Position numbers and translations under genes: made by a program. This document shows positions 1 to 64,000 of a stretch of 64,000 bases of DNA, in pieces (the stretch's first letter is position 1; each line of letters begins with the position of its first letter). The notes under the pieces are model-generated. The model saw nothing but the letters and a program-made list of their open reading frames with translations. It did not search any database and had not been told where the DNA came from. The stretch spans positions 310,001 through 374,000 of the forward strand of contig NZ_JANINP010000001.1 of assembly GCF_024508665.1 (NCBI RefSeq). Direction: 5' to 3'. This stretch comes from Sphingomonas sp. Its GTDB lineage: Bacteria > Pseudomonadota > Alphaproteobacteria > Sphingomonadales > Sphingomonadaceae.

Positions 1-1
1 C

Positions 2-448
2 CTCTATGTCGGTCCGCCCGACAACCCGCCAGCGCTCTCGCTGGTCGATCCCGAGGCGCCCGATCTCGCCCGCTTCCCGCGTTACGTGGACGCCGTCGCC
101 GCCGCGAGCCTCGCCTTGGTCGAACCAGGCGAGGCGCTCTTCCTGCCGCGCTACTGGTGGCACCACGTCATCTCGCTCGACGCCTATAACGCGATGGTCA
201 ATTACTGGTGGGGCGGCAGCGACGAGCCCAACCACGCTTTCCTGACCGCCTTGCTCGCGTTCCGCGATCTGCCGCCGGGCGAGCGCGATTACTGGCGCGA
301 GATGATCGCGGCATACGTATTCGGCGAGCGCGGCGATGTGCTGTCGCATATCCCCGCACCACTCCAGGGGCCGTTCGGTCCGCTTTCTCCCACCGCGCGC
401 ACGGCGCTGCGTCAACAGCTTCGCGCCGCGCTCGGCAAACCTTCCTGA
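2..448 (+). CDS. Cupin-like (JmjC/cupin_8) protein, C-terminal part
   Basis: The gene enters from outside the window; 148 residues of its C-terminal part are visible. The stretch GEALFLPRYWWHHVISLD is the typical second half of the cupin_8/JmjC-like barrel, where the His of WWHH lies near the metal site of Fe(II)/2-oxoglutarate oxygenases. The N-terminal HxD motif would be upstream, so catalytic competence cannot be judged. Only 22 bases separate it from the GH97 gene, suggesting co-transcription. In sphingomonads and Caulobacter such cupins are common companions of TonB receptors and tryptophan-halogenase-like genes, which fits the halogenase about 6 kb away. Substrate unknown. Confidence 0.75.
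   Translation, partial: LYVGPPDNPPALSLVDPEAPDLARFPRYVDAVAAASLALVEPGEALFLPRYWWHHVISLDAYNAMVNYWWGGSDEPNHAFLTALLAFRDLPPGERDYWREMIAAYVFGERGDVLSHIPAPLQGPFGPLSPTARTALRQQLRAALGKPS
312..322. promoter_or_regulatory. Possible weak operator, inside the cupin gene
   Basis: CATACGTATTC shares its 11 bases with the operator-like site at 11367-11380. It lies inside the cupin coding sequence, about 150 bases before the GH97 start. Codon coincidence is a fair alternative, because the bases simply encode Ala-Tyr-Val-Phe. Confidence 0.2.
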
Positions 449-470
449 TCTCTCCCCGAGGAACCTCCAG

Positions 471-2492
471 ATGATCCTTCGTTCGCTTGCCCTGATTGCC
501 GCACTCGGCTGGACCGCTTCCGCCGCGGCCGCCACTCGCGAATGCGCGCAATCGCCAGGCAAGGTGATCGAGATCTGCGTGTGGGTCGAGAACGGCCAGG
601 CGCTCTACGAGGTGACCCGCAAGGGCGCGCAGCTCCTTGCGCCGTCCGAGCTCGGCCTGACCTTCAAGGGCGAGCCGGCCGCGCGCTTTTCGGCGATGGG
701 CAATCCGCGCCGAGCCTCATCGGACACGAATTGGGAACAGCCTTGGGGCGAAGAGCGGGTGATCCGCGACAACCACAATGAACTGACCGTCACGCTCAAT
801 GGCGACACCGCGCTCAACAAGGCGGTCGACGTCACCTTCCGCCTGTTCGATGACGGCTTCGGCTTCCGCTACGACTACAAGGATGTGCCCGCCGGCCAGG
901 ACGTCGCGGTCACTGCCGAGCGCACCCAATTCCACACGCTCGGCGCCTATCAGGCCTGGTGGTATCAAGGACTGGGCCAGGAACGCGACGAATATCTCTA
1001 TACCCAGACCGACGCGCGCCGCATCACACTCGCCGAGACGCCGCTGACGATGAAGGGTGCCAACGGCCTCTACCTCTCGTTCCACGAAGCGGCGATGATC
1101 GACTTCCCGTCGATGCTGCTTCAGGGCAATGGCGAGGGCACGTTGACCGCGTGGCTGATGCCTTGGCCCGACGGCACGCTGGCCAAGAAGACCGGCCCCT
1201 TCATCACGCCGTGGCGGACGGTGCTGATTGGAGAGACGCCGGGCGCGCTGGCCGACAGCCGGATCGAGCTCAACCTCAACGAACCGAGCAGGATCCCCGA
1301 TATCCGGAAGTGGTTCACCCCCGGCAAGTTCGTCGGCGTGTGGTGGGAAATGCATCTCGACAAGACGACCTGGTCGAGCGGCATGCGGCACGGCGCGACC
1401 ACAGCCAATGTCGAGCGCTATATCGACTTCGCCGCCAAATACGGCTTCAGCGGAGTCCTGGTCGAAGGGTGGAACCAGGGCTGGGACGGCGACTGGATCG
1501 CCAATGGCGACAAGTTCAGCTTCACCAAGCCCTATCCCGATTTCGACATCGCCGCGGTCACTGCTTACGCCAAGGCCAAGGGCGTGCAGTTGATCGGGCA
1601 TAACGAGACCGGCGGCGGGGTGGTCAATTATGAAAACCAGCTCGACGACGCGATGAAATTCTACGCCAGCTACGGCGTCCATGCGGTCAAGACGGGCTAT
1701 GTCCGCCATGCCGGCGACATCCTCGACCGCGAGGGCAAGGGCGAGTGGTTCGCCGGCCAGTTCATGGTCCGCCACAATCTTCTCGTCGCCGAGACCGCGG
1801 CGAAATACCGTATCGCGATCGACGCGCACGAGCCGGTCAAGGATACGGGTTTGCGCCGCACCTGGCCCAACATGATCGCCCGCGAAGGCGCGCGGGGACA
1901 GGAATATAATGCCTGGGGCGTGCCGACCAATCCGCCCGAACACATGACGATCCTGCCCTTCACTCGGCTGCTCGGCGGGCCGATGGATTTCACGCCGGGC
2001 ATCTTCGATCTGGCGCACGGCAAGGACGACGTGACGCGGCGCGTGCAATCGACGCTTGCCACGCAGTTGGCCGAATATGTCGTGGTCTACAGCCCGATCC
2101 AGATGGCCGCCGATCTGCCCGAAAATTACGAGAAGAACCTGGCCGCGTTCCAGTTCATCCGCGACGTGCCGACCGACTGGGAAGTCTCCCGCACGCTGCA
2201 ATCGGAAATCGGCGATTACGTCGTCGTCGTGCGCCAGCCGCGTGGCGGGCAGGACTGGTATCTGGGCGCGATCACGGACGAAAATGCGCGCACGCTGTCG
2301 CAGCCGCTGACCTTCCTGGCGCCGGGCAGGAAGTATGAGGCGCAGATCTATCGCGACGGACCCAACGCCGATTACCGCGTCAATCCGCTGCCGATCACGA
2401 TCGAGAAGAAGGTGGTGACGTCAAACGACGTGCTACCGCTCGACCTCGCGCCGGGGGGCGGCACCGCGATCCGATTCCACGTTATACGCTGA
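471..2492 (+). CDS. Secreted GH97 alpha-glucosidase (SusB-like)
   Basis: Predicted glycoside hydrolase family 97 enzyme of 673 residues that releases glucose from alpha-glucans in the periplasm. The ATG at 471 is preferred to upstream in-frame starts because it directly begins a signal peptide (MILRSLALIAALGWTASAAA) and follows the cupin stop. The N-terminal beta-sandwich is followed by a TIM barrel with motifs matching inverting SusB: HNETGGG (Glu379), DAHEP (Glu454) and QEYNAW (Glu478), plus VKTGYV and LPFTRLLGGPMD. In SusB the equivalents of Glu379 and Glu454 act as base and that of Glu478 as acid; the nucleophile Asp of retaining GH97 members is not apparent. Length fits the family (about 650-740). 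It probably hydrolyses oligosaccharides made by the two secreted GH13 amylases of this locus. Confidence 0.9.
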   Translation: MILRSLALIAALGWTASAAAATRECAQSPGKVIEICVWVENGQALYEVTRKGAQLLAPSELGLTFKGEPAARFSAMGNPRRASSDTNWEQPWGEERVIRDNHNELTVTLNGDTALNKAVDVTFRLFDDGFGFRYDYKDVPAGQDVAVTAERTQFHTLGAYQAWWYQGLGQERDEYLYTQTDARRITLAETPLTMKGANGLYLSFHEAAMIDFPSMLLQGNGEGTLTAWLMPWPDGTLAKKTGPFITPWRTVLIGETPGALADSRIELNLNEPSRIPDIRKWFTPGKFVGVWWEMHLDKTTWSSGMRHGATTANVERYIDFAAKYGFSGVLVEGWNQGWDGDWIANGDKFSFTKPYPDFDIAAVTAYAKAKGVQLIGHNETGGGVVNYENQLDDAMKFYASYGVHAVKTGYVRHAGDILDREGKGEWFAGQFMVRHNLLVAETAAKYRIAIDAHEPVKDTGLRRTWPNMIAREGARGQEYNAWGVPTNPPEHMTILPFTRLLGGPMDFTPGIFDLAHGKDDVTRRVQSTLATQLAEYVVVYSPIQMAADLPENYEKNLAAFQFIRDVPTDWEVSRTLQSEIGDYVVVVRQPRGGQDWYLGAITDENARTLSQPLTFLAPGRKYEAQIYRDGPNADYRVNPLPITIEKKVVTSNDVLPLDLAPGGGTAIRFHVIR

Positions 2493-3378
2493 GCGTCGCA
2501 AATGGCCGTGTGTGGACGGGCGCCTTTCCGACACGCTGCTGGCTAAGGTTTAGGCCATTTCGCTCTTTGCGATGTGACAGAGCTATGCGAACGCGCAGAG
2601 AACGGCGATAGATAGTCGGCGGTTAATTGCTAGCGATCAGAGCTATTCTGCAGCACGAGGCGTCTTCCTTGGATTTCGCGGCGGACGACGCGGGTAACCA
2701 AAGCACTGGCGTCCATTGCAGGCTTAGTTAATGGCGAGGGCCGCCCAGTTTCCGAGGGAGTCCAGTTGGAGCATGGTGACGCTTCGCCGCGTTCGCGGCT
2801 GACCGACGACGCCTTTAAGACGAACCCATCAAATGTGATCCGCGCCTCAATTGCGTACGTCCGAAGCGGCGCATACACCGGTTGGACATAAGCGAACGGA
2901 CTGATCGAGTTGAACGATGCCGTGGCGAAATAAGCGTCGCTCAAAATGCGCGTGAAGCCGGCGAGTGAGAGCTTCGCGATGATGATCGCCACACGGGTAT
3001 CCGCCGTCCAGTAACTGGCGCCGAGCTGGAAACCGAGCGAAAGGCGCTCCGAGTGGAAGCATGTGGTCAGCCATCATGAACGCCGTCACGTGCGGCGAGA
3101 AGGCGCGCTGATTGCCGGCACAGCCGGAAACCCACGCGCGAGAAACTTCGGGTCGTCGGCGGTGGTTCGCAATTTCACAAACTCGGCCGGCGCTCGTGTA
3201 TGTGGTGGAAGAGCTCAAGAACCGGGTCGTATTGCGGCAGTGCGATTCTACGTCGGATTCGGCATGACGCGCCGCCCCGAGCAAGCGGTGAACTGTGGTC
3301 TAGAAATCCTCCGGGTGCTCGCCTATAGGCGTCCAAATCCTCGGTTCTAGGCCGCTACCAAGGCGGTCTGAACGATAT
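2493..3378. other. 886-base gap with decayed coding remnants
   Basis: No intact gene is evident. On the minus strand, about 3060 down to 2630, one frame gives protein-like sequence (for example LGFQLGASYWTADTRV and SISPFAYVQPVY), but it has no start and meets a stop just upstream. Further up, between about 3240 and 3060, other minus frames show short plausible stretches such as FVKLRTTADDPKFLARGF. This patchwork over several frames suggests a frameshifted, decayed gene. Base composition looks less GC-rich than the flanks. The family was not recognised. Confidence 0.3.
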
Positions 3379-3463
3379 GCGGGCGTGGTGGAACTGGTAG
3401 ACGCGCCGGACTCAAAATCCGGTTCCGAAAGGAGTGTGGGTTCGATTCCCACCGCCCGCACCA
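3379..3463 (+). tRNA. tRNA-Leu (anticodon CAA)
   Basis: The acceptor arms GCGGGCG and CGCCCGC pair over 7 bases, and ACCA at 3460-3463 encodes the discriminator and the CCA end. The anticodon stem CCGGA/TCCGG closes the loop CTCAAAA, giving anticodon CAA (reads UUG). A long variable arm (class II) and the TTCGATT T-loop are present. Length with CCA is 85. Confidence 0.97.
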
Positions 3464-3523
3464 TCTTCAAGCTGGTTTGGTTTGCACAATCGGGCGACGG
3501 GCCCGTCGGGAATAGGCGAGGGC

Positions 3524-5143
3524 TTAAACCCGGCGCGCGATTACCGCCGCATAGCCGCCGAAGCGCCAGTCGGTCACATGGCCGACGGTTTCCTCCGTGC
3601 GCCAGCGATCGGGCTGGACGGGGCGCCATTCGACCGGCTCGGGCGACATGTTGAACACGCACAACACCGTCTCGTCGGGCGCCGACCGCTCGATCGCCAG
3701 GACCGTTTCACTCGCTTCGATCACGCGAGCATCGCCACACATCAACGCGTCACTCGATCGGCGGAACGCGAGCAGATGCCGCGTCAGGTTGAGCAAGGAT
3801 TCCGGATCTCCGTCCTGGCGATCCACCGCCAGCGCGAGATGGTCGGCGCCGATCGGCAACCAGGGCGTGCCGGAGCTGAAGCCGGCATGATCGTTGGCGT
3901 CTTGGCGCCAGGGCATCGGTGTGCGCGCCCCGTCCCGCGATAGCGTCAGCGGCCAATTGGCGATCGCTTCGGGATCGCGCAGCGCATCGAACGGGATGTC
4001 GACCTGGGTCAGGCCGAGTTCCTCGCCATTGTACAGGAAGATGTTACCGCGCAGCGAGATGAGTAGCATCAGCTTCATCCGCGCGAAGGTGTCGCGGTGT
4101 TGGGGGGCTGCCCAGCGCGAGATTGCGCGCGGCGCGTCGTGATTCTCGAACGCCCAGCTTGGCCAGCCGGTGCCGGGCGCATCGGGCCATTGCGCGAGCG
4201 CGTCGCGCACCAGCGCAGGCGTCAACTTGTCGGCGTAGAGGAAATTGAAGCCATAGGCCGAATTAAGCCGGCGGTCCCCCTGGGTGAAGGCGTGCATTTC
4301 GGCCTCGGGGCTCGGGCCGCCGACCTCGGCGACGGTGAAGGTCGCGCCATATTTGTCGAGCAGTACCCGCAACCGCTCGAGGAATGCCGGTATCTGGGGT
4401 TGGCTCTGGTTATGGATATGTTGCTGGAAGTCGAATGAGCGCGTGCGCGGTCCCGCCGGGGCTGGCGGATTGTCGGTCAGCGCGGGGTCGTGCATCGAGA
4501 AGTTGATCGCATCGATGCGGAAACCGTCGACGCCGCGGTCGAGCCAGAATTTCGCCACGTCGAGCATCGCGTCCTGCACCGCCGGCAAGTGCATGTGCAA
4601 CTGCGGCTGCTCGGGGAGGAAATTGTGCATGTAATATTGCCGGCGCGGTGCGCTCCAGGTCCAGGCCGGGCCGCCGAACACCGATTGCCAGTTGTTGGGC
4701 GGCGTGCCGTCGGGTTTGGCGTCGGCCCAGACATACCAATCGGCCTTGGGATTGGTGCGATCGGCGCGGCTCTCCAGGAACCAGGGGTGTCGGTCGCTGC
4801 TGTGCGAATAAACCTGGTCGATCAGCACCTTGAGCCCGAGCGTGTGTGCACGGGCGACCAGCGCGTCGAAATCGTCCAGCGTGCCGAAGATCGGGTCGAC
4901 GTCGCAATAATCGGCCACATCATAGCCGAAATCGAGCATCGGCGAGGTGAAGAAGGGCGACAGCCAGATCGCGTCGACGCCCAGGCTCGCGACATGATCG
5001 AGATGCGCGGTGATGCCGGGCAAGTCGCCGATGCCGTCGCCATTGGTATCGGCGAAGCTGCGCGGATAGATTTGGTAGATCGCCGCTCCGCGCCACCATT
5101 CGCGCGCTGTCTGGACGGAGGGTAGGCGGGCGACGTCGTTCAC
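3524..5143 (-). CDS. Cytoplasmic GH13 alpha-glucosidase (GH13_23-like)
   Basis: Hydrolyses maltose and short maltodextrins to glucose in the cytoplasm (no signal peptide, 539 residues). The start chosen is GTG at 5143, whose GTGA overlaps the amylase stop; the longer upstream frame is antisense-like junk. GH13 motifs are in order: DQVYSH (region I, about 109-114), GFRIDAINF with nucleophile Asp211, AEVGG with acid/base Glu273, and FENHD with Asp336. The wording of the nucleophile region (DAINF) matches the GH13_23 alpha-glucosidases of alphaproteobacteria. It is last in the run receptor, halogenase, amylase, glucosidase, and coupling to the amylase implies a fixed expression ratio. An oligo-1,6-glucosidase specificity cannot be excluded. 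Confidence 0.9.
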   Translation of the reverse strand: MNDVARLPSVQTAREWWRGAAIYQIYPRSFADTNGDGIGDLPGITAHLDHVASLGVDAIWLSPFFTSPMLDFGYDVADYCDVDPIFGTLDDFDALVARAHTLGLKVLIDQVYSHSSDRHPWFLESRADRTNPKADWYVWADAKPDGTPPNNWQSVFGGPAWTWSAPRRQYYMHNFLPEQPQLHMHLPAVQDAMLDVAKFWLDRGVDGFRIDAINFSMHDPALTDNPPAPAGPRTRSFDFQQHIHNQSQPQIPAFLERLRVLLDKYGATFTVAEVGGPSPEAEMHAFTQGDRRLNSAYGFNFLYADKLTPALVRDALAQWPDAPGTGWPSWAFENHDAPRAISRWAAPQHRDTFARMKLMLLISLRGNIFLYNGEELGLTQVDIPFDALRDPEAIANWPLTLSRDGARTPMPWRQDANDHAGFSSGTPWLPIGADHLALAVDRQDGDPESLLNLTRHLLAFRRSSDALMCGDARVIEASETVLAIERSAPDETVLCVFNMSPEPVEWRPVQPDRWRTEETVGHVTDWRFGGYAAVIARRV

Positions 5144-6975
5144 TGGGCCTCGCAAATGATGAAGTCGAGAGGAGCGAGGCTGACCTTCAGGCTGCCCGGC
5201 GCGGTTGCTTTCGCTTCGCACGCACCGTGGAGCGCGGTGAAAGCGGAGGATTTGTCGTCGACCAGCACATTGGCGGTGAGCGGCGCGGTCGAGGTGTTGA
5301 ACGCGATCAGCATTTCCTTGCCGGTATCGGGATCGAACCGTGACACGGCGAACAGGCCGGGTTTGTCGCCCCACGCGCGCGGTACCTGGCGCCCGCGGGT
5401 GAGCGCACGGTGGCTGGTGCGGGTGCGGGCGAGCTCGGCGATCGTCTTGAAGATCGGATTGTCGGTGCCGAAACTCGGTGTCGCTGTGGTCTTGGTCGTC
5501 CCGAGCAATTTGGTGTCGTTATAGACCGCGACCTTGCTGCCGAACATGTCCTCGCGCGCGAGCTGGTCGTTGCCCGTGCTGACGAAGCCCTGTTCGTCGC
5601 CATAATAAATGGTCGGCACCCCGCGCAGCGTCAGCAGCATGGCATGGCCGAGAATGACGCGCTTCAACACCTCTTCGTCGCTCGCCTGGGGGAAGCCGGC
5701 TTTTACGAACATCGAGAAGCGGCCCATGTCATGATTGCCGAGAAACGTCGGCAAGGTCCGCGCGGTAGCCTCTCCATCGGCATAAGCGGGGTCGCCGAAG
5801 AACATGTGGAACAGCTCGCTGGTCGGGGCGCCGCGGGCGACGGTGTCGGCCACCGCGCGCTCGAACGCGAAGTCGAGCACGGCGGGCAGTTTGTCGACCC
5901 GCGTGTGCGCCGCAAGCCGCGCGACGTCGAGGTCGCCGGTGAACACCTCACCGAAGATATGGAAGTTGGGGATGCCTTTGGCCTTGGCGCGCGCTAGCAT
6001 CGCCGGGACGAACGCCTGCCAGAAGGCGGGGTCGACATGCTGCGCGGTGTCGATGCGATATCCGTCGATGCCGAAATCGTCGATCCACTTGCCGAAAATG
6101 TCGATCATGCCCGCGATCACGCGCGGGTTCTCTGTCATCAGATCATCGAGCCCACCGAAGTCCCCGAGCTGCGAATCCTCGGTCGAGAAGGTCGAATCGC
6201 CGCGATTATGGTAATAGATCGGGTCGTTGAGCCAGGCCGGGACCTTGGCTTTCTCCTCGCCCTTGGGAAGGTATGGCGTGTAGGCCCAGTCGGGGTCGGT
6301 CAGCTTGGCAAAATTCTCGGGCGTCGCGACGCCATCGCCGAGGAAGCCCGGATTGATCGCCGGACCGCTCGCGCCGCCCCTGCGCGTATAGGGATAGTCG
6401 GCACGGCCGCGGTAGGCGCACGGCTTGTCCGCTTCGCACTCGCGATACTTGATCACGTCCGCGGTGTGGTTGGCGATAATGTCCATATAGACCTTCATCC
6501 CACGCGCGTGTGCCGCGTCGACCAAGGCCTTGAAGTCGGCATTGGTGCCGAAATGCGGATCGACGCGGGTGAAGTCGGTGATCCAATAGCCGTGATAACC
6601 GGCGGACTCGCTGCCCTTGGGACCCTGGACCGGCTTGTTCTTGAAGATCGGCCCGACCCAGATCGCGGTCGCGCCGAGCGCCTGGATATAGTCGATCCGT
6701 TTGAGCAGCCCCTTGAGGTCGCCGCCGTGATAGAAGCCCTTGGCGGTCGGATCGAAGCCGGTGACGAGTCGGTCACCCTTCAGACCGCCGGCATCGTTCT
6801 TCGGATCGCCATTCTCGAACCGGTCGGGCAGGACGAAATAGATGACCTCGTCCTCGGGCAGGCGGTCGCGATAGGTCGATGCGGCCGCCGATGCCGGTGC
6901 AGGGCCGGAAGAGGCCAGTCCCGGTTGCGCGAGCGCAGACGCGAGCAAGGCGGCGAGTAGCGAGCGGCGGATCAT
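5140..6975 (-). CDS. Periplasmic GH13 alpha-amylase / cyclomaltodextrinase-like
   Basis: Endo-acting alpha-glucan hydrolase of 611 residues. Residues 1-22 form a signal peptide (MIRRSLLAALLASALAQPG), so it acts in the periplasm or on the surface. The GH13 regions are DIIANH (165-170), DGYRIDTAQHV with nucleophile Asp309, FGEVF with acid/base Glu343 and LGNHD with Asp416. The opening YFVLPDRFENGDP and a long loop with paired Cys around residues 180-186 resemble GH13_19 amylases of Gram-negative bacteria. Start and stop overlap both neighbours by four bases (ATGA with the halogenase, GTGA with the glucosidase). Product preference, such as maltose release from cyclodextrins, is inferred only. 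Confidence 0.9.
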   Translation of the reverse strand: MIRRSLLAALLASALAQPGLASSGPAPASAAASTYRDRLPEDEVIYFVLPDRFENGDPKNDAGGLKGDRLVTGFDPTAKGFYHGGDLKGLLKRIDYIQALGATAIWVGPIFKNKPVQGPKGSESAGYHGYWITDFTRVDPHFGTNADFKALVDAAHARGMKVYMDIIANHTADVIKYRECEADKPCAYRGRADYPYTRRGGASGPAINPGFLGDGVATPENFAKLTDPDWAYTPYLPKGEEKAKVPAWLNDPIYYHNRGDSTFSTEDSQLGDFGGLDDLMTENPRVIAGMIDIFGKWIDDFGIDGYRIDTAQHVDPAFWQAFVPAMLARAKAKGIPNFHIFGEVFTGDLDVARLAAHTRVDKLPAVLDFAFERAVADTVARGAPTSELFHMFFGDPAYADGEATARTLPTFLGNHDMGRFSMFVKAGFPQASDEEVLKRVILGHAMLLTLRGVPTIYYGDEQGFVSTGNDQLAREDMFGSKVAVYNDTKLLGTTKTTATPSFGTDNPIFKTIAELARTRTSHRALTRGRQVPRAWGDKPGLFAVSRFDPDTGKEMLIAFNTSTAPLTANVLVDDKSSAFTALHGACEAKATAPGSLKVSLAPLDFIICEAQ

Positions 6976-8489
6976 GCGTGTTTCTCCAGAACGTTACCCC
7001 TCATCGACATCACGAAGTCGCGATGGCTGGGCAGCGTTTCCGCCTTGATGCGATAGGATTTGGCCAGGGTGTCGAGAAAGGGACCGACATCCTGCCCTGG
7101 TACGTTGTCGGCGAGCGGCGACCAGCTGTGCGGCATGATGCCTTGGCCGATCATCACTTGACCCCAGCTATCGTCGAGGAACAACTCGTCCTCCTCGCGG
7201 ACGAACGCGCCGGCTTCGCGAAACAGCTCGATCTTTTCCGCCAGCGTTGCGGGAAGGGCGATCGCCCGGCAATGGTCCCAGAACGGCTCGCCGACGCGCT
7301 CGTTGGCGATATAATGCAGGACGATGAAATCTCGGATGCGCTGCCACTCGATGGTGGACAGGCGATTAAACGTGTCGCGCGCCGTGGCGACGTTCGACAA
7401 GTCGCCGGATAGCAAGGTGAGCAGCCGACCCAGCCCCGACTGGACGAGGTGGATGCTGGTGGATTCGAGCGGCTCCATGAAGCCTGCGGCGAGACCCAAA
7501 GCGACGCAATTATGCGACCAGAAATCCTGTCGGTGCCCGCTGGTGAAGCGGATCGGACGCGGGTCCGCGAGCGGCTTGCCTTCGATGTTGGCGAGCAGCA
7601 GTTCGCTCGCTTCTTCAACCGACATGAACTCGGAGCAGAAGACATGGCCGTTGCCGGTGCGGTGCTGCAGCGGAATGCGCCATTGCCAGCCGGCGGGTCG
7701 CGCCATCGACTGAGTATAGGGACGCAACTCCGGCCGTGTTTCGCTGGGCACCGCCAGGGCAGTGTCGCAGGGCAGAAAACGGCGCCAGTCGACGAAGGGT
7801 ACGCCGAGTGCATTGCCAAGCAACAGGCTGCGAAATCCGGTGCAGTCGATGAAGAGCGTGCCCGCCACCTCGCGGTCGTGATCCAACCGCAGCGCACGGA
7901 TATCCCCCGTTTCGCCATCGCGCTCGACGCTTTCGATCAGCCCTTCGACCCGCCGCACCCCGCGCTCTTCGGCATAGTCGCGAAGCATTGCCGCGAAGAG
8001 CGCCGCGTCGAAATGGTAGGCATAAGCCAGTTCGGTCGGCTTGCCATCGCGGCCTTCGGTAGTCGCGAACCGACCCAGGCGCGTGGCGGCGATGTTATAG
8101 CTGTAATCGCCATAGTCGCCTGCGACGCCGAGGTGCCGGCCGCGCAGCCAGAGTTGGCGGAAAGGGATCAGTCCGACGCCGCGCCCGACCTGGCCGAAGC
8201 TGTGGATGTAGCGACGCCCGGGACGCAGCCAATCGCTGAACTCGATCCCCAGCTTGAACGTAGCGTTGGTGCGCCGCAGGAACTCGTCTTGGTCGAGCCC
8301 AAGCCCAATGATCAAGTTGTGGATCTGCGGGATCGTCGCCTCGCCGACGCCGACCGTGCCGATCGCGTCGGATTCCACGAGGGTAATCGTCGCGCGGTTG
8401 CCGAGGAAGCGGGCGAGGATGGCGGCTGCCGTCCATCCTGCTGTCCCGCCGCCGGCGATGACGATGTCGAGCGACGTGGAATCAGTCAT
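6972..8489 (-). CDS. FAD-dependent tryptophan-halogenase-like protein
   Basis: Flavoprotein of 505 residues in the flavin-dependent halogenase family, which uses reduced FAD, oxygen and halide to form hypohalous acid. Seen directly: FAD-binding GGGTAG at 13-18, the halogenase motif WQWRIP at 268-273, and Lys79 in ATFKLG, matching the catalytic lysine of PrnA/RebH. All hallmark residues are intact, so activity is plausible. No tryptophan or indole metabolism gene is nearby; the neighbours are a TonB receptor upstream (59-base gap) and a GH13 amylase whose ATG overlaps its stop. Similar halogenases next to TonB receptors are known in Xanthomonas, Caulobacter and sphingomonads, with uncertain physiological substrates. 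No flavin reductase gene is seen in the window. Confidence 0.88.
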   Translation of the reverse strand: MTDSTSLDIVIAGGGTAGWTAAAILARFLGNRATITLVESDAIGTVGVGEATIPQIHNLIIGLGLDQDEFLRRTNATFKLGIEFSDWLRPGRRYIHSFGQVGRGVGLIPFRQLWLRGRHLGVAGDYGDYSYNIAATRLGRFATTEGRDGKPTELAYAYHFDAALFAAMLRDYAEERGVRRVEGLIESVERDGETGDIRALRLDHDREVAGTLFIDCTGFRSLLLGNALGVPFVDWRRFLPCDTALAVPSETRPELRPYTQSMARPAGWQWRIPLQHRTGNGHVFCSEFMSVEEASELLLANIEGKPLADPRPIRFTSGHRQDFWSHNCVALGLAAGFMEPLESTSIHLVQSGLGRLLTLLSGDLSNVATARDTFNRLSTIEWQRIRDFIVLHYIANERVGEPFWDHCRAIALPATLAEKIELFREAGAFVREEDELFLDDSWGQVMIGQGIMPHSWSPLADNVPGQDVGPFLDTLAKSYRIKAETLPSHRDFVMSMRGNVLEKHA

Positions 8490-8511
8490 GTCAGGCCTTC
8501 ACCGTCGAATG

Positions 8512-8539
8512 AGCCTCGCCGGCCACAACCGGCGAGGCT
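8512..8539 (-). terminator. Hairpin between receptor and halogenase genes
   Basis: Perfect 11-base inverted repeat, AGCCTCGCCGG and CCGGCGAGGCT around a 6-base loop, just after the receptor stop on the minus strand. No U-run follows, so it may stabilise the receptor mRNA 3' end or attenuate read-through rather than fully terminate. It would give receptor-rich, enzyme-poor expression. Confidence 0.45.
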
Positions 8540-8548
8540 GTTCGTGTA

Positions 8549-11254
8549 TCAGAACTTGAAAGTGAAGCCTCCGACGACCCGGCGGCCATAGGTCTGGTAT
8601 TTGAGCCAAGCGCCGGGGAATGCCGCACCGTTCACGTCCGCGACCGTCGCCGACCGCGTGTTGGTCAGGTTCTGACCCTGAACGTATAGCGAGAGGCCAT
8701 GCAGAGCCGATTGCGCCGGGAAATCGTAGCCGACCTGCGCGTCGTAGACGGTTTCGGCCAGCACTTGCTGACGATCGAGACCGCCGCTGAACAGGGAGAA
8801 GTCGCCGAGGAAGCCTGAGCGATACCGCATGCTGCCGCGCAGGCTGAAGCCATCGGCCTCGTAATAGACCGTCAAGTTGCCGACATATTTCGAATAGCCC
8901 GGAATAACCGTGACCCGGCCGGCAAAGTCCTTCACCTTCGTTTCGGTGTAGCCAAAACCACCGGTCAGACCGAAGCCGGAAAGCGCTTTGGTGAACAGGT
9001 CGAAGGGCAGCGTACCGGCGGCCTCGATGCCGTAAATATGCCCGCCATGCGTGTTCACCGGGCCGCTGAACTGGCCGATTGGCGAAGACGGCACGTTGCC
9101 GGCGGGTTTGGGGAAGCCAGAGTAATCGAAATTCAGGTCGAAGGCGCTGGGATCGATGTAAGTATTGATGTGCTTATAGAACGTCTGGAGCGCGATATAG
9201 CCCTTCGAACCGAAGTACTTTTCGAAATTGAGATCGAAGGCGGTCGCCTTGTACGGCCGCAACAGCGGGTTGCCGCCGCTGCCGACGTAGATCGGCGGCG
9301 TCCGCGAGTTGTCGATGCCGAAGTTCACGATATTGGTCAGCTGATCCATGCGAGGGCGCATGATCTGCTGCGACGCGGCAAACCGGATCACGAAGTCGTC
9401 CGAAAAACGGAAGTTGAGATTCATACTGGGCAGAACGATCCAATACGAGTCCTCGACGGTCGGCTTGGTCGCGCCCTTGGAAGTGAGCGAGGTACGAATG
9501 CCCTGCACGCCGATATTGCCGGTCAGCCTCACCGATCCGAGATCGGCGTTCAGGTTGGCCATCGCGTAGGGAGTCCAGACCTCTTCGGTGACGTCATAAG
9601 CTTGCGACGCCCCATATGGATTGGGAATGTACGACAGCACGCCCTTAGCGACGAGGACACGCGGATCGTAGGCCAGGATCGGGCCCAATCCCCTGTCGAG
9701 CTGCACCGGGTCGAGGAGGAGGTTCGACGGGATCGTCGCGGTCGTCGCGCCGCCCGGCGGCGAAAGGAAGGCCTCGTCCTGCGTCAACACCTTGGTGCGG
9801 TAGGTATAGTCGACGCCGACCTTGATCGACTTGACGAAGGCGCCGATGTCCTGCTCGATTTCTCCGCGGAGCTCGACCAGGTCGTCCTTGCTCTTGCGAA
9901 TCTTGTCGTAACCGGCCTGAATCGGCGTGCCCGACCAGCCTTCGACGTCCGTCAGCACCAGCGCGGAGCTGGCGCCATTATAGTCGCTGGTGAAAACCGG
10001 CCCCTTGTCGGTCAGCTGGTAGCTAAGCGTTGCCGTTGGATTGGGTAGGGCGCGGCCAAGGCCGGCGGTGGTTTCCAGACGGTCATCCTTGCGGTCGGTG
10101 CGCGACCAGCTTGCGTCGAAAAGGGCGCGCGTCGACCCGCCATTGTCCCACTTCAGGTTGCCGGCGAGCGAGTACGTGCTGGCCACGCGATCGTTCGCGT
10201 AATTTTCGATGACGGGCGTTCCCTTCACCGTCGCCGACGTCACCAGCCCACGCGAGTCCGCAACGTAGCTCAGGATCTGATCGTGTCCGCAGCCGCCGCC
10301 GCAGTTGAGCGGCATCTCGAAACCACGCTGATCGATGCGGTCGACGAAACGGGAATAGAAGCCATCGACCGTCAGCATCAGGTCGTCGCTTGCCTTGACC
10401 TGGATCGTGCCATTGGCGCCGAAGCGCTTGAGCTTATCGGACTCCGACCAGGTCTTGATCCCGTTCATCCCATATTGGTTCGGCCCATAGGCGCCGTATC
10501 CCCAAGCGTTCCAATCGCGGGTCTGATACGGCTCATCGGTATAAGCCGCCGACAGGGCGATACCGATGCGGTCATTGGCGAACTTGTCGACATACGTGCC
10601 GTAGACGCGATAACCCAGGTCGCTCGTTCCCGGCTGTAGCTTCTGGTCGACATAGGTGCCGCGCGCGCCGACCGCGAGGATGCGCTTGCTAACGTCAAGT
10701 GGGCGAATGGTGCGCAGGTTGATGCTGCCGACCAAGCCGCCAGCGGTGAGATCGGCTTCCGACGACTTGTAGACGTCGACGCCCGCCAGGACTTCCGAGG
10801 GATATTGGTCGAATTCAACGGCGCGGCTGTCATTGGTGGTAGTCTGCTGACGGCCGTTGAGCGTGGTCGTCGAGAAATCCGGCCCGAAACCGCGGATCGA
10901 GATGATGTTGGCACGTCCGGCGCTACGCTGCGCAGAGATGCCCGGCAGACGCGCGATCGACTCGCCGATGCCGTTGTCGGGCAATTTGCCGATATCTTCC
11001 GACGACACCGACTCCACGATCTGCTCGGAATTCTTCTTCTTCGCGGTCGCGCTGGCCAACGCAGCGCGGAAACCGCTGACCACGATGTCCTGAGACGTAT
11101 CGGCGTTGGCCTGATCGTCGGCTTGGGGAGCCGCCGCTGTCGGGGTCGTCTGAGCAAATGCCGGCGAAGCGATCACCGTCAGCGCGCCGGCAAGCGCGAT
11201 GCCGCTTGCGCGCAGGGCAAGCTGGGTGCGACGGTTCGAACGGAAAGCAGTCAT
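8549..11254 (-). CDS. TonB-dependent receptor, likely maltodextrin (MalA-like)
   Basis: Outer membrane beta-barrel receptor of 901 residues. The ATG at 11254 is chosen because GGGGAGGAATTG precedes it and a signal peptide follows (to about residue 34, ending in SPAFAQ); the longer frame lacks these. After the signal come a TonB-box-like DIVVSGFRAAL and a plug with IGKLPDNGIGESIARLPG, typical of large sphingomonad/Caulobacter carbohydrate receptors. The barrel ends in an aromatic residue (GGFTFKF). It resembles Caulobacter MalA, which imports maltodextrins with ExbBD-TonB energy, and its neighbours (amylases, glucosidase, LacI regulator, MFS transporter) support that substrate. An operator-like site at 11367-11380 suggests control by the local LacI protein. 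Confidence 0.88.
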   Translation of the reverse strand: MTAFRSNRRTQLALRASGIALAGALTVIASPAFAQTTPTAAAPQADDQANADTSQDIVVSGFRAALASATAKKKNSEQIVESVSSEDIGKLPDNGIGESIARLPGISAQRSAGRANIISIRGFGPDFSTTTLNGRQQTTTNDSRAVEFDQYPSEVLAGVDVYKSSEADLTAGGLVGSINLRTIRPLDVSKRILAVGARGTYVDQKLQPGTSDLGYRVYGTYVDKFANDRIGIALSAAYTDEPYQTRDWNAWGYGAYGPNQYGMNGIKTWSESDKLKRFGANGTIQVKASDDLMLTVDGFYSRFVDRIDQRGFEMPLNCGGGCGHDQILSYVADSRGLVTSATVKGTPVIENYANDRVASTYSLAGNLKWDNGGSTRALFDASWSRTDRKDDRLETTAGLGRALPNPTATLSYQLTDKGPVFTSDYNGASSALVLTDVEGWSGTPIQAGYDKIRKSKDDLVELRGEIEQDIGAFVKSIKVGVDYTYRTKVLTQDEAFLSPPGGATTATIPSNLLLDPVQLDRGLGPILAYDPRVLVAKGVLSYIPNPYGASQAYDVTEEVWTPYAMANLNADLGSVRLTGNIGVQGIRTSLTSKGATKPTVEDSYWIVLPSMNLNFRFSDDFVIRFAASQQIMRPRMDQLTNIVNFGIDNSRTPPIYVGSGGNPLLRPYKATAFDLNFEKYFGSKGYIALQTFYKHINTYIDPSAFDLNFDYSGFPKPAGNVPSSPIGQFSGPVNTHGGHIYGIEAAGTLPFDLFTKALSGFGLTGGFGYTETKVKDFAGRVTVIPGYSKYVGNLTVYYEADGFSLRGSMRYRSGFLGDFSLFSGGLDRQQVLAETVYDAQVGYDFPAQSALHGLSLYVQGQNLTNTRSATVADVNGAAFPGAWLKYQTYGRRVVGGFTFKF

Positions 11255-11366
11255 CAATTCCTCCCCTTGCGGCCGCGCCATATTTGGCTTGCGGCATCGA
11301 CGCGGCCGACACGGCGCGTGCAGTTGCATTGCGATTATGTTGCAGCGGGGATGGGGCCAAGTTGGC

Positions 11367-11380
11367 CACATACGTATTCA
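11367..11380. promoter_or_regulatory. Operator-like site upstream of receptor
   Basis: CACATACGTATTCA is a CG-centred palindrome with perfect core ATACGTAT; its right half GTATTCA is the exact complement of the left half TGAATAC at 12891. It lies about 113 bases upstream of the receptor start. CG-centred palindromes are typical of LacI-family operators, and a lacI gene lies 1.7 kb away. Confidence 0.6.
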
Positions 11381-11421
11381 AAGATTATGCATCGGCAGGT
11401 GTTGCCTGGCTGCATCGCCCT

Positions 11422-12804
11422 TCAGTGCGGTCCGGACGCCAGGATGCGGTAGCTCCATGGCGCCAGCGAGATGCCACTGGTTCGCGTCACCGTCACCGTC
11501 GAGCCGTTCGAGAAATCGACATAGGCACCGTCGCTTGGTCCATCGGCGAAGCTGACCGTCTGGGTGTCGCCGGACAGGTTGAACACAGCGAACACCTTGT
11601 CGCCATTCTTTTCGCGAACGAACGACAGCACTTTCGACGGAGCGCTATTGACCACTGGTGTCATCGCCGCGCCCCAAGGCGCGTTCCACAAAGCGGGGTG
11701 CGCCTTGCGAAAGGCAATCAGCCGCTTGAACAGATCGGCGTTAGGATGGTCGCGCCACTCGATCGCGTCGCGCTCGAAGAATTTGAGCCGTTTGGGATTG
11801 CCCGCTTCCTGGCCGTTGTAGATGAGCGGAATGCCTTCGCCGACGAACGACAGGGCGATCGCGTCGGGCAATGCCTTGCCGAAGCGCTCGAACTCGGTGC
11901 CTTCCCAGGCATTCTGGTCGTGGTTCTCGGTATAGACCATCCGCATCGCCTCGGCGGGCCAGGCGCTTTCGGTTTCCGAATAATAGCCGAATAGCGCGCC
12001 GACGTCGGCCTTGCCGGCAGCGATGTCGGCCATCGCGTTGTTCCATTTCAAGGCGTAGCTGGCATCGAACGCCTTGCGATGGACGTCGCGCTGGTCGAAT
12101 TCGGCGAGCATGAAGACGGGCTTGATCCGGTCGAGTTCGCTTCGCGCATTCTCCCAGAAATCGAGTGGGACGTAGCCGGCGACGTCGCAGCGGAAGCCGT
12201 CCACGCCCGCCGTCTGCACCCAATATTTCATCGCGCCGGTCATGTAGCGGCGCAGGCCGGGCTTCGAATAGTCGAGATCGATGATGTCGGACCAGTCCCA
12301 CCACGGCGTCGGACGGTTGGCGCCTTTCCAGTCATGCTCGTACCAATCGGGATGCGCGGCATGGATCGGATTGTCCCAAGCGGTGTGGTTGGCGACCCAG
12401 TCGAGGATGACATGCATGCCCAGGCGATGTGCCGCAGCGACGAAGGACTTCAGGTCGGCGCGGGTCCCGAGTTCGGGGTTCACGCCATAATAGTCGCGCA
12501 CCGAATAGGGGCTGCCGAGGCTGCCTTTACGATGCTCGACGCCGATCGGGTGGGCCGGCATCAACCAGAGGATATCGACGCCGAGCGCCTTGAGGCGCGG
12601 CAGTTGCTTTTCCGCCGCACGGAACGTGCCCTCGGCCGTGAATTGACGAGTATTAATCTGATAGAGCACCGCGTCCTTCGACCAGGCTGGATGCCTCAGC
12701 GTGACATAGGGTTTGGGTGCATAGGGATCGGGCGCTTTGGTGGCTGCCGTCGCCTGGCTCAGTGAGAGGCCCGCCAGCAACGCAAGCGCGAACGATTTCA
12801 GCAT
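11422..12804 (-). CDS. Secreted GH13 alpha-amylase
   Basis: Alpha-glucan hydrolase of 460 residues. ATG at 12804 follows AGGGAGGACAGG and begins a signal peptide (residues 1-21, MLKSFALALLAGLSLSQATA), so it is exported. GH13 regions are intact: DWVANH (135-140), DGFRCDVAG with nucleophile Asp207, AEFDQ with acid/base Glu235, and TENHD with Asp296. The barrel is followed by a short beta domain ending near WSYRILASGPH. It is more compact than the amylase at 5140-6975 and differs in sequence, so it is not a recent duplicate. It is divergent from lacI, with the operator-like site at 12891-12904 about 87 bases upstream of the start, suggesting induction by maltodextrin. Exact specificity unknown. 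Confidence 0.9.
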   Translation of the reverse strand: MLKSFALALLAGLSLSQATAATKAPDPYAPKPYVTLRHPAWSKDAVLYQINTRQFTAEGTFRAAEKQLPRLKALGVDILWLMPAHPIGVEHRKGSLGSPYSVRDYYGVNPELGTRADLKSFVAAAHRLGMHVILDWVANHTAWDNPIHAAHPDWYEHDWKGANRPTPWWDWSDIIDLDYSKPGLRRYMTGAMKYWVQTAGVDGFRCDVAGYVPLDFWENARSELDRIKPVFMLAEFDQRDVHRKAFDASYALKWNNAMADIAAGKADVGALFGYYSETESAWPAEAMRMVYTENHDQNAWEGTEFERFGKALPDAIALSFVGEGIPLIYNGQEAGNPKRLKFFERDAIEWRDHPNADLFKRLIAFRKAHPALWNAPWGAAMTPVVNSAPSKVLSFVREKNGDKVFAVFNLSGDTQTVSFADGPSDGAYVDFSNGSTVTVTRTSGISLAPWSYRILASGPH

Positions 12805-12824
12805 CCTGTCCTCCCTTTTTATAA

Positions 12825-12848
12825 CCCTCTCCCGCGAGCGGGAGAGGG
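12825..12848. repeat. GC-rich hairpin in the amylase leader
   Basis: Perfect inverted repeat, CCCTCTCCCGC and GCGGGAGAGGG with a 2-base loop. The same CCCTCCC-type palindrome recurs at 24565-24722, 46253-46381 and 62189-62302. Here it falls in the untranslated leader of the amylase, 20 bases before its start codon, where it could affect translation. Confidence 0.6.
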
Positions 12849-12890
12849 CTTGTTGTCCGCATTGTGCCATGCTCGTCGTATCGTGCCGGC

Positions 12891-12904
12891 TGAATACGTA
12901 TGTG
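12891..12904. promoter_or_regulatory. Operator-like site between amylase and lacI
   Basis: TGAATACGTATGTG shares 13 bases (GAATACGTATGTG) in inverted orientation with the site upstream of the TonB receptor. Left half TGAATAC is perfect relative to an ideal TGAATACGTATTCA. It could serve both the amylase and autoregulation of lacI. Confidence 0.6.
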
Positions 12905-13092
12905 ATGGCGTTCCGGCCCTCGCTCCGCTCGCCTAGGCTCCCCCGATCGCCCCGCGACAGAGGGCGGCTGGGAGGGATGATTTGGCGGACACTCTTTACG
13001 CGCGCGGGCCCTATCGCGGTGCCTCGCTGCCCGCTACAGTCTTGCCCAACCGGCCGCAGGCGATGGCCGGTACGGGGAGAAGCCGTCGGGCG

Positions 13093-14124
13093 ATGCTAAC
13101 CGACAAACCGACGTCGTTCGATATAGCGCAACGCGCGGGCGTGTCCCAACCGACCGTGTCGCGCGCGCTGCGTGGCGATCCGACCGTCAGCGAAGCGACG
13201 CGCAAGCGGATCGAGGCGATCGCCGCGCAACTCAATTACAAGGTCGACAAGAACGCGTCCTCGCTGCGCAGCCGTCATACCAATACGTTGGCGTTGTTGT
13301 TCTTCGAGGATCCGACGCCTGACGATTCGTTGATCAATCCGTTCTTCCTATCGATGCTGGGGTCGATCGCGCGGACCTGCGCCTTGCGCGGCTACGACCT
13401 GCTCACGTCCTTTCAGCAGCTGTCGTCCAATTGGCATGTCGACTATGAGGACAGCCACAAGGCCGACGGCATCATCCTGCTCGGCTATGGCGACTACGAG
13501 ACGTATCGCGCCCGGCTCGAACAGCTCGAGGCGCAGGGCACGCATTTCGTGCGTTGGGGATCGGTCCAGACCGGTCAGCCGGGGACGACGATTGGCTGCG
13601 ACAATGTGCGTGGCGGGCGCGACGCGGTGGAACATCTGATCGGTCTCGGACGCCGGCGCATCGCCTTTTTGGGGCAAACATCCAGCCATTCGCCCGAACT
13701 TGCCGATCGGTATCGTGGCGCGTGCTCGGCGATGCTCGAAGCAGGCATCGATCCCGATCCGGCGCTTCAGGTCGACGCTATCACCACCGAGGCGTCGGGC
13801 TATGCGGCGGCGATCGAATTGTTACGGCGCGGGGTGGCTTTCGATTCTGTCTTCGCGGGCAGCGACCTCATCGCGATCGGCGCGATGCGGGCGTTCGAGG
13901 AAGCCGGGCTAGACGTGCCCGGCGACGTGTCGATCGTCGGGTTCGACGATATCCCGGCGGCCAGCCTGTCGCATCCGCCGCTGACCACGATCGCGCAGGA
14001 TTATGCCAAGGCCGGGGCCGCCTTGGTCGACACGTTGCTGCGCCAGATCCGCGCGCAGCCAGTCGAAGCGGCGATGCTGCCGCCCCGCCTGGTGGTTCGG
14101 CGCTCGACGGCGCCCAAGGCATGA
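13093..14124 (+). CDS. LacI-family transcriptional regulator (MalI-like)
   Basis: Sugar-responsive repressor of 343 residues. The N-terminus holds the LacI helix-turn-helix SFDIAQRAGVSQPTVSRAL (about residues 8-26) followed by the hinge helix NASSLRSRHTNTLALLF. The rest is a periplasmic-binding-protein-like effector domain (VFAGSDLIAIGAMRAFEE, SIVGFDDIPAAS). The ATG at 13093 puts the HTH at the expected position; in-frame ATGs at 13063 and 12982 would add unusual N-terminal tails but cannot be excluded. Its stop overlaps the transporter start (ATGA). The paired operator-like sites at 11367 and 12891 are the obvious targets. By analogy with Caulobacter MalI it should repress the locus without maltodextrin. 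Confidence 0.9.
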   Translation: MLTDKPTSFDIAQRAGVSQPTVSRALRGDPTVSEATRKRIEAIAAQLNYKVDKNASSLRSRHTNTLALLFFEDPTPDDSLINPFFLSMLGSIARTCALRGYDLLTSFQQLSSNWHVDYEDSHKADGIILLGYGDYETYRARLEQLEAQGTHFVRWGSVQTGQPGTTIGCDNVRGGRDAVEHLIGLGRRRIAFLGQTSSHSPELADRYRGACSAMLEAGIDPDPALQVDAITTEASGYAAAIELLRRGVAFDSVFAGSDLIAIGAMRAFEEAGLDVPGDVSIVGFDDIPAASLSHPPLTTIAQDYAKAGAALVDTLLRQIRAQPVEAAMLPPRLVVRRSTAPKA

Positions 14125-15617
14125 GCGAGCTTTCGGCGGAGAAACCGCGCCAGAGCTGGCGCGGGTTGTGGAATATTTCGTTTGGCTTCTTCGGCATCCA
14201 GATCGCGTTCGGACTGCAGAACGCCAATCTCAGCCGCATCTTTCAGACCTTGGGCAGCGATGTCGGGAGCCTCGCCCTGTTGGCGATCGCGGCTCCGGTC
14301 ACCGGGCTGGTCGTGCAGCCGCTCATCGGCCATTTCAGCGACCGCACCTGGGGGCGGTTCGGACGACGCCGGCCGTATTTCCTGGCCGGGGCAGTGCTCG
14401 CGTCGCTGGCATTGCTCGGTATGCCCAATGCAACGACGCTGCTCGCCGCAGCTTTGTTGCTGTGGGTTCTGGACGCGTCGATCAACGTCTCGATGGAGCC
14501 GTTCCGCGCGTTCGTCGGCGATATGGTCGCACCGTCTCAGCGCACGGCGGGCTATGCGTTTCAGACGGGCTTTATCGGCGCGGGCGCGGTGATCGGCAGC
14601 CTCGCGCCGTTCGCGATGGCGAAGCTGGGAATCAGCAACGTCGCGCCGGCGGGCGAGATTCCGCCGTCGGTCCACTATGCCTTCTATCTCGGCGCGGCGT
14701 TGATCTTCGCGGCGGTGCTGTGGACGGTAGTGACGACGCGCGAATATTCCCCGGAACAGATGCGCGCATTCGGCGATATCGACGCAGGCGGAGAGCATGA
14801 AACTCCGATGGCGCCGCAGGGCGGCTGGTGGTGGCTGCTGGCGGGCTCGGCAGTCCTCGCCAGCGTCTGGTGGTTCGGACTGGAGCGCGATCTCTACGTG
14901 CTTGGGGGGGCGCTCGCAGCCTTCGGTATCCTGGGCCTGATCGCTGCGGCAATGGTGCGCGGTGGCGGCGACAACGCGCTCGTCCAGATCATGAGCGACC
15001 TGTCGCGGATGCCCGACCAGATGAAGCGGCTGGCGCTGGTCCAGTTCTTCTCCTGGCTCGCGCTGTTCATCATGTGGATCTACACCACCCCGGTGGTGGC
15101 GCAGTACGTGTTCCATTCGACCGACACCGCGGCGAAGGCGTATAACGATGGCGCCGATTGGGTCGGCGTATTGTTCTCGGTCTATAACGGCGTTGCGGCG
15201 CTTGCCGCATTCGTGCTGCCGATACTGGCGAAACGAATCGGGGCGCAAAAGACCCACATTCTGTGCCTGGTGATCGGCGCGGCCAGCTTCACGTCGCTGC
15301 TGGTCATTCGCGACCAGACGATGCTGCTGCTGCCGATGGTCGGGATCGGCTTCACCTGGGCGTCGATCCTGACCATGCCCTATGTCATCCTGGCCGGCGT
15401 GCTGCCGCAGCATAAGCTCGGCATCTATATGGGCATCTTCAATTTCTTCATCGTCGTGCCGCAGTTGCTGGTCGCGACAGTGATGGGCGCGATCATCCGA
15501 ACGTTCTTTCCGACGGAGCCGGTCTGGACGATGGCGTGCGGCGCCGTGGTGCTGATGCTAGCGGCGGCGGCGATGCTGCGAGTGCAGGAGCCGAGAGCAG
15601 TCAGCGCGGCAGCGTGA
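14121..15617 (+). CDS. MFS sugar transporter (MalY-like, GPH/SUT type)
   Basis: Inner membrane carrier of 498 residues with about 12 transmembrane segments. ATG at 14121 overlaps the lacI stop; a long in-frame upstream extension is a shadow of lacI and lacks codon logic. [20 protein letters not shown] followed by RRRPYF is the loop 2-3 motif of glycoside-cation symporters and sucrose/maltose carriers. Position beside maltodextrin enzymes suggests uptake of maltose or maltodextrin into the cytoplasm, as proposed for Caulobacter MalY. Its 3' end overlaps the convergent histidine kinase gene by 17 bases. Confidence 0.87.
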
Positions 15618-16980
15618 TCGTTGCCGCCAACCCGCCTTCGGGGCGGTTTTCCAGCCGGATATCGCCGCGTGCCTCGCGCACGATCGCCCGTGCCAACGCC
15701 AGGCCAAGGCCGATGCCGCCGGTTTCCTTGTTGCGCGATCCCTCGATCCGGGTGAACGCCTCGAACACCTCGGCAATGCGGTCAGGCGGAATGCCCGGGC
15801 CGTTGTCGCACACCACGATTTCGACCGCCTTGACATCGGACCGCAGGAAGACGTCCGCGCCGCCGCCATATTTGACCGCATTCTCGATCAGGTTGCGGAT
15901 CGCGCGGCGCATCAGCGATGGCCGCAAATGCATCGTCAGCCGTTCGACTTCGGTGAACTCGACCGGCATGCCGAGGTCGCGAAAATCCTCGACCACCGCA
16001 TCGACCAAAGCCGCCAGATCGACCTCGATCGCCTGCTCGCTCGGCCGCCCCAACCGCGCCAGCGACAATATGTCGTCGAGCGTGCGGTTCATCTCGTCGA
16101 TCGTGTCCGCCATGCGCGCGCGGTCGTCGTCATCCTCGACTGACTCGATGCGAACACGTAACGCCGCTAGCGGTGTGCGCAGATCGTGCCCGATCGCGCC
16201 CAGCATGCGGTCCTTTTCCTCCAGCATCGCGGTTACGCGCGTGCGCAGGCCGTTGAACGCGGTGATCAGTGTGCGGACGTCGTGCGGACCGCTCTCGGTG
16301 ATCGGCCCGTCGGCTTCGCCCGGATGGAAACGCTGCGCCGCCTTGGCCAGCGATCTTAGCGGCTGAGCGATACGGCGTGTCGCCAGCAACACCGGCAACA
16401 GGACGATTGCGTAGAGCACCAATGTCTGACCGATCAGCCGCGACAGGAACGGCCATTCCGAATCCTGCCACGGGACCGAGGCAGCCCACCAGCCGACCTT
16501 GGGCTGCTCGACGGCAATCAGCAGCTCGTGTTGTACGAAGCGATAGCGTTGCGCCCGGACGCGGGACATCCTGCCGAAACGCGGGTCGCCGGATTGCAAC
16601 CGCCGGATTCCCGTGACCACCTGGCCGACGGGGATGCCGGCCTCGTTGAGGCGCGTACGCAGCGCTTCCTCTATATCGGGCCGTCGCCTCAGCCCGCCCT
16701 CGATCGGGTTGGAGGGCCAGGGGCGCGAGCGGAATCGGTCCCAGGGCGTCTCGTCGCCAATCGGGGGAGCGGGCGCAATGTCGAGCGGCTGATCATGCCG
16801 GTTGCGCGGCCCTTGCGAGGCGTCGACGATCCGTGCCGCGACGGGGCCGACCGTCTGTTCAAGGCGGAACGCCTGGCGGTCACGCAGGCTCAGCCCGAAA
16901 TTGACCGCCTGCGCGACGAACAAGGCGATCGCGACCAGTACAGCCATCTGGCCGGGCAGGTTGCGCGGCCACACTCTCAC
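15601..16980 (-). CDS. Sensor histidine kinase, EnvZ/OmpR class
   Basis: Membrane sensor kinase of 459 residues. GTG at 16980 overlaps the regulator's stop (GTGA) and is preferred to a longer upstream frame. Layout: transmembrane 1 about 12-32, periplasmic domain about 33-183, transmembrane 2 about 184-200, HAMP (RRIAQPLRSLAKAAQRF), DHp H-box AIGHDLRTPLAAL with phospho-acceptor His265, N-box NLIENAVKYG with Asn367, G1 box DNGPGIP (392-398), and G2 box GGIGLGLA (421-428). All kinase motifs are intact. The sensed signal is unknown. It is second in a unit with the response regulator and possibly the EF-hand gene upstream. Confidence 0.92.
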   Translation of the reverse strand: MRVWPRNLPGQMAVLVAIALFVAQAVNFGLSLRDRQAFRLEQTVGPVAARIVDASQGPRNRHDQPLDIAPAPPIGDETPWDRFRSRPWPSNPIEGGLRRRPDIEEALRTRLNEAGIPVGQVVTGIRRLQSGDPRFGRMSRVRAQRYRFVQHELLIAVEQPKVGWWAASVPWQDSEWPFLSRLIGQTLVLYAIVLLPVLLATRRIAQPLRSLAKAAQRFHPGEADGPITESGPHDVRTLITAFNGLRTRVTAMLEEKDRMLGAIGHDLRTPLAALRVRIESVEDDDDRARMADTIDEMNRTLDDILSLARLGRPSEQAIEVDLAALVDAVVEDFRDLGMPVEFTEVERLTMHLRPSLMRRAIRNLIENAVKYGGGADVFLRSDVKAVEIVVCDNGPGIPPDRIAEVFEAFTRIEGSRNKETGGIGLGLALARAIVREARGDIRLENRPEGGLAATITLPR

Positions 16981-17714
16981 AATCGCGTGACTTCCGCGGC
17001 GAGCGTGTAGCCGCCGCCCCATACCGTCTTGATCACGGTTGGGTTCTTGGGGTCGGGCTCGATCTTGCGCCGGAGCCGGCTAACCTGGTTGTCGATCGCG
17101 CGATCGAACGCCATCGCCTCTCGGCCCTGCGTCAGATCGAGCAACTGGTCGCGGGTCAGGACCTGGCGCGGCCGGAGGACAAGCGCCAGCAGCAGATTGT
17201 ATTCGCCGGTCGACAACGGCACCGACACGCCTTCGCGGTCGACCAGCGCGCGTTCCCCGGACTTCAACACCCATCCGGCAAAGGCATAGGATCCGCTTTC
17301 GGGTGCATGCTGGCGCGCGCCATTACCCGCGGCGCGGCGCAGGATGACGCGGGCGCGGGTCGCCAGCTCGCGAGGCGAGAAAGGTTTGACGACATAATCG
17401 TCGGCACCCATTTCGAGCCCGACGATGCGGTCGGTCTCCTCGCTCTTGGCGGTCAACAGGATGACCGGAATGTCGCCAGTCGCCCGGATGTGACGGCACA
17501 GGCTCAACCCGTCTTCGCCGGGCATCATGATGTCGAGAATGATCAGGTCTATGGCATAGGCCGCCATCCGCGTGCGCGCGCTTTCGGCGTCGCCCGCCTG
17601 AGTGACGCGGAAGCCTTGTTTGGTCAAATATTGTGCCAGCGGCTCGCGGATCGAGCGCTCGTCATCGACCAGAAGAATGTGGGGAATGCCGCCCATCGGC
17701 ACTTCGCTAAGCAT
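16977..17714 (-). CDS. OmpR-family response regulator
   Basis: DNA-binding regulator of 245 residues. The receiver domain has the acidic pair LLVDDE, phospho-acceptor Asp61 in LIILDIMMPGEDG, Thr in ILLTAK and Lys in VVKPFSP. The C-terminal winged helix has DRAIDNQVSRLRRKI and the terminal hairpin VWGGGYTL. Start ATG at 17714 follows a GGGGGACA element; ATG at 17696 is an alternative seven codons later. It is translationally coupled to the kinase and its likely partner. Targets cannot be deduced from this window. Confidence 0.92.
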   Translation of the reverse strand: MLSEVPMGGIPHILLVDDERSIREPLAQYLTKQGFRVTQAGDAESARTRMAAYAIDLIILDIMMPGEDGLSLCRHIRATGDIPVILLTAKSEETDRIVGLEMGADDYVVKPFSPRELATRARVILRRAAGNGARQHAPESGSYAFAGWVLKSGERALVDREGVSVPLSTGEYNLLLALVLRPRQVLTRDQLLDLTQGREAMAFDRAIDNQVSRLRRKIEPDPKNPTVIKTVWGGGYTLAAEVTRL

Positions 17715-17771
17715 CAATTGTCCCCCTGAAAAGCCCTGACGGCGAAAAGGCCCGATGAGGAAAGGTGGAGG

Positions 17772-17803
17772 GCCGGGCGGGTGAGGAGGGGCACCCGCCC
17801 GGC
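17772..17803. terminator. Strong hairpin between EF-hand and regulator genes
   Basis: Perfect 12-base stem, GCCGGGCGGGTG and CACCCGCCCGGC around an 8-base loop, downstream of the EF-hand stop on the minus strand. Only a weak pyrimidine run follows, so partial termination or mRNA end protection is the likely role. Confidence 0.45.
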
Positions 17804-17822
17804 AGCCTGGGCATTATGGGGA

Positions 17823-18377
17823 TTACTGCCCGGGCTTGTCCGTCGACGCGGGCGGCGGCGGGGGCATGTCGCCGCCACCGCGCATACCGCGCATCTGTCC
17901 CATCGCGTCGCGTGCCGCCTGGCGCTCGGCAGCATCGATCTTGCCGTCCTTATTGGTATCCATCCGGTCGAAGCGCCGCGCGGCCAGCGCGCGATATTCC
18001 TCGCGGTCGATCACGCCGTCGCCGTTGGTATCCAGCCGTGCGAACATCCGTCCGCCGAAGCCGCGGCCGGCGGGGCCGGCTGCCGGTGGTGGAGAGGACG
18101 CGCCGTCAGCGGGCGGTGGGGGAGGCGGCGCAGCGTCGGCCCCGCCCATCGCTCGACGCGGCTGCATCTCGTCTGGCGTCAGCTTGCCGTCCTTGTTGGT
18201 ATCCAGGCGATCGAACCGGGCATCGGCCTGCGCCATCGCTTCGTCGCGCGACAGCACGCCATCGCCATTGGCATCGCCTCTCGCGGCCGGCGCGGTCTGC
18301 GCCGCGGTCGGCCCGACCAGTGCTACCGCCATGAAGCTTGCGCTCGCAAGCGCCGCGGCAAGAAACACTCGATTCAT
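17823..18377 (-). CDS. Exported EF-hand calcium-binding protein
   Basis: Small exported protein of 184 residues. ATG at 18377 begins a signal peptide that ends near residue 27 (PTAAQ); longer frames upstream lack one. Four canonical EF-hand loops are visible: DANGDGVLSRDE (35-46), DTNKDGKLTPDE (59-70), DTNGDGVIDREE (116-127) and DTNKDGKIDAAE (140-151). A Pro/Ala-rich linker separates the two pairs and a proline-rich tail follows. All loops keep the acidic ligands, so calcium binding is likely. It precedes the two-component genes on the same strand by about 110 bases, with a hairpin between; a link to signalling is possible but unproven. Confidence 0.88.
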   Translation of the reverse strand: MNRVFLAAALASASFMAVALVGPTAAQTAPAARGDANGDGVLSRDEAMAQADARFDRLDTNKDGKLTPDEMQPRRAMGGADAAPPPPPPADGASSPPPAAGPAGRGFGGRMFARLDTNGDGVIDREEYRALAARRFDRMDTNKDGKIDAAERQAARDAMGQMRGMRGGGDMPPPPPASTDKPGQ

Positions 18378-18509
18378 CCCGTTGTCCTCGATCGGGTGCA
18401 GGGCCATTCCCTGCCGTCGGGGGACTTGTGGTTCCTCTGTGTCGCTCGCGCATGTCAGTCCATGGCGAAATTGTCGCAAATTGTCGCAATAGAAGGGAAA
18501 ATCCTGGCC

Positions 18510-19286
18510 TCAGGCGAAGATGGCGACGCTTTGCATCTGTTCGGCGATGGGCTCGCCATCGGCGTTCCAGATCATCATTTCCTGGCTCGAGCTCCCCGCC
18601 CTGGCATAATCGGCGTTGGTTCGGAGCAGCCACCATCCGTCGGTGGTTCGCGGCTGCGCGCCGAGCAGGTTGAGCTGCCAGGTCATCGAACTGCACGGTG
18701 CCGGCCCGCCGATCAGCTTGAGCGCGGCGGGCGGGAGGCAATCCGCCACCGCGATCAACTCGACCATTGGATCCAATCCATCGCGCTCGTTCAACCGCAC
18801 CCAACGGAGCCACTCCGCCGGACCGACCGTCGCGTCGCGCCGATCGAGCAACTCGAAATTCTGCGCGAAGGAGACCGCGGAATTGCCTTTGAAGGTCGTG
18901 TCGCCAGGCCCCGGCCGCGGAAAGTCGGGGGCGGTTCCGACCTGATGATCGAGCTTGGAATCCACCGCGCTCATGAAGACGAAGGTCGCACGCAGTCCAA
19001 GCCCCGCCTCGCTTTCGACATCGGCCTGAATGAAGGCAGCGTTGCGGCCGCGCCGTAGTCGACTTGCGCGGATCACGATGTCGCCCGACAAGGGACCGAT
19101 GAACGCGACCAGCGCGGACCGCAGCGGCGGGAGGTCGGTGTCGGATTGTTGCGCCGCATGGAGCGCGAGTGCCGCCGACAGGCCGCCATAGCTCGTGCGT
19201 CCCTGCAACCAGCTGTCGGGAATACTGCCCCGCCAACCGCCCTCGATCGGTTCGAATGCGTCGATGATCTGCTTCAAGCCCGGCAT
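18510..19286 (-). CDS. Acyl-CoA thioesterase, double hot-dog type
   Basis: Protein of 258 residues resembling the thioesterase family PF13622 (TesB-like double hot dog), expected to hydrolyse acyl-CoA in the cytoplasm. Visible family features are WLQGRTSYGGLSAALAL near the first hot-dog helix and MTWQLNLLG with an Asp/Glu-rich C-terminal half. The ATG at 19286 follows AAGGGGAATTC. It lies 21 bases after the acyl-CoA ligase stop on the same strand, so the two are probably co-transcribed. Ligase plus thioesterase suggests handling of an exogenous carboxylic acid. The substrate is unknown. Confidence 0.75.
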   Translation of the reverse strand: MPGLKQIIDAFEPIEGGWRGSIPDSWLQGRTSYGGLSAALALHAAQQSDTDLPPLRSALVAFIGPLSGDIVIRASRLRRGRNAAFIQADVESEAGLGLRATFVFMSAVDSKLDHQVGTAPDFPRPGPGDTTFKGNSAVSFAQNFELLDRRDATVGPAEWLRWVRLNERDGLDPMVELIAVADCLPPAALKLIGGPAPCSSMTWQLNLLGAQPRTTDGWWLLRTNADYARAGSSSQEMMIWNADGEPIAEQMQSVAIFA

Positions 19287-19307
19287 GAATTCCCCTTGTT
19301 CTTGTGA

Positions 19308-20840
19308 TTATGCCGGCTGCGCGGCGAGCCGGTCTCGCAATTCGCGCTTGAGCACCTTGCCGATCGCGCTCCGTGGTAATTCGTCGATCGGGTGGAGTGC
19401 CGACAGGCGCTGCGTCTTGCCGAGCTGGTTGTTGGTCCAGGCCATGATCTCATCGGCCGAGGCATCGACGCCACTATTGGGGACGTAGAAGCCGACCGGG
19501 GTCTCACCCCATTTTTCCGACGGCACGCCGATCACGGTGCATTCCTGAACTGCGGGATGCTGCTTGAGCACCGCCTCGATATCGACCGGATAGATGTTGA
19601 AGCCGCCCGAGATGATCAGGTCCTTTTTGCGGTCCATCAGGATCAGGAAGCCGTCCTCGTCGAACCGGCCGATATCGCCGTGGCGGATGAAGCGATTGCC
19701 GTCCTTGTCGTACCATTCGGCCTCGGCGGTTGCCTGTTTGCGGCCGTGATAGCCGGTCATCATCGCCGGCGAGCGGCCGACGACCTCGCCCGTTTCGCCC
19801 TGCGCGACTTCGTTTCCGTCATCGTCGATCAGCCGCATGTCGTGGCCGGGCAGCGGTTGTCCGACCGTGTGAAGCTTGTCGGGGAAAGCGGTGCAGTCGA
19901 GCCCGGTCGAGGCGCCACCCTCGGTCATGCCGTAGAATTCGACCAGCCGCCCCGGCCAGCGTGCCAGGATGTCGGCCTTGAGGGCTGGTGAGAAAGGCGC
20001 GCTGGTCGAAGTCTTGAGCTTGAAGGCCGACAGATCGAACCGGTCGAAATCCGGCACCGCCATGATCCGCTGGTATTGCACCGGGACCAGCATCGCGTGC
20101 GTCACGTGGTGCTTTTCGGCGAGTTCGAGGAACGCGCGTGCGTCGAACTTCTTCATCAGCACCACGGTGCCGCCCCAGCCGAGCGTGGGAAGGAAACTGA
20201 CCAACGTCGTGTTCGAGTAGAGCGGAGTCGAATTCATCGTCACCGCGTCACCATATCCGCCCGCCGAATTGCGCCCGATATGCGACCAGCGCATGGCATG
20301 CGACTGGACGATGCCCTTGGGCGTGCCTGTGGTCCCCGACGAATAGATGATATTGAAGCCGTCGGCCGGCGCGATCGCAACCGGGCGGGGTTTGCTGCCC
20401 GGTGGTGCCAGCCAGGTTTCGAATTCCGAGGTGTCGAGACGGATCTGTTTTGCGGCAACCGCCTGGTGGGCGATAGCTGCTTGGTTGTCGCCATCGAGAA
20501 AAACGATTGGCGCGCCGCAATCGGCGATCATCGCGGCAAGCGCCTCGGGGGTTGAGGATGGCGCGAGCGGTGCTGCGACGCAGCCGGCGCGCAACGTGCC
20601 GAGGAACACGGCTGCATAAGCGATCGACGAGGCCGAGATGATCGCTATCGATTGCCCCTGTCGGACGCCGTCGCGCTGCAGCGCCGCCGCGACGCGATCC
20701 ATCATCGCATCGAGTTCGGCATAGCTATAGCTGCCTTCCGCATCGGCCACCGCGGTCTTGCCGCCGCGCTCCTTGGTATGTTCGCGAATAATGTCGGGCA
20801 GGGTAGCGAAGTCACTGGTGAGCAAGGCTTCGGCGCTCAT
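19308..20840 (-). CDS. Acyl-CoA ligase (AMP-forming)
   Basis: Class I adenylate-forming enzyme of 510 residues that activates a carboxylic acid to its CoA thioester. Motifs: P-loop YSSGTTGTPKG, A5 region YGMTEGG, A7/A8 GDIGRFDEDG then DRKKDLIISGGFNIYP, and catalytic Lys in GKVLKREL near the C-terminus. The start at 20840 follows an excellent GAGGAGA site. It is divergent from the GST/SDR pair across a 91-base spacer that must carry both promoters. The grouping of ligase, thioesterase, GST and SDR hints at a small catabolic or detoxification module, perhaps for an aromatic or xenobiotic acid. Chain-length preference cannot be read from sequence. Confidence 0.9.
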   Translation of the reverse strand: MSAEALLTSDFATLPDIIREHTKERGGKTAVADAEGSYSYAELDAMMDRVAAALQRDGVRQGQSIAIISASSIAYAAVFLGTLRAGCVAAPLAPSSTPEALAAMIADCGAPIVFLDGDNQAAIAHQAVAAKQIRLDTSEFETWLAPPGSKPRPVAIAPADGFNIIYSSGTTGTPKGIVQSHAMRWSHIGRNSAGGYGDAVTMNSTPLYSNTTLVSFLPTLGWGGTVVLMKKFDARAFLELAEKHHVTHAMLVPVQYQRIMAVPDFDRFDLSAFKLKTSTSAPFSPALKADILARWPGRLVEFYGMTEGGASTGLDCTAFPDKLHTVGQPLPGHDMRLIDDDGNEVAQGETGEVVGRSPAMMTGYHGRKQATAEAEWYDKDGNRFIRHGDIGRFDEDGFLILMDRKKDLIISGGFNIYPVDIEAVLKQHPAVQECTVIGVPSEKWGETPVGFYVPNSGVDASADEIMAWTNNQLGKTQRLSALHPIDELPRSAIGKVLKRELRDRLAAQPA

Positions 20841-20931
20841 GATCTCTCCTCAAACTTGCCGCGAACCGCTAGGCGAAGCCAACACGAAATGCCATACGCG
20901 ATATTCGAAAAATAGAATCAGGGGGAAGCCG

Positions 20932-21546
20932 ATGCTGTTCTACGATGCGGTCAATCCCGCGCCCAACCCACGGCGCGTGCGAATCTACCTCGCCGAAAAA
21001 GGGTTGACCGTTCCGAGCGAAAAGGTTTCGATTCCCAAGGGCGAGCATAGGGGAGAGGCATATCGCGCGGTCAATCCGCTCGGTCAGGTGCCGTGCCTGA
21101 AGCTGGATGACGGCACCGTCATCACCGAGAGCGTGTCGATCTGCCGCTATTTCGAGGCGCTCAATCCCGAGCCGCCCTTGTTCGGCGTCGGTGCGCAGGG
21201 GCAAGCGGAGGTCGATATGTGGACGCGCCGGGTCGAACTTCGCCTGATGACCCCGATCGCGATGGTGTGGGTGCACACGCATCCGCTCACGGCGCGCGTC
21301 GTGCCCAAGCAATATACCGAGTTCGGCGAAAGCAACCGCCCGCGGATCGACACCGTGATGCGCGAGTTCGACACCGCGCTGACCGAGCGCCAGTTCCTTG
21401 ACGGAAAGGGATATTCGATGGCCGATATCGTGCTGCAGACGACGATCGATTTCGCCAAGTTCATCGGCGTCGACATGCCGGAGGACGCGACCGCGCTCAG
21501 CGCCTGGTACGACCGCGTCGCGTCGCGCCCGAGTGCGGCGGCATGA
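20932..21546 (+). CDS. Glutathione S-transferase
   Basis: Cytosolic GST of 204 residues. The N-terminal thioredoxin fold shows NPAPNPRRVRIYLAEKGL and the cis-Pro/ES glutathione site LGQVPCLKLDDGTVITESVS; the all-alpha C-terminal domain ends with YSMADIVLQTTIDFA, the usual N-capping Asp box. The ATG at 20932 follows GGGGGAA; an upstream in-frame extension would run into the divergent promoter and is rejected. Its stop overlaps the SDR start by four bases. Substrate unknown; it may conjugate or isomerise an intermediate handled by the divergent ligase. Confidence 0.9.
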   Translation: MLFYDAVNPAPNPRRVRIYLAEKGLTVPSEKVSIPKGEHRGEAYRAVNPLGQVPCLKLDDGTVITESVSICRYFEALNPEPPLFGVGAQGQAEVDMWTRRVELRLMTPIAMVWVHTHPLTARVVPKQYTEFGESNRPRIDTVMREFDTALTERQFLDGKGYSMADIVLQTTIDFAKFIGVDMPEDATALSAWYDRVASRPSAAA

Positions 21547-22340
21547 GCACAGGGATAGAGGGACGCGTCGCAATCGTCACGGGCGGCGGGACGGGGATCG
21601 GGGCGGCGACCGTCAGGATGCTCGCCGCCCAAGGCGTGCGTTGCGTCGTCAATTACGCGTCGAGCCGGGATGATGCCGAAGCAGTCGCAGCAGAAGCCGG
21701 CAACGGAGCGATCGCGGTCCAAGCCGATATCGTCGAGGATACCGCTTGCCGCGCGCTGGCCCAGGCCGCGCTCGATGCGTTCGGCCGGATCGACTTCCTC
21801 GTCAACAATGCCGGGCGGACCAAATTCGCCAATCATGAGGATTTCGATGCGCTCGACGCCGAGGATTTCGTCGACATCTATCGCCTCAACACCGTCGCCG
21901 CGTTTCAGATGGTGCGCGCCTGTGCGCCGGCGATGCGCGAACAGGATGCGTCGGCGGTGGTCAACGTCGCCAGCGTAGCCGGCGTATTCGGTATGGGATC
22001 GTCGGTCGCCTATGCCGCGTCGAAAGGCGCGCTGATCACCATGACCAAGAGCCTGGCGCGCGTGCTGGCGCCGCAGATTCGCGTCAACGCGGTCGCGCCC
22101 GGCTATGTCGGTACGGGATGGTTCGAGAAGAGGTTGGGCGCGGAAGGGTTCGAACGGCTCAACCAGAATATCGCCAGCCGCGTGCCAATGGGATTCGCCG
22201 CCGGCCCCGACGATATAGCGGGTCCGATCGTGCAATTGCTCGACCCGATAGCCCGTGCGATCACCGGCGAGGTGACGTTGCTCGATGCCGGCGGCCATCT
22301 CGACGTCGCCCTGACGCGGCGGCCGGGGAAGGAACAATAA
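21543..22340 (+). CDS. SDR-family oxidoreductase
   Basis: Classical short-chain dehydrogenase of 265 residues. The cofactor motif TGGGTGIG is at about 14-21, the NNAG motif is LVNNAG, catalytic Ser is in VNVASVAG and the Tyr/Lys pair is YAASK. The sequence after beta-2 (VNYASSRDDAEAVA) resembles NADPH-preferring FabG-like members. It starts inside the GST stop (ATGA), so the two are co-translated. It ends 17 bases from the convergent exporter gene. Substrate unknown. Confidence 0.88.
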   Translation: MSTGIEGRVAIVTGGGTGIGAATVRMLAAQGVRCVVNYASSRDDAEAVAAEAGNGAIAVQADIVEDTACRALAQAALDAFGRIDFLVNNAGRTKFANHEDFDALDAEDFVDIYRLNTVAAFQMVRACAPAMREQDASAVVNVASVAGVFGMGSSVAYAASKGALITMTKSLARVLAPQIRVNAVAPGYVGTGWFEKRLGAEGFERLNQNIASRVPMGFAAGPDDIAGPIVQLLDPIARAITGEVTLLDAGGHLDVALTRRPGKEQ

Positions 22341-22357
22341 GCGGGCCGGACGGGGGA

Positions 22358-23584
22358 CTAGCCTTCGGCAACCGCAACCGATGGCGAGGGCACCCGGTCG
22401 AGTACTTTCCACAGGATGATGCCGAGCGCGATCGTCACCAGCAGCGCCGCCAGCAGGAAGTTCGCGCCGGTGAAACCGTGACGATCGCCCGCCGCTAGTG
22501 CCTGGGTAAGGACGAGCGGTCCGAGGATCGACGACACGCTACCCATGCTGCCGATCCCGCCCTGCAATTGCCCCTGGCGCGTGGCATCGACCATGCGCGA
22601 CAGCAGGCCGTTAAAGGCAGGGAAGACGAAGCCCTGAAACGCGCTGATCGCCATCAGGACATAAGCCTGCCAGCCGGCGGTGGCGAAGGCGAACAGGTAA
22701 AAGGCGATGCCGGCGGAGCACATGCCAACGACCATCGCCTTGCGCTCACCGATGCGCCTGATCACCGGGCCGGTCAGACCGGCCTGTACGCACGCCATGA
22801 TGAAGCCGACGAACGCCAGGCTCCAACCGATTGCGCGCGCGTCCCAGCCGAACCGCATCGTCGCCCAGAACGACCAGGTCGAGGGGTAGACCATGTGCGC
22901 GAGCTGCCAGATGAACCAGGCGAGCAATAACGGCGCGGCATTGCCGGCGTGGAACAGGGGCCGGAACGCGCCGACGATATGCGCATCGCGCAGGTGGAAC
23001 GGGCGGCGATTCTCGAGCTTCAACGTTTCCGGCATGAACAGGAACATCGTCGCCGCATTGAGCAGCGCCAGCGCGGCGGCCGCGACGAACGGCGCCCGCG
23101 GACCGAAACTCGACAGCAGGCCGCCAAGCGCCGGACCCAGGATAAAGCCGATGCCGAATGCTGCGCCGATCAGCCCGAAGGTCGCGCCGCGTTTCTCCGG
23201 CGGGGTGACGTCGGCGATGACCGATCCCGCTGGGCCATAGACAGCTCCCGCCGCGCCGGCGATCGCGCGGCCTAGGAAAAGCCAGCCGAGCGTCGGCGCC
23301 CAGGCCATCAACGCATAGTCCATGCCGAAGCACAGCATCGAGGTCAGCAATATCGGCCGTCGCCCGAAGCGGTCGGACAGATTGCCGAGCACCGGCCCTG
23401 CGAAGAACTGCATCACAGAGAAAACGACGAGCATATAGCCGGCAACCCGCGTGGCCTGCTCGAGGTCGATGTGGCCGAGCTGCGTGATCAGCTTGGGGAA
23501 GACCGGCATGACGATGCCGAACCCGATCGTGTCGATCAGCACGGCGGTGAGCGCGATCGGCACGGCACGATTGTCGAAGCGCAT
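22358..23584 (-). CDS. MFS exporter, TetA(A)-like
   Basis: Twelve-segment major facilitator of 408 residues. Residues 9-28 (IALTAVLIDTIGFGIVMPVF) and the loop 2-3 motif GNLSDRFGRRPIL match the TetA/TCR drug-proton antiporter family, and motif C-like GFILGPALGG lies in segment 5. The ATG at 23584 follows GGGGAGAAATA. No TetR repressor is adjacent, which is unusual for a dedicated tetracycline exporter, so an uncharacterised efflux or multidrug role is more likely. Nothing in the flanks indicates recent transfer. Confidence 0.85.
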   Translation of the reverse strand: MRFDNRAVPIALTAVLIDTIGFGIVMPVFPKLITQLGHIDLEQATRVAGYMLVVFSVMQFFAGPVLGNLSDRFGRRPILLTSMLCFGMDYALMAWAPTLGWLFLGRAIAGAAGAVYGPAGSVIADVTPPEKRGATFGLIGAAFGIGFILGPALGGLLSSFGPRAPFVAAAALALLNAATMFLFMPETLKLENRRPFHLRDAHIVGAFRPLFHAGNAAPLLLAWFIWQLAHMVYPSTWSFWATMRFGWDARAIGWSLAFVGFIMACVQAGLTGPVIRRIGERKAMVVGMCSAGIAFYLFAFATAGWQAYVLMAISAFQGFVFPAFNGLLSRMVDATRQGQLQGGIGSMGSVSSILGPLVLTQALAAGDRHGFTGANFLLAALLVTIALGIILWKVLDRVPSPSVAVAEG

Positions 23585-23715
23585 TATTTCTCCCCGGCGA
23601 CCGATTCTTGGCCGGCATCCGATTGCGGTGCCTGCTGCTCCTGATCCATACTCGTTTTGTTCCGATATCGCAAAGCGCCGCTCCGACAGAACAAGGAGCG
23701 GCGCTTGGGGGGACG

Positions 23716-24174
23716 TCAGGCGAGGTGGGCGACGAGATTGTCGAGCGTCATGCTGGTGCCGTTGGCGACGCCGAGCCGGATATAGTCGTCGAGATGCTCG
23801 TCCGAGCGGCAGACGATCTCTACCGTCATGCGGGTGCCGCCGTCATGATCGGCGAGCATCACGCGACCGAGCGCATCCATGGCCTCGAACTCGAGCAGAT
23901 GCGGCGGTTCGATCCGCTTATAGGTGCCGGTGAATGCCATATGCGCGTGGCTGGGAGAGACGAAGACGAATTTGCCTCCGATGCGCAGATCGATCTCGCA
24001 GCGCGACAGCGGGTCGCCGCCGGCGTCCCACCACAGGCGCAGGCTCTCGGGCGTGGTCCAGGCGGTGAACACGGCGTCGGGCGATGCGGCGAAATCGCGG
24101 ACGAAGCGAATGGCGTGGGCGGCGCGATCGATTGTGAAACCGGGGGCGTCGGCGGCGATAGCGGGGGCGGGCAT
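23716..24174 (-). CDS. SRPBCC/AHSA1-domain protein
   Basis: Protein of 152 residues in the AHSA1 (activator of Hsp90 ATPase homologue) branch of the START-like fold. Seen: FDASPDAVF-like opening (FAASPDAVFTAWT), LRLWWD and GGTRMTVEI. Its ATG immediately follows the ArsR stop (TGAATG), so the regulator and this protein form one transcript. ArsR/AHSA1 pairs are common in proteobacteria; the ligand of the hydrophobic cavity is usually unknown. Confidence 0.85.
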   Translation of the reverse strand: MPAPAIAADAPGFTIDRAAHAIRFVRDFAASPDAVFTAWTTPESLRLWWDAGGDPLSRCEIDLRIGGKFVFVSPSHAHMAFTGTYKRIEPPHLLEFEAMDALGRVMLADHDGGTRMTVEIVCRSDEHLDDYIRLGVANGTSMTLDNLVAHLA

Positions 24175-24507
24175 TCAAGTCTCCTTCTTGGTGGCAAGGT
24201 GGCGGTCGAGATTGTCGAAGCGGCGGTCCCATTGGTCGCGAAAGCGGTCGATCCAATCGGCGGCATCCTTCATCGCCTCGGCGCGCAGTCGCCGCGGGCG
24301 GCGTTGTGCGTCGCGTCCGCCCTCGATCAGCCCGGCATGTTCGAGCACCTTGAGATGTTTCGAGATGGTCGGCTGGCTGAGCGCAAAGGGCTGCATGAGT
24401 TCGGACACGGTCGCCTCGCCCAGCGCCAGCCGGGCAAGGATCGCGCGACGAGTGGGATCGCTGAGTGCGGCGAAGGTCGCGTCGAGATAGGGCGATTCTA
24501 TAGCCAT
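24175..24507 (-). CDS. ArsR-family winged-helix regulator
   Basis: Repressor of 110 residues. The HTH region is LALGEATVSELMQPFALSQP followed by TISKHLKVLEHAGLI, the usual ArsR recognition helix. The cysteine metal site of ArsR/SmtB sensors (CxC in alpha-3) is absent, so it probably senses something other than a metal, as in other AHSA1-linked members. The promoter appears to place the transcript start at or next to the ATG, and an inverted repeat covers the same bases, implying autoregulation. It is co-transcribed with the AHSA1 gene. Confidence 0.88.
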   Translation of the reverse strand: MAIESPYLDATFAALSDPTRRAILARLALGEATVSELMQPFALSQPTISKHLKVLEHAGLIEGGRDAQRRPRRLRAEAMKDAADWIDRFRDQWDRRFDNLDRHLATKKET

Positions 24508-24542
24508 GTGGCTATATAGCTAAATGGCTATCTAAGAGTCAA
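24500..24542 (-). promoter_or_regulatory. arsR promoter with overlapping operator; probably leaderless
   Basis: On the minus strand TTGACT (24537-24542), an 18-base spacer and TATATA (24513-24518) form a good sigma70 promoter. The -10 box ends 5 bases before the ATG, so the mRNA should be leaderless. The palindrome ATAGCCA-TG-TGGCTAT (24500-24515) covers the start codon and part of the -10 box, and TGGCTAT recurs 16 bases upstream (24525-24531), consistent with two bound dimers. Confidence 0.6.
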
Positions 24543-24564
24543 ATTGATGCTTCGGCATTTAATC

Positions 24565-24722
24565 TCCCCTCTCTGCAAGGGAGGGGATTCAGGGGTGGGT
24601 AAGCGCGGGCGAGGCTCGATGCCCCGTCCGTCGCTGTTCTGGCGAGCGGCAGGAGAATCTCTAGCGACCGGCAGACGCGCTTCGCGCGCACCACCCCAAC
24701 CCCTCCCTTGCGGGGAGGGGGG
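24565..24722. repeat. GC-rich inverted repeat element
   Basis: Two self-complementary CCCCTCCC-type palindromes (about 24565-24600 and 24691-24722) bracket about 90 bases rich in GCGCG. The outer parts are inverted copies of each other (CTTGCAGAGAGGGG-like against CCTTGCGGGGAGGGG). No coding potential. The same family occurs at 46253-46381 and 62189-62302. Confidence 0.6.
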
Positions 24723-24729
24723 CTTCAAC

Positions 24730-25137
24730 CTAGTCGGGCATCGTCTCGTACGCGGTCAAACCCTCCGGCAGCGTGACCCAGTCCGGCTTGTCGCGGACGA
24801 AGATCGCAAGCGTCGGCTTGAAGTGGGCCGGCTCGTCGAGCGAACCGGCATAGATGGTATGACTGTCATGCACGCCATGGATGCCGCCAAACACCAGCCC
24901 GCCGCACTCCGGGCAGGAATTGCGCGTGGCGTTGCCGCCACGCATCGCCGGGGAGTGGAACTGATGCGTGCGGCCGGTGATCGTCAGCGCGCTGGCGGCA
25001 AAGCCCATGAACGGAATGAACCCCGATCCCGATGCCTTGCGGCAGTCGGCGCAATAACAAAAGCCCATGCCGTCCGGCGCTCCCCGCGCTTCGTAGCGCA
25101 ATTGCCCGCACAGGCATCCACCGGTGATCGTCGTCAT
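24730..25137 (-). CDS. GFA/CENP-V-type zinc protein
   Basis: Protein of 135 residues with the glutathione-dependent formaldehyde-activating (GFA/CENP-V) fold. Zinc ligands are visible as CLC (8-10), CYCADC (27-32) and the CPECG knuckle around residue 75, with KASGSGF typical of the family. Many members have no proven enzyme activity. Its ATG lies inside the stop of the AlkD-like gene (ATGA), so the two are co-translated. Pairing with a DNA alkylation repair protein suggests, by inference only, a role in coping with alkylating or aldehyde stress. Confidence 0.88.
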   Translation of the reverse strand: MTTITGGCLCGQLRYEARGAPDGMGFCYCADCRKASGSGFIPFMGFAASALTITGRTHQFHSPAMRGGNATRNSCPECGGLVFGGIHGVHDSHTIYAGSLDEPAHFKPTLAIFVRDKPDWVTLPEGLTAYETMPD

Positions 25138-25853
25138 CCGCCTCTCCGCTTGCCTTCATTCTTGAGCGCTTCGCGTTTGGTCAGGCCGCTCAATCGATGT
25201 TCGTTCGCTGCGACATAACGTGCGATTTCATCGGGATCTGTCCAGGCATATTGCCGCAGCGCCCAGCCGATCGCCTTGCGCAGGAAGAATTCAGGCGATC
25301 CGATCGACGGCTCGATACAGGCATAAAGCAGCTCGAGGTCCGTCGCACCTTTGGCCGGCAACTGGCAGAGGATTGCACTCCTCCGCTTCCACATATCGGC
25401 GTCGGTCGACCAGGCCAGCATCGTTTCGCGCATCTCCGCGCGATCGTTCTGCAGCAATGACCATAGCCGGTGCCCGGCGATTTCGTCGACATAGTCCCAC
25501 CATGCGCCGGTGACGATCATCTCCTCGTACATCGGCAGCGCGTTGATCCGCTGAAACCGCCGCGCCGCCTTCACCGCGCTGAGCTCGATCGCCGCATAAC
25601 GCTCCTCACGATATGTCGCGCCGCGCCACAAGGCGAGGACATCGGCTTGCCACGCCGCACTGTCGGACCAATCGAGTCCGGTGAAGACCAGCTTCAGCGC
25701 GGCGCGCCGCGGCACGGTCGGAACGCCGAGATAGGGCATCGCCGATTTCATGTACGCCTGCATCGCCGGCGCCCGTGCCGGTTCCGCTACGGCCTGCAGT
25801 GCTTCGCGGACCTGCGTCGTCAGGGGCTTTCCCGCCGGCTTGGAATGTGTCAT
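25134..25853 (-). CDS. DNA alkylation repair protein, AlkD-like HEAT repeat
   Basis: Protein of 239 residues resembling the AlkC/AlkD family of DNA glycosylases, which are all-helical HEAT-like repeat proteins that excise N3/N7-alkylpurines. Visible family stretches are MPYLGVPTVPRR, ERYAAIELSAVKAARRF, WWDYVDEIAGHRLW and a late FFLRKAIGWALRQYAWTDP. ATG at 25853 is the first codon that begins this homologous block; the longer frame upstream is antisense to the acyl-CoA dehydrogenase gene. It is coupled to the GFA gene by ATGA. It diverges from the dehydrogenase gene with only 48 bases between starts. Confidence 0.88.
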   Translation of the reverse strand: MTHSKPAGKPLTTQVREALQAVAEPARAPAMQAYMKSAMPYLGVPTVPRRAALKLVFTGLDWSDSAAWQADVLALWRGATYREERYAAIELSAVKAARRFQRINALPMYEEMIVTGAWWDYVDEIAGHRLWSLLQNDRAEMRETMLAWSTDADMWKRRSAILCQLPAKGATDLELLYACIEPSIGSPEFFLRKAIGWALRQYAWTDPDEIARYVAANEHRLSGLTKREALKNEGKRRGG

Positions 25854-25901
25854 CTCCGGACCATACCCGATATTCAGATTCGGTGAAGAGGAGAGGTTTG
25901 A

Positions 25902-27116
25902 ATGGCATCCGCCGCCGAACTCGATCGTCCGTCCGACGCACTCGAGAATTTCCGTTCCGAAGTCCGCGACTGGCTCGCCGCCAATTTCCCCGCGTCGCTC
26001 AAGGGCAAGGGCAATGCTCTCGCCAGCGTCGAGGGGCCGACCCAGGAAACGCCGGAGATGACGGCGTGGCGCAAGGCAATGGGTGAAAAGGGCTGGGGCG
26101 TGCCGACCTGGCCGAAGGAATATGGCGGCGGCGGGCTCAGCCGTGCCGAGGCCAGGGTGCTGGCGGACGAGATGGCGCGCGTCGACGCGTGGAATCCGAT
26201 CGGCGGCATGGGCGTGATGATGTTCGGTCCGACGTTGCTCGAATATGGCAATGAAGCACAGAAGCGCGAGCATATCCCGGCGATCGCCAAGGGCGAAGTG
26301 CGCTGGTGCCAGGGGTATTCCGAGCCGAATGCCGGCTCGGACCTCGCCAATCTCCAGACCTTCGCCGAGGACAAGGGCGATCATTATCTGGTCAACGGCC
26401 AGAAGACCTGGACTTCGGGCGGACAATGGGCGGACAAATGCTTCTGCCTCGTCCGTACCGACAAGACCGAAAAGCACAAGGGCATCAGCTTCCTGCTGAT
26501 CGACATGACCTCACCCGGCGTCGAGGTGAAGCCGATCAAGATGATCAGCGGCATGTCTCCTTTCTGCGAGACCTTCTTCACCAACGTGAAGGTGCCCAAG
26601 GAGAATCTGGTCGGCGAGGAAGGGCAGGGCTGGACGATCGGCAAGCGCCTGCTCCAGCACGAACGTACCAATCTGTCGGGCGGCGGCTCGCGATTGCAGC
26701 CGAGCGGGCCGGGGCTGCCCGACATGGCCAAGAAATATGTCGGCACCGATGCCGAGGGTCGGATCGCCGATCCTGATCTCCGCGCGCGGATCGCCAAGTT
26801 CGAGATGGATTGGCGCGCCTTCCTGCTGACCGCGATGCGCGTCCAGGCCGAATCCAAGGCGAAGGGCGGCGTGTCCGAAGTATCGTCGATCCTCAAGACG
26901 ATCGGCACCAAGCTCGGCCAGGAACGTGCCGAGCTGACGATCGAGATCAGGGGATTGCAGGGTCTGGGCTGGGGAGGCGAGGGCTTCAGTGAAGCCGAAC
27001 TGCACGAGGTGCGCGCCTGGCTCTTCGGCAAGGCGACGACGATCTATGGTGGGTCGACCGAGATCCAGAACAACGTGATCGCCAAGCGCATCCTGGGGAT
27101 GCTGGATCATCAATAA
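25902..27116 (+). CDS. Acyl-CoA dehydrogenase, large-subunit type (pair 1)
   Basis: FAD enzyme of 404 residues that oxidises acyl-CoA to the 2-enoyl-CoA. Domains: N-terminal alpha (1-150), beta (WCQGYSEPNAGSDLA, then NGQKTWTSGG), C-terminal alpha. The canonical Glu of the YEGT motif is replaced: IYGGSTEIQ carries Gly there, so the base must lie elsewhere or in the partner. It is followed 98 bases later by a shorter paralogue lacking the TxEIQ motif. Such tandem large/small genes often encode alpha2beta2 dehydrogenases, as in actinobacterial steroid side-chain breakdown, where two half-sites complement one another. ATG at 25902 follows GAGGAGAGG. Confidence 0.9.
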   Translation: MASAAELDRPSDALENFRSEVRDWLAANFPASLKGKGNALASVEGPTQETPEMTAWRKAMGEKGWGVPTWPKEYGGGGLSRAEARVLADEMARVDAWNPIGGMGVMMFGPTLLEYGNEAQKREHIPAIAKGEVRWCQGYSEPNAGSDLANLQTFAEDKGDHYLVNGQKTWTSGGQWADKCFCLVRTDKTEKHKGISFLLIDMTSPGVEVKPIKMISGMSPFCETFFTNVKVPKENLVGEEGQGWTIGKRLLQHERTNLSGGGSRLQPSGPGLPDMAKKYVGTDAEGRIADPDLRARIAKFEMDWRAFLLTAMRVQAESKAKGGVSEVSSILKTIGTKLGQERAELTIEIRGLQGLGWGGEGFSEAELHEVRAWLFGKATTIYGGSTEIQNNVIAKRILGMLDHQ

Positions 27117-27120
27117 TTTC

Positions 27121-27204
27121 CGTCGCCCCGGCGAAGGCCGGGGCCGCTGCGTAACTGAGCGCAGCCCTAATACTCTAGCGGCCCCGGCCTCCGCCGGGGC
27201 GACG
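27121..27204. repeat. Palindromic intergenic repeat, family A
   Basis: Inverted repeat with 27-base arms (27121-27147 and 27178-27204) opening CGTCGCCCCGGC and matching at 26 of 27 positions. It fills the spacer between the two dehydrogenase genes. Near-identical copies lie at 35708-35784, 38820-38896 and 48444-48529. Confidence 0.85.
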
Positions 27205-27214
27205 AGGTAGAAAA

Positions 27215-28288
27215 ATGGCCGTCCTCAACGAAGAACAGACGATGCTGCGCGACATGGCGCGCGAATGGACTCGCAACGAAAGCCCGGTGACCGCGTGGCG
27301 CAAGGTGCGCGATGCCGATACGGCGACGGGGTACGACCCCAATGTCTATACCGAGATGGCGCAGATGGGCTGGGCCGGGATCGTCATTCCCGAAGCCCAG
27401 GGCGGCTCCGATTTCGGCTGGCTCAGCCTGGGCCTGGTAATCGAGGAGCTCGGCCGCACGCTGACGGCGAGCCCCTTGTCGGCAAGCGCGGTCGCGGCGT
27501 CGGCGATCGTGCTCGGCGGCAGCGATGCCCAAAAGGATGCCTGGCTGCCCAGGATCGCGAGCGGCGAACTGGTCGCGACCTTCGCGCTCGATGAGGGGCC
27601 GCGTCACGATCCCGAGAATATCAAGACTGCGGTCAATGGCGGCAAGCTCAGCGGGACCAAGGCGTTCGTGGCGGAAGGCGACAGCGCCGGACTGTTCGTC
27701 GTCGCGGCGGCGGACGGGCTTTATCTGGTCGACGGCAATCAGGCGGGCGTGTCACGCTCGCGCCGCCACCTGACCGATTTCCGCAGTCACGCCGAAGTGA
27801 CGTTCGACGCGGTCGAAGCCGACAAGCTGGCGAATGGCGGTGACAAACTGCTCGATCAGGTGCTCGACCGCGCCCGCGTGGTCGCCTCGGCCGAAATGCT
27901 CGGCATGGCGCAGCAGGCGTTCGAGACGACGCTCGATTATCTCAAGCAGCGGCGTCAGTTCGATCAGGTCCTGTCGACCTTCCAGGCGCTGCAACACCGT
28001 ATGGCGGGCCTGTTCAGCGACATCGAACTGATGCGCTCGGCGGTGGAAGCCGGGCTTGCGGCAATCGACGCCGGCGGCGACACGCGCCAGGCGGCTCTGC
28101 TCGCCAAGACCAAGGCCAATGAAGTCGGTCACGCGATGAGCCGCGAAATGATCCAACTGCATGGCGGCATCGGCATGACGGACGAATATGATGCCGGCTT
28201 CTACCTCAAGCGCATGCGTGTGCTGGAAGCGGTATGGGGCAATACCGCCTACCTCCGCGACCGCTTCGCGCGCCTCGGCGGGTACTGA
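27215..28288 (+). CDS. Acyl-CoA dehydrogenase, small-subunit type (pair 1)
   Basis: Flavoprotein-like protein of 357 residues, the probable partner of the upstream 404-residue dehydrogenase. It has the N-terminal ACAD domain (GWAGIVIPEAQGGSDFGWL), a shortened beta domain lacking a clear FAD WxTS motif, and a C-terminal helical domain (LKQRRQFDQVLSTFQALQHR, then IQLHGGIGMTDEYD). The usual EGTSEIQ catalytic loop is absent, as expected for small subunits of heterotetrameric ACADs. A weak hairpin follows it, so the two genes plausibly form the whole transcript. Confidence 0.87.
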   Translation: MAVLNEEQTMLRDMAREWTRNESPVTAWRKVRDADTATGYDPNVYTEMAQMGWAGIVIPEAQGGSDFGWLSLGLVIEELGRTLTASPLSASAVAASAIVLGGSDAQKDAWLPRIASGELVATFALDEGPRHDPENIKTAVNGGKLSGTKAFVAEGDSAGLFVVAAADGLYLVDGNQAGVSRSRRHLTDFRSHAEVTFDAVEADKLANGGDKLLDQVLDRARVVASAEMLGMAQQAFETTLDYLKQRRQFDQVLSTFQALQHRMAGLFSDIELMRSAVEAGLAAIDAGGDTRQAALLAKTKANEVGHAMSREMIQLHGGIGMTDEYDAGFYLKRMRVLEAVWGNTAYLRDRFARLGGY

Positions 28289-28311
28289 GGCAAATCTCCC
28301 TTGTGGTGATG

Positions 28312-28345
28312 TTTTCCGGGATCGGGTTTGGCCGGTCCCGGAAAC
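28312..28345 (+). terminator. Hairpin after dehydrogenase pair 1
   Basis: TTTCCGGGA (28313-28321) pairs with TCCCGGAAA (28336-28344), loop 14 bases, 24 bases after the stop. No strong U-run follows, so rho-independent termination is only possible. Confidence 0.4.
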
Positions 28346-28408
28346 ATAAGCCTGTGCTATTTCCGCGTCGAACCGAGAATCCATAGCATTTTGCAACGCG
28401 AGTTGCGC

Positions 28409-28437
28409 TTGACGTAGCGTTACTCATAGTGCCTATT
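28409..28437 (+). promoter_or_regulatory. Candidate promoter of second TonB receptor
   Basis: TTGACG (28409-28414), a 17-base spacer and CCTATT (28432-28437) about 55 bases before the receptor start. The -35 box is good and the -10 box weak. Confidence 0.35.
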
Positions 28438-28491
28438 CGAGTTCCGGGTATGGAACCGCTCAAGCGTTCCGACCCGCTTGGGGAGAGGCAC

Positions 28492-31400
28492 ATGACCAAG
28501 ACAAGGTTGCTTTGCGCCTGCGCGATTTCCGTATTTGCGGTATGCGCGGCATCTTCGGCGGCTGCGCAATCGACGCCGGCGGCGGACCCGCAGGACACCG
28601 GCAGCACACCGGATATCATCGTTACTGGATCGATCATCAGGGGGACGCCCGAGGATGCGGCGCTGCCGGTCAACGTGATCGGCGCCGATGAACTCCAGAA
28701 GCAAGGGTCACCGTCCGCTGTCGAATTGCTCAAGGCGTTGCCGACATCAAGCGCGGTACTTGGCGACTCGAACCAGTTCGACAGCCGTTCGCAAGGCGCG
28801 GAAGGCATCGCCACCGCCAACCTCCGTGGCTTATCGCCGCAGCGAACTCTCGTGTTGCTCAACAATCGGCGCCTGGTCACGGCCGGCAATGGTGTTCCCG
28901 CCGTCGATATCAATCTAATTCCGTCCGCGGCGATCGGCCGTATCGAAGTGCTCAAGGACGGTGCGGCGGCGACCTATGGATCGGACGCGGTCGCCGGCGT
29001 GGTCAATTTCATCACGCGTACCGACCAGGAAGGGTTTCGCGCTTCCGCCGCCTATCGTTGGGTCAAGGATACAGACGGCGATATCGACGCGTCGCTGAGC
29101 TACGGCCATGTCGGCAACGGCTTCCGGATGCTTGCCGCTATCGGCTTCAATAAGCGCGGCCAGTTGCTGGCACGCGATCGCGATTTCGCGGTCCAACCCT
29201 TTCTCAACAATCCGCAAGGCGGTTGGACCGGCGGTGGTAACCCGGCCAACTTCCTCCTGGTTGGTCCGAGTGCAACCCCGGGCGTCGTTACCCCTTATAC
29301 GGGTGTCGTGGCCGATACGAGCTGCGTTCCGTTGGGCGGGTATCTCGGCGCAAACGGCCGTTGCTCGACACAATATACCGGGTTCGACACCCTGGTGGAT
29401 CTCGAGAAGCGCATTACCGCCTTCACCGATGTCGAGGTCGATCTGGGTGGCAGCCACAAATTCGAGGTCACCGCGCTGTATGGACGCACGACGGTCCCGC
29501 ATTACCTGACCTCGCCGTCCTACCTGCTGACGCAATTGCCCTCGACAGTGTCGCTCGGCGGTTCGGTGGCGAACACCAGCCTCGGCCTGGGTTTCTACGT
29601 ACCGGCCAACAATCCGGGATTCATCGCATACAAGGCCGCCAATCCCTCGCTTTTCATCAGCCCGGTGACGGGCAATCCTTTACCGGCGAGTGGAGCTGTC
29701 TTCCCATTATTGTTGTTCCGCCCATATATGGCGGGCGGCAACCCCTCCACGCTCGGGGATTCGGGTGAGACCGGTTCGGCGCGCGGCATGCGCAAGTCGG
29801 AATCAATCCGTTTCACGGCCGAATTCAGCGGCAAATTGGCGCCGAATCTCAATTACAGCCTGTCGGCGACCTACCACCAATATTACCGCTATATCGACGG
29901 CTACGACTCGTTCGGCGACCGCATCCAATTGGCCTTGCGCGGTTTCGGAGGGCCCAACTGCACCGGGAACGTGCCGGGCGCGAACGGCTGTATGTGGCTC
30001 AACCCGTTCGGCAATGCGGTAACCGCTGGCGCGATCAACGGTACGACCAACCCGCAAGGCAATGCCGCTTTGGCCAATAGCAAGGCGCTGACTGACTGGT
30101 TCTTCGTGCGGTCATCGACCGCGGTCGATTCCCAACTGTTCGTGCTCGACGGCAATATCAGCGGCTCGACCGGTATCAAGCTGCCAGGCGGCGACATCCA
30201 GTTCGGCGTAGGCGCGCAATATCGCTACAATTGGTTCGATACGAAATATGCCGCGAACAACAATCTGGCGGCCAATCCCTGCCGCGACACGCCCATTACC
30301 GGCAACACAAACCCCGCGGCATGCGCACCGACATCGGGCGTCACGCCGAGTCCCGCGACAGGCGCGCTGGCATTCCTGGGTACCAACCGCGACAGTTTCC
30401 TGAAGGGCGGCGTCAAGGCCGTGTTCGCCGAATTGCAGCTTCCGGTGTTCGACAGCTTCAATGTCCAGGCGGCCGTGCGATACGAGGATTATGGCGGCTC
30501 GGTCGGTTCGACCGTCGATCCCCAGGTCCGCGCGCGTTGGCAGGTCACCGACTGGCTGGCGATCCGCGGCGGATACGGAACGACGTTTCGCGGCCCGACG
30601 CTGGCGAACATAACCAACAATTTCGTGACCGCGCTCCAGCTAATTGGGACGACGTTCAAGCCGGTAGACGTCTACGGCAACCCCGCGCTCAAGCCCGAAA
30701 GCTCCGAAAACTACTCGGCCGGCATTCTGTTGAAGTTCGGCGGGTTCAACGCCAGCGTGGACTATTTCCGTTACAACCTGACCGACGTCATCGTCAGCGA
30801 TCCGCTGAGCGCGATGGTCGCTACATTGTTCCCGACGGGAATGCCCAATACCTGCGCCGCGAATGCGGGTCTTGCCGCCCGGTTCACCTTCTCGACCGGC
30901 GCGTGCACGGGGGCGACGACCGTTGCCAACATCGCGCGCGTCAAGACGATGTACCAGAACGGCGCTACCCAGCGTAACGACGGGCTCGATTTCAGCGTCA
31001 ATTACCGGTCGAACCAGTTCCTTGGCTCAGATATCCGCTTCGGCATCGGCGCGGACGCCACGCGGACGCTGCACAACCGGATCAGCGCGATCTTCGTGGC
31101 AGGAACGAAGGTTCAGGACGCGTTCGATGGGGTCGGGCTGCTGAACTATCAATCGACATTATATCCGGTGCCGAAGTGGAAGGGGCAGGCGTATCTCGAC
31201 CTTGGTGCCGGCCCGGTCGATGCAAGACTGACCGTCAACTATACCGGCGGGCTGCACGACCAGCGCTACGATACCAGGACGGGGCCATTCGCACCCAATT
31301 GCGCGCTGGGTTTGAAACCTGGGGCGACCGGTCCCTGTGTCGATAGCGGTCTGACACCGAACGCCGCGAGCATTCTGACCGGAGCGGACCTCAACGACTT

Positions 31401-31581
31401 CATCTCGGCCGACCTCAACGTCCAGGTGAAGCTTCCCTGGAAGAACATTGTCCTGACCGGAACGGTGTTCAACATCTTCGACGCGTCGCCGCCCTTCGCG
31501 CGAGAGGATTACAATTACGAGCCGTTCGTCGGGAATCCCTACGGCCGCATGTTCAAGCTCGGCCTGTCGACCAAGTTCTGA
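28492..31581 (+). CDS. TonB-dependent outer membrane receptor
   Basis: Receptor of 1029 residues. ATG at 28492 follows GGGGAGAGG and begins a signal peptide cleaved near SSAAAQ; upstream in-frame starts are unlikely. The TonB-box-like DIIVTGSIIRG is followed by a plug with LRGLSPQRTLVLLNNRRL and KDGAAATYGSDAVAGVVNF, typical of receptors with a standard plug. The 22-strand barrel ends in Phe (FKLGLSTKF). It is flanked by dehydrogenase pair 1 and an MFS carrier, so uptake of a substrate degraded as CoA thioester is likely. No local ferric siderophore genes are visible, arguing against an iron role, though this is weak evidence. Confidence 0.9.
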   Translation: MTKTRLLCACAISVFAVCAASSAAAQSTPAADPQDTGSTPDIIVTGSIIRGTPEDAALPVNVIGADELQKQGSPSAVELLKALPTSSAVLGDSNQFDSRSQGAEGIATANLRGLSPQRTLVLLNNRRLVTAGNGVPAVDINLIPSAAIGRIEVLKDGAAATYGSDAVAGVVNFITRTDQEGFRASAAYRWVKDTDGDIDASLSYGHVGNGFRMLAAIGFNKRGQLLARDRDFAVQPFLNNPQGGWTGGGNPANFLLVGPSATPGVVTPYTGVVADTSCVPLGGYLGANGRCSTQYTGFDTLVDLEKRITAFTDVEVDLGGSHKFEVTALYGRTTVPHYLTSPSYLLTQLPSTVSLGGSVANTSLGLGFYVPANNPGFIAYKAANPSLFISPVTGNPLPASGAVFPLLLFRPYMAGGNPSTLGDSGETGSARGMRKSESIRFTAEFSGKLAPNLNYSLSATYHQYYRYIDGYDSFGDRIQLALRGFGGPNCTGNVPGANGCMWLNPFGNAVTAGAINGTTNPQGNAALANSKALTDWFFVRSSTAVDSQLFVLDGNISGSTGIKLPGGDIQFGVGAQYRYNWFDTKYAANNNLAANPCRDTPITGNTNPAACAPTSGVTPSPATGALAFLGTNRDSFLKGGVKAVFAELQLPVFDSFNVQAAVRYEDYGGSVGSTVDPQVRARWQVTDWLAIRGGYGTTFRGPTLANITNNFVTALQLIGTTFKPVDVYGNPALKPESSENYSAGILLKFGGFNASVDYFRYNLTDVIVSDPLSAMVATLFPTGMPNTCAANAGLAARFTFSTGACTGATTVANIARVKTMYQNGATQRNDGLDFSVNYRSNQFLGSDIRFGIGADATRTLHNRISAIFVAGTKVQDAFDGVGLLNYQSTLYPVPKWKGQAYLDLGAGPVDARLTVNYTGGLHDQRYDTRTGPFAPNCALGLKPGATGPCVDSGLTPNAASILTGADLNDFISADLNVQVKLPWKNIVLTGTVFNIFDASPPFAREDYNYEPFVGNPYGRMFKLGLSTKF

Positions 31582-31606
31582 CCTTGACTGACTGAGCCTT
31601 CTCTCC

Positions 31607-31648
31607 GGCCTCGCCGCGCCAGACCAGCGCGGCGGGGCCGTTCTTTTA
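31607..31648 (+). terminator. Rho-independent terminator after receptor
   Basis: GGCCTCGCCGCGC pairs with GCGCGGCGGGGCC (13 bases, one G-U), loop 7, followed by GTTCTTTT. It lies 26 bases after the receptor stop and so separates the receptor from the MFS gene. Confidence 0.8.
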
Positions 31649-31673
31649 GATAAACAGAAAGGTCGCCCTTCCC

Positions 31674-32996
31674 GTGTCCTCCCCCACGCACCTTCCCGAA
31701 GTCGAGGCGACGTTCGTCCCCAGACGCCGCGCACTGACGCTACTGCTGCTCACTTTCGCCTATTTCTTCAGCTACATGGACCGGCAGATCCTCGCGATCC
31801 TCAATGAGGATATCATCAAGAGTCTCCACCTGTCCGACGCCCAGATGGGCATTCTGGGCGGCATGGCGTTCGCGATCTTCTATGCCGGACTGGGGATACC
31901 CGTCGCCTGGCTCGCCGATCGCAGCAACCGCGTGCGGATCATCGCCGGAGCGCTGGCGATCTGGAGCGCCTTCACCGCATTGGGCGGGCTTGCCGGCAAT
32001 TTCTGGCAGTTGCTCGGCGCACGGATCGGCGTCGGCATCGGTGAGGCCGGGTCGAGCCCGCCGAGCCATTCGATCATTGCCGACCTCTACCCGCCCGACA
32101 AGCGCGCATCGGCGATGTCGATCTATTCGCTCGGCGTCGGCCTTGGCGCGGCGTTCGGCACGATCATCGGCGGTGTTGTCGCGACCTATTATGGCTGGCG
32201 CATCGCGATGTACGTGATCGGCCTGCCCGGTTTGCTGCTGGCGGCGATCATCTGGGCCGTCGTGCCTGAGCCCAAGCGCGGCCTGTCCGACGCGCAGATC
32301 GCGATGGATGAGGCCAAGCCCTCGCTGATCGATGGCTTCACCACCTTGTTCGCCAACCGTGCCGCGCTCCACATCGTCGCCGGCTTCACGCTGACCTCGA
32401 TGATCGGTTACGGCCTGACCGCATTCGGGCCCAGTTTCATGCAGCGTTCGTTCGGCTTCACGAAGCTCGACATCGCGCTGAAGGTGGCGCCCGCGGGGGC
32501 GATCATCGTCGCTGTCGCCGCTATCGCCAGCGGACGGATCGCCGACCGGCTGACGCGCCGCTATGGACAGTACAGCCAGTCGTTCATGGTGGCGGTTTTC
32601 AAGACGATCGGGCTGCCGCTGACCCTATGCGTCTATACCGCGACCAACCCGACCTTCGGCGTAGCGGCCTATTTCCTGTCGATCCTGTTTTCGACCGCCT
32701 ATCTCGGCGTGACCTTCGCGCTGATCCAGTCGGAAGCGCCGGTTCGGCTGCGCGCGACCTGGGCAGCGATTACGTTGCTGGTCAACAATATGATTGGGCT
32801 GGGGCTCGGGCCATTTCTGGTCGGCATGTTGAGCGACGCGCTCAAGCCGACTTACGGCGCTGAGTCTCTGCGGTATTCAATGTTCGTCTTCAGCGCGATC
32901 ACGCCCTGGGCGATCTTCCATTACTGGCGCGCGGGCGTGTTGCTCAAGCGCAAGGCGCTCGAGCGGAAGGCAGTGCAAGACGCGATTGCCGTCTGA
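31674..32996 (+). CDS. MFS transporter, spinster-like
   Basis: Twelve-segment transporter of 440 residues. Segment 1 with FSYMDRQILAIL and the loop WLADRSNRVRI match the spinster-like MFS branch that often carries organic acids, aromatic or steroid-like compounds in sphingomonads. The GTG at 31674 is the first start in frame; a GAAAGG element sits 13 or so bases upstream. It starts directly after the receptor terminator, so it may have its own promoter or depend on read-through. It ends 14 bases from the convergent tandem TetR gene. Substrate is probably the compound taken up by the adjacent receptor (inference). Confidence 0.87.
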   Translation: MSSPTHLPEVEATFVPRRRALTLLLLTFAYFFSYMDRQILAILNEDIIKSLHLSDAQMGILGGMAFAIFYAGLGIPVAWLADRSNRVRIIAGALAIWSAFTALGGLAGNFWQLLGARIGVGIGEAGSSPPSHSIIADLYPPDKRASAMSIYSLGVGLGAAFGTIIGGVVATYYGWRIAMYVIGLPGLLLAAIIWAVVPEPKRGLSDAQIAMDEAKPSLIDGFTTLFANRAALHIVAGFTLTSMIGYGLTAFGPSFMQRSFGFTKLDIALKVAPAGAIIVAVAAIASGRIADRLTRRYGQYSQSFMVAVFKTIGLPLTLCVYTATNPTFGVAAYFLSILFSTAYLGVTFALIQSEAPVRLRATWAAITLLVNNMIGLGLGPFLVGMLSDALKPTYGAESLRYSMFVFSAITPWAIFHYWRAGVLLKRKALERKAVQDAIAV

Positions 32997-33010
32997 GTAT
33001 CGGCGGCGGA

Positions 33011-34258
33011 TCAGCTCTCCGCCGCGCGGTCGTCGAACATGCCGAAGGCGAGGGTGGAAGCGTACATCGCTACCGCCCGATCGCGCGGCATCGCCGATGC
33101 CCATTTGCGCATGTCGAAGGCGGCATTCTGCAGCGCCATCAGCGACTGACTGACGATGAGCGCGTCGACCGGACGGACGGAGCCCTCGGCGGCGCCGTCC
33201 GACAGCATCCCGGCATAGCGCCGCGCGATGCGGTTCGAACGGTCGAGCATCGCCTGGCGGACCTGGCGCGGCAGGCCGGTCAGCGCGGTCGTGCGCAGCA
33301 ATGGCCCGCGCTCGGAAAATTGGACGTCGAGCAAGGTCGCAATGATGCTCGACAGGCGATGCCACCAATCGCCATTGCTGTTTTCGCCGACCTGGATCGT
33401 TTCGGTGATCGTGTCGAAGCTGCGCTTGTAGCATTCGATGACCAGATCGTCCTTCGCATCGAGATGGTGGTAGAAGCTGCCCTTGGTGACATTGAGTTCC
33501 GACGCGATGCGCTGGACCGAGGCGCCGCGATAGCCGAGTTCGTTGATCAGGCGGGTCGCCGCGCGCAGGAACGCCTCGCGGCCCGGCTCCGCTTCCTCGT
33601 GCTCGATATCGAGGATCGACGGCTCCCATTTGGCGCCGGGGACCGCGATGCCGTGGCGGAACATGTCCATCAACCGCGCCTCGACGCGGTCGAACTGATC
33701 GAGGTCGTAACGCACGATCCAGGCCGGGATCCAGAAGGTGTTTTCGAGCAGCACGTGCGCGCGCGCGCCGAACAAATCCTTGAGGCGGCGGTTCTCGGGT
33801 TCCTCGCCCCATAGAGCGCGCGTCTTGCGGAAAATCTCGCGCCAGGCGGCCATCAGCCGGCCGAGCATGGGATCCTCCATTGCGCGAAGGTCGCTGAGCG
33901 TCGCCAGCGCGCGCTCCTCGTTCTCACGGATGCGCGCGAACCGCTCCATGTTGAGCGACAGATAGCGCGCGACCCGCGCCTCCGGGGTCGCCTCCATCTG
34001 GGCGGTGTCGAGCATTTCCCCCAAGGTTTCGAGCGTATGTTCGAAACACGCCTGGGCGAGGTCTTCCTTGCGCTTGAAATAATAGGTGACGCTCGTCGTG
34101 TTGAGTCCCACGCGGCGCGCAACATCGGCGAAGGTCATGCCCTTCGCGCTCTGTTCGTTTATCGCTTCGGACGCAGCGGCCAGGATCGCATTACGTTTCG
34201 CCTTGAAACGTTTCGTTCCCGTAACCTCGTCCAGTTCAGCAGTGTCGGCTTGCCCCAT
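33011..34258 (-). CDS. Tandem (double) TetR-type regulator
   Basis: Regulator of 415 residues, about twice the usual 190-220 of TetR proteins, because two TetR units are fused in one frame. The first HTH (about 42-65) reads FADVARRVGLNTTSVTYYF; the second (about 246-271) reads VQRIASELNVTKGSFYHHL. Each is followed by its own helical ligand/dimerisation segment. The frame is continuous, so this is a true fusion and not a sequencing frameshift. One chain carries two DNA-binding heads, so the protein may act as a monomer on a two-half operator or as a dimer on a four-half site. It diverges from the ACAD10/11-like gene across 160 bases that include a candidate operator at 34362-34377. Confidence 0.85.
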   Translation of the reverse strand: MGQADTAELDEVTGTKRFKAKRNAILAAASEAINEQSAKGMTFADVARRVGLNTTSVTYYFKRKEDLAQACFEHTLETLGEMLDTAQMEATPEARVARYLSLNMERFARIRENEERALATLSDLRAMEDPMLGRLMAAWREIFRKTRALWGEEPENRRLKDLFGARAHVLLENTFWIPAWIVRYDLDQFDRVEARLMDMFRHGIAVPGAKWEPSILDIEHEEAEPGREAFLRAATRLINELGYRGASVQRIASELNVTKGSFYHHLDAKDDLVIECYKRSFDTITETIQVGENSNGDWWHRLSSIIATLLDVQFSERGPLLRTTALTGLPRQVRQAMLDRSNRIARRYAGMLSDGAAEGSVRPVDALIVSQSLMALQNAAFDMRKWASAMPRDRAVAMYASTLAFGMFDDRAAES

Positions 34259-34361
34259 CCGTCCAGCTTAACATTTCCGTCACACGGAGCCAGCGGATTC
34301 CGCAACGCCATTTCGCTTTTCGTTGTTCGGGCATAGCGACAAAAAGAGGATTCAACGGCTT

Positions 34362-34377
34362 TACCGAAAACACGGTA
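34362..34377. promoter_or_regulatory. Candidate TetR operator
   Basis: TACCG-AAAACA-CGGTA, 5-base inverted arms in the divergent spacer between the tandem TetR gene and the dehydrogenase gene. A further CGG follows at once (GGTACGG), giving a repeated half-site pattern. Short arms make chance possible. Confidence 0.35.
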
Positions 34378-34418
34378 CGGTTTAGTCGGAGTCGCGACAG
34401 CCATAGGAGAGCAGCATC

Positions 34419-35702
34419 ATGGACTTTACGCTGAGCGATCGCGAAACCTATTTCCGGGACCGTGTGCGAGCCTTTATCGACAAGGAGATCGCACCCCGCA
34501 ACGCCGAATATCACAAGCAGTCCCACGAGGGTGAGCGCTGGAAAGTGATCCAGGTGATCGAGGACGTGAAGGAGATCGCCAAGGCGCAGGGCCTGTGGAA
34601 TTTCTTCATGCCGCCGCATTCGGGCCAGACCCATGTCGATGACAGTTTCGAGTTCGAAGGAACGCAGCTTTCCAATCTCGAATATGCTCTTTGCGCCGAG
34701 GAAATGGGCAAGATCGGCTGGGCTTCGGAATGCTTTAACTGCTCGGCCCCCGACACCGGCAACATGGAAGTCCTGCACCGTTACGGCACGCTCGAGCAGA
34801 AGGAGCGCTGGTTGCGCCCGTTGATGGAAGGCAAGATTCGCTCGGCCTTCCTGATGACCGAACCTGCGGTCGCCTCGTCCGACGCCACCAACATCGAGAC
34901 TTCGATGGTGCGCGACGGCGATCATTATGTCATCAACGGCCGCAAATGGTGGTCGTCTGGCGTCGGCGATCCGCGTTGCGCGGTCGCGATCGTGATGGGC
35001 AAGACCAATCCGGATGCCAAGCGTCATGCCCAGCAGAGCCAGATCCTGGTCCCGCTCGACGCGCCGGGCGTGAAGATCGAGAGGATGCTTTCGGTTTATG
35101 GGTATGATCATGCGCCGCACGGCCATGGTCAGGTGCTGCTAGAGAACGTCCGCGTGCCGGTCGACAATCTGCTGCTCGGCGAAGGGCGTGGTTTCGAGAT
35201 CGCGCAGGGCCGGCTCGGACCGGGCCGCATTCACCATTGCATGCGCACGATCGGCGTCGCCGAGACCGGGATCGAGGCGATGGCCAAGCGCCTGCTCAGC
35301 CGTGTCGCGTTCGGCAAGCGCATCGCCGATCATTCGATCTGGGAGCAACGTATCGCGCGTGCCCGCATCGACATCGAGATGACGCGCCTGTTGTGCCTCA
35401 AGGCCGCGGACATGATGGATAAGGCGGGCAACAAATCGGCGCAGCTCGAGATCGCCATGATCAAGGTCCAGGCGCCGACCATGGCGCTGCAGATCCTCGA
35501 CGACGCGATCCAGGCGCATGGCGGCGGCGGCGTGTCCGACGACTTCCCGCTGGCGCATCAATGGGCGGCAATGCGGACGTTGCGCTTCGCCGACGGTCCC
35601 GACGAGGTCCACAATCGCGCGATCGCGCGCAACGAGTTCGGGAAATATGCCGATTACAAGGCGGATATCCCTTCGAGCGGCGATCTAGGGGTTTCGCGTT
35701 AG
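34419..35702 (+). CDS. Acyl-CoA dehydrogenase, ACAD10/11 (LvaC) type
   Basis: Protein of 427 residues. It follows the ACAD10/11 branch: [20 protein letters not shown] at the start, [42 protein letters not shown], and a late [15 protein letters not shown]. In LvaC of Pseudomonas putida and mammalian ACAD10/11 this branch removes phosphate from 4-phosphooxy-acyl-CoA to give an enoyl-CoA instead of, or besides, simple dehydrogenation. An APH-fold kinase, the expected partner, lies 1.2 kb downstream on the same strand. It starts 160 bases from the tandem TetR gene and is probably controlled by it. An ordinary dehydrogenase role remains possible. Confidence 0.87.
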
Positions 35703-35707
35703 GTGAC

Positions 35708-35784
35708 CGTCGCCCCGGCGGAGGCCGGGGCCGCGATGTTGCAGGAACCAAAAGTTAGCGGCCCCGGCCTGCGCCGGGGCGACG
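35708..35784. repeat. Palindromic intergenic repeat, family A
   Basis: Arms 35708-35734 and 35758-35784 (CGTCGCCCCGGCG...), 27 bases with one mismatch. It fills the spacer between the dehydrogenase and alcohol dehydrogenase genes. Confidence 0.85.
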
Positions 35785-35792
35785 GAGACAAA

Positions 35793-36875
35793 ATGAAAGC
35801 AGCAGTTCTGTTCGAGCCGAAAAAGCCGCTCGAAATCCGTGATGTGACGGTCGACAAACCCGGACCGCATGAAGTGCTGATCCGTACGGTGGCGTGCGGC
35901 GTATGCCGGTCGGACCTGCATTTCGTCGATGGCGCCTATCCGACGCCGCTGCCGGCGATCCCGGGCCACGAGGCGGCGGGCATCGTCGAGGCGGTCGGCG
36001 ATGAGGTTCGTACCGTCAAGGTCGGCGATGCCGTCGTCACCTGTCTGTCGGCGTTTTGCGGTCATTGCGAGTTTTGCGTCACGGGCCATATGTCGCTCTG
36101 CATATCGAGCGACACCAAGCGCCCACGCGACGCGGCACCGCGGCTCAGCATGAATGGCGAGCCGGTCAATCAGATGCTGAACCTCTCGGCCTATGCCGAG
36201 ATGATGCTGGTCCACGAACATGCCTGCGTCGCGATCGATCCGGAAATGCCGCTCGACCGCGCGGCCCTGCTCGGCTGCGCGGTGACGACGGGCGCCGGCG
36301 CGGTGTTCAACGCCAGCCCGGTCACCCCCGGTGAGACGGTTTGCGTAGTCGGCTGCGGGGGCATCGGCCTCGCTGCGGTCAATGCCGCCAAGATCGCCGG
36401 GGCGGGCAAGATCATCGCGCTCGATCCGGTGCCCGAGAAGCGCGCGCTGGCCGAGAAGCTCGGCGCCACGCACAGCTTCGACGCAATGGCCGAAACCACG
36501 ATTCCCGAAGTGGTCGAACTGACCAAGGGCGGCGTGCATCACGCGATCGAAGCGGTCGGCCGCGAGGCATCGGCGCAGACCGCGGTCAAGGTTCTGCGCC
36601 GCGGTGGCACCGCGACCATCCTGGGCATGATGCCGCTCGGCAGCCAGGTCGGCCTGTCCGCGCTCGATCTGCTCGGCAGCAAGAAGCTGCAGGGTGCACT
36701 GATGGGCGGCAACCGCTTCCCGGTCGACATCCCGCGGCTGGTCGATTTCTACATGCGCGGCATGCTCGATCTCGACACGATCATCGCCGATCGCATGCCG
36801 ATCGAGCGGATCAACGATGCTTTCGACGAATTGCGCAAGGGCGACGCCGCGCGCTCGGTGATCACGTTCGGATAA
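35793..36875 (+). CDS. Zinc-dependent alcohol dehydrogenase (MDR family)
   Basis: Medium-chain dehydrogenase of 360 residues. Catalytic zinc ligands are in GVCRSDLHF and GHEAAG; four structural-zinc cysteines are in CGHCEFCVTGHMSLC; the cofactor motif is GCGGIGLAAV. The class-III-like length and layout suit an NAD-linked alcohol or hydroxyacyl oxidation. The ATG at 35793 follows GGAGACAAA; the frame upstream overlaps the repeat and is not coding. It is 10 bases from the kinase gene, so both are likely co-transcribed. Substrate unknown. Confidence 0.88.
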   Translation: MKAAVLFEPKKPLEIRDVTVDKPGPHEVLIRTVACGVCRSDLHFVDGAYPTPLPAIPGHEAAGIVEAVGDEVRTVKVGDAVVTCLSAFCGHCEFCVTGHMSLCISSDTKRPRDAAPRLSMNGEPVNQMLNLSAYAEMMLVHEHACVAIDPEMPLDRAALLGCAVTTGAGAVFNASPVTPGETVCVVGCGGIGLAAVNAAKIAGAGKIIALDPVPEKRALAEKLGATHSFDAMAETTIPEVVELTKGGVHHAIEAVGREASAQTAVKVLRRGGTATILGMMPLGSQVGLSALDLLGSKKLQGALMGGNRFPVDIPRLVDFYMRGMLDLDTIIADRMPIERINDAFDELRKGDAARSVITFG

Positions 36876-36885
36876 GGATCGCCCG

Positions 36886-37950
36886 ATGACCGCACATCCC
36901 GACGATGCCCCCAAGACGATCGAGGTCGCGGAGAAAGACCGTCTCGATCTGGTCAGGCTGACCGCGTGGATGGAGGCGAATGTCGAAGGATTTGCCGGAC
37001 CGCTCGATTATTCCAAATTCGCCGGCGGGCAGTCGAACCCGACGTACAAGCTCCACGCCGCTTCGGGCGAGTATGTGCTGCGCCGCAAGCCGTTCGGCAA
37101 CCTGCTGCCGTCGGCACATGCGGTCGACCGCGAATATCGCGTCATCGCCGGGTTGTACCCGACCGGGTTCCCGGTCGCGCAGCCCTATGGGCTGTGCACC
37201 GACCCGGAGGTGATCGGCACCGACTTTTACGTCATGGGGTTCGCCGACGGCCGCAACATCTGGGACGGCACCATGCCGGATTATGCGCCCGAAGAGCGCA
37301 CCGGCGTCTATAACGCCATGTGCGATACGCTGGCGGCGCTGCATAATACCGATTTCGAGAAAGCCAGCCTGGCCGATTATGGCAAACCCGGCAATTATTT
37401 CGAGCGCCAGGTCGGTCGCTGGACCAAGCAATATCGCATGGCCGAGACCGAGCACATGCCGGCGGTCGAGAAGCTGATCGACTATCTGCCGCGCACCATT
37501 CCAGCACAGACGCGAACCTCGATCGTCCATGGCGATTACCGCATCGACAACATGATCTTCCACAAGACCGAAGGTCGCGTGATCGCCTTGCTCGATTGGG
37601 AATTGTCGACGCTCGGCGATCCGCTCGCCGATTTCAGCTATTTCCTGATGAGTTGGGTAACGGCACCCGAGGGCCGCTCGGGCGTAATGGGCAAGACGGG
37701 CGGCGACAGCGGCATCCCGACGCTGGAGGAGATGGTCGAGCGCTATTGCGCGGCGACCGGGCGCGACGGCGTGCCCGACCTCAACTGGTATTTCGCCTAC
37801 AATCTGTTCCGCCTGACCGGCATCGTCCAGGGCATCAAGAAGCGCATTGTCGAAGGCACAGCGTCGTCGGCGCAGGCGGAGAAGTCCGCGGCGGGCGTTT
37901 ATCGCCTGGCCGATGCGGCGTGGGACTTCGCGCAGAAGGCGGGGGCTTAA
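36886..37950 (+). CDS. APH-fold kinase (LvaA/ACAD11-kinase-like)
   Basis: Phosphotransferase of 354 residues in the aminoglycoside/choline kinase fold. The Brenner loop HGDYRIDN (215-222, catalytic Asp217) and the metal-binding DWE (237-239) are intact, with FAGGQSNPTYKL near the N-terminus as nucleotide loop. In Pseudomonas putida LvaA, and in the kinase part of mammalian ACAD10/11, this fold phosphorylates the 4-hydroxyl of 4-hydroxyacyl-CoA before elimination by the ACAD partner. The nearby ACAD10/11-type gene makes that role more likely here than antibiotic resistance. An LvaB-like small subunit is not recognised. Confidence 0.85.
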   Translation: MTAHPDDAPKTIEVAEKDRLDLVRLTAWMEANVEGFAGPLDYSKFAGGQSNPTYKLHAASGEYVLRRKPFGNLLPSAHAVDREYRVIAGLYPTGFPVAQPYGLCTDPEVIGTDFYVMGFADGRNIWDGTMPDYAPEERTGVYNAMCDTLAALHNTDFEKASLADYGKPGNYFERQVGRWTKQYRMAETEHMPAVEKLIDYLPRTIPAQTRTSIVHGDYRIDNMIFHKTEGRVIALLDWELSTLGDPLADFSYFLMSWVTAPEGRSGVMGKTGGDSGIPTLEEMVERYCAATGRDGVPDLNWYFAYNLFRLTGIVQGIKKRIVEGTASSAQAEKSAAGVYRLADAAWDFAQKAGA

Positions 37951-37958
37951 CAACAGGC

Positions 37959-38034
37959 CGTCACCCCAGCGAAAGCTGGGGTCTCAAGCGGCGGCGCAAT
38001 TCGGCACGAGATCCCAGCTTTCGCTGGGATGACG
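37959..38034. repeat. Palindromic intergenic repeat, family B
   Basis: Inverted arms CGTCACCCCAGCGAAAGCTG (37959-) and CAGCTTTCGCTGGGATGACG (-38034). It fills the kinase/SDR spacer. A sibling lies at 43651-43731. Confidence 0.8.
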
Positions 38035-38048
38035 AGTAGGAGAGAAAG

Positions 38049-38813
38049 ATGTCGCTATTCGACCTGACCGGAAAGGTCGCCGTCGTCACCGGATCATCGC
38101 GCGGGATCGGCAAGGCGAGCGTCTTCGAGCTTGCCGAGCACGGTGCGAAAGTCGTCGTATCGAGCCGCAAGCAGGACGCGTGCGATGAGGTTGCCGCGGA
38201 GATCAACGCCAAATATGGCGACGGCACCGCGATCGCGGTCGCGGCGAACATCTCCGACAAAGTCGGGCTGCAGCATCTGGTCGACGAGAGCCGCCGGGCG
38301 TTCGGCAAGATCGACATCCTCGTCTGCAACGCCGCGTCCAACCCCTATTACGGGCCGCAGGCGGACATCAGCGACGAGCAATTCCGCAAGATCCTCGACA
38401 ACAATATCGTCTCCAACCACTGGTTGATCTCGATGGTCGTGCCGGAGATGCGCGCGCGCAAGGACGGCGCGATCATCATCATCTCGTCGATCGGCGGGTT
38501 GCGCGGGTCGACCGCGATCGGCGCCTATTGCATATCCAAGGCAGCCGACATGCAGCTCGCGCGTAACCTGGCGCACGAATATGGGCCGGACAATGTCCGC
38601 GTGAACTGCATAGCGCCCGGCTTGGTGAAGACCGATTTCGCGCGTGCCCTGTGGGAAAATCCGGAGCGGCAGAAGGCGGCCAACTCCAGTGTGCCGCTGC
38701 GTCGAATCGGCGAGCCCGAGGATATTGCGGGCGGTGTAGTGTTCCTGGCGTCGAAGGCGGCAGCGTTCACGACGGGTCAGACGATCGTGATGGATGGCGG
38801 AGTGACGATCTGA
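38049..38813 (+). CDS. SDR-family oxidoreductase
   Basis: Classical short-chain dehydrogenase of 254 residues. TGSSRGIG forms the cofactor loop, LVCNAAS replaces the usual NNAG, catalytic Ser is in IIISSIGG, and the Tyr/Lys pair is YCISK. The basic Ser-Arg after TGS suggests NADPH preference. ATG at 38049 follows GGAGAGAAAG. It belongs to the plus-strand acyl-CoA cluster; by LvaD analogy it could reduce a 4-ketoacyl-CoA to the hydroxy form that the kinase accepts, though this is inference. Confidence 0.88.
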   Translation: MSLFDLTGKVAVVTGSSRGIGKASVFELAEHGAKVVVSSRKQDACDEVAAEINAKYGDGTAIAVAANISDKVGLQHLVDESRRAFGKIDILVCNAASNPYYGPQADISDEQFRKILDNNIVSNHWLISMVVPEMRARKDGAIIIISSIGGLRGSTAIGAYCISKAADMQLARNLAHEYGPDNVRVNCIAPGLVKTDFARALWENPERQKAANSSVPLRRIGEPEDIAGGVVFLASKAAAFTTGQTIVMDGGVTI

Positions 38814-38819
38814 TCTTGG

Positions 38820-38896
38820 CGTCACCCCGACGAAGGTCGGGGCCGCCAGGTTTCAGGGACCATAACATAGCGGCCCCGGCCTCCGCCGGGGCGACG
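38820..38896. repeat. Palindromic intergenic repeat, family A
   Basis: Arms 38820-38846 (CGTCACCCCGACG...) and 38870-38896. It is more diverged than the other three family A copies and fills the spacer between the two SDR genes. Confidence 0.8.
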
Positions 38897-38905
38897 GAGG
38901 TGGGA

Positions 38906-39703
38906 ATGCGCTTCGAAGGCAAATCGATCATCGTCACCGGCGCGGGCTCGGGAATCGGCCGGGCCTCGGCGACCCTATTCGCGGCCGAGGGCGGCAGCGT
39001 CATCGCTGCCGACAAGTCCGAAGCGGTGCACGATACCGTCGAGGCCATCCTCAAGGCCGGCGGCACTGCCAAGGCGATCCAGATGGACGCTGGCGATGAA
39101 GGTGATGTCGAACGCACCGTCGCGCTCGCGGTAGCCGAACATGGCGGCCTCGACATCATCTACGCCAATGCCGGCATTTCTGGGGGAATCAGCGGCATCC
39201 TCGACAGCAGCGTCGAACTCTGGACGGAGGTCCTGCGGGTCAACCTTATCGGTCCGTTCCTGGCGATCAAACATGGCGCGCCCGAGATTATCAAGCGCGG
39301 GAAGGGCGCGATCGTCTGCACCGCCTCGGTCGCCGGCATCCGTTCCGGGGCAGGCGGCCCGGCCTATTCGGCGTCCAAAGCCGGCGTCATCAACCTTGTG
39401 ACCACCGCCGCGCAGCAGCTCACCGGCACCAATGTCCGGGTCAACGCGATCTGCCCTGGGCTGATCGAGACCGGCATGACCGCGCGCGTGTTCGAATACG
39501 CCCGCGCCAACGACAAGATGGACAAGGTCGGCCGACTCAATCCGCTCAAGCGCGCCGGCGTGCCCGAGGAGATTGCCCGCGTCGCCTTGTTCCTGGCGAG
39601 CGACGACGCCAGCTACGTCAACGGCCAGGCCTGGGCGGTCGACGGCGGCCTGTCGTCGAGCCACCCGGTGACCCGTCAGGAATTCGGCAAGCCCGCCGTC
39701 TGA
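38906..39703 (+). CDS. SDR-family oxidoreductase
   Basis: Classical short-chain dehydrogenase of 265 residues. TGAGSGIG is the cofactor loop, IYANAG the NNAG-type motif, Ser is in TASVAG, and Tyr/Lys are YSASK. The Asp after beta-2 (IAADKS) suggests NAD preference, unlike the upstream SDR, so the two could work in opposite directions. ATG at 38906 follows GGAGGTGGGA, an excellent site. A longer in-frame start upstream overlaps the repeat and is rejected. It is 12 bases from the monooxygenase-fold gene. Confidence 0.88.
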   Translation: MRFEGKSIIVTGAGSGIGRASATLFAAEGGSVIAADKSEAVHDTVEAILKAGGTAKAIQMDAGDEGDVERTVALAVAEHGGLDIIYANAGISGGISGILDSSVELWTEVLRVNLIGPFLAIKHGAPEIIKRGKGAIVCTASVAGIRSGAGGPAYSASKAGVINLVTTAAQQLTGTNVRVNAICPGLIETGMTARVFEYARANDKMDKVGRLNPLKRAGVPEEIARVALFLASDDASYVNGQAWAVDGGLSSSHPVTRQEFGKPAV

Positions 39704-39715
39704 GGAGCAGAAGAG

Positions 39716-40015
39716 ATGCTGTTGATCATGGGCACGGTGCGCTTACCCGAGGGCGGCCTAGAACGCGCCCGGGCGGCGATGGAAAAGATGGTCACCGCGA
39801 GCCGCGCCGAGGACGGCTGCTTCACTTATGCTTATGGCCAGGACGTGCTCGACCCTACCCTGATCCATGTCGTCGAACGCTGGCGTGACCGCGACGCGCT
39901 CAAGGCGCACGGCGCGTCCGCGCACATGGCGGAATGGCGCGCTGCGGGCGCCGATCTCGGCCTGCACGATCGCGATCTCAAACTCTACGATGCTGACGAA
40001 GGTACGCCGCTTTGA
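39716..40015 (+). CDS. ABM-domain (antibiotic biosynthesis monooxygenase) protein
   Basis: Small protein of 99 residues with the dimeric ferredoxin-like ABM fold: LIMGTVRLPEG, ASRAEDGCFTYAYGQD, VVERWRDRDALKAHGASAHM. Such proteins may be cofactor-free oxygenases, quinol oxygenases or dimeric partners of other enzymes. It ends the co-directional dehydrogenase/kinase/SDR run and may act on a small intermediate of it; the role is unproven. Confidence 0.8.
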   Translation: MLLIMGTVRLPEGGLERARAAMEKMVTASRAEDGCFTYAYGQDVLDPTLIHVVERWRDRDALKAHGASAHMAEWRAAGADLGLHDRDLKLYDADEGTPL

Positions 40016-40075
40016 TCGCCGTTTGACAGACTGGCGCGGACACCGCACCCTGCACGACGGCAGGGGAGGGTCGGG

Positions 40076-40849
40076 ATGCGCAAGTTTCTCATCGGCTTGG
40101 TGACGCTTGGCGTGCTCGCATCTGCGGCGCCCGCCTTTGCGCAAGACAATGGTGGCGGTGGCGACGGTACCGGGGAAATCATCGTTACCGGGTCGCTGAT
40201 CCGCAAGCGTAACAGCGATGATCAACCCAAGCCGGTCGTCCCACCCGCATCGGTGCAGATGCTTCGCCGGACGGCCGATTTCGCCATCCAGCAGGTCGTC
40301 GTGGAAAGCGACACGGTCAACGAGGACGACGCCAGGAAGGAAGTCCTGGCGATGGTGCGCAAGGCGATCGACCTGGCAGGCTCATCAGGGGTGCTGGTCG
40401 CGAGCGGCGATATCGTGGTCGAGCCGTTGACTATCGGCAACTACACTGACCTCAAGCCGCTTGACGGCGACGATGACGACAACGACCCGGACGACAAGAT
40501 CGAGGGTCAATTCGTCAAATTCCTCGTCAAGGTGCCACTGGCCCCAGGGATCGAGGCCAGGATCGCGCTCGCCAAGATCGACCAATTCATCAAGAAAGTG
40601 CCGCAAGTCGGCCGGGCCCAGATGAAGCCGTTCAGCGACCTCACGCTGAGCGTGGTCAATCCTGAGCAGTATCGCGGTGCTATCATTGATCTCGTAGCCA
40701 AGGATACCGCCGCTACCAGCGCGAAGTTCGGGCCGGGCTACGGCGTCGAAGTGACCGGGCTCGACAAACCGGTGCAATGGAAGCGTGCAAGCATGACCGA
40801 GGTGCAGCTGTTCCTGCCGTCCAACAGCACCACACGGCCGCGCAACTGA
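40076..40849 (+). CDS. Exported paralogue 1, TonB-receptor-like N-terminus
   Basis: Unrecognised protein of 257 residues with a signal peptide (1-23, ending FAQ). The mature start GEIIVTGSLIRKR closely resembles the DIIVTGSIIRG segment of the TonB receptor at 28492, yet no plug or barrel follows. The rest is one globular alpha/beta domain with an acidic loop (DGDDDDNDPDDK, about residues 131-142). The C-terminal half (LTLSVVNPEQYR, KFGPGYGVEVTGL) is shared with the next gene. The layout recalls SIMPL/DUF541 proteins, but that is tentative. ATG follows CAGGGGAGGG; TTGACA lies about 50 bases upstream. Confidence 0.8.
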   Translation: MRKFLIGLVTLGVLASAAPAFAQDNGGGGDGTGEIIVTGSLIRKRNSDDQPKPVVPPASVQMLRRTADFAIQQVVVESDTVNEDDARKEVLAMVRKAIDLAGSSGVLVASGDIVVEPLTIGNYTDLKPLDGDDDDNDPDDKIEGQFVKFLVKVPLAPGIEARIALAKIDQFIKKVPQVGRAQMKPFSDLTLSVVNPEQYRGAIIDLVAKDTAATSAKFGPGYGVEVTGLDKPVQWKRASMTEVQLFLPSNSTTRPRN

Positions 40850-40871
40850 GCGCCGGGAAAGGGGGGAAGTT

Positions 40872-41594
40872 GTGCGCATCATCGTCTATAGCCTAACCGC
40901 CGTCGCGATCCTTGCCGGCACCGTGCCGGCCACCGCGCAGGAAGTCATCGTCACGGCGCAGCGGCGCGCGGCAGGCGACTATAATGGCGGTTACGCCAAC
41001 GGTGTCGTCTCCGCCCAGCGACCCATCATCACGCTCAAGCGCTCCGCCGATTATATCGTCCGCAGCGTCAAGCTGATCGGCGATGCGCGCGACGCGACGG
41101 TGAGGATGAACGATATCAACGCGACATTGCGCAACATGATCGCCACCGCACCCAAGGCCGGGGTCGAACTCGCGCTTGGCGACTATGTCGTCGAGCCGTT
41201 GACCGAGGCCAATTATCGCAACCTCGCTTATGCCAGCGATGGCCGGCCGGACACGTCGATGACGACGTTCCTGGTCAAGGTGAAGCTGGTGCCGGACATG
41301 GACATTCCGGCGGCCAAGACGAAGATCGATCGCTTTATCGACTCGGTGGCCAAAGTCGGCCGCTCGACGCTGGCGACGACGGGTGAGCCCACCCTGTCGG
41401 TCGTCAATCCTGATCAGTATCGCGGCCAGATCGCCGATCTGATCGCCGCCGACGCGGCGAAGATGTCGGCAAAGTTCGGCCCGGCTTATGGCGTCGAGGT
41501 CACCGGCCTCGACCGGCCGGTCGAATGGGCACGGGCGAGCCCGCTGGAAGTATTTTTGTACCTGCCCTCGACCTACATCGTTACGCGGCGATAA
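40872..41594 (+). CDS. Exported paralogue 2, TonB-receptor-like N-terminus
   Basis: Unrecognised protein of 240 residues, paralogue of the preceding gene and 22 bases after it, so surely co-transcribed. A signal peptide (1-22, ending TAQ) is followed by EVIVTAQRR, again a TonB-receptor-style mature N-terminus. Shared blocks with paralogue 1 include LRRTADF/LKRSADY, GDYVVEPLT, LSVVNPDQYRGQI and FGPAYGVEVTGLDRPVEW. It lacks the acidic loop. GTG at 40872 follows GGGGGGAAGT. It ends 3 bases from the convergent tesB gene. Function unknown; a periplasmic or outer-membrane-linked role is inferred from the signal. Confidence 0.8.
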   Translation: MRIIVYSLTAVAILAGTVPATAQEVIVTAQRRAAGDYNGGYANGVVSAQRPIITLKRSADYIVRSVKLIGDARDATVRMNDINATLRNMIATAPKAGVELALGDYVVEPLTEANYRNLAYASDGRPDTSMTTFLVKVKLVPDMDIPAAKTKIDRFIDSVAKVGRSTLATTGEPTLSVVNPDQYRGQIADLIAADAAKMSAKFGPAYGVEVTGLDRPVEWARASPLEVFLYLPSTYIVTRR

Positions 41595-41597
41595 TCC

Positions 41598-42509
41598 TCA
41601 GCCGCGCGGCTCGCGTTTCCGGATCAGCCCTTCCTGCGCGACGCTCGCGACGAGGCGGCCGTCGCGGGTGAAGATGCTGCCGCGGTTCATGCCTCGGCCA
41701 TGGCCGGCCCAGGGGCTGTCCATCGCATAGAGCATCCATTCGTCGGCGCGGAACGCCTCGTGGAACCACATGGCGTGGTCGAGGCTGGCGGTCTGCATTC
41801 CCGGAGTCATCCAGTTGACGCCGTGCGGCATCATACTCGTCGACATCAGTCCCATGTCGCTCGCATAGGCCAGGATCGCGCGGTGCATCGCGGGATCGTT
41901 GCCAAATGGGGCGACGGCGCGGATCCAGCTATAGTTGATCGGCTCGCGCGCGGCGGGGGAGAACCAGTTGCGCGGGTAGAGCGGGCGAACGTCGATCGGG
42001 CTCGCCCAGCGCAGGAAACGCGCGCGATGTTCCTCGGGCATGTGTTGCGCCGCCTCGACGCGTAATTCGCTCTCGGATTTCAGCTCCTCGGGCGGCGGGA
42101 TGTCGCTGGGGAACGCGTCCTGATGATGCAGCCCGTCCTCGGCCACCTGGAACGATGCAGCCATGTTGAGGATCGGCTGGCCGTTCTGTGTCGCGATCAC
42201 GCGCCGCGTCGCGAAACTCTTGCCGTCGAAGTCGCGCACCACGCGATAGATGATCGGCAGCGCGTCGTCGCCAGCGCGCATGAAATAGGCGTGGAGCGAA
42301 TGTGCGTCCTTGCCTTCCGCCGATCGCTGCGCCGCCTGCAGCGCCTGGCCGATCACCTGGCCGCCGAACACGCGGCCCTGGCCACCGGGGAGCTTCATGC
42401 CGCGATAGAGATCGGCATCGAGCTCCTCGACGTCGAGCAGGGCGACCAGCCCCTCGATGAGTTGCTCGGGCGTGCGCTTGGGGCGCGGGGTGGGATCTTC
42501 CTCAGCCAT
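41598..42509 (-). CDS. tesB: Acyl-CoA thioesterase II
   Basis: TesB-type double hot-dog thioesterase of 303 residues, close to the usual 285-300. The catalytic triad seen in E. coli TesB (Asp, Thr/Ser, Gln) appears as Asp218 (YASDMGLM), Ser242 (ASLDHAMWFH) and Gln292 (VAQEGLIR). FGGQVIGQAL and HSLHAYFMRAG are strong family signatures. ATG at 42509 shares one base with the preceding dehydrogenase stop (TGATG), so it ends the minus-strand operon. It likely releases CoA from products or stalled intermediates. Confidence 0.92.
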   Translation of the reverse strand: MAEEDPTPRPKRTPEQLIEGLVALLDVEELDADLYRGMKLPGGQGRVFGGQVIGQALQAAQRSAEGKDAHSLHAYFMRAGDDALPIIYRVVRDFDGKSFATRRVIATQNGQPILNMAASFQVAEDGLHHQDAFPSDIPPPEELKSESELRVEAAQHMPEEHRARFLRWASPIDVRPLYPRNWFSPAAREPINYSWIRAVAPFGNDPAMHRAILAYASDMGLMSTSMMPHGVNWMTPGMQTASLDHAMWFHEAFRADEWMLYAMDSPWAGHGRGMNRGSIFTRDGRLVASVAQEGLIRKREPRG

Positions 42510-43636
42510 CAATAGCCGGCGTTACGCGCGATTTTGTCGGCGTGGAAGTTGGCGTCGCCGAACATCTCGGCCAGCACGCGCTGGCGCTTCATGTAGAAGC
42601 CGATGTCATATTCGTCGGTCATGCCGATGCCGCCGTGCATCTGCACGCCTTCCTGCACCGCCAGCATCGAGGCGAGTCCGGTCTGCGCCTTGGCGACCGA
42701 CACAGCTTCGTCCGCACGATCAGCCCCGCTGTCGAGCATCTGCTGTGCGCGGAGCGTGGCGGCGCGCGCCACTTCCATTTCCGAATAGAGATGCGCGGCG
42801 CGGTGCTGGAGCGCCTGGAACGTGCCGATCACCACGCCGAACTGCTTGCGCTGCTTGAGATAATCGACCGTCATGTCCATCGCGCCCGCGCCGACGCCAA
42901 GCATCTCCGCCGACGCGCCCGTGCGACCAGCACGCAGCAGCCGGTTGAGCGGATCGCGCCCTGCGTCGACCTCGCCGATCACCGCGTCGGCGGTGACTTC
43001 GACATTGTCGAAATCGAGCCGTGCGGCGATGCTCGAATCCGCCAGCCGCTCGGGCGTGGCGGTCAGTCCGGCGGCGCCCTTGTCGACCGCGAACAATGTC
43101 ACGCCATTTTCATCGGCATCCGACCCGGACGTGCGCGCGGCGACGATGATCAGGTCGGCGACATGCCCGTGCGTGACGAACTGCTTCTTGCCCGACAGGC
43201 GAAAGCCGTTGCCCGAGCGCTCGGCCTTCATGCCGACGCTGTCGCGAAACTTGGCCTGCTCGTCGATCGCCAGCGCGGCGACGGTCTCGCCGGCCAGGAT
43301 GCCCGGGTAGAATTTGCCCGCTAGCGCGCTGCCCTTGAGCGCCTCGACCGCAGCGACGGCAGTGGCGAGGAACGGGGAGGGAGACAGGTTGCGCCCGATT
43401 TCCTCGAGCACCACGCCCGCCTCGACATGGCCGAGCCCGAGCCCGCCCTGGTCCTCGCCGATCAGGATGCCGGTGAAGCCCATTTCGGCGAAGCTCTTCC
43501 ACAGATCGCGGCTGAAGCCGTCGGCATTGTTGGTGTCGCGCAGCTCGCGCAGGTGTCTGACCGGGGCATGTTCGCGCACGAAGTCCTTCGCGGTGTCCGC
43601 GAGCATGGATTGTTCGTCGTTGAGGTAGAGCGGCAT
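42509..43636 (-). CDS. Acyl-CoA dehydrogenase, small-subunit type (pair 2)
   Basis: Protein of 375 residues in the short ACAD class. N-terminal domain MPLYLNDEQSMLADTAKDFV and FTGILIGEDQGGLGLGHVEA; C-terminal LKQRKQFGVVIGTFQALQHR and VQMHGGIGMTDEYD. As in pair 1, the EGTSEIQ loop is missing from the C-terminus, fitting a heteromeric partner of the 395-residue gene upstream. It joins tesB through TGATG. A family B repeat lies between it and the large subunit gene. Confidence 0.87.
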   Translation of the reverse strand: MPLYLNDEQSMLADTAKDFVREHAPVRHLRELRDTNNADGFSRDLWKSFAEMGFTGILIGEDQGGLGLGHVEAGVVLEEIGRNLSPSPFLATAVAAVEALKGSALAGKFYPGILAGETVAALAIDEQAKFRDSVGMKAERSGNGFRLSGKKQFVTHGHVADLIIVAARTSGSDADENGVTLFAVDKGAAGLTATPERLADSSIAARLDFDNVEVTADAVIGEVDAGRDPLNRLLRAGRTGASAEMLGVGAGAMDMTVDYLKQRKQFGVVIGTFQALQHRAAHLYSEMEVARAATLRAQQMLDSGADRADEAVSVAKAQTGLASMLAVQEGVQMHGGIGMTDEYDIGFYMKRQRVLAEMFGDANFHADKIARNAGY

Positions 43637-43650
43637 TCGTTTCTCGCTTT

Positions 43651-43731
43651 CGTCATCCCAGCGAAAGCTGGGATCTTGTCGATCTTGGCGTGCGCTTGCG
43701 GCGCGAGATCCCAGCTTTCGCCGGGATGACG
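43651..43731. repeat. Palindromic intergenic repeat, family B
   Basis: Arms CGTCATCCCAGCGAAAGCTG (43651-) and CAGCTTTCGCCGGGATGACG (-43731), one mismatch. It fills the spacer of dehydrogenase pair 2. Confidence 0.8.
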
Positions 43732-43732
43732 A

Positions 43733-44920
43733 TCATCTGTCCGGCAATTCCAGAATCCGTTTCGAGATGATGTTGAGCTGCACCTCGCTGGTGCCGCCTT
43801 CGATCGAGTTCGCCTTGGTCCGCAGCCAGGCGCGTGGCGCGGCGCCGTTGTTCGACTCCTGGCTTTCCCATTCGAGCGCGTGGGATCCGCCCGCCGCCAT
43901 CATCAACTCGTGGCGCGACTTGTTCAGTTCGGTGCCGTAATATTTCATCATCGACGGCTGGGCAGGGTGCGCCTTGCCGGCCTTCAATTCGTCGATGAAC
44001 TTCTCCGACATCGCGGTGAACGCCTTGGCGCGCACCTCGAACAGCGCCATCTGCGCGCGCAGGATCGGATCGGCGAGCGTACCGTCATCGGCCAATCCAA
44101 CGGTCTTCTTCGCGCCGTCGACCAGTGGGTTGCCGCCGGTCGAGCCGAGGCCCATGCCGCTGATCATCTCGCGCTCGTGACCGAGCAGATATTTGGCGAC
44201 GTCCCAGCCCTTGTTCACTTCGTGAACGAGGTTTTCCTTGGGGACTTTCACATTGTCGAAGAAGGTTTCGCAGAACGGCGAATAGCCCGAGATCAGCAGG
44301 ATCGGCTTGGTCGAGACGCCGGGGGTCGCCATGTCGAACAGCAGGAAGCTGATGCCGGCCTGCTTCACGCTCTTGTCGGTGCGGACGAGGCAGAAGATCC
44401 AGTCGGCATAATTCGCGTAGCTGGTCCACACCTTCTGGCCGTTGACCAGATAATGATCGCCTTTGTCCTCCGCCGAGGTCTGCAAGCCAGCGAGATCCGA
44501 CCCGGCGCCGGGCTCCGAATAGCCCTGACACCAGCGGATCTCGCCCCGCGCGATTTTCGTCAGGTGTTCGAGCTTCTGCGCCTCGGTTCCGTATTTGAGC
44601 AGCGCCGGCCCGAGCATCGAGATACCGAACGAATTGAGCGGATTGCGGCATTTCAGCCGCGCCATTTCCTCACGCAGGATCTTGGTTTCGGCCGGCGACA
44701 GTCCGCCGCCGCCATATTCCTTCGGCCAGTCGGGCACGGTCCAGCCGCGCGCACCCATGACGTCCATCCATTGCTTCTGCGCCGGCGTCATCTTCGACTG
44801 GTCGCGCCCGCCCCAGACGACGTCGGCGTCGGACCGGACTGGCTCGCGCATTTCGGCGGGGCAGTTCGCTTCGAGCCAGGCGCGCGTCTCGGCGCGAAAG
44901 GTGTCGAGATCATCACTCAT
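43733..44920 (-). CDS. Acyl-CoA dehydrogenase, large-subunit type (pair 2)
   Basis: FAD enzyme of 395 residues. Motifs WCQGYSEPGAGSDLAGLQT, NGQKVWTSYANYADW and KVPKENLVHEVNKGW define the beta domain. In the catalytic loop SIEGGTSEVQ a Gly occupies the canonical Glu site and Glu precedes it by one place, so the base is uncertain. It starts within the amidase stop (ATGA). It is similar in layout to pair 1, suggesting duplication of an ancestral heteromeric enzyme for a related substrate. Confidence 0.9.
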   Translation of the reverse strand: MSDDLDTFRAETRAWLEANCPAEMREPVRSDADVVWGGRDQSKMTPAQKQWMDVMGARGWTVPDWPKEYGGGGLSPAETKILREEMARLKCRNPLNSFGISMLGPALLKYGTEAQKLEHLTKIARGEIRWCQGYSEPGAGSDLAGLQTSAEDKGDHYLVNGQKVWTSYANYADWIFCLVRTDKSVKQAGISFLLFDMATPGVSTKPILLISGYSPFCETFFDNVKVPKENLVHEVNKGWDVAKYLLGHEREMISGMGLGSTGGNPLVDGAKKTVGLADDGTLADPILRAQMALFEVRAKAFTAMSEKFIDELKAGKAHPAQPSMMKYYGTELNKSRHELMMAAGGSHALEWESQESNNGAAPRAWLRTKANSIEGGTSEVQLNIISKRILELPDR

Positions 44921-46248
44921 TGCATTGCTCCATGGGCCAGCCGCGCGACGGCAATGGCTTTGTGGTCGAGATAGGTATCGGCGATCGCCTGGACGCCGAT
45001 CGGCAGGCCATCGGGATCGATGCCGATCGGAAAGCTGGTCGCGGGCAGCATCGGGAATGTGGCGAGACCGGGAAAAGCGAATTGCAGTCCAAACGGGGTC
45101 GGTTCGCCGTCGATGTCGAGCATCCGCTTGGGCAGCGGCGTGGCGTCGTGCGGGAAGGCAGTGACGCCGAGCGTCGGCGCGATTACAGCGTCATAGCTGC
45201 GGAACAGCTGGTTCCAGGCGCGTTTGTTGCGCGCCTGCTCGTCGCGCAGGTCGAACCATTGCACCAAGCTGGTCGGCGCCGATCCATCCTGCGGCACGCC
45301 GCGCGCGATCGTGATGTTGAGCATCTTCATGTAGTTGCGCTGCTGCGCCTCGAGATCGGGCAGCAGTTCGCTCTTGCGGTCGACCGAGACGCCAAGATCG
45401 TGGAGCGCGTCGGCTAGGCGGTCGAGCGCGTCGGCGATCGATGCCGCGACCTTTGCGAGAGGATGCGTATTGAGGACCAGGATGCGGTACTCGCTCGCCG
45501 GGCGGTTGTCGGCCTGTTTGAGCGGATGGTCGGACAAGATGTCGAGCGCGAGCGCCAGGTCGTCGGGATTGCGCGCCATCGGGCCGATCACCGACAATTC
45601 GCCCGGCGCGCCGTCGGTGCCGGGGAAGAAATGGCCATCGCGGTTAAGCGCCCCGAAGGTCGGCTTGTGCCCCCAGACGCCGTTGAAGGCGGCCGGCACG
45701 CGGATCGAGCCGCCGATATCGCTGCCGAGTTCGAGCGGCACCATGCCGGCGGCAAGCGCCACCGCTGCTCCGCCTGATGAGCCGCCCGCGACGCGATCAT
45801 GATTGTGTGGGTTGTTGGTGCGCCCGTAGATCGGGTTGTTCGCCTGGAGGTCGGCGAGGAGCGGCGGAACATTGGTCTTGCCGAGAATCACCGCACCGGC
45901 GGCCTTGAGCCGCTTGACCGCCTCGGCATCCTCCCGAGCGACGAAATCGCGCGCCGCTTCCAAGCCCCAAGTCGTCTTGAGTCCGTCGAGGTCGAAGCTC
46001 TCCTTGACCGTCATCGGCACACCGAGCAGCGGTGCGGAATCGCCCGCCGCCAACCGTTGGTCCATTTCGTGCGCCTGGTGCCGGGCGCGGTCGAAATCGC
46101 GCACCACCACCGCGTTGAGCGGACCGTCGCGCGCCTCGATCCGCGCGATCGCCGCTTCGCATTCGAGCATTGCGGTAGTCTCGCCGGCGCGAATCGCCCT
46201 GGCGGTTTCGATCGCCGATTTTTCGGTCACGCGGTCAAGGACTTCCAT
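44917..46248 (-). CDS. Amidase signature family hydrolase
   Basis: Ser-cisSer-Lys hydrolase of 443 residues. Catalytic Lys82 is in TVKES, the cis-Ser is in AGGSSGGAA (157/158), and nucleophile Ser181 is in GSDIGGSIR. Length matches the family. It is probably cytoplasmic, as no signal peptide is visible. It sits inside the acyl-CoA operon between the hydratase/dehydrogenase fusion and dehydrogenase pair 2, so it may release an acid from an amide before CoA activation (inference). Its stop overlaps the next start by four bases. Confidence 0.88.
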   Translation of the reverse strand: MEVLDRVTEKSAIETARAIRAGETTAMLECEAAIARIEARDGPLNAVVVRDFDRARHQAHEMDQRLAAGDSAPLLGVPMTVKESFDLDGLKTTWGLEAARDFVAREDAEAVKRLKAAGAVILGKTNVPPLLADLQANNPIYGRTNNPHNHDRVAGGSSGGAAVALAAGMVPLELGSDIGGSIRVPAAFNGVWGHKPTFGALNRDGHFFPGTDGAPGELSVIGPMARNPDDLALALDILSDHPLKQADNRPASEYRILVLNTHPLAKVAASIADALDRLADALHDLGVSVDRKSELLPDLEAQQRNYMKMLNITIARGVPQDGSAPTSLVQWFDLRDEQARNKRAWNQLFRSYDAVIAPTLGVTAFPHDATPLPKRMLDIDGEPTPFGLQFAFPGLATFPMLPATSFPIGIDPDGLPIGVQAIADTYLDHKAIAVARLAHGAMQ

Positions 46249-46252
46249 AACT

Positions 46253-46381
46253 CCCTCTCCCCATCGGGGAGAGGGTTGGGGAGAGGGGCAGTGTGTCTCA
46301 CCGCGCTCTCCAACTGCCCCTCTCCCGACGTCGCGCGGCCGACGCCGCGCTCGTCTGCCCTCTCCCCGGAGGGGAGAGGGC
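46253..46381. repeat. GC-rich inverted repeat element
   Basis: Several CCCTCTCCCC/GGGGAGAGGG palindromes; the outer parts pair over about 12 bases and the middle contains CTGCCCCTCTCCCGAC-type sequence. It fills the spacer between the fusion gene and the amidase gene. Same family as 24565-24722. Confidence 0.6.
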
Positions 46382-46390
46382 GATAATGCC

Positions 46391-48427
<2,037 letters not shown>

Positions 48428-48443
48428 TCTTCTCTCCTGAAAT

Positions 48444-48529
48444 CGTCGCCCCGGCGGAGGCCGGGGCCGCTATGTTCTGGTCCGTTGCCGGCGATGCGGC
48501 CGGCGGCCCCGGCCTCCGCCGGGGCGACG
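48444..48529. repeat. Palindromic intergenic repeat, family A
   Basis: Perfect 27-base arms (48444-48470 and 48503-48529). It separates the fusion gene from the upstream hydrolase gene on the minus strand. Confidence 0.85.
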
Positions 48530-48531
48530 GA

Positions 48532-49758
48532 TTAGGTCAGCGACGAATAGATCAGCGTCTTCAGTTCGCGGCGGATCGGGTAAAGGCCCGACGGGCTGAG
48601 CTGGGTCATGAACACCATGTGCAGCCGCTCGACCGGGTCGATGAAGAACGCGGTCGAGAACATCCCGCCCCAATAATATTCGCCCGCCGATCCGGGGATC
48701 ATCGTCTTGGCGACATCCTCGGTGACGGCGAAGCCCAGGCCGAAACCGGTCCCCGCATTTTGCGTCTCGCTGAACAGTGACCGCGACAGCGTCGACAGGT
48801 CTGATTTGCCCGGCAGATGGTTCATCGTCATCAGGTCGAGCGTCTTGCGCCCGAGCAGCCGAACGCCGTCCAACTCGCCGCCATTCGCGCACATCTGGCA
48901 GAAGCGATGATAGTCGAGCGCGGTCGATGCCAGTCCGCCGCCGCCCGACAGCAATTTGGGCTGGCGCCGCCATGCGCTTTCGCTCGCGCGGTCGTACATG
49001 ACCCGGCCCTTGCCGGCGACGAAGGTGTAACAGTCGGTCAGGCGATCGACCTTGCCCTCGGGCACGACAAAGCCGGTATCGTCCATCTTGAGCGGTTTGA
49101 AGATCTTCTCGGCGAAATACTGGTCGAGCGGCATGCCCGACACGCGCTGGATCACCGCGCCGAGCACGTCGGTCGACACCGAATAGTTCCATGCCGTGCC
49201 GGGCGAGAATTCGAGCGGCAGCTGGCCGAGCGCGGCGACGAAGCCGTCGAGATCGTTACCACCATGCCAATTGTCGATCTTGCCCTCGCGATAGGCGGCA
49301 TCGACATTGGTGCGGTTCTGAAAGCCATAGGTCAGGCCGGACGTGTGGCGGAGCAGATCCAGCATCCGCATCGGCTCGGCGGTCGGCGTCACCGGCAGGA
49401 ACGGCACGCCGCCACCGCCGCCATTATAGACGCCGATCCCCTTGAATTCGGGCAGGACGTGATGGACCGGCGTGTCGACCGCGACCTTGCCCTCCTCGAC
49501 CAGCATCATGAACCCGACCGAGGTGATCGGCTTGGTCATGCTGGCGATGCGGAAGATCGACCCCTCGTCGATCGCCTTGTCGGATCCTTCGACCGCCGCG
49601 CCCTGGCTCGAGAAATGGACGATCTCGCCGTCGCGGCTGATCAATATCTGCGCGTTCGGCAATTTGCCCGAATCGAGGTACCGTTCCTTCAGGAATGCCG
49701 GAATGCGGTTGAGGCGCGCGGCGTCGAAGCCATGCTTTTCGGGCGCTTTCATCAGCAT
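48532..49758 (-). CDS. Serine hydrolase, beta-lactamase (class C)/esterase fold
   Basis: Protein of 408 residues with the nucleophile motif SMTK (Ser73, Lys76) and a Tyr motif in WNYSVSTDVLG, like EstB-type esterases and class C beta-lactamases. No clear signal peptide is visible, so a cytoplasmic esterase or hydrolase is more likely than a beta-lactamase. It may release the acid substrate of the following CoA-dependent pathway (inference). A family A repeat separates it from the fusion gene. It diverges from the acyl-CoA ligase gene over about 130 bases. Confidence 0.85.
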   Translation of the reverse strand: MLMKAPEKHGFDAARLNRIPAFLKERYLDSGKLPNAQILISRDGEIVHFSSQGAAVEGSDKAIDEGSIFRIASMTKPITSVGFMMLVEEGKVAVDTPVHHVLPEFKGIGVYNGGGGGVPFLPVTPTAEPMRMLDLLRHTSGLTYGFQNRTNVDAAYREGKIDNWHGGNDLDGFVAALGQLPLEFSPGTAWNYSVSTDVLGAVIQRVSGMPLDQYFAEKIFKPLKMDDTGFVVPEGKVDRLTDCYTFVAGKGRVMYDRASESAWRRQPKLLSGGGGLASTALDYHRFCQMCANGGELDGVRLLGRKTLDLMTMNHLPGKSDLSTLSRSLFSETQNAGTGFGLGFAVTEDVAKTMIPGSAGEYYWGGMFSTAFFIDPVERLHMVFMTQLSPSGLYPIRRELKTLIYSSLT

Positions 49759-49888
49759 CGCTCTTCCATACCCCTATTTCAAATTCCGACTCTCTATTGC
49801 CTTGAGCGCCGCTCGAATCAACTCTAACGTTGCAAAATCGCGCAGGCGAAGACCTGCATAGCCGAAGCTGGAGAGCGGATCCTTGTCA

Positions 49889-51643
49889 ATGAATGGCGCA
49901 CCCGAACCCGTAATTGCCCTCGATCCCGCCTGGCCGAAGGTTTCGCTGAAGGACGCGACCGCCGCGCTGACCGCGCCAGGCACCAAGTTCGAGATGGAAA
50001 TGATCGAGATTCGCGGCGTGCCGACGCGTATCTGGAAATACGCGCCGCACGATCTGGGCGTGCTGCTCGATCTGTCGCGCACGCATGGGGCGCGGCTGTT
50101 CACCATCCTCGAGGACGAGCGCGTCAGCTATGAGGCGAATTACCGCGCCACGGCGGCGCTTGCCCGCGCATTCCAGGACATGGGCGTGGGCAAGGGCGAT
50201 CGCGTCGCCTTCGCGACTCGCAACCTGCCCGAATGGCCGGTGATCTTCTTCGCGATCACGACGCTCGGCGCCATCGCGGTGCCGCTCAATGCCTGGTGGA
50301 CCGGTGCCGAGCTTGAATATGGCATCAAGGATTCGGGGGCCAAGGTCCTGCTGGTCGACGCCGAGCGCTATGAGCGGATCAGGCCGCATCTGGCAGAGTT
50401 GACCAACGTCGAACGTCTGATCGTCGCCCGCTCGCCCGCGCCGATCGACGGCGCCATTGCACTCGAAGACATTATCGGCGGGCCGAAAAGCTGGGCGGAT
50501 CTGCCGGCGGACGATCGGCCGCGAGTCGAGATCGACAGCGATGACGACGCGACGATCTTCTACACCAGCGGCACCACCGGCAATCCCAAGGGCGCGCTGG
50601 GCACGCACCGCAACCTCATGACCAACATCATGTCGGGCGGCTTCTCGGGCGCGCGCAGCTTCATCCGCCGCGGCGAGCCGATCCCCGACCCGACTCCGCG
50701 CACCAGCCTGACGGTGATCCCGATGTTCCACGTCACTGCCTGCTCGGCCGGGCTGATGGGGACCATGGCGAGCGGCAGCACCACCATCTTCATGCGTAAA
50801 TGGGATACGGTGAAGGCGATGGAGATCATCGAGCGCGAGAAGGTTCACTTTACCGGCGGCGTGCCGACCATCGCCTGGCAGCTGCTCGAACATCCCGATC
50901 GCCACAAATACGACCTCTCCTCGATCGAGGCGATCGCTTATGGCGGCGCGCCCTCGGCGCCCGAGCTGGTCAAGAAGATCTATGAGGAATTCGGCGCGCT
51001 CCCCGGCAATGGCTGGGGCATGACCGAGACGATGGCGACGGTCACGCACCATTCGAGCGAGGATTATCTCAACCGCCCGACCAGCGCCGGCCCGCCGGTG
51101 GCGACCGCCGACCTCGAAATTCGCGCCGATGACGGGGTCACCGTGCTGCCGATCGGCGAGGTGGGCGAATTGTGGGCGCGCGGGCCGATGATCGTGAAGG
51201 GCTATTGGAACAAGCCCGAGGCCACGGCGGAAACCTTCGTCGACGGTTGGGTGCGCACCGGCGACCTCGCGCGGCTCGACGAAGAGGGGTTCCTCTATAT
51301 CGTCGATCGCGCCAAGGACATGGTCATCCGCGGCGGCGAGAACATCTATTCGTCCGAAGTCGAGAACGCGCTCTATGAGCATCCGGCGGTGACCGATGCG
51401 GCGGTGATCGGCATCCCGCATCGAACCTTGGGCGAAGAGCCGGCGGCAGTCGTCCATCTCGCGCCCGGCACGTCCGCGACCGAGGCGGAATTGCAGGCCT
51501 GGGTGCGGGAACGGCTCGCGGCGTTCAAGGTGCCGGTGGCGATCCGTTTCGTGCACGAAACGCTGCCGCGCAACGCCAACGGGAAGATCCTGAAGAAGGA
51601 TCTGAAGGGCTTGTTCGAGGATCGGGCGAGCGAGGCGGCTTAA
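49889..51643 (+). CDS. Acyl-CoA ligase (AMP-forming)
   Basis: Adenylate-forming enzyme of 584 residues, probably long- or medium-chain fatty acid or other carboxylate specific. Motifs: IFYTSGTTGNPKGALGTH, GWGMTE, YWNKPEATAETFVDGWVRTG, DRAKDMVIRGGENIYSSEVE, and Lys in GKILKKDLK. ATG at 49889 is preferred to TTG six bases earlier; GGAGAG lies upstream. It faces the hydrolase gene and probably activates the free acid for the dehydrogenase pairs. It ends 3 bases from a convergent MFS gene. Confidence 0.9.
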   Translation: MNGAPEPVIALDPAWPKVSLKDATAALTAPGTKFEMEMIEIRGVPTRIWKYAPHDLGVLLDLSRTHGARLFTILEDERVSYEANYRATAALARAFQDMGVGKGDRVAFATRNLPEWPVIFFAITTLGAIAVPLNAWWTGAELEYGIKDSGAKVLLVDAERYERIRPHLAELTNVERLIVARSPAPIDGAIALEDIIGGPKSWADLPADDRPRVEIDSDDDATIFYTSGTTGNPKGALGTHRNLMTNIMSGGFSGARSFIRRGEPIPDPTPRTSLTVIPMFHVTACSAGLMGTMASGSTTIFMRKWDTVKAMEIIEREKVHFTGGVPTIAWQLLEHPDRHKYDLSSIEAIAYGGAPSAPELVKKIYEEFGALPGNGWGMTETMATVTHHSSEDYLNRPTSAGPPVATADLEIRADDGVTVLPIGEVGELWARGPMIVKGYWNKPEATAETFVDGWVRTGDLARLDEEGFLYIVDRAKDMVIRGGENIYSSEVENALYEHPAVTDAAVIGIPHRTLGEEPAAVVHLAPGTSATEAELQAWVRERLAAFKVPVAIRFVHETLPRNANGKILKKDLKGLFEDRASEAA

Positions 51644-51646
51644 GAG

Positions 51647-52915
51647 CTATCGACCTCGCGACGGCGCACGCTCCGGCGCGGTTTCGCGCGCAAAGCAGAG
51701 CGCCGCGAACCCGACCACCGCGGCCGCTGCCATATACCAGGCAGGGGCCAGCGGGTTGCCGGTGACGCCCGTCAGCCACGCCACGACGAACTGGGTCGAG
51801 CCGCCGAAGATCGAGATCGCCAGCGCATAGACGATCGCCAGCGCGCCCGAGCGGACGCGCGCCGGAAAATCCTCGGTGATGTGGACCAGCACCGCGCTCA
51901 GCGCGATTCCGATCAAGAGGCGCAACCCGCATCCCACGACGAACAGGCTCGCTTTGCCTGGCGCGATGGTCAGCAGCCAGAAAGCGGGCAGGGTGGCCAG
52001 GCAGACGACCAAAGTCGGTAGGATCATCGCCGGACGACGGCCGTAGCGATCGGCGAGCCACCCACCGAGCGGCGCGCCGATCGTTCCGCCAATGCCGACC
52101 GCGATCGTCGCCCAGAACGCAATGTCGGACGGCAGATGCAGCGTGGTCTTGGCGAAAGTCGTCAGGAAGTTGGTGACATAGGTCATGATTGTCCCCGACA
52201 ATAACGCGAGGAAGGCGATGATCGCGGTGCGGCGATAATCGCGGAGCGGCGGCGCACGGATCGCCGGCGCGTCGCTGGGCAGGGTCTCGGGCAAGGTCCG
52301 CCGCAGGATGAGCCCGATCGGCACGACGCCGACGCCGAGCGCCAGCGCGATCCGCCAGCCCCAACTTGCGAGCGCCGCATCGTCCATGACTTGCGCCAAT
52401 GCGAGTCCGATCAGGCCGGCGACCAGGACCGCGACATTCTGCCCGAACATTTGCATCGAAACGTACAGGCCGCGGCGGTGCGGCGGCGCCGCTTCGGCCA
52501 GGAACGCCGTGCTCGGGCCGACTTCTCCGCCCAGCGCGAATCCCTGGACGAGCCTCCAGAACAGTACGAGCAGCGGCGCGGCGATGCCGATCGCGGCGTA
52601 GGACGGCGTGAGCGCGACGCCCAGGCTGGCGATCCCGATCAGCGCGAACGACAACAGCATCATCGGCCGCCGTCCGAGGCGATCGCCGAGCACGCCGATC
52701 ACCAGCCCGCCGAGCGGGCGGGTCAGAAATCCCGCGCCGAACGTGGCGAGGGCGGCGAGCAGGCTCGTTTGCGGGTCGGTGGCGGGGAAGAAAGTATTGC
52801 CGATCTCGACGGCGAAGAAAGTGAAGATCAGGAAATCGTAGAATTCGAGCGCGTTGCCGAGCGTCACGCCTACAACTTGGGAAGCGGTGACCCGCGGCGC
52901 GGTAATAATGCTCAT
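51647..52915 (-). CDS. MFS transporter, MHS family (ProP/dicarboxylate-like)
   Basis: Carrier of 422 residues with about 12 segments. VVGVTLGNALEFYDFLIF and GRRPMMLLSF are signatures of metabolite-H+ symporters such as ProP and KgtP. ATG at 52915 follows GGGGAGCAGG; an ATG 48 bases earlier would add a tail without transport motifs. Charged Arg/Asp in GDRLGRRP are kept. Substrates of the family include dicarboxylates, betaine and proline; the actual one is unknown. Confidence 0.86.
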   Translation of the reverse strand: MSIITAPRVTASQVVGVTLGNALEFYDFLIFTFFAVEIGNTFFPATDPQTSLLAALATFGAGFLTRPLGGLVIGVLGDRLGRRPMMLLSFALIGIASLGVALTPSYAAIGIAAPLLVLFWRLVQGFALGGEVGPSTAFLAEAAPPHRRGLYVSMQMFGQNVAVLVAGLIGLALAQVMDDAALASWGWRIALALGVGVVPIGLILRRTLPETLPSDAPAIRAPPLRDYRRTAIIAFLALLSGTIMTYVTNFLTTFAKTTLHLPSDIAFWATIAVGIGGTIGAPLGGWLADRYGRRPAMILPTLVVCLATLPAFWLLTIAPGKASLFVVGCGLRLLIGIALSAVLVHITEDFPARVRSGALAIVYALAISIFGGSTQFVVAWLTGVTGNPLAPAWYMAAAAVVGFAALCFARETAPERAPSRGR

Positions 52916-53083
52916 CCTGCTCCCCAGCTCGTCGGCGGCATCAAGCGGTGTCGCGTGGCGCAAGTCAATCGCGGTGCGCTGGGGTTCGATGCACGCAGGC
53001 TATAGGTGGCCGGCGACGCCATTCGAATGGCTGACAACAAGGCTGGGCGTGAGTTGGAAGTCGATCTGGAGTGCCAAACCGGA

Positions 53084-53174
53084 CGTCACCTCGGACTTGT
53101 TCCGGGGTCCAAGCCTCCACAGCGGAGTTCATGAGTTGCTGCACATTGGATGCCGGGACAAGCCCGGCATGACG
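53084..53174. repeat. Degenerate inverted repeat in 373-base spacer
   Basis: CGTCACCTCGGACTTGTTCC (53084-) resembles the complement of GGACAAGCCCGGCATGACG (-53174): imperfect arms of about 27 bases. This is a common sphingomonad intergenic motif. The rest of 52916-53288 shows no gene, only the presumed promoter of the following lipoprotein near 53230-53285. Confidence 0.6.
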
Positions 53175-53288
53175 GTTAAACTATCAGCACCAAAATCCGG
53201 CCGACGAAACTGTCCGAAATGGTGGCTTCCTTGCTGGCATGTTGACGGCGGAAGGCGTAACATTCTCTCATAAATACGGGGGGATGCC

Positions 53289-54827
53289 ATGATGCGCTTC
53301 GCTGTCCGCCGCCCATTCCAATCGGCCGCTTTGATCGCCGCGATGCTGATCTTCGCCGCTGCGTGTACGACCAAGAAATCGTCGACTGCGCCGGCGCCAG
53401 GCATCGCCAACGCCGCTTGCCCGACACCGCAGAATATCCCGTCCGGGTTCGACTATCCGCAAAAGGCCGCCACGGTCGAAGGCTGGGTGACAAGCGGCAA
53501 CGTCGCCCGCACGCGCCAGCACGGATGGAATGTGTGGGCCGCGCTCAACACGATGGCCGGCGGCAAGCCGATCTGGCAAAGCTGGTGCACCGAAACCCAG
53601 GCATTCGCGCCCGACCCCTCGGTCACCGCCAAGCTTGCCAAGACGCAGCCGGCGGTCGCGACGGTGCCAATGCGCAAGTTCAAGCTCAACAACGGATCGA
53701 GCGCCGGCGCCGATCCGATCAACTTTCCGGTCTCGCCGACCTATGCCGTGCCGCAGCCGGTGGTCGATCGCTATAAGGGCACGCCTTGCCTGCAAGGGAC
53801 GACGCCCGCCGATTACGCTTTGGCCAACGGACCGACCTTGCAGAATAATGGCGACGTCATGGTCGCGGGGGTGATCTACAACCAGCCCGCATTCGACTGG
53901 ATCCGCAACAACAAGCTCTATCTGCAATCGACGCTCAACGGCCTGATCCCGCCGCCCGATCAGACGAAGCAGATGGCGGCGATGCCCGACGGCTCGATCG
54001 TCCTCAAGCCGATGATGTGGCCGGTGGCGGCGGGCCAGTTCACCGCGCTGCCGATCTGGAACGATCCTGCATCGGATGACGGCGTCTATGCCGGCTTCGA
54101 AATCCAGAAGAAATGGCCAAAGGCCGTGGCGGTGACCACGACGCCGGCGGCGCAGGTCATACCTGCTTCGGTCAGCTTCCTCCACGGCGTGACGATGAAC
54201 GGCAAGCCGCTCGGGCCCAACACCTATGCCAAGCCACGCGCGGTCGGGGTCGACCGCTTCTACAATTACAAGCCGGATCTCTCGAAGATGGCGCAATGCG
54301 ATCGCGCGATCCTCGATGCCTCGGCTTATTATGCCTATGGCCGGATGTTCCAGCAGGGCGATTATCTGATCCTGATCGCGATGCACATCATGACCAAGGA
54401 GCAGCCTGCCTGGACGTTCCAGTCGGTATGGTGGAACGATATGCCGGGGACCAGTCCCTATGCCGCCGACCGGCCGAACCTGTCGCCGGTCGAGGCGCCG
54501 GGGCCGTGGCGCAATTATCTGATGGCGGCGACCTATGGCATCCCCGCGAGTCCGGGCAGCAACCAATGGCCGGTGGCGTTCAACCCTTATATCGAGCTTG
54601 CCGCCGACCATCCGATCAAGACCAATTGCATGAATTGTCATCACCGCGCGGCGTGGCCGGCGTCGAACACCGAATATCAGGCGCCGGGTGGTCCCAGCGC
54701 GCTCGACATCTTCGCGCTCAATAACGCGATCCTGAACGGCAAGATCGGCGTCGACTCCTTATGGTCGATCAGCGACCGCGCGCTGGCATCCGACGGCCGG
54801 ACCGAGGCGGTCGCGGCCCGCAAATAG
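53289..54827 (+). CDS. Lipoprotein with a single haem c motif (CMNCH)
   Basis: Unrecognised protein of 512 residues. Residues 1-26 form a lipoprotein signal with lipobox FAAAC (Cys26). A single CMNCH (447-451) near the C-terminus fits covalent c-type haem, followed by HRAAWP. The middle is rich in Trp, Tyr and Pro (WQSWCTETQAF, MMWPVAAGQFTALPIW). Additional Cys pairs near 44 and 100 could form disulfides. Likely a membrane-anchored periplasmic redox protein; electron partner and function unknown. It lies alone between a repeat-bearing spacer and a terminator hairpin. Confidence 0.8.
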   Translation: MMRFAVRRPFQSAALIAAMLIFAAACTTKKSSTAPAPGIANAACPTPQNIPSGFDYPQKAATVEGWVTSGNVARTRQHGWNVWAALNTMAGGKPIWQSWCTETQAFAPDPSVTAKLAKTQPAVATVPMRKFKLNNGSSAGADPINFPVSPTYAVPQPVVDRYKGTPCLQGTTPADYALANGPTLQNNGDVMVAGVIYNQPAFDWIRNNKLYLQSTLNGLIPPPDQTKQMAAMPDGSIVLKPMMWPVAAGQFTALPIWNDPASDDGVYAGFEIQKKWPKAVAVTTTPAAQVIPASVSFLHGVTMNGKPLGPNTYAKPRAVGVDRFYNYKPDLSKMAQCDRAILDASAYYAYGRMFQQGDYLILIAMHIMTKEQPAWTFQSVWWNDMPGTSPYAADRPNLSPVEAPGPWRNYLMAATYGIPASPGSNQWPVAFNPYIELAADHPIKTNCMNCHHRAAWPASNTEYQAPGGPSALDIFALNNAILNGKIGVDSLWSISDRALASDGRTEAVAARK

Positions 54828-54848
54828 CCCGGGCTATCATAAGGGGGA

Positions 54849-54872
54849 CCGGGGGCGGGCGACCGCCCCCGG
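54849..54872. terminator. Convergent terminator hairpin
   Basis: CCGGGGGCGG pairs with CCGCCCCCGG around GCGA, between the lipoprotein stop and the racemase stop. A second perfect palindrome, ATAGCCCGGGCTAT, overlaps the lipoprotein stop at 54824-54837. No U-run, so bidirectional termination is likely but not certain. Confidence 0.5.
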
Positions 54873-54875
54873 CGA

Positions 54876-55565
54876 TCAATCGAGCGCCAGGTCGACCGCG
54901 GCGAGCGCGTGGAGGCTGGTTGTATCGAACAACGGCACTGCGCTGTCCGATTGGTCGACCAGCAGCATGATCTCGGTGCAGCCGAGCACGATCGCTTGTG
55001 CGCCGCGCGCGACCAGCCGTGCGATCACCTCGCGATATGCGGCCCGCGACGCTGCTTCGGTCTTTCCCGCGACCAGTTCCTCGTAGATCACGCGATGAAC
55101 CTCACGCCGGTCGTCGGCGTCGGGAATCAGTGTCTCGATCCCTGCGGCCGCTAGCCGGTCGCGATAAAAGGCCTTCTCCATGGTGAAGGCGGTGCCCAAC
55201 AACCCGATGCGACTCAGCCCTGCCCGGCGGACCGCCGCCGCGGTCGGGTCGACCACATGGAGCAGCGGGACGCCGATCGCTGCCGATACGTCGTCCGCCA
55301 TCAAATGCATCGTGTTGCTGCAGATCAAGACGAAATCCGCGCCACCCGCCTCCAGGCGTCGGGCCGCGTCCACCATTCGCGCAGTGAGCGAAGCCCAGGC
55401 GCCATCGCGTTGAAGTCGCTCGATTTCGCCAAAGTCGAGCGAGTAAAGAAGTATCTCGGCGGAATGCGCCCCGCCAAGACGTTCACGCACCGCGCGATTG
55501 ATGATCGCATAATATTGCGCCGAGCTCTCCCAGCTCATGCCGCCGATAAGGCCGATCGTCTTCAT
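54876..55565 (-). CDS. Aspartate/glutamate racemase family protein
   Basis: Cofactor-independent amino acid racemase of 229 residues. The two catalytic cysteines are visible in ICSNTMH (Cys82) and LGCTEI (Cys196), with the start MKTIGLIGGMSWESSAQYY typical of aspartate racemases. Both thiols are intact, so it should be active, most likely interconverting L- and D-aspartate. It diverges from the Crp/Fnr gene by about 80 bases. Confidence 0.9.
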   Translation of the reverse strand: MKTIGLIGGMSWESSAQYYAIINRAVRERLGGAHSAEILLYSLDFGEIERLQRDGAWASLTARMVDAARRLEAGGADFVLICSNTMHLMADDVSAAIGVPLLHVVDPTAAAVRRAGLSRIGLLGTAFTMEKAFYRDRLAAAGIETLIPDADDRREVHRVIYEELVAGKTEAASRAAYREVIARLVARGAQAIVLGCTEIMLLVDQSDSAVPLFDTTSLHALAAVDLALD

Positions 55566-55646
55566 CGTGTCGCTATGGCGTTTCCTGCTAAGGAAACCAA
55601 GAATCGGATATGATCGTTACGCTTCCGAAGAGGTTTGAAGAATAGC

Positions 55647-56372
55647 ATGCTGACCGACAATTTCCTGCGGGGCCGCCGCCGCCGTGAGCTGAGCGATGAA
55701 GAAAAGGAAGCCATAGAGAGCGTCCTGACCGCGCCCGTGACGCTGCCGCGGCGCAAGGTGGTGACGAGTCGCGGCGATGTCGTCACGCGATCGACCTTCC
55801 TCATCTCGGGCTTCATGTGCCGTTACATGGACGGCGCCGACGGCCACCGGCAACTCGTGAGCATTCAGACACCGGGCGATTTCGTCGATCTGCACGGCTA
55901 TCCGCTGCAACGGCTCGATCACGATATCGCCACGTTGAGCGAGTGCACCGTCGCCTATGCGCCGCATGACAAGCTGACGCAGATCATCGAGCGCTTGCCG
56001 CATCTTGGCCGCGTGCTGTGGTTCTCGACTCTGCTCGACGCTGCGATGCACCGCGAATGGATTTTCCGGCTCGGGCGGCTCGATGCGGTGGGACGCGTCG
56101 CCCATATGCTGTGCGAAACCTATTCGCGGCTCGACGCGGTCGGTCTGGTCGAGGATAACAGCTTCGCTTGGCCATTGACCCAGCAAGATCTTGGCGAGGC
56201 ATGCGGACTGACCTCGGTCCACGTCAATCGGACGTTACGTGTCTTGCGCGAGGCGGGGATGGTCGAGGTTTCCGACCGCATCGTCACGATGATGGATTTC
56301 GATCGCCTTGCCTCGACCGGCGAATTCCAGCCCGATTACCTCTATTTCGACAACCATACCCGGACGCCCTGA
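55647..56372 (+). CDS. Crp/Fnr-family regulator
   Basis: Regulator of 241 residues. The N-terminal cyclic-nucleotide-binding-like barrel has QLVSIQTPGDFVDLHGY; the C-terminal HTH reads LTQQDLGEACGLTSVHVNRTL. The Fnr-type N-terminal cysteine cluster is absent and the phosphate-binding cassette of cAMP sensors is not obvious, so the signal is unknown. ATG at 55647 is preferred to an in-frame TTG at 55635. It is divergent from the racemase and convergent with glpK, with a perfect inverted repeat between. Confidence 0.87.
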   Translation: MLTDNFLRGRRRRELSDEEKEAIESVLTAPVTLPRRKVVTSRGDVVTRSTFLISGFMCRYMDGADGHRQLVSIQTPGDFVDLHGYPLQRLDHDIATLSECTVAYAPHDKLTQIIERLPHLGRVLWFSTLLDAAMHREWIFRLGRLDAVGRVAHMLCETYSRLDAVGLVEDNSFAWPLTQQDLGEACGLTSVHVNRTLRVLREAGMVEVSDRIVTMMDFDRLASTGEFQPDYLYFDNHTRTP

Positions 56373-56394
56373 GCGGGCGGTCCGAGCAAAATAT

Positions 56395-56499
56395 ACGCTT
56401 CCCCGGCGAAGGCCGGGGCCCAGCCGCATTCCGTTCTCGATACCTGGACGCCATCTCGAATTCGCCGAAGCTGGGCCCCGGCCTTCGCCGGGGAAGCGT
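56395..56499. repeat. Perfect 30-base inverted repeat
   Basis: Arms 56395-56424 and 56470-56499 begin ACGCTTCCCCGGCGAAGGCC and are exact complements over 30 bases. It sits between convergent genes, so it may act as a bidirectional terminator. It is related to the family A palindromes but with a different outer part. Confidence 0.85.
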
Positions 56500-56522
56500 G
56501 AAGCTGATCGAAGGTGCGAATA

Positions 56523-58007
56523 TCAGTGCGTCGCGTTGATCACCGATTTGACCGCCGCCGCCCATCCGTCGAGCCGGGTCCGTCGCGCCTCGGCTGAAAG
56601 GCCGCAGCGGAAAGTGTCTATCTTGCCGCGCATGACCGAGGCGGCCTTCAGATCCGCGAACAGGCCGACGCCCACTCCGGCCAGCATCGCGGCACCCAGC
56701 GCGGTAGTTTCGGAGAAGCATGGCCGTTCGACCGCGACGTCGAGCATGTCGGCAAGATCCTGCGCGATCCAGTCGTTCGCCACCATGCCGCCGTCGATTC
56801 TCAATGTCTTCCAATCGGCGCCGTCGGCCGCGAAAGCGGTTTTCAGGTCGTTCGCCTGGTGCGCCATCGCCTCCAGTGCGGCCCGGACGATATGCGCTCG
56901 GGTCGCGGTGAAGCTCAGCCCCGAAATCGAGCCCCGCGCTTCGGCTTCCCACCATGGCGCTCCCAGGCCCGACAGCGCGGGGACCAGGTAGACTCCGGCA
57001 TTGTCCTCGACCGATCGCACCAGTGCTTCGGTCTCGTCGGCGGTGGCGATCAGCTTGAGCGAATCGCGCAGCCATTGGACCAGGCTGCCGGCGACGAACA
57101 CCGATCCCTCCAGTGCATAAGCGCGCCGCCCGTCGAGCTGCCACGCGACCGTCGCGAGCAGCCGGTTCTTCGACATCGGCTGGTGCGCGCCATATTGCGT
57201 CAGCACGAATGCTCCGGTGCCAAACGTCGCCTTGGTGTCGCCGGGCGCCAGGCAGGCCTGACCGATCGTCGCCGCTTGTTGATCGCCGGCCATGCCGCAG
57301 ATCGGGATCGGCGCGCCGAACAACGTCGTGCTGCCATAATCTCCCGCGCAATCGACGATTTCGGGAAGCGCTTGGCGCGGTGCGGCGAACAATTCGATCA
57401 GACCGTCGTCCCAATGCCCGCTGCCGATCGCCATCAGCGCGGTCCGGCTGGCGTTGGTCGCGTCGGTGATATGCAGCCCGCCGCCATTTCCGGTCGCGGT
57501 CAATTTCCACACCAGCCAGGAATCGATCGTGCCGATCGCCAGCCGGTCACCGGCCGCCTTGAGCTGAGGCCAATTTGCCATCGCCCATCCGATCTTGGAG
57601 CCGGAGAAATAGGGGTCTAGCAGCAGTCCGGTGCGCGCCTGAACCGTGGGCTCGTGGCCGGCTTCCTTGAGCTCACGGCACCACGATGCTGTGCGGCGAT
57701 CCTGCCAGACGATCGCAGGCGCCAGCGGCTCGCCGGTCTGTTTATCCCAGAACACCACTGTCTCGCGCTGATTGGTGATGCCGATCGCGGCCACTGCCTC
57801 CGGCCCGCCCGCCAGCTCGATCATTTTCCGAGCGCAGGCGACGGTGCGATCCCAAATCTCGGCGGCGTCGTGCTCGACCAGACCGGGGGCGGGGTAATGC
57901 TGCGTCAGCGCGGCCGACTCGCTGCCCAGGCATGTGCCGTTGGGCGCGAACAGCATCGCGCGGGTGGAAGTGGTACCTTCGTCGATGACCAGCAGTTTGT
58001 CGCCCAT
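56523..58007 (-). CDS. glpK: Glycerol kinase
   Basis: FGGY-family kinase of 494 residues, which phosphorylates glycerol to sn-glycerol 3-phosphate. Seen: the nucleotide loop DEGTTSTRAMLF (DQGTTSSR in most, so Glu replaces Gln), NQRETVVFWDK, glycerol-contacting WQDRRT, CGMAGDQQAA and FGTGAF. Length matches GlpK. No glpF or glpD lies adjacent. The adjoining Crp/Fnr regulator is convergent, so it is not clearly the controller. Start ATG at 58007. Confidence 0.92.
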   Translation of the reverse strand: MGDKLLVIDEGTTSTRAMLFAPNGTCLGSESAALTQHYPAPGLVEHDAAEIWDRTVACARKMIELAGGPEAVAAIGITNQRETVVFWDKQTGEPLAPAIVWQDRRTASWCRELKEAGHEPTVQARTGLLLDPYFSGSKIGWAMANWPQLKAAGDRLAIGTIDSWLVWKLTATGNGGGLHITDATNASRTALMAIGSGHWDDGLIELFAAPRQALPEIVDCAGDYGSTTLFGAPIPICGMAGDQQAATIGQACLAPGDTKATFGTGAFVLTQYGAHQPMSKNRLLATVAWQLDGRRAYALEGSVFVAGSLVQWLRDSLKLIATADETEALVRSVEDNAGVYLVPALSGLGAPWWEAEARGSISGLSFTATRAHIVRAALEAMAHQANDLKTAFAADGADWKTLRIDGGMVANDWIAQDLADMLDVAVERPCFSETTALGAAMLAGVGVGLFADLKAASVMRGKIDTFRCGLSAEARRTRLDGWAAAVKSVINATH

Positions 58008-58060
58008 TTTGCGAAGCTAGCCGGGATTACTTTGCCCGCCAATGGCGCTACGGAAGCGTT

Positions 58061-59302
58061 ATGACGAACGGCGAGAGCGGTGTGGGAGCGAATCTTTCGG
58101 CGACGGTTGGCGGCGCCGCCGCGGTCGCGCCCACCGGACCCGACCAGCCGCCGCTGCCCCCATCGCCGGAGGATGAGCCGCCGCCGGTCATCGACCCGCG
58201 GCGCGATCGCCTGCTTGCGGCGCTGACGCTGATTGCCGGGGTCGGGCTGGTGATCGGGCTGCCATTCGCGCTCAAGGCCGGCGCGGAATTCTTCCTGCCG
58301 ATCACGATCGCGTTGGTCATATCGATCGCGCTCATCCCGGTGCTCGAATGGCTGGAGCGGCGGCGGCTTCCGTCGTGGCTCGCCGCGCTGATCTGCGTGC
58401 TGACCTTCCTGGCCGCGGCGAATGTGGCGCTGGCCGCGATCGTCGTCCCGGCGATCGAATTCTTCCGCCGCCTGCCCGAGCGAATCGACCGGATCCAGGC
58501 GAACCTGGCGCCGGTACTCGATCTGTATGCGAGCCTGGAAAAGTATATCAACAAGGCGGCGGCGCATATCGCCACCATCCCCAAGGTGCGGACCGCGACG
58601 CCGGTATCGCCGCCGAGTTCGCTGCTCGACCTCATCGCGACGTCCGCACCGACCGCTTTGGTGCAGATTTTCTTCGGCGTGCTGGTGGTGTTCTTCTTCC
58701 TGGCCGGCTGGACGCGGACGCGGCGTCGGACGATCACCAGCCGCGCGAGCTTCGGCGGCGCGATGGCGACGGCGCGCGTGATCCAGGACGTGGTCGACGA
58801 CGTCTCGGCCTATCTGGGCACGATCACCGCGATCAACATCGTCCTCGGGCTGATCGTATCAGGCGCCCTGTGGCTGATCGGCATGCCCTATCCGCTGATG
58901 TGGGGCGGTATCGTCACCTTGCTCAACTACATTCCCTATTTCGGGCCGATCGTCGCCGCTCTGCTGCTTGCGGTCGGCGGACTGATGACCTTTCCCGACA
59001 TCTGGGTGGCCTTGTTGCCCGCGGGAATCATGATCGGCTGTCACTTGCTGGAGGCCAATGCGGTGACGCCGTTCATCGTCGGCCATCGCCTGACGATCAG
59101 TCCGGTGCTGATCCTGATCTCGCTGAGTTTCTGGAGCTGGGTGTGGGGCACGCCCGGCGCGTTGCTCGCGGTGCCGTTGCTGATCATCATTCAGACCGTA
59201 ATCGGCGCGGCGGGCAAGCCCGATATCGCGGGTTTCCTGTTCGAGCACGGCACGTTGGTCAGCGAACGCAAGCGCGGTCGCTGGGGCGTGCGACAAAACT
59301 GA
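58061..59302 (+). CDS. AI-2E family transporter (PerM-like)
   Basis: Membrane protein of 413 residues with about 7-8 transmembrane segments. The C-terminal family signature LLNYIPYFGPIVAALLLA and PAGIMIGCHLLEANAVTPFI is clear, as are the long N-terminal Pro-rich cytoplasmic tail (PDQPPLPPSPEDEPPP) and the large loop. Family members include TqsA and Na+/H+-linked PerM proteins; the substrate is unknown. ATG at 58061 diverges from glpK. Confidence 0.86.
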   Translation: MTNGESGVGANLSATVGGAAAVAPTGPDQPPLPPSPEDEPPPVIDPRRDRLLAALTLIAGVGLVIGLPFALKAGAEFFLPITIALVISIALIPVLEWLERRRLPSWLAALICVLTFLAAANVALAAIVVPAIEFFRRLPERIDRIQANLAPVLDLYASLEKYINKAAAHIATIPKVRTATPVSPPSSLLDLIATSAPTALVQIFFGVLVVFFFLAGWTRTRRRTITSRASFGGAMATARVIQDVVDDVSAYLGTITAINIVLGLIVSGALWLIGMPYPLMWGGIVTLLNYIPYFGPIVAALLLAVGGLMTFPDIWVALLPAGIMIGCHLLEANAVTPFIVGHRLTISPVLILISLSFWSWVWGTPGALLAVPLLIIIQTVIGAAGKPDIAGFLFEHGTLVSERKRGRWGVRQN

Positions 59303-59313
59303 TTTGACCGCTG

Positions 59314-59342
59314 TTGACAGGGGGAGGCGGCTCGCTTAGTGG
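59314..59342 (+). promoter_or_regulatory. Promoter of tRNA-Asp
   Basis: A perfect TTGACA (59314-59319), a 17-base spacer and TAGTGG (59337-59342), 20 bases before the tRNA. The strong -35 and GC-rich spacer suit a stable-RNA promoter. Confidence 0.5.
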
Positions 59343-59361
59343 CCGCGCCTCACGCTTCCAA

Positions 59362-59438
<77 letters not shown>

Positions 59439-59480
59439 TTTTCGGCGTGAACTTCTCCAGATCGACGATTGCTGCGGGCC

Positions 59481-59705
59481 TCAGCGCCAGTGCCCGGTTT
59501 CCATCCAGCGCAGCATGCGGCGCATCGGCAGCAGCCACAGCCACACGATCCCTGTCACGACGTAGAACAGCAATTGCGCGACCGCAGGCCAGCGTCCGAC
59601 CCAGGGCGACAGGCTGACGATGGCAATGCACCAGATCGCGATCAGGGCCAGGATGGCGAGCATGCCCACCGGCTTTTGCCAGCGCGGTGTCGGCGGCGGG
59701 TTCAT
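59481..59705 (-). CDS. Small membrane protein, DUF2842-like
   Basis: Protein of 74 residues with two transmembrane segments (about 15-32 and 43-60) and a basic C-terminus (LPMRRMLRWMETGHWR). It resembles the DUF2842 proteins of alphaproteobacteria. ATG at 59705 overlaps the 5-FCL stop (ATGA), an arrangement that supports this start and co-translation. Function unknown. Confidence 0.8.
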   Translation of the reverse strand: MNPPPTPRWQKPVGMLAILALIAIWCIAIVSLSPWVGRWPAVAQLLFYVVTGIVWLWLLPMRRMLRWMETGHWR

Positions 59706-60250
59706 AATGTGATCCATCCCTGTTCGGTAATGACGGCGTGGAGCGGTATATCCCACGGATCGACCGGCAGGTCCTCGACCTGCTGGACGCTCCAGGCGAT
59801 ACCGACCCGCCAGGCATCGCGAAAGCGCGCGAACGCGCCGTCATAATAGCCTGCGCCCTGGCCCAGACGATCAAGCTTCGCGTCGAATCCGAGCATCGGG
59901 GTCAGTATGATGTCGGGGAGCAGTTCGGCGGCGAGCGCCGAGGGCTGGCTGAGCCCGAACGGGCCGGCCTCCAGCGCCGCTTCGGTTTCCCAGGCCAGGA
60001 AGCGCATCGGTTCGCTGCGCACGGTGACATGGGGAAGGGCCAGCACGCATCCCGCCTCGACGGCGGCGCGCGCGAGCGGCGAAGGATCTGCTTCGCTGCC
60101 GATCGGGACATAGGAAGTGACGGTCATGCCGCGGTCGAGTCGGGCGCGGAAGGCGTCCGGCACCGCGATCGGAGGGGGCTTGGTGGCGACAAAGGCGTCA
60201 CGCGCGGTGCGAAGCCTCGCTCGCAATGCCTGTTTGCCCTGAATATTCAT
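59702..60250 (-). CDS. 5-formyltetrahydrofolate cyclo-ligase
   Basis: ATP-dependent enzyme of 182 residues that converts 5-formyl-THF to 5,10-methenyl-THF. The motif GQGAGYYDGAF is the ATP/substrate loop (usual GxGxGYYDR, here Gly replaces Arg), with KQALRARLRTARDA near the N-terminus. ATG at 60250 is preferred to an earlier in-frame start because it removes a non-family extension. It sits in the conserved zapA, 6S RNA, 5-FCL block. Coupled to the DUF2842-like gene. Confidence 0.9.
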   Translation of the reverse strand: MNIQGKQALRARLRTARDAFVATKPPPIAVPDAFRARLDRGMTVTSYVPIGSEADPSPLARAAVEAGCVLALPHVTVRSEPMRFLAWETEAALEAGPFGLSQPSALAAELLPDIILTPMLGFDAKLDRLGQGAGYYDGAFARFRDAWRVGIAWSVQQVEDLPVDPWDIPLHAVITEQGWITL

Positions 60251-60254
60251 GATT

Positions 60255-60425
60255 GGGTGGAGTGGCGGGACCACCGTGGACCGTTTGCCGGGTTATCCTC
60301 TGACGCACGGTACGTCAGGTGGGGACCATGTGCGTCGGACCAGGATCCGGGCAGGGACAGCCCCCATGGATGATGAATAGCCTCAGGGATAATAAAGGCT
60401 CGTATCGGGCAGTACCCGCCGGCCA
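60255..60425 (-). ncRNA. ssrS: Probable 6S RNA
   Basis: The 180-base spacer between zapA and the 5-FCL gene has no ORF of merit. This is the classic position of 6S RNA across proteobacteria. On the minus strand TTATCC (60387-60392) pairs with GGATAA (60293-60298), the stem continues as CTGA/TCAG, and outward GCC/GGC can follow, giving a long closing stem with an open centre as in 6S RNA. Within, CCATGGGGGC and ATGGTCCCC can fold. Boundaries are approximate. Confidence 0.55.
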
Positions 60426-60430
60426 TGAAC

Positions 60431-60739
60431 CTAGGCGCTCGGCGCCGGTTTCTCAAGGGTCTCGGCCAGCGCTTCGAGGCGGTCGGCGAGGCGATTGAGG
60501 AATGCCGGGCTGGGGCCGCCATCCGCCGAAGGCCGATTCTCGGCCTGATCGAGATTGTCGGCGAGCATCAGCGCGATCAGCAGCATGGTGCGCTCGGCGT
60601 TGAGACCGCCCGAAGCGCGGTTGGCCATCGCCCAACGCTGATCAAGCATTTCTCCCAACCGGCGAAGCTGGGCTTCCTCGCCATCGCGGCAAGCGACATT
60701 GTGACGGCGGTCGCCGATCGTCAGCGTGACCTCAGCCAT
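60431..60739 (-). CDS. zapA: Cell division protein ZapA
   Basis: Z-ring-associated protein of 102 residues. VTLTIGDRRHNVACRDGEEA matches the ZapA N-terminal domain, followed by the long helix (LIALMLADNLDQAE, ALAETLE) that dimerises. It bundles FtsZ filaments. ATG at 60739 overlaps the small coiled-coil gene by 8 bases, so both are co-translated. It lies next to the 6S RNA spacer as in other proteobacteria. Confidence 0.9.
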   Translation of the reverse strand: MAEVTLTIGDRRHNVACRDGEEAQLRRLGEMLDQRWAMANRASGGLNAERTMLLIALMLADNLDQAENRPSADGGPSPAFLNRLADRLEALAETLEKPAPSA

Positions 60740-60905
60740 TTCGCGCCCCCAGCGCGTCGAGCGCCGCGATCGCTTCGCCGACGCGGGCGCGCAGCGATTC
60801 GTGTCGTGTCTTCAGGTCCTGCGCGCTCTTGTCGCGCGCCGCGACGGCGCGTTCGATGCGGGCGAGCGCGGCGTCGATCCGATCGGTCGGGGAAGCGTCT
60901 GCCAT
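60732..60905 (-). CDS. Small coiled-coil protein upstream of zapA
   Basis: 57 residues, almost wholly one amphipathic helix: ATG at 60905 then ADASPTDRIDAALARIERAV with a heptad-like pattern of Ala/Leu/Ile (IDAALARIERAVAARD, LRARVGEAIAALDAL). The ATG is favoured by the overlap with zapA and by a GGGGGGA site upstream; a longer frame is unlikely. Small helical proteins here are common in alphaproteobacteria. By analogy with ZapB it may assist the Z-ring, but that is inference. Confidence 0.7.
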   Translation of the reverse strand: MADASPTDRIDAALARIERAVAARDKSAQDLKTRHESLRARVGEAIAALDALGARNG

Positions 60906-61171
60906 CGGGGGGAGATAGCACGGCAAGGGGGCGCTACAACATCGTTTCGCCGCGCAAAGGGCTCGGACTCGCCGCCGGCGGGCGCCTTGAGCAACCCAAA
61001 TAGTGCCGCATGGCTCCGACCGATGACGTCGCGATCGCCGCCATTGTGGCCGCTTCGGGAGCAAATACGCAGCGCCAGCGGTTGACGCGCCGCGTCGGCA
61101 TCCCCAAAGGCTCCCGCGACAGACCGGCCCCATTCGCGCGTGCCGGCATCAGCAGCTCGAGGAGCGAAAAC

Positions 61172-62179
61172 ATGGCGGTGAAGGTTGCGATCAACGGGTT
61201 CGGGCGGATCGGACGTCTGGTAGCGCGCGCGATGCTCGCGCAGGGCGATACCGGCCTCGATCTGGTGGCGATCAACGATCTCGGCGATGCCAAGGCCAAT
61301 GCCTGGCTGTTCAAGCGCGATTCGGTCCATGGTACCTGGCCGGGCGAGGTCCATGCCGAGGGGCAGGACATGGTGATCGACGGCAAGCGCATCCGCGTTA
61401 CCGCGGAACGCGATCCGGGCAACCTTCCGCACAAGGAATTGGGCGTCGACCTGGTGCTCGAATGCACCGGCTTCTTTACCGATCGCGCCAGCTGCCAGAA
61501 GCATATCGATGCCGGCGCCAAGAAGGTGCTGATCTCGGCGCCGGGCAAGAATGTCGACCTGACCGTCGTCTATGGCGTCAACCACGACAAGCTGACCGCC
61601 GAGCATACGATCGTGTCGAACGCATCGTGCACGACCAACTGCCTGGCCCCGGTCGCCAAGGTGCTCAACGATGAAATCGGCATCGAGCGTGGCCTGATGA
61701 CCACCGTCCATGCCTATACCAACGACCAGAAGATCCTCGATCAGATCCACTCCGATCTGCGCCGGGCGCGGGCCGCGGCTATGTCGATCATCCCGACCAC
61801 GACCGGCGCCGCGCGCGCGGTCGGCGAAGTGCTGCCCGAACTGAAGGGCAAGCTTGACGGCTCGGCGATCCGCGTGCCGACCCCCGACGTGTCGTTGATC
61901 GACCTGACCTTCACGCCGAAGCGCGACGTGACCAAGGACGAGGTCAACGCGCTGCTCAAGGCGGCATCGGAAGGCAAGCTCAAGGGCGTGCTCGATTATA
62001 CCGACGAGCCGCTCGTCTCGATCGACCTGATGGGGTCGCCCGCCTCGTCGACGGTCGACAGCCTCGAAACCGCGGTGCTCGAAGGCAAGCTGGTGCGCGT
62101 CGTCAGCTGGTACGATAATGAATGGGGCTTCTCGAACCGCATGGTCGACACCGCCAAGGCGATGGCGGCGCTGATCTGA
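61172..62179 (+). CDS. gap: Glyceraldehyde-3-phosphate dehydrogenase, type I
   Basis: Glycolytic enzyme of 335 residues that oxidises GAP to 1,3-bisphosphoglycerate. The NAD motif is NGFGRIGR (8-15), catalytic Cys153 is in [12 protein letters not shown], and the Asp in INDLGD suggests NAD. Length is normal. ATG at 61172 follows GAGGAGCG; the upstream in-frame extension to 61010 is not protein-like. Pgk follows on the same strand after a hairpin-bearing spacer. The 266-base 60906-61171 spacer before it must carry promoters for both gap and the zapA unit, but I see no clear box. Confidence 0.95.
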
Positions 62180-62188
62180 CTTTAAATT

Positions 62189-62302
62189 CCCCTCCCGCGT
62201 GCGGGAGGGGTTAGGGGAGGGCGTGTCGCCCCCGATCGAGGGCGACGCCCAGTCCGACAGACCCTCCCCCCAACCCCTCCCGCAAGCGGGAGGGGAGTTT
62301 TT
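62189..62302 (+). terminator. Double palindrome with U-run between gap and pgk
   Basis: Two palindromes: CCCCTCCCGC...GCGGGAGGGG at 62189-62210 and again at 62274-62295, the second with loop AA and followed by AGTTTTTC. The last is a textbook rho-independent terminator shape, so transcription between gap and pgk may be partly interrupted. The same repeat family appears at 24565 and 46253. Confidence 0.6.
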
Positions 62303-62316
62303 CTTAGGAGTTTGGC

Positions 62317-63507
62317 ATGGCGCGCAACTTCAAGACGCTCGACGACATGGGCGACATCGCCGGCAAGCGCGTGCTTGTCCGTGAGGATCTCAACGTGCCG
62401 ATGGCCGATGGCCAGGTGACCGACGATACGCGTCTGCGCGCCGCGGTGCCGACGGTTGCCGAGCTCGCCGACAAGGGTGCCAAGGTCCTTATTCTCGCGC
62501 ATTTCGGGCGGCCCAAGGGGCAGCGTAACCCGGAAATGAGCCTGGCGCTCGTCACGCGCCCGTTCGAGCAGGTGCTGGGCCGTCCGGTCCGTTTCATCGG
62601 CGACGAAGGCGCGGCGGAGGCGATCGCCACGCTGAAGGACGGCGATGTCGCGATCCTGGAGAACACCCGCTTCGATCCGGGCGAGGAAAAGAACGCGCCC
62701 GAGACGGTCGAGCGGCTCGCCGGGCTCGGCGACCTCTATGTCAACGATGCCTTCTCGGCCGCCCACCGCGCGCATGCTTCGACCGAAGGGTTGGCGCACA
62801 AGCTGCCGGCGTTCGCGGGGCGGCAGATGGAGGCGGAACTCGACGCGCTCGACAAGGCGCTCGGCAATCCCGAGCATCCGGTTGCAGCCGTGGTCGGTGG
62901 CGCCAAGGTGTCGACCAAGCTCGACGTGCTCAAGCACTTGGTCTCCAAGGTCGATCACCTGATCATCGGCGGCGGCATGGCCAATACGTTTCTCGCGGCG
63001 CGCGGGGTCGATGTCGGCAAGAGCCTGGCCGAGCACGATCTGACCGGCACCGCAGACGAGATTTTCGACGCCGCCGAAGCGGCGGGCTGCACGATCCATC
63101 TGCCTTATGACGTTGTCGTCGCGAAGGAATTCAGGCCGAATCCCCAAACCCGCACGGTCAATGTCCATGAGGTTCAGCCGGACGAGATGATCCTCGACAT
63201 CGGTCCGGCCGCGACCGAGGCGCTGGGCGATGTGCTGAAAAATTGCCGCACTTTGGTCTGGAACGGCCCGCTCGGCGCGTTCGAAACGCCGCCCTTCGAT
63301 GCCTCGACGATGACGCTGGCGAAGACGGTGGCCGCGCTGACGCGCGAAGGCTCGCTGGTGTCGGTGGCGGGTGGCGGCGATACCGTCGCCGCGCTCAACC
63401 AGGCGGGAGTCGCCGACGACATGACTTTCGTGTCGACTGCCGGCGGAGCCTTCCTCGAGTGGATGGAAGGTAAGGAACTTCCAGGAGTTAAGGCGCTAAG
63501 CTCTTAA
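62317..63507 (+). CDS. pgk: Phosphoglycerate kinase
   Basis: Glycolytic kinase of 396 residues that makes ATP from 1,3-bisphosphoglycerate. Family signature [44 protein letters not shown] and the C-terminal GGGDTVAAL nucleotide loop are all present. ATG at 62317 follows TAGGAG. Length is normal for bacterial Pgk. Its TAA shares bases with the convergent thioredoxin stop at TTAA. Confidence 0.95.
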
Positions 63508-63977
63508 CGCTCGGCAAGCAGCGGACCGAGGACGGCCTCCAGGCTCCGCGCAGTAAAGGCAGTCGTCTTGGCGTAACGGACGCGGCCGTGGCGATCGATC
63601 ACATAGCTCATCGGTACCGCCGATAGCGCGATATCGGGCCCGTCGACCCAAGTCGCCTGGGGATAAGGGATGTCGGACGCTGTTGCCTGGCCCGTGCCGT
63701 TGGAACCCGGATCGACCGAGATGCCGATCACTACCAGTCCCCGCGACAAATGAGTCCGGTAGTAGCGCGCCAGCAGGGGGATTTCGGCCCGGCACGGCAC
63801 GCACCAGCTTGCCCAGTAATTGATCACGACCACGCGCCCGCGCAGGTCGGCCAGCGACATGCGTTGTCCGCCGGTCAATGTCATCCGCTGGGGGAGGCCG
63901 GGGCCGCCGGCCGTTGCCGGCGCGTGCAGGCCCAGCATCGCCAGTGCCAGCGTCATCATCGTGAACCGCCTTTGCAT
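63504..63977 (-). CDS. TlpA-like thioredoxin, exported
   Basis: Thiol-disulfide oxidoreductase of 157 residues with a signal peptide (1-23, ending PATAG). The active site WASWCVPC (Cys59, Cys62) lies in the TlpA/ResA fold, with cis-Pro in VPMSYVID. Likely periplasmic; it may reduce disulfides for cytochrome c maturation or for other substrates. Neighbours give no clue. The stop overlaps pgk's stop (shared TTAA). Confidence 0.87.
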
Positions 63978-64000
63978 CGTGGCGATGTGATCCGTCGTTT

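Follow-up and report, generated by a model that had tools for sequence, protein, structure and literature searches.

Two neighbouring genes of a Sphingomonas sp. encode exported paralogues, here called protein A and protein B. They are probably soluble periplasmic proteins in which a divergent SIMPL domain follows a disordered N-terminal arm with a working TonB box. Periplasmic location, disorder and TonB binding are predicted, and the link to TonB rests on sequence conservation and covariation. Both genes lie in a window of 64,000 nucleotides, the whole stretch of DNA that was analysed.

Architecture of the pair and relationship to SIMPL proteins

The gene of protein A (40076..40849, plus strand, 257 aa, ATG start) was defined by open reading frame, translation and relatives. 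After a gap of 22 bp, the gene of protein B follows in tandem (40872..41594, plus strand, 240 aa, GTG start; open reading frame and translation). The two proteins share 40% identity over 261 columns (E 1e-46) and are paralogues. Both consist of a signal peptide, a TonB-box-like motif, a linker and a SIMPL-like domain. The signal peptides, read from the sequence by eye, comprise residues 1-22 of protein A (40076..40141, plus strand) and of protein B (40872..40937, plus strand) and end with AFA|Q or ATA|Q. No lipobox cysteine was seen by eye in either protein. The motifs were located by sequence, genome pattern search and box score. EVIVTA of protein B (residues 24-29, 40941..40958, plus strand) starts one residue past the likely cleavage site. 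EIIVTG of protein A (residues 34-39, 40175..40192, plus strand) is preceded by an 11-residue glycine-rich spacer after the signal peptide. The SIMPL-like domain covers residues 59-257 of protein A (40250..40846, plus strand) and residues 51-240 of protein B (41022..41591, plus strand). Domain profile, AlphaFold2 model and profile-profile comparison support both assignments, together with a structure search for protein B.

The initial annotation had described a secreted paralogue pair with the motif right after the signal peptide and with neither plug nor barrel. The coordinates, the identity and the signal peptides bear out the pair. The position of the motif is exact for protein B and slightly loose for protein A because of the spacer. 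The absence of plug and barrel agrees with the lengths of the proteins: neither matched a Pfam or NCBIfam family at E ≤ 10, and none of the 81 matches of the genome to the plug domain PF07715 lies at the locus. A sequence search against solved structures gave nothing meaningful, and a plasmid collection had no match to protein B.

The domain had been thought to belong to no recognised family; this needs correction. It is a divergent relative of SIMPL/DUF541 (PF04402) and not a Pfam member, based on a Pfam-passing relative, a profile-profile comparison and a model ranking taken together. Proteins A and B do not reach the PF04402 gathering score (0 families at E ≤ 10). Among relatives, four of the 34 members of set A1 matched PF04402 at E ≤ 1, one of the relatives exceeding the Pfam cut-off (32.3 vs 25.2 bits, E 1.6e-7). 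Ten further members provided two weak matches (E 0.0026 and 0.07). A comparison between profiles of 102 family domains and 33 SIMPL domains yielded Prob 72 and E 3.4e-5 over 141 columns in a collinear arrangement; reversed decoys had Prob 0.3 and 0.4. Two SIMPL loci with cut flanks (L353, L355) were left out of this wider SIMPL set. The signal was clear only with the wider alignments: earlier hhalign comparisons, in which 34 or 36 family sequences were set against 20 SIMPL sequences, gave weak values (P 0.084 and 0.014).

AlphaFold2 models of protein A and protein B, calculated from shallow alignments of 10 sequences, had pLDDT values of 76.6 and 75.9. A mostly confident mixed alpha/beta domain starts at about residue 60 in protein A and about residue 50 in protein B. 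The residues ahead of the domain are of low confidence. A check of the SIMPL fold, proposed with the initial annotation, placed the same SIMPL structure first for both models at modest scores. VIA-align ranked 7c50, a Campylobacter SIMPL-like protein, first with Z 8.6 over 170 residues and Z 8.5 over 176 residues. Protein B aligned to BP26 (4hvz) with Z 8.0 over 169 residues. Other leading rows had tied Z values, with shorter, unrelated matches to about half of the domain; thus, the fold alone is no proof. Foldseek E values for both models were above 0.001, and the best 50 rows for protein A contained no SIMPL structure, whereas VIA-align ranked SIMPL first.

The pair resembles SIMPL/DUF541 proteins, including BP26, in this remote homology. 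It differs by the additional N-terminal arm with the TonB box and by a divergence too large for Pfam. Canonical SIMPL genes (YggE is also a SIMPL/DUF541 protein) are separate genes in the genome of the window. Of 39 genomes sampled in the family of the window, its own genome among them, 38 had such genes, as did six of the seven other member-bearing genomes of the dialect analysis below, G034 being the one without. The Pfam entry PF04402 describes SIMPL/DUF541 as of unknown function. A TonB link, if true, would provide a molecular handle on these proteins.

Spread of the family and conservation of the motif

The distribution across sphingomonads, suggested earlier as a check, was determined with profile A5, built from the domain alone (36 sequences) with the motif removed. 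It matched in 48 of 396 genomes of the order, 3 of 385 genomes of the class and 10 of 398 genomes of the phylum, and in 36 of 105 genomes of f153, one other family of the same class. The family is therefore patchy and well represented in the order of the window. Members outside this order occur in other orders and at least once in another class (L154). Member sequences were not fetched for six f153 genomes (G1194, G1174, G1143, G1197, G1152 and G1210). Relatives include proteins of Sphingomonas canadensis, S. kyeonggiensis, Sphingomonas sp. ERG5, Sphingopyxis sp. PET50 and a Sphingomonadales MAG. Tandem pairs are also present in S. canadensis, S. kyeonggiensis and Sphingomonas sp. ERG5, as well as in the genomes G144, G103, G759 and G780 and several genomes of genus g550. 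In one set of loci, the full-length members have 233-275 aa.

A search with protein A in 246 genomes of the order found matches in 41. Domain-length relatives were detected in 25 of them, the genome of the window included, and N-terminal matches only in the other 16. These N-terminal matches (19 rows) fall within query residues 1-138 and concern open reading frames of 791-1150 aa, a length as expected for receptors.

The genome of the window contains 65 sites for [DE][IV]xVT[AG], searched as a degenerate DNA pattern, and nine for the backward control; hence, the motif in the pair is not due to chance. Forty-three of the 65 sites are located at most 200 nt upstream of a PF07715 plug, in support of the annotation of the N-termini as TonB-receptor type. 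A true TonB receptor of the window illustrates this arrangement, with the DIIVTG codons at 28612..28628 (plus strand) and the plug at 28651-29001. Three further sites (L074, L083, L095) were assigned to divergent receptors by eye. The remaining 19 sites are the two of the pair and 17 others, for which no signal peptide was seen just ahead (at most 50 upstream residues each, by eye). After a signal peptide, the strict motif thus occurs in this genome only in receptors and in proteins A and B, as judged by eye. One site, L115 (C7:1212527, minus strand), was rejected as another motif-bearing N-terminus: it corresponds to the C-terminal part of a protein with YD/RHS repeats. This part has EIVITGTK, DIVVTGTR and DIIVSASR in series, an unexpected place for TonB-box-like peptides.

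Conservation among orthologues was quantified on 101 distinct members with upstream sequence, duplicate domains being removed beforehand. A scoring matrix drawn up after the motif had been seen gave 84 of the 101 members a box score of 8 or higher and 89 a score of 7 or higher; among 2020 shuffles of the upstream sequences, 26 reached 8. The pattern V[TS][AG], counted without use of the score, was present upstream in 84 of the 101 members. The motif is also carried by members that the motif-free profile A5 found in other orders and another class. Lack of conservation among orthologues, named initially as grounds against the motif, is thus not what was found. The group f153 contributed 23 high scorers (at least 8) out of 37 members, and all others 61 out of 64. 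One high scorer, L163 (first gene), scores via DAQVTG, and EVLVNA is the likelier box. Among the 89 members scoring at least 7, 88 have retained V4 and 85 have retained T5; the score itself favours both residues.

The 12 low scorers are ten second tandem paralogues of genus g550, which belongs to family f153, together with L030 (DAMVEG) and L028. L028 was counted unmended, and L031, at a contig end, was excluded from N-terminal counts. Near position 1414, L028 has a TVVVTGSR-like N-terminal part in another frame than the domain, due to a frameshift or an assembly error. The second paralogues of g550 have DQIVAQSN or similar in place of the box. In these pairs (among them L206, L208, L209 and L211), one paralogue keeps the box, for example RDERIVVTG, and the other has lost it. 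The box-less paralogue is a natural comparison partner for the box-bearing one.

Box, domain and linker were compared between box-bearing members. In 454 pairs with a domain identity of 45-60%, the identical fraction was 0.65 for the box, 0.51 for the domain and 0.21 for the linker. In closer pairs, box and domain were similar (0.68 vs 0.66 and 0.79 vs 0.80) and the linker was less conserved. About half of the identical box residues were encoded by different codons. The box is kept at the protein level within a freer linker, and the changed codons under conserved residues indicate protein-level selection, not recent copying.

The motif could simply be beta strand 1 of the SIMPL domain, its likeness to a TonB box being a by-product of strand composition. 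Strand 1 of canonical SIMPL proteins is indeed similar, with LDIVATG, DIVATG in L040, L043 and L044 and DITATG in L038. Several observations make this reading quite improbable. The place of strand 1 seems to be occupied by PxxGL(R/K)R instead of the motif. In the Pfam-passing member, profile position 11 aligns with residue 54, and EVLVTA is at residues 30-35. The linker between box and domain varies from 5 to 27 residues, and the dialect matching described below would be unexplained. In the AlphaFold2 model of protein B, a strand is predicted at residues 54-58 and the motif is unfolded. For both proteins, the initial annotation had named a buried position within a known fold as a counterargument. 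The models place the motif upstream of the domain, in a stretch with pLDDT mostly below 50 from shallow alignments.

That the motif follows the signal peptide both in receptors and in the pair might also reflect an export or outer-membrane sorting feature common to exported proteins of these bacteria. A shared surface-targeting signal had been offered initially. Canonical SIMPL proteins, most of them with signal peptides by eye, speak against it. Their upstream regions reached a score of at least 8 in 0 of 20 and 1 of 13 cases, the single case (L351) being inside the signal peptide; hence, 0 of 33 reached it outside. A score of 7 was obtained in 3 of 20 and 2 of 13. Together with the restriction of the strict motif to receptors and the pair in the genome of the window, this leaves a sorting feature as highly improbable.

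TonB-box dialects and the proposed role at TonB

Receptor boxes differ between genomes. From eight genomes, 150 PF07715 plugs were read from the top of the E-value lists, all 22 in G1075 and part of them in the other seven, and 145 boxes were found. The dialect is [DE]I[IV]VT in the genome of the window (G000), LEEI in G034, LEEV in G898, R(Q/L)xTV in G1075 and G1212, LGE in G1050 and RDVV or RDRV, often with VIT, in G1227. Member boxes in the local dialect include RQQTVTVTA (G1075), RQQSVVVTG (G1212), QRDMVVITG (G1227) and ALEEVIVTA (G898). Their receptor counterparts are, for example, RQQTVTVTG for RQQTVTVTA and SRDRVVITG for QRDMVVITG. The common stretch can extend past the core (GSRI, AQRR). 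Dialects seem to be specific to lineages (RDVVVIT in g550 and LEEIxVTA in f5 are examples) and could serve to predict TonB partner specificity.

The match was evaluated with one member per genome, protein A for the genome of the window and the box-bearing paralogue for G1227. Permuted assignments were as good as the true one in 254 of 40320 cases, in 10 of 5040 without G034, whose member has lost the box, and in 241 of 40320 when the comparison was limited to the six positions that end with the third of the box. These figures are a guide and not a strict probability, because the seven other genomes were not random (picked after the member motifs and before the receptor boxes had been seen), four of the eight genomes are from f153 and the members are related. 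The own dialect ranked first for member boxes in four of the eight genomes. Held-out receptor boxes ranked their own genome first in a mean of 4.73 of eight over 200 draws. The misses were G1212 and G1178 in second place, G1178 with a negative score, G1050 in fifth place and G034, whose member has lost the motif, in seventh place. For protein B, the dialect of its own genome ranked second. Overall, the member motif tends to follow the TonB-box dialect of its host genome.

The arm might bind another partner that recognises receptor N-termini, such as a second force transducer like TolA, a periplasmic chaperone or protease, or the receptor plugs. The data fix only a short motif common to members and receptors of one genome and under like constraint, and the inclusion of residues beyond the core would suit such a partner. 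Against this, TonB is the known binder of the motif in receptors, where TonB boxes are described as short N-terminal sequences binding TonB (PMC7142613, PMC11658791). A partner other than TonB is accordingly improbable. Since receptor boxes bind TonB, the simplest reading of a soluble exported protein with a box arm is a TonB client. That the pair engages TonB or competes for it, as envisaged in the initial annotation, is the reading that the sequence evidence favours.

Like TonB-dependent receptors, proteins A and B have, at the sequence level, a signal peptide followed by a TonB box that often matches the local dialect; they differ from receptors by the lack of plug and beta-barrel. TolB of the Tol-Pal system is exported and soluble and has a disordered N-terminal arm, as predicted for the pair. 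The TolB N-terminus is reported to bind TolA III by strand augmentation, a mode called ‘analogous’ to that of TonB and TonB boxes (PMC8928145). The arm of the pair may bind TonB as that of TolB binds the TonB-like C-terminal domain of TolA; the pair differs in having a TonB-type box, which tends to track the boxes of receptors. The beta-propeller of TolB is absent: there was no Pfam match, and the models are mixed alpha/beta domains. Colicins and pyocins with TonB boxes and the FusB-ferredoxin system are likewise non-receptor cases reported to contact TonB or a TonB-like protein (PMC7593965). Those proteins are taken up from outside, whereas the pair represents the cell's own exported proteins with signal peptides.

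The most likely role of the pair would be regulation by docking to TonB: the proteins would occupy TonB or pass it on in cells in which many receptors share it (81 plug matches in this genome). This role is less certain than the predicted binding to TonB. For a TonB-box pentapeptide, inhibition of TonB-dependent processes in vivo has been reported (Tuckman and Osburne 1992, as cited in PMC7142613), so a natural soluble box protein would be a testable regulator. As second choice, the pair may be a client that TonB pulls for work in the periplasm. TonB would then pull a SIMPL oligomer held at the outer membrane or the cell wall, without regulating TonB supply. TolB offers a precedent (PMC8928145). 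TolA does mechanical work of this kind on TolB-Pal. BP26, a SIMPL protein reported to assemble into barrel-like 16-mers, would suggest a large body to pull (PMC12915080). Neither a lipobox nor another anchor was seen by eye in proteins A and B, and no recurrent neighbour gene suggests a cargo, which renders pulling unlikely, less so than a partner other than TonB. Since BP26 forms 16-mers, a ring of SIMPL-like subunits with many arms is possible.

For the family as a whole, the case is evenly balanced that these soluble periplasmic proteins of several proteobacterial orders are direct, cell-encoded clients of the TonB motor, neither receptor nor bacteriocin, with a box that co-evolved with the receptors of the lineage, and that through the box they regulate TonB supply or have work done on a SIMPL oligomer. 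In the current view, TonB works for outer-membrane receptors and bacteriocins act as parasites. If true, a soluble protein that is conserved and uses the dialect of the receptors would add a class of TonB client. Sphingomonads are reported to have very few TonB-complex genes and many receptors (PMC7142613); the pair would suggest how a small number of TonB complexes is shared among tens of receptors. For this SIMPL branch, divergent but conserved and equipped with a TonB box, the sources searched gave no name. The matches listed for the open-access literature (titles and abstract starts, preprints excluded) included neither a link between SIMPL and TonB nor a cell-encoded soluble TonB-box protein. 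The one paper containing both words, SIMPL and TonB (PMC7529437), reportedly concerns antimicrobial-peptide resistance. Passages of a 2025 study on TolA/TonB evolution do not mention such proteins (PMC12204202).

Genomic context and repeats of the window

The pair is flanked by catabolic genes for acyl-CoA dehydrogenases, a thioesterase and dehydrogenases. This cluster is kept in close relatives, on both sides at L001 and L003 and upstream at L002. Flanks of 59 loci were compared with gene families defined by one example each and, among f153 loci, with L155 only. Among these loci, 18 have rpoC in the flanks, 10 have a serA-like gene and 9 have a gltX-like gene, with partial overlap. A functional link of the pair to its catabolic neighbours, considered as a candidate, was not supported: flanks elsewhere hold these and other genes. 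As flanks differ outside close relatives, no pathway can be assigned from neighbours. Neither a receptor nor a ton gene was prominent among the recurrent neighbours listed.

The window also contains repeats. A GC-rich palindromic repeat close to CGTCGCCCCGGCGGAGGCCGGGGCC is present in five copies at 27115, 35702, 38814, 48438 and 56390 and looks like a REP-type element. The copies at 35708 and 38820 match over 80 nt, with an inverted second arm. A second, short repeat forms a pair at 38002-38035 and 43699-43732 with the sequence GAGATCCCAGCTTTCGC(T/C)GGGATGACGA.
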